In this document: one piece after another, positions 1 to 22,608 of the stretch
Layout: each line of letters begins with the position of its first letter
Numbering within the stretch: the stretch's first letter is position 1
Assembly: GCA_946482615.1 (NCBI GenBank)
Contig: CAMLSF010000051.1
Span: forward strand, 1 to 22,608
Reading direction: 5' to 3'
Origin: an uncultured Chromatiaceae bacterium
GTDB lineage: Bacteria; Pseudomonadota; Gammaproteobacteria; Enterobacterales; Alteromonadaceae
DNA length: 22,608 bases
Translations under genes and position numbers: made by a program
Notes under the pieces: generated by a model
Seen by the model: the letters and a program-made list of their open reading frames with translations, nothing else
Databases searched by the model: none
What the model was told of the DNA's origin: nothing

Positions 1-16
1 TCACTCCATTCCAATG

Positions 17-50
17 TTCACAAAACGGCAGGATAGCCGTTTTGCACAGC
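17..50 (+). repeat. Stem-loop repeat, copy 1
   Basis: A perfect 8-bp inverted repeat (aaaacggc at 22-29, gccgtttt at 36-43) encloses the 6-base loop aggata. It is flanked by ttcac on the left and gcacagc on the right. The same architecture recurs at 22551-22584 in the same orientation, with two stem base pairs changed in a compensatory way. Around this copy there is also an outer 6-bp complement (tcactc at 1-6, gagtga at 55-60). It lies just downstream of the receptor gene that ends at 85. Read on the minus strand, the stem followed by T residues could act as a weak terminator, but copy 2 has too little G+C for that role. I read it as an interspersed repeat of this genome. Confidence 0.7.
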
Positions 51-84
51 TTTAGAGTGAAAAACATGCCGGAAGTTTTTACTC

Positions 85-2376
85 TCAGTAGAAATGATAA
101 CTGAATGACAGGCCATAAGTGCGCGGCGGGCCGTACACTCTGGTGCTGAAACTCAGATCGGAGTTGGCTTTGTCGGCCAGGGAGACCAGGTACTCGCGGT
201 CAAACAGGTTCTTAGCCCAGAGCGCCACTTCAATACGGCCGTCGTCAGACACCAAACCCAATTGGGTATTCACCAACAGATTACCGCCAAGCTGAGTGGC
301 CGCCAGGTTGCGTGATTCGGAATACATCGCGCTGCGATAACTTGAATCGATGGCCCAATAAGGCCCCCAGTCGCCCAGTTGAGGCAGTTCAAGCTGCGAG
401 GCCAGCGTCACTGTCCATTTGGCTGAACCCGGCAGTTGATTGCCTGAGCAGTCATCGACCGCATGACAGTCACTAAATTCGTCAAAGCGGGCATCGGCAT
501 AACCCAGGCTGGATTTGACGCTCCAGTTCGAAGCTAACTTCAGCGTCAGCTCCGCTTCCAGTCCTTGGCTGGTCGCACTGGGTCCATTGACGATTTGGTT
601 AACGCCGTTGTCATCCACCACCAGAGTTTGAATATCCTGATAATCCAGATAGAAAGCGGCCAGGTTCAGCCGTGCTCTGCGTTGCCAAAGGTCCGTTTTG
701 GCGCCAAATTCATAACTCAGTACCTGTTCACGGCCAAAGCCAATTTGCGGGTTATTGACGTCTCCCCCGACAGCGGCGGCAGACTGCGGCCTGAAACTGT
801 AACCGCCTTCTTTAAAGCCTTTGGCTACTTTGCCATAAAAATGCAGATCGGCATTCAGGCTGTAGTTCAGGCCAGTGGTCCAGGATAAAAAGTCGTCATT
901 CTGGCTTTGTCGGGTCAGCGGGATGTCCACGTAATTCAGCAGGTAAAAGCCGGGCAGGCTGGTTTCATAACCTCCCTGGATGAACTGCATGTCTTTGTCC
1001 ACTCTGGAGTAGCGCAGGCCGGCGAAAGCCGACAACTGTTCCGTCAGGTCCTGCGTCAGGTTGGTAAAAAACGCCGAACTTTGGGTTTGCACCTCACCGT
1101 CAATTTCAGCGCCCGAATTTGGCAGTAAAGCGAAACTGGTTGGGTAGGGGGCGGTTAAGCCGGTAGGGATGCCCCTGATCCCAGTGGGGCTGAAAAAGCG
1201 TTGCAGATTGATTGCATCGTTATCCAGGTAATACAGGCCAGCCACATAACGGAAGCTGCTGTCTGTCGGCGAAATTAACTGAAGTTCCTGAGTGAACTGT
1301 TGGTTATTTTCTGATTCAATGCTGTTGGAGAGTCGCAACGAGGTGCCATCTGTGTCATTGGCAAGCAGAGAGTCATAGACTTTGCGGGCGCTGATGGCTT
1401 TGAATTCGTGGCCGCTGTCAAAGCGGTAGCTCAGAGTGGCGTCTACACCCCAGTTGTCGCGCAGCCCATAGATATCTTCTTTATTGGCCATGACCTGATA
1501 AGCGCCGTCCACCAGTTGGTTGGTAATCACCTGTTGTTGGCTGAGCACACCAATGTAACCCAGGCCCTGGGCATAGTCGGTGAGTTTGCGTGCCGGAGGT
1601 GTGCTGGTATCTTTCAGCCAGTCGGCATTGATATCCAGGGTTAACCGGCTGTCAGGGGTGAATCTGAGTTGGAAACGACCGCCATCGCGGTCATCATCAA
1701 ACAAGCGGTTATCTTCCGCTTTATTGTACTGATAGCCGTCACGTGTTACCGAGAAGCCGGACAGGCTGGCCGCCAGCACGCCTTCCACTAAACCGCCACT
1801 GATATAGGCATTCGCTTTTTTCAGGCCAAAATTACCTGCGTCCAGTTTCAACCTGGCTTCGGTATCATCGCTGGGTTTTTTGGTTGTAATGCTAACGACA
1901 CCCAGATTGGTGTTCTGACCAAACAGGGTGCCCTGCGGTCCGCGCAGCACTTCCACCTGTTCAATATTGCTTAGCTCCTGGTTAAAGCCGGTCGGTCTTG
2001 AATACACCACCCCATCAATGTAGATCCCAAGGCCTGGACTGGCGCCTGAGTTAAATACACCATTGGGGTTAGAGGGGATACCCCGCAGGTTTACTGTGGT
2101 GGTAAAAGCCGAGACAACACTCATCGACAGGTTCGGCACTGAAAATTGTAAATCCTGTAAGTTTTGCAGGTTGCCCCGTTCGAGCTCTTTGCCACTGATC
2201 ACCGACAGTGCCAACGGTACTTCCTGCATATTTTCACCGCGCTTTTGCGCCGTAACCATAATACGCTCAACTTCCAGCTCAGTCTGGTTGTCCTGTGCCC
2301 ACGCCTGGCTGATCGCCATACTCAGTGATAACAGGGATAAGGACCATCTGCCGGCTTTTAACCTCTGATGTTGCAT
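85..2376 (-). CDS. TonB-dependent outer-membrane receptor
   Basis: This 763-residue protein should form a 22-strand outer-membrane beta-barrel with an N-terminal plug, importing a scarce ligand with energy from TonB-ExbBD. The signal peptide covers about residues 1-27, with probable cleavage after AWA. A TonB-box-like segment (ERIMVTAQKR) follows near residue 37. The plug shows the usual VEVLRGPQGTLFG run and ends in ITTKKPS, but the conserved GR-N-GG stretch is replaced by GQNTNLG. The C-terminus has NLFDREYLVS and ends in alternating aromatic residues (SFSYHFY), the normal barrel-assembly signal. The start is supported by agagga six bases upstream. It diverges from the AraC-type regulator at 2619, which may control it. 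The ligand cannot be read from the sequence; the subfamily resembles receptors often linked to carbohydrate or aromatic-compound uptake in Alteromonadales and sphingomonads. Confidence 0.93.
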   Translation of the reverse strand: MQHQRLKAGRWSLSLLSLSMAISQAWAQDNQTELEVERIMVTAQKRGENMQEVPLALSVISGKELERGNLQNLQDLQFSVPNLSMSVVSAFTTTVNLRGIPSNPNGVFNSGASPGLGIYIDGVVYSRPTGFNQELSNIEQVEVLRGPQGTLFGQNTNLGVVSITTKKPSDDTEARLKLDAGNFGLKKANAYISGGLVEGVLAASLSGFSVTRDGYQYNKAEDNRLFDDDRDGGRFQLRFTPDSRLTLDINADWLKDTSTPPARKLTDYAQGLGYIGVLSQQQVITNQLVDGAYQVMANKEDIYGLRDNWGVDATLSYRFDSGHEFKAISARKVYDSLLANDTDGTSLRLSNSIESENNQQFTQELQLISPTDSSFRYVAGLYYLDNDAINLQRFFSPTGIRGIPTGLTAPYPTSFALLPNSGAEIDGEVQTQSSAFFTNLTQDLTEQLSAFAGLRYSRVDKDMQFIQGGYETSLPGFYLLNYVDIPLTRQSQNDDFLSWTTGLNYSLNADLHFYGKVAKGFKEGGYSFRPQSAAAVGGDVNNPQIGFGREQVLSYEFGAKTDLWQRRARLNLAAFYLDYQDIQTLVVDDNGVNQIVNGPSATSQGLEAELTLKLASNWSVKSSLGYADARFDEFSDCHAVDDCSGNQLPGSAKWTVTLASQLELPQLGDWGPYWAIDSSYRSAMYSESRNLAATQLGGNLLVNTQLGLVSDDGRIEVALWAKNLFDREYLVSLADKANSDLSFSTRVYGPPRTYGLSFSYHFY

Positions 2377-2480
2377 TGTTCGTTCCTCTGGTAGTGTTTT
2401 TGTTGCCGCTTCGGATGGCGTTTTGGCATTTACCCTCTGTGGGGTCTCTCCTGTTTAACCAGACTGCGCGGCGGAACGCC

Positions 2481-2500
2481 TCCGGCTTTGCAAAGCCGGA
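2481..2500. promoter_or_regulatory. 20-bp perfect palindrome in divergent promoter region
   Basis: The sequence tccggctttgcaaagccgga is a perfect 20-bp palindrome. It lies about 105 bp upstream of the receptor start and 119 bp upstream of the AraC-type regulator start. There is no T-tract on either side in a terminator arrangement. A related core, gctttgcaaa, occurs 48 bp further on at 2548-2557. A 16-base match (ctttgcaaagccggaa) lies at 3827-3842 inside the 3' end of the regulator gene. It could be an operator for the divergent genes or a member of a genomic repeat family. The remainder of 2377-2618 shows no other feature I can support. Confidence 0.4.
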
Positions 2501-2618
2501 AAAACAACACTGCCATGCTGATGGAAAAGCGGGTTTCAGCTATTGCAGCTTTGCAAATAAATACCCTATAGTCGGTGAGGACAGACCAGTGACAGCAAAT
2601 TGAGATAGGGAGATTCGT

Positions 2619-3866
2619 ATGACCCAATGGCTATATCAGCCGTTGCAGCTGCACACCGTCAGCCTGATGCTGATAGCCTTTCTGATCCCCGGCATCCTGT
2701 TGTACGCCGTGCTTTGGTCACAGTGGCGGCTGAATAAAGCGGCGCTGGCCTGGTTTGGAGCCTTGTCGTCCGTCTGTGCTTTGTTGGCGTTGTTTTACCT
2801 GGTGAAATATGAAATGCCAGAATGGCGTGATGCGCTCTACACCCTGGTTTCGCTGCAGATGTGGCTGGGGCCATTATTGTATTTCTTTACACTGAAGATG
2901 GTGAAACCTGAGCAGCCATTACCCCGTTTCTGGCCCTGGCATTTCCTGCCTGCATTGGTGTTAGCCGGGTTATGGTGGTTGCAGTGGCCTGTGCCACAAC
3001 CCGATCCCAGTCTATGGCCCTGCATTGAAGATAATAGTTGCAGTCAGAGTTATGCCGACCGCTGGCTACACCGGCTCAGTGCCTGGTTGTCTATTGGTAC
3101 CTATAGCAGTCTTTCCCTGCTGCAGTTACGCCAATATCGGCAGCGTCTGAAGCAGCAGTACTCTGAGCTTGACCATATTCAACTGCAATGGTTAGGTGTG
3201 GCGTGCCGGATTTTTATTGCAGCCGTGCTTGTATCCGTTGGCTCTGAGCTACTGGTGCTGGCTGGCTTTCCGTTATACATAAGTGGTGCCGGCATTCAGG
3301 CGCTGGCACCGCTTGGCTCTTTGTTTATGCTGAGCTATTTCGGTCTCCGGCAGTTGCCTTTACAGTTTGGTATGCCGCAAAGTGGCGCACAGTCTGCGGT
3401 TGTCAGAGAGGTGCCACAACAGCAAAACCAGGATCGTAAATACCAGACCAGCAGTCTGACCAAACAAGCGGCAGAGCAGCTATGGCTTCAACTGCAGGAG
3501 CTGATGCAAAACCAGAAACCTTACCTGGAAGCCGGCCTGAAAATAGCCGAGCTGGCGCAGCAGCTTGGCCAGACCCCACACCATGTATCTGAGACCATTA
3601 ACGGCTACGCCGGCCTGAGTTTTTATGATTTCATCAACAACTACAGGGTGGATGAAGCGGCGCGCTTGTTGCTGAATAAAAAATACGACCATTGGTCGGT
3701 GACTGATGTTGGCTTTCAGTCTGGCTTCAACTCTAACTCTACCTTCTTTGCTCAGTTTAAAAAGCGTATGCAGCAGACACCCAAACAATTTCGCGAACAA
3801 CGCCAGCAGCACCTCACTGCATCTGACTTTGCAAAGCCGGAAGAAAGACGGGCTGTACAGGGCTAA
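2619..3866 (+). CDS. Membrane-anchored AraC-family transcriptional regulator
   Basis: This 415-residue protein has two parts. Residues about 10-250 hold roughly seven hydrophobic segments (for example LMLIAFLIPGILLYAVLW near 14-31), suggesting an inner-membrane sensor. A polar linker follows, then a C-terminal AraC-type double helix-turn-helix at about 285-395. Within it, KIAELAQQLGQTPHHVSETIN is the first HTH, and the second contains VTDVGFQSGFNSNSTFFAQFKK followed by PKQFREQ, the usual AraC signature. The start is supported by agggag seven bases upstream. It diverges from the TonB receptor and lies 36 bp upstream of the M20 peptidase on the same strand, so it probably controls one or both. 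Its signal is unknown. The last residues (DFAKPEERR) coincide with a copy of the palindrome half found in its own upstream region. Confidence 0.85.
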   Translation: MTQWLYQPLQLHTVSLMLIAFLIPGILLYAVLWSQWRLNKAALAWFGALSSVCALLALFYLVKYEMPEWRDALYTLVSLQMWLGPLLYFFTLKMVKPEQPLPRFWPWHFLPALVLAGLWWLQWPVPQPDPSLWPCIEDNSCSQSYADRWLHRLSAWLSIGTYSSLSLLQLRQYRQRLKQQYSELDHIQLQWLGVACRIFIAAVLVSVGSELLVLAGFPLYISGAGIQALAPLGSLFMLSYFGLRQLPLQFGMPQSGAQSAVVREVPQQQNQDRKYQTSSLTKQAAEQLWLQLQELMQNQKPYLEAGLKIAELAQQLGQTPHHVSETINGYAGLSFYDFINNYRVDEAARLLLNKKYDHWSVTDVGFQSGFNSNSTFFAQFKKRMQQTPKQFREQRQQHLTASDFAKPEERRAVQG

Positions 3867-3902
3867 AGATGGTGTTTTATCCATCGGAACTGAAGGGATG
3901 TT

Positions 3903-5363
3903 ATGAAAATAAAATCAATGGCTGCAGCCTTTGGCCTGGGTCTGGCCGCACTAACTGCCGTACTGTTGTACCGCACTATGACTTTGGCATTACCTGAACA
4001 GCAACTGCCGCAACCAACCAAAGTGCAGCCCGATCCGGCCAGGCTTTCGGCAAATTTAGCCAAAGCGGTGCAGTTTAAAACCATATCCTTTGATCACGGT
4101 GTAGTCGACAGACAAGCCTTCGATGCTTTTGTCAGCTGGCTGGCCGGGACCTACCCGGAGTTTCATCAACAGGCGAGCCTCACCCGGTTAAATGACTACA
4201 CATTGCTGTTTCACCTCAAAGGGCGCGACAGGGCCGCTAAACCCGTATTGTGGTCGGCACATTATGATGTGGTACCAGTGATCCCCGGTACTGAAAAAAA
4301 CTGGCGGCATCCGCCCTTTGCCGGCAGCATAGCCGACGGTTATATCTGGGGGCGGGGTACTATGGATGACAAAGGGTCCGCCATCGCCATGCTGGAAGCT
4401 CTGAGCTGGTTGTTACAGCAAAGCTTGCTGCCTGAACATGATTTGTATCTGGCGCTGACCCATGACGAAGAAGTTGGCAGTACCAAAGGCTCGAAAGCAG
4501 TTTCAGAATGGTTTAAACAGCAGGGGATACAGCTGGGCTGGACTCTGGATGAAGGCTCTTTTGTGCTTGATGGTATGGTGCCCGGAGTCAGCCAGAAGGT
4601 CGCCAGTATTAATATCGCCGAGAAAGGTTATCTGAATGTCGAACTGGTGGTGTCCGCTGCTGGTGGCCACAGTTCGATGCCACCACAGGAAACAGCTGTG
4701 ACTATTCTGGCTGAAGCCTTATTAAAGCTGAAACAGCATCAGTTACCCGCCAGCCTGGATGGCTTACCACTGCAGTTTTACCAGCGTCTGGCACCTGCTA
4801 TGGGTTTTACTCAGCGGTTATTCATTGCCAACGCTTGGTTATTTGCGCCGCTGATCGAGGCTGAGTTGGCCAAACTCCCGGCAGGCAACGCCATGCTGCG
4901 CACCACCTATGCTCCAACCATGCTCTCAGGCAGCGTCAAATCCAATGTGTTGCCGATTGAAGCAAAGGCCACGGTGAATTTACGTATTCACCCGCGTGAC
5001 AAGGTAGAGGCTGTAGTCGCGCACCTGAATCAGGTGATTGATGACCCACGGGTCCGGCTGAATGCAGAACGGGGTATGGAGGCTTCGACTGTCAGTGAAA
5101 CTGAAAACGCCGCTTTCAGGTTGCTGGAGCAGACCAGCCGCAAAGTGCATGGGGATGTGCTCACGGTACCCGGACTGACGCTTGGGGCGACCGACAGCAG
5201 GTTTTACAATGATATTGCAGAGGCCAATTACCGTTATGCGCCTATGGTGGTGACGCCGCAAGATTTAACGGGTTTTCATGGCACGGACGAGCGGATAAGT
5301 CAGGACAATCTGGTCAAAGCGGTACAGTTTTATGCCGAGCTGTTGCTGGCTCCCCTTAACTGA
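3903..5363 (+). CDS. M20 family metallopeptidase, carboxypeptidase S / PM20D1 type
   Basis: This 486-residue zinc hydrolase of the M20 family has an N-terminal hydrophobic segment (about residues 5-24) that looks like a signal anchor, placing the enzyme in the periplasm. Family motifs are intact: SAHYDVVP with His120 and Asp122, GRGTMDDKG with bridging Asp155, THDEEVG with catalytic Glu189 and metal-binding Glu190, WTLDEGS with Asp216, GGHSSMP in the dimerisation lid, and a C-terminal FHGTDE with His459. Length and motif order match yeast carboxypeptidase S and the animal N-acyl amino acid hydrolase PM20D1 better than ArgE or DapE. The substrate is therefore probably a peptide or an N-acyl amino acid. 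The start has aaggga about five bases upstream. It follows the AraC-type regulator closely and may be co-transcribed with it. Confidence 0.88.
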   Translation: MKIKSMAAAFGLGLAALTAVLLYRTMTLALPEQQLPQPTKVQPDPARLSANLAKAVQFKTISFDHGVVDRQAFDAFVSWLAGTYPEFHQQASLTRLNDYTLLFHLKGRDRAAKPVLWSAHYDVVPVIPGTEKNWRHPPFAGSIADGYIWGRGTMDDKGSAIAMLEALSWLLQQSLLPEHDLYLALTHDEEVGSTKGSKAVSEWFKQQGIQLGWTLDEGSFVLDGMVPGVSQKVASINIAEKGYLNVELVVSAAGGHSSMPPQETAVTILAEALLKLKQHQLPASLDGLPLQFYQRLAPAMGFTQRLFIANAWLFAPLIEAELAKLPAGNAMLRTTYAPTMLSGSVKSNVLPIEAKATVNLRIHPRDKVEAVVAHLNQVIDDPRVRLNAERGMEASTVSETENAAFRLLEQTSRKVHGDVLTVPGLTLGATDSRFYNDIAEANYRYAPMVVTPQDLTGFHGTDERISQDNLVKAVQFYAELLLAPLN

Positions 5364-5402
5364 TCGCTGGCGCTATTCTGAACAGCACAAAAAGGGGGAT
5401 CC

Positions 5403-5437
5403 GCTAATGCCAGTCAGCTTATCTGACAGGCATTAGC
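5403..5437. repeat. Strong hairpin between convergent genes
   Basis: A 9-bp stem (gctaatgcc / ggcattagc), an A-A mismatch and a further 5-bp stem (gtcag / ctgac) close on the loop cttat. It lies between the convergent M20 and LacI-family genes. There is no T-run on either strand, so it is not a standard intrinsic terminator. It may still stop or stabilise the 3' ends of both transcripts. Confidence 0.55.
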
Positions 5438-5522
5438 CTGCTATGGTGGCGGTTTTGCATTTGCAGCTATTCGTGCGGTGCACTCCAAAGGGACATGGTC
5501 ACATCAGGGACTGAGCCTGGGT

Positions 5523-6524
5523 TTAAGTCGAAGCTCGTTCCACTATGCGATAACCCACATCTATGGGAGGTTTACGGGTTTTGTCCTGTCCTGAAGTCGC
5601 CATCAGCAATTCAACCGCTTGCTGACCCATTTCAAAACGTGGTGAGGCGACGCTGGTGATCGAAGGTTCGACCAAAGCAGAAGCTTCCAAATCGTTAAAA
5701 CCACAAATGGCAATATCGGCCGGGACCTTTAGATTCATGCGTTTGCTTTCAAACAAAGCACCCAGCGCCAAATCGTCATTACAGCAGAACACTGCATCAC
5801 ACTGGCCCTGAGATTCTGCCATCACGGCCTGCAACAACTGACCGCCCAAACGTATGGATGAAGACTGAGTGGTGGTGACTACATAAGTCTGACAAGGCTG
5901 TTTAAAATCCGCGATCGCTTTTTTAAAGCCAGCTAAACGTTGCTGAGTGCGGGTGTCCATACGGGCCCCTAAAAAGCCCAGTTTACGGTAGCCTTTTTGC
6001 AGCAGGTGATTGGTGATATCCACTCCTGCATTAAAATGTGAAAAGCCAATATTCATATCAATAGGGCAGTCGCTGAGTTCCATCAGTTGCACTATAGGAA
6101 TACCAGATTGTTTCAGTAGCTTACGGGCGTAATCTGTTTGATCTGTGCCGGTCAGGATAAAACCTTCAGGCGATTGGCTGAGCAAAGTCGCGATCAGTTT
6201 TTCTTCTTCCAAAGGCGAATAATGGCAATCGCCTAATACCACCTGCAGCTGATGTTGTTTCACAGCACTGTAAATACCCTGCAGCACATCATTAAAAACT
6301 ATGTTAGATAATGATGGAATGATAACCGCTATCACACCTGAACGACGGGATGCCAAAGCACTGGCTGCATGGTTACGGATATAACCTATTTCATGCACGG
6401 CCTGTTCAACTTTTGTCCGCAGCTTTTCTGAGACTTTATCAGGATTGCTAAGTACACGGGACACAGTAATAGCACTGACGCCTGCCACTTTTGCCACATC
6501 TTTCAGGTTGGGTTTTTTATTCAT
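5523..6524 (-). CDS. gntR: LacI-family repressor, GntR-like (gluconate regulator type)
   Basis: This is a 333-residue repressor from the preferred start. The N-terminal LacI HTH and hinge are clear (LKDVAKVAGVSAITVSRVLS, then GYIRNHAASALASRRSG). The rest is a periplasmic-binding-protein-like sugar-sensing domain ending in FNDLEASALVEPSITSVASPRFEMG. The pattern PSLSNIVFNDVLQGI, NIGFSHFNAG and FCCNDDLALGALFE resembles E. coli GntR, so gluconate or a gluconate derivative is a likely inducer (inference). An upstream in-frame ATG at 6554 would add ten residues, but it lacks a ribosome site. The ATG at 6522-6524 has aaagaga upstream and gives the normal GntR N-terminus, so I chose it. It is divergent from gluconokinase and the rest of the cluster. 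A LacI-type operator lies between them, consistent with repression of the operon and of itself. Confidence 0.87.
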   Translation of the reverse strand: MNKKPNLKDVAKVAGVSAITVSRVLSNPDKVSEKLRTKVEQAVHEIGYIRNHAASALASRRSGVIAVIIPSLSNIVFNDVLQGIYSAVKQHQLQVVLGDCHYSPLEEEKLIATLLSQSPEGFILTGTDQTDYARKLLKQSGIPIVQLMELSDCPIDMNIGFSHFNAGVDITNHLLQKGYRKLGFLGARMDTRTQQRLAGFKKAIADFKQPCQTYVVTTTQSSSIRLGGQLLQAVMAESQGQCDAVFCCNDDLALGALFESKRMNLKVPADIAICGFNDLEASALVEPSITSVASPRFEMGQQAVELLMATSGQDKTRKPPIDVGYRIVERAST

Positions 6525-6577
6525 CGCACCATTCTCTTTATTTTTAAAAAACAATAACTGAAAGCTCAGTTTGAGTC

Positions 6578-6599
6578 AAAATGGTTGCGCTATCATTTT
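6578..6599. promoter_or_regulatory. Probable LacI/GntR-type operator
   Basis: The core atggttgcgctatcat (6581-6596) is a 16-bp imperfect palindrome with 12 of 16 symmetric positions and a central CG, the LacI-family hallmark. Symmetry continues outward through aaa/ttt to 6578 and 6599. It lies midway between the divergent repressor gene and gluconokinase. A ttgagt at 6571-6576 just before it could be a -35 box, so bound repressor would block the promoter. The E. coli GntR site has a similar ATG-TA-CG-TA-CAT layout. Confidence 0.65.
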
Positions 6600-6649
6600 A
6601 TCTGAATTAAGCTGAGGCCACATTTTTATCGAAGGTGTGATCGTATCTG

Positions 6650-7201
6650 ATGCAACAGGATCTAACAGCTCAGACCCAGGCAAGCAAAACAATACAATGC
6701 CACAGTCTGATCATTATGGGAGTGGCTGGCAGTGGCAAATCGACGCTGGCTTTGCGCCTGGCGGAGCAACTGGGGTGGCGGTATCTCGAAGGGGATGATT
6801 TTCATAGCCCCGAAGCCAAACAGATGATGGCCTCAGGCACCCCTATTACCAGTGAAATGCGTGATCAGTGGGTGGGACTTTTATGTGCGGCATTACAAGA
6901 ATGCGCCACAAAGCAACAACCTGTGGTGTTGAGTTATTCAGGCTTAATCCGCAAACATAGGGAACGTATTCGTCAGGCGGCTTCCTGCCCACAGTTTGTT
7001 TATTTACAGGGCAGCGCTGAGTTGCTGGCCGAACGACTGGCGAAGCGGCAAAACCATTTTATGCCTGTGTCTATGCTGCAAAGCCAGCTGGCGACTATGG
7101 AGCCTGTGGATCAGGAAGCTGATGTGTTGTGTCTGGATATCAGTCTAAGTGTTAATGAACTGATGTTGCAGGTTATATCCAAAGTCGAACAAGAATTGTG
7201 A
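6650..7201 (+). CDS. gntK: Gluconokinase
   Basis: This enzyme phosphorylates D-gluconate with ATP to 6-phosphogluconate, which enters the pentose phosphate or Entner-Doudoroff pathway in the cytoplasm. It has 183 residues, close to the usual length of about 175. The Walker A loop GVAGSGKST is at residues 24-32. LEGDDFHSPEAKQMMASGTPI, QWVGLL, SYSGLIRKHRERIR, VYLQGSAELLAERLAKRQNHFMP and TMEPVDQEADV are all GntK-family landmarks. The start has gaagg about 14 bases upstream, rather far, but the only other in-frame Met (residue 23) would leave almost nothing before the P-loop. It is the first gene of the cluster behind the GntR-like operator. Next to the GH94 enzyme it probably handles gluconate released by phosphorolysis of cellobionate. 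Confidence 0.93.
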   Translation: MQQDLTAQTQASKTIQCHSLIIMGVAGSGKSTLALRLAEQLGWRYLEGDDFHSPEAKQMMASGTPITSEMRDQWVGLLCAALQECATKQQPVVLSYSGLIRKHRERIRQAASCPQFVYLQGSAELLAERLAKRQNHFMPVSMLQSQLATMEPVDQEADVLCLDISLSVNELMLQVISKVEQEL

Positions 7202-7249
7202 AAGTGCCCGGGTTATGACGAGCGCAATGCCTGATTGGTTATCACTGAA

Positions 7250-7267
7250 TGGTACAAGTTTGATCCA
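7250..7267. promoter_or_regulatory. Possible second operator upstream of symporter
   Basis: The sequence tggtacaagtttgatcca is an 18-bp imperfect palindrome with 12 of 18 symmetric positions, in the 107-bp gap between gluconokinase and the symporter. Its half-sites do not clearly match the operator at 6578-6599 and the centre lacks CG. It may be a second regulatory site or chance symmetry. Confidence 0.25.
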
Positions 7268-7308
7268 ATTTAATAATCAAAACAACAGAACAACGACAGG
7301 GTGACAAA

Positions 7309-8706
7309 GTGACAACAGAAACTGCGGTACCTCAAGACCGACTTAAGCTGAGTGAAAAACTCGGTTACGGTGTCGGTGATATAGGTTTTAACTTTTACTG
7401 GGCCAATATTTCGGCCTTTTTGTTAATTTTTTATACCGATGTATTTGGTATTTCAGCGGCTGCTGCCGGCACCATGATGCTGATCACCAAAATCATCGAT
7501 GCTTTTACCGATCCTATGATGGGCGCTATAGCGGACAGAACCAAAACCCGGATGGGCAAATTCCGGCCTTATTTGCTGTGGCTGGCTTTGCCTTTAGCTG
7601 GAGCTGGTGTCTTAACGTACAGCACACCGGATTTAGGGCCGGATGGCAAGCTGATCTGGGCCTACTGCACCTACAGTTTGTTGATGCTGATTTATACCGC
7701 GATCAATATTCCTTACTCCGCTTTGTCTGGTGTGATGACCCGTAATAGTCAGGACAGAACCACTTTAGTCAGCTTCCGTTTTATCGGTGGTTTTACCGGC
7801 GGTATTCTGGTGACTTATTTAACCCCTAAGCTGGTGGTTTGGTTAGGTCAGGGCGATGAGGCTTTGGGCTGGCAGCTCACCATGGGCGTCTTCGGTATAG
7901 CTGCGGCTTTGCTGTTTTTATTCACTTTTGCCACAACCAAAGAACGTATTCAACCTGTCAGCGAAACCAACAGCGCTGTGCTGCAGGATTTACTGGATTT
8001 AAAAAACAACAAACCCTGGCTGGTGCTCTTTAGTCTGGCGCTGATCATTATGATCACTATCACCATGCGGGCCAGCAGCGGTGTCTATTACTTTAAGTAC
8101 TATGTCATGCGGCCTGAGCTGGTCGGTGAGTTTTTATCCTCTTATATGTTTGCTTTGGCATTGGGTGCGGCCTCTACCCCTTTAATGACTAAGTTTATAG
8201 ATAAAAAGCCACTGATGATGCTGCTGATGAGTCTGGCCGGATTATTTTCTATCAGCCTGTTTTTTGTACCAGCCGATCAGGTAGGTTTAATTTTTGCCAT
8301 CAATCTGGCTATAGGTTTTGTGCTGGGCCCTAAATCGCCTTTGGCCTTTTCTATGTATGCCGACACTGCAGATTACAACGAATGGCGCACAGGCCGCCGT
8401 GCTACAGCTATGACCTTTTCCGCCGCGACTTTTTCGCAAAAACTCGGCGGTGCTATTGCCTCTGCTGTGATTGGCTGGTTACTGGCGCTGATAGGTTATG
8501 TGGCTAATGCGGAACAAAGTGCCGGGTCGCAGATGGGGATTTTATTGATGGTGTCGGTGATCCCTGGCTTAGTGGCTTTATTGGCTGCTTTTGTGATGCG
8601 CTTTTACCATTTAGATGAAAAACAATTGCTGACCATTCAACAGGAACTGGATCAGCGCAAAACAGCACCCTCAAATAAAGCAGTTGTAGTCGGAGTGTCG
8701 GAGTAA
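7309..8706 (+). CDS. Sugar:cation symporter, GPH family (MFS)
   Basis: This 465-residue polytopic membrane protein has about 12 hydrophobic helices. The N-terminal signature [13 protein letters not shown], followed by [30 protein letters not shown], is diagnostic for the glycoside-pentoside-hexuronide:cation symporter family (MelB, XylP, GusB relatives). [25 protein letters not shown] in the second half is also typical. The start is GTG, with cagggtga about six bases upstream. The stop is followed after only two bases by the GH94 gene, so the two are translated together. In this context the likely cargo is cellobionate or a related disaccharide; the sequence alone does not prove it. Confidence 0.9.
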
Positions 8707-8708
8707 CT

Positions 8709-11084
8709 ATGAAGAAGTTGATGCAAGCCACAGAAAACGGCCAGCGTTATGAATTGTACAGCGCCACTGCGATGCCACAGGCGGCGGGCTTTTTATGGAA
8801 CAAGGTGATGATGATCCAGCAAAACTGCCGTGGTTATGCCACAGCGCAGTTTATGCAGCCAGAACCAGCTAAATATGCCCATGCGCCAAACTTAGAAGCC
8901 AAGACCTTTATGCAGCCGGAACAGCCTTATTACGCGCATCATCCGGGCCGTTTTGTGTATATCAAAGATGAAAACAGCGGTGAGATCTGGTCTGTGCCTT
9001 ACGAGCCGGTGCGTAAAGAAGCCCAACACTTTGTGTTTTCAGCAGGCCAGTCGGACATCCGTTGGCAACTGACGCTCGACTGCGGTTTAACAGTGGAATG
9101 GCTGCTGACCTTAACGCCAGAGCAACCACTGGAGTTATGGCAACTGACAGTACGTAACGATTCAAAACAACAGCGTTCTTTGAGTCTGTATCCGTATTTC
9201 CCGGTTGGTTATATGTCCTGGATGAACCAGTCTGGCCGCTATGATGCGGATTTAACAGCCATTATCTGCTCTTCAGTCACGCCTTATCAAAAGTACCCGG
9301 ATTACTTTAAAAACAAATTTTTAAAAGACAAAACTTTCCTGTTGGCCGAGCGTGAGCCGGATTTCTGGGAAGTGAACCAGCAAGCATTTGAAGGCCAGGG
9401 CGGTTTGCATGCTCCTTCTGCGGTACAACAGCCGTTTTTAGCCTGTGGTGATTCAGATTACGAAACCCCGGCTTGTGTGATGCAATACAGAGCCTCCTTA
9501 GCTGCAGGTCAGGCAGAGCAGTACCGTTTTGTGTTTGGTCCGGCTTATGACAAAGCTGAAGTCGCACAAATCCGTCAGCAGGTGTTTGGAACGCCAGAGA
9601 GTTTTGCTCAAATTCAGCAGGACTACGCTGCTTATGTTGCCCAGGCCGTGCCTTGTCTGGAAATCGACACGCCGGATCAGGAGCTGAACAACTATGTCAA
9701 CCACTGGCTGGCGCGTCAGGTGTATTACCACGGCGACGTCAATCGCTTAACTACAGATCCACAAACCCGTAATTATCTGCAGGATAATATGGGTATGAGC
9801 TATCTGGCCCCTGCGATAGCCCGCAAAGCTTTTTTAACAGCCTTGTCGCAGCAGCATCTGTCAGGCGAAATGCCGGACGGTATCCTGCTGCACAAAGATG
9901 CTGAACTGAAATACATCAATCAGGTGCCTCATACCGATCAATGCGTCTGGTTACCTGTCTGTATCAGTGCTTATCTGGCCGAAACCAACGACTATGGGCT
10001 ATTAAACGAAAAAGTTGCCTACAAAGATTCAGCCGAACAACACACTGTAGCCGAACATATTCACCGTGCTATGGGCTGGTTATGGCTGAAAAAAGACGAA
10101 CGCTGCTTAAGTTATATTGAGCAGGGTGACTGGTGTGACCCGATGAATATGGTGGGTTACAAAGGCAAAGGGGTGTCGGGCTGGTTGAGCTTAGCAGCTG
10201 CTTATGCGCTGAACGTCTGGGCGCAAATTTGCCGTGAAGCCGGTCAGACAGAGCATGTGGCGTTGTATGAAGAGCAGGCAGCCGCCTTTAACGCCGCAGT
10301 GAATCAGTATTTATGGGACGGCAACTGGTATGGCCGTGGTATCACAGACGATAACGTGGTGTTTGGCATCAGCAAAGACACTGAAGGCCGCATTTACCTG
10401 AACCCACAAAGCTGGGCTTTATTAAGTGGTGCCGCCAACAGCGAACAACAGCAGCAGCTGTTAAAAGCCGTAGAGCAGCAATTGCATACGCCTTACGGCC
10501 CGCAAATGCTGGCACCTGCTTATACAGCTATGCGGGAAGACGTGGGCCGTGTGACCCAGAAATACCCGGGCTCGGCAGAAAATGGCTCTGTGTATAACCA
10601 CGCTGCGGCTTTTTACCTGTTTGCTTTGTATCAGGTGAATCAAGCCGACAAAGCTTATCAGGTACTGAAACAAATGCTGCCGTCGGACGATCCACAGGAT
10701 CAGTTACAACGGGGTCAGTTGCCGGTATTTATTCCAAATTATTACCGTGGTGCTTACCAGACTTTACCGCGCACCGCAGGCCGTTCCAGCCAGTTATTTA
10801 ATACAGGCACTGTGCATTGGGTGTACCGCTGCCTGGTCGAAGGTTTGTTTGGTGTGAAGGGTGACCAACAAGGTTTAACTTTGGCACCACAACTGCCTGC
10901 CAGCTGGCACAAAGCCTCAGTGTTACGCCGTTTCCGTGGTGCAGACTTCCATATCCGGTTTGAACGGGTTGCTGGTGTCAAAGCTACAACTTTATGGCTG
11001 GACGGTGTGCAGCAAACTGAATTGGCGGTACGTAATATCACAGCAGGCCAAAGTTATCAGTTGCTGCTGCAATTACCGCTGTAA
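8709..11084 (+). CDS. GH94 phosphorylase, probable cellobionic acid phosphorylase
   Basis: This 791-residue GH94 inverting phosphorylase has an N-terminal beta-sandwich (to about residue 300), a linker and an (alpha/alpha)6 barrel. The catalytic-acid region reads [13 protein letters not shown] (Asp474, Asp477). Most cellobiose phosphorylases have GDWND followed by Gly here. GDWCDPMN is, to my knowledge, the form seen in cellobionic acid phosphorylases (EC 2.4.1.321). Other GH94 landmarks are [39 protein letters not shown] and [17 protein letters not shown]. Expected reaction: 4-beta-glucosyl-gluconate plus phosphate gives alpha-glucose 1-phosphate plus gluconate. The adjacent gluconokinase and GntR-like repressor fit that product exactly. 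There is no signal peptide, so it acts in the cytoplasm. Alternative: another GH94 specificity such as cellobiose or chitobiose, less likely given the neighbours. Confidence 0.85.
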
Positions 11085-11133
11085 GGCAGTGTGTGAAGAG
11101 CAAAAGGCAAAGGGCTAAATAAAAGGAATGGCT

Positions 11134-12129
11134 ATGATCCGTATAGGTTTATTAGGTGCAGCACGCATTGCCGATCGGGCTATTATTCAGCCCGCCGCCA
11201 GGCGCTCTGATGTGGTGATAGCAGCAGTGGCTGCATCCACTCTGGAAAAAGCCCAGGCTTTTGCCCGGCAGTTTGATATAGAGCTGGCTTTAGGCAGTTA
11301 TGACGAGCTATTGGCCCGTGATGATATCGACCTGATTTACAACGCTTTACCACCTTCTATGCATGCAGAGTGGTCCATTAAAGCCTTGCAACAAGGCAAG
11401 CATGTATTGTGTGAAAAGCCTTTTGCCATGGATGTGGAAGAGGCCAAAGCTATGGTGGCAGCAGCAGAGGCCAGTGGCCGTTTGTTGATTGAAGGCTATC
11501 ACTACCGTTTTCATCCGGTGTTTGCGGAAGTTCAGCGGTTAGTTGCCAGTGGTGAGCTTGGCACTATTCATACAGTGCGCAGCAATTTTTCGGTGCGTAT
11601 TGCCGAAGCGCCAGGTTCTTTACGCCACAACGTACCTTTAGGTGGCGGCGCTTTAATGGATTTAGGCTGTTACCCACTGCACTGGTTACGTACTTTATTT
11701 GGCGGCACACCGCAAATTTTATGGGCCGGTGCCATTTGTCCTAAACCTCAACTCGATAGCAGCTTCGAGCTTCGCCTGCAGTTCCCGAACGGCCCGCTTT
11801 GTTATGTCGGCTGCGCTATGAGCGAACATTTAAGCCGCCACCACGACGCCTCTTTGTATCTCGAAGGTGATAAAGCCCAACTGGAAGTGCTGAATCTGGT
11901 TGCCCCTCATCAGGGCCACAAGTTATGTCTGACCAAAGATGGCCAAAGCCATGACTACCAGCTCCAGGGCGATACCACCTACGACCACCAACTGGCGCAC
12001 GTCGTCGCCTGCATCAAAGGCGAAATCAAACCCCTGACAGGTGGATGCGACGCCATAGATCAGATGCAACTGATTGATGATGCCTATAAAGCGGCGGGGT
12101 TGTTGCCGCGGGCCTTTTGTAAAGACTAA
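11134..12129 (+). CDS. Gfo/Idh/MocA family NAD(P)-dependent oxidoreductase
   Basis: This is a 331-residue dehydrogenase. An N-terminal Rossmann fold begins at MIRIGLLGAARIADR, with the family motif CEKPFAM (Glu94-Lys95-Pro96). The C-terminal substrate domain contains GGGALMDLGCYPLHW with Asp176, Tyr180 and His183 in the usual catalytic positions. This sub-branch includes sugar 1-dehydrogenases such as NADP-dependent D-xylose dehydrogenase and dihydrodiol dehydrogenase. An ATG at 11128 is only one base after aaaagga and too close to be used. The ATG at 11134 has correct spacing, so it is taken as the start. It is the last gene of the cluster, 49 bp after the GH94 gene, and a terminator follows. 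It may oxidise an aldose at C1 to the lactone, feeding the aldonate pathway; this is inference. Confidence 0.83.
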   Translation: MIRIGLLGAARIADRAIIQPAARRSDVVIAAVAASTLEKAQAFARQFDIELALGSYDELLARDDIDLIYNALPPSMHAEWSIKALQQGKHVLCEKPFAMDVEEAKAMVAAAEASGRLLIEGYHYRFHPVFAEVQRLVASGELGTIHTVRSNFSVRIAEAPGSLRHNVPLGGGALMDLGCYPLHWLRTLFGGTPQILWAGAICPKPQLDSSFELRLQFPNGPLCYVGCAMSEHLSRHHDASLYLEGDKAQLEVLNLVAPHQGHKLCLTKDGQSHDYQLQGDTTYDHQLAHVVACIKGEIKPLTGGCDAIDQMQLIDDAYKAAGLLPRAFCKD

Positions 12130-12151
12130 GTTTATTGAGCTTCACAACACA

Positions 12152-12179
12152 GCCCTGGATCGTCAGGGCTTTTCTTTTT
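12152..12179 (+). terminator. Intrinsic terminator of the gluconate/cellobionate cluster
   Basis: The 6-bp stem gccctg / cagggc (12152-12157, 12164-12169) has loop gatcgt and is followed by ttttcttttt. It lies 22 bases after the oxidoreductase stop codon, a classic Rho-independent terminator. The stem sequence is the same as in the terminator after the next gene (14078-14103). Confidence 0.85.
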
Positions 12180-12276
12180 CTTCTCCAGGCTATACACAAA
12201 TCCTTTCCAATAAATCAGTTGCCAGTGGTATGGTTAAGCTGAAACTACAGAGCTCTGAGCAAGGAAAGAATGCGCC

Positions 12277-14004
12277 ATGCAGTTAAAAATTACCGCGTTA
12301 TTTGTGCTGGGTTTATGTGTATCCGGCTGTGGTCAGCAGCAGAAGCCAGGGGTGGCTGATACTGTTTATTCAGGTGGTGTTGTGATCACCATGAACGATC
12401 AACAACCTCTGGCTGAAGCTGTGGCTGTGTCAGATGGAAAAATTATTTTTGTCGGTTCTGACGAAGAGGTGAAAGCCTATCTGCATCCCGGCACTGAACA
12501 GGTCGATTTGCAGGGGCGCAGCTTGTTACCGGGTTTTATCGACGCTCATGGTCATGTCAGCACTGTAGGTTTGCAGGCGATGTCGGCCAATCTGTTGCCG
12601 GTACCAGATGGTCAGGTGAACTCCGTTGTTGTGTTGCAGCAGGTATTGACTGAATTTATCAGTCAGTCGGACTTACCTGCCAAAACCGGTTTGGTGATGG
12701 GCTTTGGTTACGATGACTCCCAATTGCAGGAATTACGGCATCCCACTAAAACTGAGCTGGATCTGGTATCCACTGAGCTCCCTATCATTATCATGCATCA
12801 GTCAGGTCATTTAGGCGTCGCTAATAGTAAAGCTCTGGCTATGGCGGGGATCAGTGCAGCAACAGCAGATCCACAAGGTGGAGTGATCCGTCGTCTGCAG
12901 GGTTCAGACGAACCGGACGGTGTATTGGAAGAGCTGGCTTTTTTTACTGTACTGGCGAAATTGTTCCCGATGTCTGATCCTGAGTTTGCAATGCAGATAC
13001 TGCAGGCAGGGCAAGCACTGTATCTGAAATACGGTTACACCACTATTCAGGATGGTCGTGTTAGTTCTGATCAGGTTCACACCGCCATCAGAGCTGCAGA
13101 ACAAGGCTTGTTAAAAGCCGATCTGGTGTCTTATCCGGATATTACCGATGCAAAAAGTGCAGCATTGATGCAGCCGCCCTGGTTCCACGACAGCCGTCAT
13201 ACACCAGCCTATCGACAACATTTCAGAATAGGTGGCATGAAGTTAACACTGGATGGGTCGCCTCAAGGCAAAACAGCCTGGCTCAGCCAGCCTTATTATC
13301 AGCCGCCTGCCGGCCAAAAGGCTGACTATGCAGGTTATGCTGTAATGACCGATCAGCAGGCTCAAACTTATATTGAACAGGCGTTACGCCAGCACTGGCA
13401 ACTGCTGGTTCATGTGAATGGGGACAAGGCCATTGACCAGTTTCTGCAGGCGATGCAAAAGGATTTTCAACTGCATGGGCAAACCCAAACCCGCCCCGTA
13501 TTGATCCATGGCCAGACGTTACGACAAGATCAGGTAGCGCCATTAAAACAGTTGGGCATTTTTCCGTCAGTTTTCCCTATGCATACTTTTTATTGGGGCG
13601 ATTGGCATCGATCTTCAGTATTGGGCCCGGAGCGGGCTGAACATATTTCGCCTACAGGCTGGCTGTTGCAGCAGGGTATGATGTTCACCTCTCACCACGA
13701 TGCTCCTGTTGCTTTTCCAGATTCGATGCGGGTGTTGTCTGCCACAGTGAACCGTACGACCAGAAGTGGTTATGTCTTAGGCCCACAGCACAGAGTTGAG
13801 CCGTTAATAGCGCTCAAAGCTCTGACTTTATGGGCCGCCTGGCAACATTTTGAAGAAGCCAGCAAAGGCTCAATCGAAGCCGGCAAACTGGCAGATTTCG
13901 TGATCCTGTCGGACAACCCTTTAACAGTGCCAAAAGAGCAATTAGCCAGTTTAAAAGTGCTGCAAACCATTAAGCAGGATAAAACAGTGTATAAAGCCGA
14001 TTAG
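12277..14004 (+). CDS. Lipoprotein amidohydrolase, YtcJ-like (amidohydrolase family 3)
   Basis: This 575-residue metal-dependent hydrolase has a lipoprotein signal peptide, with lipobox VSGC and Cys18 as the lipidated residue. Gly at +2 does not signal inner-membrane retention, so outer-membrane anchoring on the periplasmic side is likely. The amidohydrolase start (VYSGGVVITMNDQQPLAEAVAV) leads to PGFIDAHGHVS, with His91 and His93 as metal ligands. Later motifs are GMKLTLDGSPQGKTAWL, VHVNGDKAIDQFL, VLIHGQTL and SHHDAPVAFPD. These are typical of YtcJ-like enzymes, many annotated as D-aminoacylase or N-substituted formamide deformylase; the real substrate is unknown. The C-terminus KLADFVILSDNPLTVP is complete. 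An aaggaaag upstream supports the start. It has its own transcription unit between two terminators and no obvious pathway partner beside it. Confidence 0.87.
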   Translation: MQLKITALFVLGLCVSGCGQQQKPGVADTVYSGGVVITMNDQQPLAEAVAVSDGKIIFVGSDEEVKAYLHPGTEQVDLQGRSLLPGFIDAHGHVSTVGLQAMSANLLPVPDGQVNSVVVLQQVLTEFISQSDLPAKTGLVMGFGYDDSQLQELRHPTKTELDLVSTELPIIIMHQSGHLGVANSKALAMAGISAATADPQGGVIRRLQGSDEPDGVLEELAFFTVLAKLFPMSDPEFAMQILQAGQALYLKYGYTTIQDGRVSSDQVHTAIRAAEQGLLKADLVSYPDITDAKSAALMQPPWFHDSRHTPAYRQHFRIGGMKLTLDGSPQGKTAWLSQPYYQPPAGQKADYAGYAVMTDQQAQTYIEQALRQHWQLLVHVNGDKAIDQFLQAMQKDFQLHGQTQTRPVLIHGQTLRQDQVAPLKQLGIFPSVFPMHTFYWGDWHRSSVLGPERAEHISPTGWLLQQGMMFTSHHDAPVAFPDSMRVLSATVNRTTRSGYVLGPQHRVEPLIALKALTLWAAWQHFEEASKGSIEAGKLADFVILSDNPLTVPKEQLASLKVLQTIKQDKTVYKAD

Positions 14005-14077
14005 GCAAAATTCGACGCCCGCTAATTTGAGGCGGGATTCCCCTGACTTTAGGGAAAAAGACGAGAACAACTATAGA

Positions 14078-14110
14078 GCCCTGCATTGATGCCAGTACAG
14101 GGCTTTTCTG
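14078..14110 (+). terminator. Intrinsic terminator after the amidohydrolase gene
   Basis: The stem gccctg / cagggc (14078-14083, 14098-14103) with a 14-base loop is followed by ttttctgtt. It lies 73 bases after the stop codon. Two short hairpins precede it (cccgc/gcggg at 14018-14036 and ttccc/gggaa just after) without T-runs. Confidence 0.65.
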
Positions 14111-14118
14111 TTAAAATT

Positions 14119-14147
14119 TTGATTTTATTCGATATTTTGTATCTGTT
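14119..14147. repeat. Direct repeat bounding the AbiE islet, distal copy (att-like)
   Basis: This 29-base segment matches 16011-16039 at 26 of 29 positions. Read on the minus strand it encodes Q-I-Q-N-I-E-stop, identical to the last six residues of YicC, and all three differences are at synonymous third codon positions. It is a detached yicC tail, here preceded in frame by a stop codon. The core contains a short inverted repeat around ttttat, as expected of a tyrosine-recombinase crossover site. I interpret it as one att site of an inserted element. Confidence 0.75.
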
Positions 14148-14263
14148 AGTTGATTAGTTTTTATAATCTGTTTTAAATCAATTGGTTGCATTTAAATTCT
14201 ATTTTTATTTTTGTGTTTTACTCACCACTTTACCCGCCATTTTTACTTCGCTTAAAATATGCA

Positions 14264-15256
14264 TTAACTGCTTACTTTCGAAAGTGAGTCACCAAATTGT
14301 TGCTCCACATAATCCAACACGTTATTCGATAGCTTTATAAAAACAGCTAACGCCTCCAGCCATTGAGTGGGGTTTTCAGCATATACCATAGGGCTAACAT
14401 AGCTGTTGTATCGCTGCTCGAACTTAGGGTTATCAGCTAAGAGCTGCAATCCGAAGCGTAACTCTTCAATAGGGGATTCAACCATTTGTGGATGTTGATT
14501 ACCATAGCGCTCAACATCTGTGCGGATTGCTTTAGCCACAAGTGCGGCAAGTTGCTCGATATCTGAAGGTTGGGCGAGCTGGATATGGTAAGTATCGTAG
14601 ATATGTCGAACTAAGGTCTCGTCATCATCCCGTTCGCTGTTGCGCTCTACACTGGCGGTTCTGCGCATCATTGAAAGCAGTTTTTCAGCCTGTGTCTCAA
14701 TAATTGCAGCGCAGGATAACTGGTTAATCTCGACATCACTTTTCAGCATGCGCGAAAAAATAGACTGAATACTCCGTGGCTCAGAGGCACTGAGTAAATC
14801 AGATTCGATAAACTCCAGTTTGATAAATGGACGCAAACAGGGGGCTTGCTGATACTCCTGTGGGTAACGAATGTCGAAGCTGAAATATCTATATTCATCC
14901 AACACTAGAGGCGCAGTTTCAACAGAAAAGGTTTTACTCTGTGCAATAACTGACTCTACCAACTGCTTAGCGGCCTTGCGTGCATTTCTTCTGGCATTTC
15001 GAGAGATGAGGTCGGAAAAAGCTGGCTTCGGGACCAGCTTTAGATCGACGTCTTCAGACATGCGATAGGTTTTGATTGCAGATTTCGCCAGTGCTGTTCC
15101 ACCAGAGAACACTATGTGGTGATATTCGAGTTCAAGTGCAGATATCTGCTGCAGCAATTGCACTACGTAATAGTCTTTCTCAACAATGGCAGGGTTGCCA
15201 AGCCCTAAAGCATTCGCAACATCGATAAATAGCGAGCTATCGAACTTCGTTGACAC
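14264..15256 (-). CDS. abiEii: AbiEii-type nucleotidyltransferase toxin (type IV TA)
   Basis: This 330-residue nucleotidyltransferase of the AbiEii/AbiGii (DUF1814) family is the toxin of type IV toxin-antitoxin and abortive-infection systems. VEKDYYVVQLL at residues 25-35 is a family signature. The nucleotidyltransferase motif SGGTALAKS (51-59) is followed by the metal-binding SEDVDL (67-72). LRPFIKLEFIE and later AEKLLSMMRR, ending in VRHIYDTYHI, complete the usual motif set, so the enzyme looks intact. The start is GTG with aggga about seven bases upstream. It overlaps the end of the antitoxin gene by 20 bases, so translation is probably coupled. Relatives modify tRNA 3' ends or otherwise arrest growth when not neutralised. 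It sits in an islet at the yicC 3' end. Confidence 0.88.
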   Translation of the reverse strand: MSTKFDSSLFIDVANALGLGNPAIVEKDYYVVQLLQQISALELEYHHIVFSGGTALAKSAIKTYRMSEDVDLKLVPKPAFSDLISRNARRNARKAAKQLVESVIAQSKTFSVETAPLVLDEYRYFSFDIRYPQEYQQAPCLRPFIKLEFIESDLLSASEPRSIQSIFSRMLKSDVEINQLSCAAIIETQAEKLLSMMRRTASVERNSERDDDETLVRHIYDTYHIQLAQPSDIEQLAALVAKAIRTDVERYGNQHPQMVESPIEELRFGLQLLADNPKFEQRYNSYVSPMVYAENPTQWLEALAVFIKLSNNVLDYVEQQFGDSLSKVSS

Positions 15257-15641
15257 GCTGTTTCCCTACCGCAATCTTGCGGGTAAAGCGTGAACTCTTA
15301 GGGATAATTTTCACGTTTGCTGGAATTTGAGTGCTTTCGCCTGACAAATTTTTCAGAGACAAGTCATCAAGTTGATAATCAACACCTAACCTTTCCATGG
15401 CCTCTATCATCACCCCGTCATTACCAGCAGGGTTGTCCGGCATTAGCTGGCCAGTAATACGATTGATTCTGGCGCGTACATACAGGCCGTAGCCAATTTT
15501 CAACAGCAAGCCTTCGCGTACCAGGCTTCTGAGGCCACGGCCAACCTGATCATAATCAGCGATATCAGTAAAATCAGAACGCAGAAAAACAGAACGCTTA
15601 GAGCGCTTCACTCTGGTTTGTATTCTGTCTTGTATCGTCAT
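15237..15641 (-). CDS. abiEi: AbiEi-type antitoxin / wHTH regulator (DUF6088-like)
   Basis: This is a 134-residue partner of the AbiEii toxin. The N-terminus (MTIQDRIQTRVKRSKRSVFL, then DYDQVGRGLRSLVREGLLLKIGYGLYVRAR) is the winged-helix form common to AbiEi-like antitoxins that repress their own promoter. The short C-terminal part (KVIIPKSSRFTRKIAVGKQ-type sequence) is the presumed antitoxin domain, smaller than in streptococcal AbiEi and resembling DUF6088 proteins. An in-frame ATG at 15662 is possible, but the ATG at 15639-15641 has gggaggt six bases upstream and is preferred. It is the first gene of the pair and overlaps the toxin start. Upstream, two 15-bp direct repeats embedded in the promoter are the likely binding sites for this protein (inference). 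Confidence 0.82.
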   Translation of the reverse strand: MTIQDRIQTRVKRSKRSVFLRSDFTDIADYDQVGRGLRSLVREGLLLKIGYGLYVRARINRITGQLMPDNPAGNDGVMIEAMERLGVDYQLDDLSLKNLSGESTQIPANVKIIPKSSRFTRKIAVGKQRVNEVR

Positions 15642-15668
15642 CTGATACCTCCCGTTTATCATAGTTGT

Positions 15669-15697
15669 AGCATAAGCAAAAATACGACAATGATCAA
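15669..15697 (-). promoter_or_regulatory. Promoter of abiEi-abiEii
   Basis: On the minus strand, TTGATC (15692-15697) and TATGCT (15669-15674) are separated by exactly 17 bases, a good sigma-70 promoter. It lies 28 bases before the preferred antitoxin start. The spacer is filled by one copy of the 15-bp direct repeat. Confidence 0.6.
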
Positions 15698-15715
15698 ATA
15701 CAAAAATACGACAAT
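15677..15715. repeat. Two 15-bp direct repeats at the abiE promoter
   Basis: The sequence caaaaatacgacaat occurs at 15677-15691 and, identical, at 15701-15715, with start points 24 bp apart. The first copy occupies nearly the whole -35/-10 spacer; the second lies just upstream of the -35 box. A protein bound to both would cover the promoter, so they are candidate AbiEi operator boxes. Confidence 0.65.
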
Positions 15716-16010
15716 TAAATGAAGCTTTATCCAGTATTAATAAGTGCTTCAGAGGAGTAATTAATTCTAATTTTTTGTAAATCGTTGATTAGTGGAGAGG
15801 ATAAAACATTGCTTGAAATAACCCTAACGTCGTAGAGACTAATAAGATGAATTGCATCTGTGACAGACGTTTGAGGTGGAAAACTCAATGGTATGTTGAG
15901 GGTATAACATAAAGCATTTTTCAATGTACTGCCAGAAAGGGTCTTTGCTTGAGCTAAGATCAAGCAAAGACTTTAACCAGCTCCATGAGTTGGGGGTTTG
16001 TTTTAAGTTA
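15716..16010. other. Non-coding A+T-rich stretch between abiE promoter and yicC end
   Basis: I see no convincing gene here. A minus-strand frame of 78 codons from a TTG at 15963 ends near 15727. Its middle (SVTDAIHLISLYDVRVISSN) and end faintly recall the C-terminal half of PIN-domain proteins, but it lacks a ribosome site and the N-terminal half. The stretch also holds the strong hairpin at 15941-15971. It may contain debris of genes lost from the islet. Confidence 0.35.
15941..15971. repeat. 11-bp perfect inverted repeat near the yicC end of the islet
   Basis: The arms gtctttgcttg (15941-15951) and caagcaaagac (15961-15971) are perfect complements around a 9-base loop. It lies 40 bp inside the yicC-proximal repeat. 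On the minus strand, the direction of yicC transcription, it is followed by a pyrimidine-rich run, ccctttct, so it might help end the yicC transcript. It could also be a recombination arm site. Confidence 0.5.
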
Positions 16011-16039
16011 TTGATTTTATTCAATATTTTGGATTTGTT
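16011..16039. repeat. Direct repeat bounding the AbiE islet, yicC-proximal copy (att-like)
   Basis: This copy contains the stop codon and last six codons of the functional yicC gene (Q-I-Q-N-I-E-stop on the minus strand) plus a few bases beyond. It pairs with 14119-14147. Within it, attga-ttttat-tcaat (16010-16025) is an inverted repeat with a 6-base centre, as in integrase core sites. Confidence 0.75.
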
Positions 16040-16877
16040 CCCGCATCTGTTCAATTAAAACTTTCAGCTCCACCGCTGTATTAGTGATCTCGGTTGAGAT
16101 GGCTTTCGAGGACAAGGTGTTCGCTTCGCGGTTGAATTCCTGCATCATAAAATCGAGGCGGCGGCCTATGGCTCCGCCTTGTTTCAGGCTGTGGCGGGTT
16201 TCTTTGATATGAGCCTCTAAACGGTCCAGCTCTTCTGCTACATCAGATTTCTGGGCTAAAAAGGCCATTTCCTGCTCGAGGCGGTTTTGGTCCAGTTCGG
16301 CTTTTACTTCCTGCAGGCGGTTGAGCATTTTGTCGCGTTGCCATTGCAGGGCTTGTGGTAAATGGGTGCGTAAAGTGCTGACATGAGTGGCGATTTGATC
16401 CAGACGGTCGCGGATCATGTGCTCTATAGCGACGCCTTCACGGCCACGGCCTGCCACGAAGTCGACTAAGGCAGCGTCAAAAGCTGCCATCAGTTCGGCT
16501 TGTAAGCTGTCGATGTCTTCTTCCTGAGTTTCCATCACACCAGGCCAGCGCAGAATATCCACTACGTTTAACTGGGCTTTGCCGCTTTGCTCGGCTAATA
16601 GGCTGGCGCTTTGCATCAGTTGTTTGGCCAAAGCTTCGTTAATTTTTAACTCACCGGCAGAGCTTGCCGCACTGTATTTCAGGTTGATTTCCAGTTTGCC
16701 GCGGTGCAGTTTCTGCCGCAGTTTGTCGCGTAATAAACCTTCTAAGCAACGAAACTGTTCTGGCAGGCGGAAATAGCTTTCCAGATAACGCTGGTTAACG
16801 GAGCGGATTTCCCAAACGGCATTGCCCCAGCTGGCACGAATTTCGTGGCGGGCATACGCGGTCATACTGTGGATCAT
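16017..16877 (-). CDS. yicC: YicC/YloC-family endoribonuclease
   Basis: This 286-residue protein of the YicC family matches the usual length (287 in E. coli). The N-terminus MIHSMTAYAR and EIRSVNQRYLESYFRLPEQFR are family signatures. The C-terminal domain has EEDIDSL, then RLDFMMQEFNREANTLSSKA, ending EQIQNIE. Homologues are reported to be endoribonucleases taking part in RNA turnover. The start has agga about eight bases upstream. It diverges from rph over a 127-bp region with a recognisable promoter for each gene. Its last codons form the crossover region of the AbiE islet, so the current C-terminus is intact but may have been supplied by the inserted element, since a synonymous second copy of the tail lies 1.9 kb downstream. 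Confidence 0.95.
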   Translation of the reverse strand: MIHSMTAYARHEIRASWGNAVWEIRSVNQRYLESYFRLPEQFRCLEGLLRDKLRQKLHRGKLEINLKYSAASSAGELKINEALAKQLMQSASLLAEQSGKAQLNVVDILRWPGVMETQEEDIDSLQAELMAAFDAALVDFVAGRGREGVAIEHMIRDRLDQIATHVSTLRTHLPQALQWQRDKMLNRLQEVKAELDQNRLEQEMAFLAQKSDVAEELDRLEAHIKETRHSLKQGGAIGRRLDFMMQEFNREANTLSSKAISTEITNTAVELKVLIEQMREQIQNIE

Positions 16878-16908
16878 AACTGTGTCCTGAAATACAAAAT
16901 AATTCCGA

Positions 16909-16937
16909 GTATACCCAGTTCACCTATCATTCGTCTA
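16909..16937 (-). promoter_or_regulatory. Promoter of yicC
   Basis: On the minus strand, TAGACG (16932-16937) and TATACT (16909-16914) are 17 bases apart, a reasonable sigma-70 promoter 31 bases before the yicC start codon. Confidence 0.5.
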
Positions 16938-16942
16938 ATAGA

Positions 16943-16971
16943 TGGCACAGCAAGGGTGAAATCCCTATAAT
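16943..16971 (+). promoter_or_regulatory. Promoter of rph-pyrE
   Basis: A perfect -10 box tataat (16966-16971) lies 33 bases before the rph start. The -35 position, 17 bases upstream, reads tggcac and is weak. Confidence 0.5.
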
Positions 16972-17004
16972 GAAGCACTTTTAATCTCAGGTTGAGGCTT
17001 CACC

Positions 17005-17718
17005 ATGCGTCCTAGCGGCAGAACAGCGAGTCAAATTCGTCCTATTACTTTCACCCGTCAATTTACGGCTCATGCTGAAGGTTCAGTATTGGTTGAGTTT
17101 GGTAACACCAAAGTTATTTGTACTGCCAGCGTGATTGAAGGTGTGCCACGTTTTATGAAAGGTCAGGGCAAAGGCTGGATCACTGCCGAATATGGCATGT
17201 TGCCACGCGCTACTCATACCCGTAACGAGCGTGAAGCGGCTAAGGGGAAACAAGGTGGCCGGACTATGGAAATTCAGCGTTTAATAGGCCGCGCTTTACG
17301 TACTGCTGTGGATTTAAAACTACTGGGTGAAAACACTATTACTATCGACTGTGACGTGATCCAGGCCGATGGTGGCACCCGCACTGCCTCTATCAGTGGT
17401 GCCTGTGTGGCTTTAGTGGATGCACTGAATTTTATGCGCGCTAAAGGGTTGATCAAAACCAACCCGTTGAATTTTATGGTGGCTGCGGTTTCTGTGGGTG
17501 TTTATAAGGGCACTGCTGTGGCCGATTTAGACTACGCCGAAGATTCAAACGCTGAAACCGATATGAATATCGTGATGACTGAAACCGGCAAAATCATTGA
17601 AATTCAGGGCACGGCTGAAGAAGCGCCATTTAGCTTTGAAGAAATGCAGCAGATGATGGAATTAGGCAAACACGCCATCCGTGAAATTATCGACGAACAA
17701 AAACGCGTTTTAGCTTAA
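17005..17718 (+). CDS. rph: Ribonuclease PH
   Basis: This phosphate-dependent 3'-5' exoribonuclease trims tRNA 3' ends. It has 237 residues, normal for the family (about 238), and is full length, unlike the frameshifted allele of E. coli K-12. The start [14 protein letters not shown], the phosphate-site region [39 protein letters not shown] and [22 protein letters not shown] are all diagnostic, with the catalytic acidic residues in the last motif. It is followed after 33 bp by pyrE on the same strand, the standard gammaproteobacterial order. No attenuator hairpin with a T-run is seen in that gap, so pyrE is probably not controlled by the rph-coupled attenuation known in E. coli. Confidence 0.97.
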
Positions 17719-17751
17719 GTTTTACTTAAGGTTGTGAGGTCACACTAAGTT

Positions 17752-18396
17752 ATGAAACAGTTTCAAATAGACTTTATTGAATTTGCCTTGTCGCGTCAGG
17801 TGCTGAAGTTTGGCAGTTTTACACTGAAATCCGGCCGTACCAGCCCGTACTTTTTTAACGCAGGTTTATTTAATACGGGTGGCGATTTAGCCCGTTTAGG
17901 CCGGTTTTATGCGGCGGCGTTAGAAGACGCCGGTGTAGAGTTTGACCTGTTGTTTGGCCCGGCCTACAAAGGTATTCCTATAGCGACGACTACGGCTGTG
18001 GCTTTGTTTGATCAGTATGGTAAAGATGTGCCTTATTGCTTTAACCGCAAAGAAGCCAAAACCCATGGCGAAGGCGGCAACTTAGTGGGCTCGCCTTTGC
18101 AGGGCAAAGTGATGCTGGTGGATGATGTGATCACGGCCGGTACTGCGATTCGTGAATCGATGCAGCTGATTCAGGCTCAGGGCGCCAGTTTAAGTGGTGT
18201 GCTGATTGCGCTGGATCGTCAGGAAAAAGGTCAGGGCGAACTTTCTGCTATTCAGGAAGTCGAACGCGACTTTGGCACTCAAGTGGTGTCTATCATTTGT
18301 TTAAACGACTTAATCAACTACCTGCAAGGCAAACCAGAGCTGGCGCAGTATTTAGACGCTGTGTCTGCGTACCGTGCCCAATATGGCGTGAGTTAG
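17752..18396 (+). CDS. pyrE: Orotate phosphoribosyltransferase
   Basis: This enzyme converts orotate and PRPP to orotidine 5'-phosphate in pyrimidine synthesis. It has 214 residues, the family norm (213 in E. coli). [39 protein letters not shown], the loop [13 protein letters not shown], and the PRPP-binding motif [13 protein letters not shown] are all intact. A gaggt lies 11 bases before the start, slightly far. Probably co-transcribed with rph and with dgkA, which starts 17 bases after its stop. Confidence 0.97.
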
Positions 18397-18413
18397 GGTT
18401 TTAAGGATCGGAA

Positions 18414-18785
18414 ATGAGCAAGCCAAACGGCACAGGTTTTGGGCGTATTATTAAAGCTGCGGATTGTAGCCGTAAGGGGTTTACTGCAGCCTGGGTGAAC
18501 GAAGCCGCCTTTCGTCAGGAAGCCGGGCTTACTTTAGCTGCTATTCCTTTTGCCTGGTATTTAGCTGCTGATTTTGGTCACTTTGCTATTTTGATGGGGG
18601 TTTGGTTGCTGGTGATTATTGTGGAGTTACTGAACTCGGCCATTGAAGCCTTAACAGACCGTGTCAGTTTAGAGCGGCACGAATTATCAGGCCGGGCTAA
18701 AGATATGGGCTCAGCTGCTGTCACTTCGGCTTTGGCTTTTGTCACGCTGGTATGGGCAGCCGCTATCTGGCAGAAATTTAGTTAA
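18414..18785 (+). CDS. dgkA: Diacylglycerol kinase
   Basis: This small inner-membrane enzyme phosphorylates diacylglycerol to phosphatidic acid, recycling lipid left over from membrane-derived oligosaccharide and lipid A modification. It has 123 residues with three hydrophobic helices. GFGRIIKAADCSRKGFTAAW, NEAAFRQE and the active-site region ELLNSAIEALTDR followed by HELSGRAKDMGSAAV are strongly conserved with E. coli DgkA. aaggat lies about six bases before the start. It is the last gene of rph-pyrE-dgkA and ends at a bidirectional terminator. Its place here is notable: in E. coli the corresponding spot between pyrE and slmA is empty and dgkA lies elsewhere. Confidence 0.95.
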   Translation: MSKPNGTGFGRIIKAADCSRKGFTAAWVNEAAFRQEAGLTLAAIPFAWYLAADFGHFAILMGVWLLVIIVELLNSAIEALTDRVSLERHELSGRAKDMGSAAVTSALAFVTLVWAAAIWQKFS

Positions 18786-18800
18786 GCTGATTTAAACAAT

Positions 18801-18838
18801 AAAAAAACCGGTCAACTTCAAAACTGACCGGTTTTTTT
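18801..18838. terminator. Bidirectional terminator between dgkA and slmA
   Basis: A perfect 14-bp inverted repeat (aaaaaaaccggtca at 18801-18814, tgaccggttttttt at 18825-18838) with a 10-base loop gives a G+C stem with A and T runs on the two sides. It therefore works for both convergent transcripts. Confidence 0.92.
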
Positions 18839-18863
18839 ATCTGTAGCTTTTAAACAGCAAGTT

Positions 18864-19457
18864 TTAAACCGTGAATAAGGTTTTCTGCAGCAAAGCCCAT
18901 TGGTTAGGCCACTGCGCTGTTGGCAAGCGGGCAAAACCTGAGCGGACAAACTGCTGCATTTTGCCTTCACAAATGCCAAGTAACAGGTTGGCTAAATCCC
19001 CTTCATCCACAGGAAAACTTTTTCCTTCCCGTAACTTACGTTCGCGCAGGCATTGTTTTAACTGAGTTTCCAGCTTTTCATACAAGGCGCTGATACGCTC
19101 CTGCAAACGTTCCTGTTCTCCCTGCAAGGCATCGCCGGTTAAAATACGGCAGATACCAGGGTTACGCTCGGCGAAGATCAGCAATAACTGCATAATCAGC
19201 TCAATACGCTGCTCGGTTTGTTTGTGCTCTTGTACTATCGCATTAATACGCGACAACAAGGTGTCTTCAATAAAGTCGATTAAACCTTCAAACATCCGGG
19301 CTTTGCTGGGGAAATGCCGGTACAAAGCCGCTTCAGATACACCCACCTGAGCTGCCAAAGCTGCTGTGGTGATACGCTGGCCCGCATGGCTTTGCAGCAT
19401 AGCGGCCAGAGCCTGCAAAATATCTTCTTTGCGGTTGGGACGTTTTGTTGTTGCCAT
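18864..19457 (-). CDS. slmA: Nucleoid occlusion factor SlmA (TetR family)
   Basis: This DNA-binding division inhibitor keeps FtsZ rings from forming over the nucleoid. It has 197 residues from the chosen start (198 in E. coli). The TetR helix-turn-helix [32 protein letters not shown] is nearly identical to the SlmA consensus. [14 protein letters not shown] and [10 protein letters not shown] in the C-terminal domain also fit. A GTG at 19472 in frame would add five residues, but aagga lies about seven bases before the ATG at 19455-19457, which fixes that start. It follows dut after 18 bp in the conserved order coaBC-dut-slmA. Confidence 0.95.
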
Positions 19458-19475
19458 GGAAATCCTTGTCACTAA

Positions 19476-19934
19476 TTACTGACGGCCAGAGTGACCAAAT
19501 CCACCTTCGCCCCGGTCTGAAGCGTCAAAATCTGAAACTATGTTAAATTCTGCCTGCACTACAGGCATAAACACCAGCTGAGCAATACGATCACCCGGCT
19601 GAATAGTGAAGTGTTCCTGCGAGCGGTTCCACATAGATACCATCAGTTGACCCTGGTAATCCGAGTCGATTAAACCCACTAAGTTACCCAACACTATGCC
19701 GTGTTTATGACCTAAACCAGAGCGTGGCAGTATAGTGGCGCATAAATTTGCGTCACCAATATGAATAGCCAAACCTGTTGGGAGCAGCGTGGTTTGGCCA
19801 GGAGCCAGTTGTATTTCTGCATCCAGACAAGCCCGTAAATCTAAACCAGCGCTGCCCGGTGTGGCGTAAGCTGGTAATGGGAATTCAGTGCCGATACGTG
19901 GGTCGAGAATTTTTAAATCAATGGCTTTTTTCAT
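19476..19934 (-). CDS. dut: Deoxyuridine 5'-triphosphate nucleotidohydrolase (dUTPase)
   Basis: This trimeric dUTPase hydrolyses dUTP to dUMP and pyrophosphate, keeping uracil out of DNA and feeding dTMP synthesis. It has 152 residues (E. coli 151). The five family motifs are all present in order: [40 protein letters not shown] and the C-terminal [12 protein letters not shown] arm. Its start overlaps the end of coaBC by 17 bases and no strong ribosome site is seen, so it is likely translated by coupling to coaBC. Confidence 0.97.
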
Positions 19935-21141
19935 GCAGATAACGCTCGTTAATCAATAAAAGAAGTTGGTGTGCCAGCTCTGTTTTGGCTTGTAAACCAA
20001 ACTGCTGTTCGCCGTCAGCCCAAAATACGCTGAGCGCATTGTGTTCGCTGTTAAAGCCCTGGTTCGATAGAGATACGTCGTTGGCGCAAATCAGATCCAG
20101 TTTTTTCTTCGCCAGTTTCTGGCGGGCATAATTAGCGACATCCTGAGTTTCAGCGGCAAAACCTACAGTAAAAGGACGTTGTGAGGTTAATGCGGCCACA
20201 GCGGCAATAATGTCCGGGTTTTTTATTAAGGTCAGGCTGGTGCTGTCGTCGCTGGTTTTTTTCAGCTTCTGTGTCGCTACCTGCGCCACTTTATAATCTG
20301 CTACCGCAGCACAACCAATAAAGATGCTTGCGTTGACTGCCTGCTCTAATGCGACCTGATACATCTGGTCGGCTGTGACCACATCAATACGTTTTACACC
20401 TGCAGGTGTTGCAAGCTGCACCGGTCCTGCGATTAAAGTCACGTCAGCCCCTAAGCGTGCTGCGGCATCAGCCAAAGCAAAACCCATTTTGCCTGAGCTC
20501 TGATTGGAGATATAACGCACCGGGTCTATCGGCTCGCGGGTAGGGCCAGCGGTAATTACCAACGATACGCCAGTTAAAGGCTGAACTCGCGGCGCAAAAT
20601 GCTCAAGTACTAAATCCACCAGCTGCAAAGGTTCTAACATCCGGCCCATGCCGACATCACCACAAGCTTGTTCACCTGCGGCTGGCCCCCAAATGTAAAA
20701 ATTGCGTGACTTTAATGTGTCTACATTGTGTTTGGTGGCTATATTTTTATACATCTGCTGATTCATCGCCGGAGCCACAGCCACTGGGGCATCTGTTGCC
20801 AGTACACAGGTGCTGAGTAAATCGTTGGCCAGACCATGGGCTAAGCGGGCAATTAAATCAGCCGAAGCTGGAGCTATCAGTAATAAATCGGCCCATTTGG
20901 CTAACTCTATATGGCCCATAGCGGCTTCGGCAGCAGGGTCGAGCAGACTGTTGGCCACCGGATGACCGGATAAGGCCTGCAAGGTTAAAGGCGTAATAAA
21001 TTCGCGCGCTGCGTCGGTTTGAATGACTCGTACTTCAGCGCCTCGTTCTTTCAGACGGCGAATTAAGTCGGCACTTTTGTAAGCGGCAATACCGCCGCTA
21101 ATGCCTAATAAAATGCGTTTTCCTGAGAGTAATAGTGCCAT
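19918..21141 (-). CDS. coaBC: Bifunctional phosphopantothenoylcysteine decarboxylase / phosphopantothenate-cysteine ligase
   Basis: This flavoprotein carries out two steps of coenzyme A synthesis. It has 407 residues (E. coli Dfp about 406). The CoaC half has [20 protein letters not shown] with catalytic His77, PAMNQQM with Asn127, and [10 protein letters not shown] with Cys160. The CoaB half has [41 protein letters not shown] and GFAAET. There is no clear ribosome site before the start, but the N-terminus aligns with E. coli. It is first in coaBC-dut-slmA and divergent from radC across 82 bp. Confidence 0.97.
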
Positions 21142-21223
21142 GTCTGTCGCAGCAAAAAGGGGTTAAGTGGGCGTTAAGATAACACGGAAAGATGAAGGAA
21201 AACAAAAACTCAAGGAGGCGGAG

Positions 21224-21898
21224 ATGAGTATCAAAAGCTGGCCTGAAGGTGAAAGGCCAAGAGAAAAACTGCTGGCACATGGCGCAGAACATTTATCGGA
21301 CGGCGAATTGCTGGCTATTTTTTTGCGTACTGGTGTGGCCGGCATGGATGCGGTGGAATTGTCCCGCACTTTGTTGCATCAGTTTGGTGGTTTGCGGCCT
21401 TTATTAGCAGCCAGTCAGGCAGACTTTTGCAAAGGCCATGGCTTAGGTCAGGCAAAATATGTGCAGTTACAGGCAGTTATGGAGCTGAGCCGGCGCTATC
21501 TGGTGCAAAGTATGCAGCGTGATACTGTGTTCACTGAGCCTGCTTTGGTGAAGCGGTATTTACAACAAAGTTTAGCGGCGCAAAAACGTGAAGTTTTTAT
21601 GTTGTTGTATTTAGACAGCCAACACCGGCTTATTTGCGCCGAACCGTTATTTTTCGGCACTATTGATGCATCTCCTGTGTATCCGCGTATTGTAGTTCAG
21701 AGTGCTTTAGCGCATAATGCCGCCGCCGTTATTTTGGCTCACAATCATCCATCCGGAGTTGCAGAGCCGAGCCGTGCCGATCGGGTGATAACGGAACGCC
21801 TGACTCAAGCCATGTCTCTGGTTGACATCAAGTTGCTGGATCATTTTGTGGTAGGTGATGCAGAGGTTATTTCCTTTGCCGAACGCGGCTGGCTATAA
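21224..21898 (+). CDS. radC: RadC family protein (JAB/MPN domain, UPF0758)
   Basis: This is a 225-residue protein from the preferred start. [20 protein letters not shown] is the usual RadC N-terminus, followed by a helix-hairpin-helix-like part ([14 protein letters not shown]). The C-terminal JAB/MPN domain has EVFMLLYLD and the zinc motif [15 protein letters not shown]. The old link to recombination repair is not supported by later work and the biochemical role is unsettled. An upstream ATG at 21167 would add 19 residues unlike the family. A very strong aaggagg lies five bases before the ATG at 21224, so that start is chosen. The order coaBC / radC / rpmB matches E. coli. Confidence 0.95.
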
Positions 21899-21948
21899 AG
21901 GTCTGAAGTTTGGATGTGCAAACGATCGCCTGAACCGTACAGATTTGC

Positions 21949-21977
21949 TTGAATTTGATCAGGCTTTCGTGTATAAA
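21949..21977 (+). promoter_or_regulatory. Promoter of rpmB-rpmG
   Basis: ttgaat (21949-21954) and tataaa (21972-21977) are 17 bases apart, close to the sigma-70 consensus, 87 bases upstream of rpmB. The leader between them and rpmB shows no clear riboswitch-like structure. Confidence 0.6.
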
Positions 21978-22064
21978 TTGCGCCCTTTCAGAAATCCGGG
22001 GCATTCTTCTTGGCCAGAAGGATGAACGAAGCTCGAGCTGAAGTAATTTTGGAGAAACATTGAC

Positions 22065-22301
22065 ATGTCTAGAGTGTGCCAAATCACTGGTAAGGGTCCG
22101 ATGGTAGGTAACCGTCGTTCACACGCCAACAACGCAACTAAGCGCCGTTTCCTGCCTAACCTGCAAACTCACCGTTTCTGGGTTGAAAGCGAAAACCGTT
22201 TTGTGACTTTACGTATTTCTACTCGTGGTATGCGTATCATCGACAAAAATGGCATCGATACTGTTTTAGCCGATCTGCGTGCTAAAGGTCAGAAGGTTTA
22301 A
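22065..22301 (+). CDS. rpmB: 50S ribosomal protein L28
   Basis: This 78-residue large-subunit protein is identical in length to E. coli L28. [34 protein letters not shown] and [25 protein letters not shown] are the conserved sequence. A ggag lies about nine bases before the start. Only one Cys is present, so this is the form without zinc-binding Cys pairs. It is co-transcribed with rpmG, whose start is 11 bases after its stop. Confidence 0.97.
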
Positions 22302-22312
22302 GGAATTAAATT

Positions 22313-22468
22313 ATGCGCGATAAAATTCGTTTAGTTTCTTCTGCTGGTACTGGCTTCTTCTACACAACAACGAAGAACAAACGCACCATGCCAGAAAAAA
22401 TGGAAATCAAAAAGTTCGATCCTAAAGTGCGTAAGCACGTGATTTTCAAAGAAGCGAAAATCAAGTAA
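22313..22468 (+). CDS. rpmG: 50S ribosomal protein L33
   Basis: This 51-residue protein begins [20 protein letters not shown] and ends [11 protein letters not shown]. Length and sequence match the gammaproteobacterial L33. There is no CxxC pair, so it is the zinc-independent (C-minus) form. aggaatt lies between the rpmB stop and its start. The gene is in the standard rpmB-rpmG operon and is followed by a terminator. Confidence 0.97.
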
Positions 22469-22477
22469 TTGAACTTA

Positions 22478-22509
22478 AAAAACCCGGCGTAAGTCGGGTT
22501 TTTGTTTTT
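22478..22509 (+). terminator. Intrinsic terminator of rpmB-rpmG
   Basis: The arms aaaaacccg (22478-22486) and cgggttttt (22495-22503) enclose an 8-base loop and are followed by g and a further run of T. It starts ten bases after the rpmG stop codon. Confidence 0.92.
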
Positions 22510-22550
22510 ACATCTGTATAAAACGTCTCGAGAACTATCAAGTAAAATGG

Positions 22551-22584
22551 TTCACAAAATAGCAGGACAGCTATTTTGCACAGC
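22551..22584 (+). repeat. Stem-loop repeat, copy 2
   Basis: This is the second copy of the element at 17-50. The arms aaaatagc (22556-22563) and gctatttt (22570-22577) are perfect complements around the loop aggaca. The flanks ttcac and gcacagc are identical to copy 1. Stem positions that read CG/CG in copy 1 read TA/TA here, so pairing is kept while sequence changes. It lies downstream of the rpmBG terminator, in the same orientation as copy 1. Confidence 0.7.
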
Positions 22585-22608
22585 GTAAGTTGCCGAAGGC
22601 GAACATCA

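Follow-up and report, generated by a model that had tools for sequence, protein, structure and literature searches.

A predicted AbiE toxin–antitoxin islet behind yicC as a probable remnant of an integrative island

Introduction

How does a pair of toxin–antitoxin genes come to lie between two copies of the end of yicC with no recombinase beside it? The question is raised by a 1.9-kb islet in the stretch of DNA analyzed here (22,608 nucleotides from an uncultured Rheinheimera-like bacterium, called the window below). From the sequence, an original prediction had read the islet as an AbiE element that inserted at the yicC 3' end, restored the gene and had either decayed or been moved in trans. 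We have followed this reading through the window, its close relatives and a wider set of yicC loci; G and L numbers are our labels for genomes and loci, respectively.

Results

The 29-bp repeats at 14119–14147 and 16011–16039 are identical at 26 of 29 bases, and both encode QIQNIE-stop (CAA ATC CAA AAT ATT GAA TAA versus CAG ATA CAA AAT ATC GAA TAA). As originally noted, each of the three mismatches is a synonymous third position. Of the 87 single substitutions that the 29-mer allows, only 11 are synonymous, which puts the chance of three out of three at about 0.002. The window has no further yicC tail, with up to 7 mismatches allowed on the minus and up to 6 on the plus strand. When 80 yicC loci were each searched with their own 23-nt tail (five or fewer mismatches), nine copies were found downstream on the yicC strand, in 8 of the 80 loci, against none downstream on the opposite strand and none upstream on either. 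Tail copies downstream of yicC are not background.

The original prediction took both copies to have evolved as real yicC ends, but the distal copy is a hybrid, its left part (CAGATA) being the right end of the element and its right part going with the outer flank. The left part recurs in G166 and G167, with CAAATA in G005. Nor is synonymy a rule for right ends, as the copies in other genomes are non-synonymous or lack the stop (CAGGTCAAA.. in G004, ..GAACAA in G003, TAG.. in G343 and a degenerate copy in G169). The GC-rich hairpin past the distal tail is perhaps a displaced yicC terminator; by eye, similar-looking sequence directly follows yicC in L016 and L020, and a terminator scan did not call the window's hairpin.

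Table 1. Positions of the islet's features and neighbors in the window
Feature	Positions	Strand	Evidence or remark
yicC, target of insertion; gene end forms the proximal core	16017..16877	-	PF03755, PF08340; protein identity 97–99% in 12 close genomes
Left junction core CAAATCCAAAATATTGAATAA, the yicC end; putative attL without arm	16017..16037	-	stop-containing
Left-end module common to islets with different cargo	15890..16016	-	nhmmer
Hairpin in left-end module	15941..15971	-	12-bp stem; 61-nt segment -22.7 kcal/mol, z -2.9
Two exact 15-bp repeats 5' of abiEi, candidate operator	15677..15715	.	sequence
abiEi antitoxin (DUF6088 type), predicted	15237..15662	-	DUF6088 2.7e-10; PADLOC AbiEi 3.5e-50
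abiEii nucleotidyltransferase toxin, predicted	14264..15256	-	PF08843 2.1e-27; PADLOC 1.2e-121
Arm-like tandem TGGCGGGTAAAGTGGTGAGTA, putative integrase site	14219..14239	-	start 94 nt before distal core
Right junction core CAGATACAAAATATCGAATAA, putative hybrid attR	14125..14145	-	stop-containing
GC-rich hairpin past distal tail	14077..14104	-	66-nt segment -16.9 kcal/mol, z -2.9
Amidohydrolase, outside islet	12277..14004	+	PF07969

Between the tails, the ORFs of at least 70 aa are abiEi, abiEii and one more (78 aa, unmatched in Pfam), with no excisionase or mobilization gene among them, and neither the ORFs nor Pfam searches revealed an integrase, in agreement with the two-gene content originally described. 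Genes for integration and transfer are absent, as in a cis-mobilizable element (CIME). Both tail cores are retained, with the arm motif described below on the right side only. The two AbiE genes are bicistronic with abiEi upstream and overlap by 20 nt, and the GGT...SEDxD residues, which we take to be the catalytic and acidic motif of the nucleotidyltransferase, are invariant across five aligned AbiEii proteins. The predicted pair fits the layout of an AbiE type IV toxin–antitoxin system, a nucleotidyltransferase with an upstream AbiEi. A search for solved structures related by sequence to either protein returned none. Repeats resembling the 15-bp pair upstream of abiEi also occur in G166 and G005. 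Plasmids gave only partial matches to the window DNA, none spanning 80% of the query, and in the yicC regions retrieved from the 12 close genomes, tblastn found no match to the amidohydrolase.

Behind yicC, seven of these 12 Rheinheimera genomes have AbiE or Fic blocks that share the islet's left end, a P4-type integrase is present in two, two have other genes and one is empty. In G171, no more than 134 nt separate yicC from Gfo. This stretch is a hotspot, and the variety of occupants, from an integrase island through several islets to none at all, bears out the proposed insertion that restores the gene end. The comparison with close relatives that the original prediction called for gave an empty site, but none with the islet's own right flank among 22 genomes of the genus; there, the tail plus hairpin flank is matched at 72–75% identity over 99 nt in G003 and G167, and a 33-nt stretch of the right flank in G170. 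Relatives with both tails and no AbiE genes had been named as evidence against the reading. Taken literally, G002 and G004 are such relatives, but because a Fic islet lies between their tails, they speak for the site and not against it.

One occupant is the 27.6-kb island of R. tangshanensis (G005), which has the P4-type integrase first and the window's AbiE pair at its right end. Two exact arm motifs are present in the G005 genome, a left and a right one, with no other tail above noise in between, and the outer flank of the island is the sequence that directly follows yicC in R. mesophila (G001), where the island is absent (211 nt exact, 88.8% over 1,239 nt). In G167, the integrase lies at yicC; AbiE-1, the window's type of pair, is on a different contig, close to its start, and has the same right end. 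G343 has AbiE-1, a right arm and a degenerate left arm within ~2 kb; no L005-type integrase was found in its genome.

The arm motif is a tandem 9-mer, TGGYGRGTA-N3-TGGYGRGTA, with a 12-bp period. In integrase islands, it starts 115–128 nt past the yicC core. Ten right ends have it too, starting 94 nt, without exception, ahead of the outer tail; the islet's copy is one of them and is exact. With one mismatch allowed, 25 rows in 110 sequences represent 23 distinct places: 10 left ends at 115–128 nt, 10 right ends at 94 nt (tails with up to five mismatches accepted) and 3 without a recognized tail. At the islet's left end, neither strand has an arm motif within 360 nt of the core; the best match has 7 mismatches, and the best of 200 shuffles reach 4–6. 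Scans of 394 genomes and of 36 chosen genomes gave 16 matches, 10 at known places (9 of the 10 matches in the chosen genomes, and the match in G722, which is place L028) and 6 at new ones. All six new places adjoin yicC tails with two or fewer mismatches, four at 125–127 nt on the left and two at 95 and 104 nt on the right. Since the 394 genomes contained more matches to a reversed control pattern than to the motif (13 versus 6; 3 versus 10 in the 36), the counts by themselves prove nothing, but the positions do. The motif also occurs without a yicC tail in two viral contigs that have no tblastn match to the query proteins, and it is missing from 5 of 13 P4-type integrase loci (L067, L038, L053, L008 and L071).

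Its position and the arm-binding domain (PF13356) of the island integrase are the two grounds on which we read the tandem 9-mer as a putative integrase arm site. It is typical of yicC islands in Rheinheimera, Arsukibacterium and Shewanella and absent from L067, the one Vibrio locus with such an integrase. The kinship first drawn with Vibrio MGIVflInd1 is in the target gene end. The passages and abstracts that our literature search returned contain no description of the arm motif, and the search returned no paper with AbiE and yicC both as whole words.

An nhmmer search (2e-45 to 1e-33) located the left-end module at 11 places, 10 of which were already in the seed of the model. These places are spread over 8 of the 17 sequences searched, and all 8 belong to the 13 close ones. 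Among 24 genomes, it was confined to the yicC loci of G002, G003 and G004, plus a weak 29-nt match in G018; it was also found in G133. Plasmids and phages gave no blastn match to it, and viral contigs no exact-pattern match to its hairpin. As a candidate yicC terminator, this hairpin folds well, yet the terminator scan does not list it.

Discussion

The islet is probably a remnant, of the cis-mobilizable type, of an AbiE-bearing integrative island specific for yicC. A P4-type tyrosine integrase is present at yicC in two of the 12 close relatives, and the islet's right end keeps the core and, at the customary distance from it, the arm-like motif; the islet has neither integrase nor left arm. 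From the sequence, the right attachment site looks complete and the left one core-only. The alternative of a decayed island in the original prediction accords with the arm-like motif of yicC integrase islands at the right end, whereas movement in trans draws no support from a left end that has no such motif or from the seven left-end relatives, in none of which was an L005-type integrase found. Of the hallmarks of yicC islands, the islet has insertion between two gene-tail copies at the yicC 3' end. It lacks the integrase beside attL that G005 and G167 possess, and of the arm sites inside both ends it has the right one.

Under this remnant reading, an ancestral island would have lost the stretch from the yicC core to AbiE. 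The core-only left junction could still serve newcomers as attB, and the complete-looking attR could recombine with the attL of an island landed alongside, such that remnant and neighbor would leave together by accretion and cis-mobilization. Without the arrival of a yicC island next to it, the islet is probably immobile, and the AbiE pair, through its predicted type IV toxin–antitoxin or abortive infection activity, may select for retention of the remnant.

Other histories have been weighed against this one. It is rather unlikely that the islets are non-autonomous mini-elements, a left-end module and a right end moved in trans between yicC sites by a foreign integrase. The module does accompany three cargoes (AbiE-1, AbiE-2 and Fic) and recurs within the arrays of G003, G169 and G004, which could make it a functional end of a different kind. 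In G004, one left-end module is followed by a candidate integrase, short and XerC-like (PF00589, PF02899; no arm-binding domain found), of which a 58% homologue begins ~200 nt past yicC in G056. But no right-end tail was found past the G004 integrase, the stretch there is a mosaic partly common to G002, this type of integrase occurs in only one of the 80 yicC loci, and of six other loci fetched for it, none has the left-end module and only that of G056 has YicC. As a cognate recombinase, this short integrase is a weak candidate. More broadly, Rheinheimera may have a family of integrase-less, cassette-like defense islets moved in trans by recombinases of other elements, a tentative possibility at best.

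A static relic, old and vertically inherited, whose strain differences stem from deletion and homologous recombination, site-specific recombination having played no part since then, seems still less probable. Consistent with it, AbiE-1 synonymous divergence between the window and G166, G167 and G005 (dS 0.13–0.31; AbiEi identities 100, 99.3 and 98.6%, respectively) equals that of yicC and rph (0.18–0.30). Within the close clade, AbiE divergence gives no sign of recent transfer, which tells against the recent arrival that the original word "incoming" suggests. The missing L005-type integrase in the left-end genomes, where yicC of G166 and G173 is on 4.6 Mb contigs, points the same way, as do breakpoints away from the core: AbiE-2 of G173 lies between Fic-islet ends, and G133 runs into AbiE-1-islet sequence. 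These breakpoints, and the unclear distal core in these two of the seven, also tell against the remnant reading. Flank exchanges at the core, however, argue against stasis: one Fic islet ends at the core against three different right flanks, and after two different islets a single helicase flank begins at the core. Moreover, AbiE-2 has been exchanged across lineages, its dS being below that of yicC and rph for G003 and L014 (0.39–0.49; yicC 1.91, rph 0.89) and above that of rph for G003 and G173 (0.32–0.78; rph only 0.09). Finally, a chance repeat next to an ordinary resident toxin–antitoxin locus, conceivable for 29 nt with three mismatches, is scarcely credible, and we take it as refuted by the strand bias of tail copies (nine versus zero, zero and zero), the fixed distance of the arm motif and the existence of occupied and empty sites.

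The remnant reading has partial precedents. MGIVflInd1-type and SGI1-like islands are reported to target the yicC 3' end (PMC8409611, PMC5704250); they carry an integrase and other mobility genes, unlike the islet, and the likeness is in the target gene end. The published account of Shewanella GI21 places it elsewhere but its relatives GISpuPO1 and GISspANA3 in yicC, with repeats of 21 bp in these two and 9 bp in GI21, integrase and excisionase beside attL, hipAB beside attR, and excision detected by qPCR (PMC8978831). GI21 spans 21 kb with its own integrase and excisionase; our islet spans 1.9 kb, with AbiE in place of HipAB and no recombinase. CIMEs are described as bounded by attachment sites, lacking integration genes, occurring in tandem and thought to move with a neighbor (PMC5704250), and 15 of 31 Dehalococcoides ssrA islands reportedly lack an integration module (PMC3146451). 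Gene, integrase and cargo differ there, and the islet's candidate arm site is on the right only, the left one missing. A type IV AbiE pair in ICESsuHN105, which is conjugative and comes from Streptococcus suis, is said to stabilize that element (PMC11062541); the islet shares the pair, the stabilizing role being reported there only.

In general, the arm motif provides a handle for both ends of one class of yicC island, integrase-less remnants included: two 9-mers with a 12-bp period, 94–104 nt before the right core and 115–128 nt after the left. The islet would illustrate, on a small scale, the reduction of a large island to a defense pair and one attachment site. AbiE here and HipAB in GI21 suggest that toxin–antitoxin pairs beside the right attachment site outlast the rest of an island. 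Were the islets instead a cassette-like family, they would be interchangeable toxin–antitoxin cargo between a shared left-end module and the yicC core, stacking in arrays behind the yicC 3' end. With the remnant reading, whether a remnant with one attachment-site arm can be rescued by a neighbor becomes a testable question in environmental bacteria.

Results

Re-examination of the window confirmed the repeat positions of the original prediction. Both copies of the yicC 3' end (tails, or cores) encode Q-I-Q-N-I-E-stop on the minus strand, and their three mismatches all fall at synonymous third positions, an outcome that about 0.2% of random substitution triplets would give; no further yicC tail was found in the window at the thresholds applied. 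As had also been claimed, the islet between the tails holds a two-gene AbiE pair, whose reading frames share 20 nt, and no integrase or other recombinase. Upstream of abiEi lie two exact 15-bp direct repeats, CAAAAATACGACAAT, with starts 24 bp apart, and similar repeats are carried by two relatives (genomes G005, R. tangshanensis, and G166); they are a candidate AbiEi operator. The amidohydrolase gene that separates the islet from Gfo, without a tblastn match in the retrieved yicC regions of 12 close genomes, may be a further insertion.

Features of the AbiE islet and its surroundings in the window
Feature	Position	Basis
Amidohydrolase gene	12277-14004	
Distal tail	14119-14147	
Arm motif (exact)	14219-14239	
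abiEii	14264-15256	Pfam and PADLOC
abiEi	15237-15662	Pfam and PADLOC
Two 15-bp direct repeats	15677-15715	
Left-end module	15890-16016	
Proximal tail (yicC's own end)	16011-16039	

Among the best 80 of 572 relatives, those closest to the window's YicC are from Rheinheimera. The gene is present in 21 of 22 genomes of the genus, 12 of them with YicC identity of 97-99%. The same block of Gfo/Idh oxidoreductase, GH94 and MFS genes (Pfam) occurs downstream of yicC in the initially retrieved DNA of 10 of these 12; G005 has it farther down the yicC contig and G167 on a separate contig. What stands between yicC and this block differs among the 12. The window's left-end module, which includes a hairpin, adjoins yicC in seven (G002, G003, G004, G133, G166, G169 and G173), a P4-type tyrosine integrase follows yicC immediately in two (G005 and G167), and other genes follow in G001 (R. 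mesophila) and G006. G171 has 134 nt after yicC and nothing else. The terms P4-type, attL, attR, attB and arm site are applied here, in their usual sense, to features that we take to correspond to them.

In G005, the first gene after yicC encodes a 404-aa integrase with Arm-DNA-bind_3, central and catalytic domains; AbiE-1, the window's AbiE family, starts about 26 kb past yicC (proteins 92.4 and 98.6% identical to the window's), and the distal tail lies 27.6 kb from the yicC stop. Past AbiE-1 come this tail and then the R. mesophila post-yicC sequence (211 nt identical, 88.8% over 1,239 nt), so that an occupied site can be set beside an empty one, and AbiE-1 is thereby located at the island's right end. 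G167 has the integrase on one contig and the AbiE-1 end on another. Homology between the window and G005 runs from about 15738, upstream of abiEi, to the distal core; left of this point the window has the left-end module in place of G005-homologous DNA.

An AbiE-1 islet of the window's size occurs in G166 (1,891 versus 1,892 nt between tail starts; 93.5% identity over about 2 kb), with a different gene past its distal tail. In G169 and G003, AbiE-1 is truncated and followed by a second left-end module and then a Fic islet, which in G002 and G004 stands immediately at yicC; a second family, AbiE-2, is found in G173, G133 and G003. Of the seven left-end-module genomes, five (G166, G169, G002, G003 and G004) have a recognisable distal core, and G173 and G133 show no clear one. 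Exchanges of flanking DNA have their breakpoints at the core. Beyond the core that ends the Fic islet, the sequence takes one of three forms (in G002, in G004, and in both G003 and G169). A flank with a helicase (ResIII, DUF3427, PLD) begins at the core in four genomes, preceded by AbiE-1 in two (G166 and G167) and by Fic in the others (G003 and G169). Further breakpoints are internal to islets: AbiE-2 stands between two Fic-islet ends in G173, and G133 runs on into AbiE-1-islet sequence.

More distant loci without the G005-type integrase also carry such cargo at yicC: L014, a MAG, has Fic and AbiE-2 between tails whose spacing is 3,294 nt; L017 (Rheinheimera sp. UJ63) has a third AbiE family; and L041 (Shewanella) and G343 have blocks of about 2 kb, with HipAB and AbiE-1, respectively. 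G343 has a right arm and, 86 nt past the stop, a degenerate left arm with three mismatches, and looks like an intermediate. In the R. soli yicC array (L003, 8430-10850), a TOTE-type primase-helicase (AEP-TOTE, PF22548) is flanked by two AbiE systems. Two Shewanella HipAB-like islets (L029, 13354-13764; L032, 4931-5191) end in pieces of yicC (86 codons in L029, up to 136 in L032) instead of a short tail, which short core exchange does not account for. Shewanella marina has a 5.9-kb block at yicC with a tail copy at its end (L030, 10864-16730) and with no match to the G005-type integrase or to AbiE-1. In G056 (L167, 31-2067), a homologue of the short G004 integrase begins about 200 nt past yicC, at the contig edge.

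Tandem TGGYGRGTA 9-mers with a 12-bp period (the arm motif, a candidate integrase arm site) occur in the left ends of yicC integrase islands; AbiE-1 and AbiE-2 islets carry them in their right ends. A scan that allowed at most one mismatch in total covered 110 sequences: the window, 80 yicC loci, and two sets of retrieved regions (15 and 14), with some overlap. It yielded 25 rows, which represent 23 separate places. Ten are left ends, with the motif 115-128 nt past the start of the core; ten are right ends, exactly 94 nt before the core in all; and three (L012, G169 and G311) have no recognised tail, the G169 right end passing via a degenerate core into the next islet. The exact pattern has 10 matches in 7 of 36 chosen genomes, eight of them positioned at -127 or +94 relative to a tail and the other two in AbiE-1 ends that lack a tail, and six matches in 5 of 394 genomes of the order, every one adjoining a yicC tail. 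By a 200-nt identity check, 10 of these 16 are already known places (nine from the 36-genome scan and G722, which is L028). The six new ones all adjoin tails with at most two mismatches: four are at a distance of 125-127 nt, surrounded by yicC and an integrase, and two are 95 and 104 nt before the tail.

A reversed control pattern is rarer than the motif in the 36 genomes (3 versus 10) and commoner in the 394 (13 versus 6), and the motif also occurs away from yicC in two viral contigs. A full P4-type integrase is present in 13 of the 80 yicC loci (the best 80 of 572 relatives), seven with the motif at up to one mismatch, L049 with a weaker form and five without. By eye, the tandem repeats that follow yicC at the left ends of L038, L053, L008 and L071 are of other kinds, such as GGTTACTAAA, and the right end of L033, a block with an integrase fragment, has a similar repeat nearby; the arm motif and the integrase type may change together. 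An AbiE pair lies near all ten Rheinheimera-group right ends, a share that is biased because five regions (G005, G167, G024, G272 and G343) were fetched for holding AbiE; the two right ends from the 394-genome scan match none of the query proteins used.

The motif is absent from the window's first 360 nt past yicC (best, seven mismatches; shuffles, 4-6), and the tandem pattern from the first 300 nt in all eight left-end-module sequences. Of 21 genomes tested, 5 have the G005-type integrase, and the seven left-end-module genomes are not among them; none of eight PF00589 matches in G166 (yicC contig, 4.63 Mb) lies within 100 kb of yicC. With neither left arm motif nor integrase, the islet thus has an attR that looks complete and a left junction made up of the core alone.

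Discussion

The original prediction spoke of an incoming element. Insertion at the yicC end is borne out by the comparison of relatives; recent arrival is not, since the window's AbiE-1 is separated from that of G166, G167 and G005 by a dS (0.13-0.31) on a par with that of yicC and rph (0.18-0.30). Against the distant G343, G311 and G024, abiEii dS (about 1.2) is near that of rph (0.86-1.09) and below that of yicC (1.4-1.8), and abiEi dS is lower (0.34-0.52). AbiE-2 departs from this pattern: dS is 0.39-0.49 between G003 and L014, where yicC gives 1.91 and rph 0.89, and 0.32-0.78 between G003 and G173, where rph gives 0.09. We read this as horizontal exchange at the yicC site.

At the level of sequence, the genomes compared display the target, the cores, the arm-like site, occupied and empty states, and flank exchanges centred on the core. 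The islet is probably the remnant of an island that lost its integrase and left arm. Its left junction would then serve as attB, and a newly inserted island at that junction could take the remnant with it on leaving, via the island's own attL and the remnant's attR.

Parts of this picture have precedents. yicC islands, integrase-less att-bounded tandem elements and toxin-antitoxin pairs beside attR are described in PMC8409611, PMC8978831, PMC3146451 and PMC5704250, and Shewanella yicC islands carrying defence systems in PMC12016545. The literature searched contained no publication on both AbiE and yicC. Among such elements, the window's AbiE islet is a new, very small member. By analogy with HipAB, reported in PMC8978831 to keep cells from losing GI21, and with AbiE, reported likewise for an ICE in PMC11062541, the AbiE pair may prevent cells from losing the remnant.
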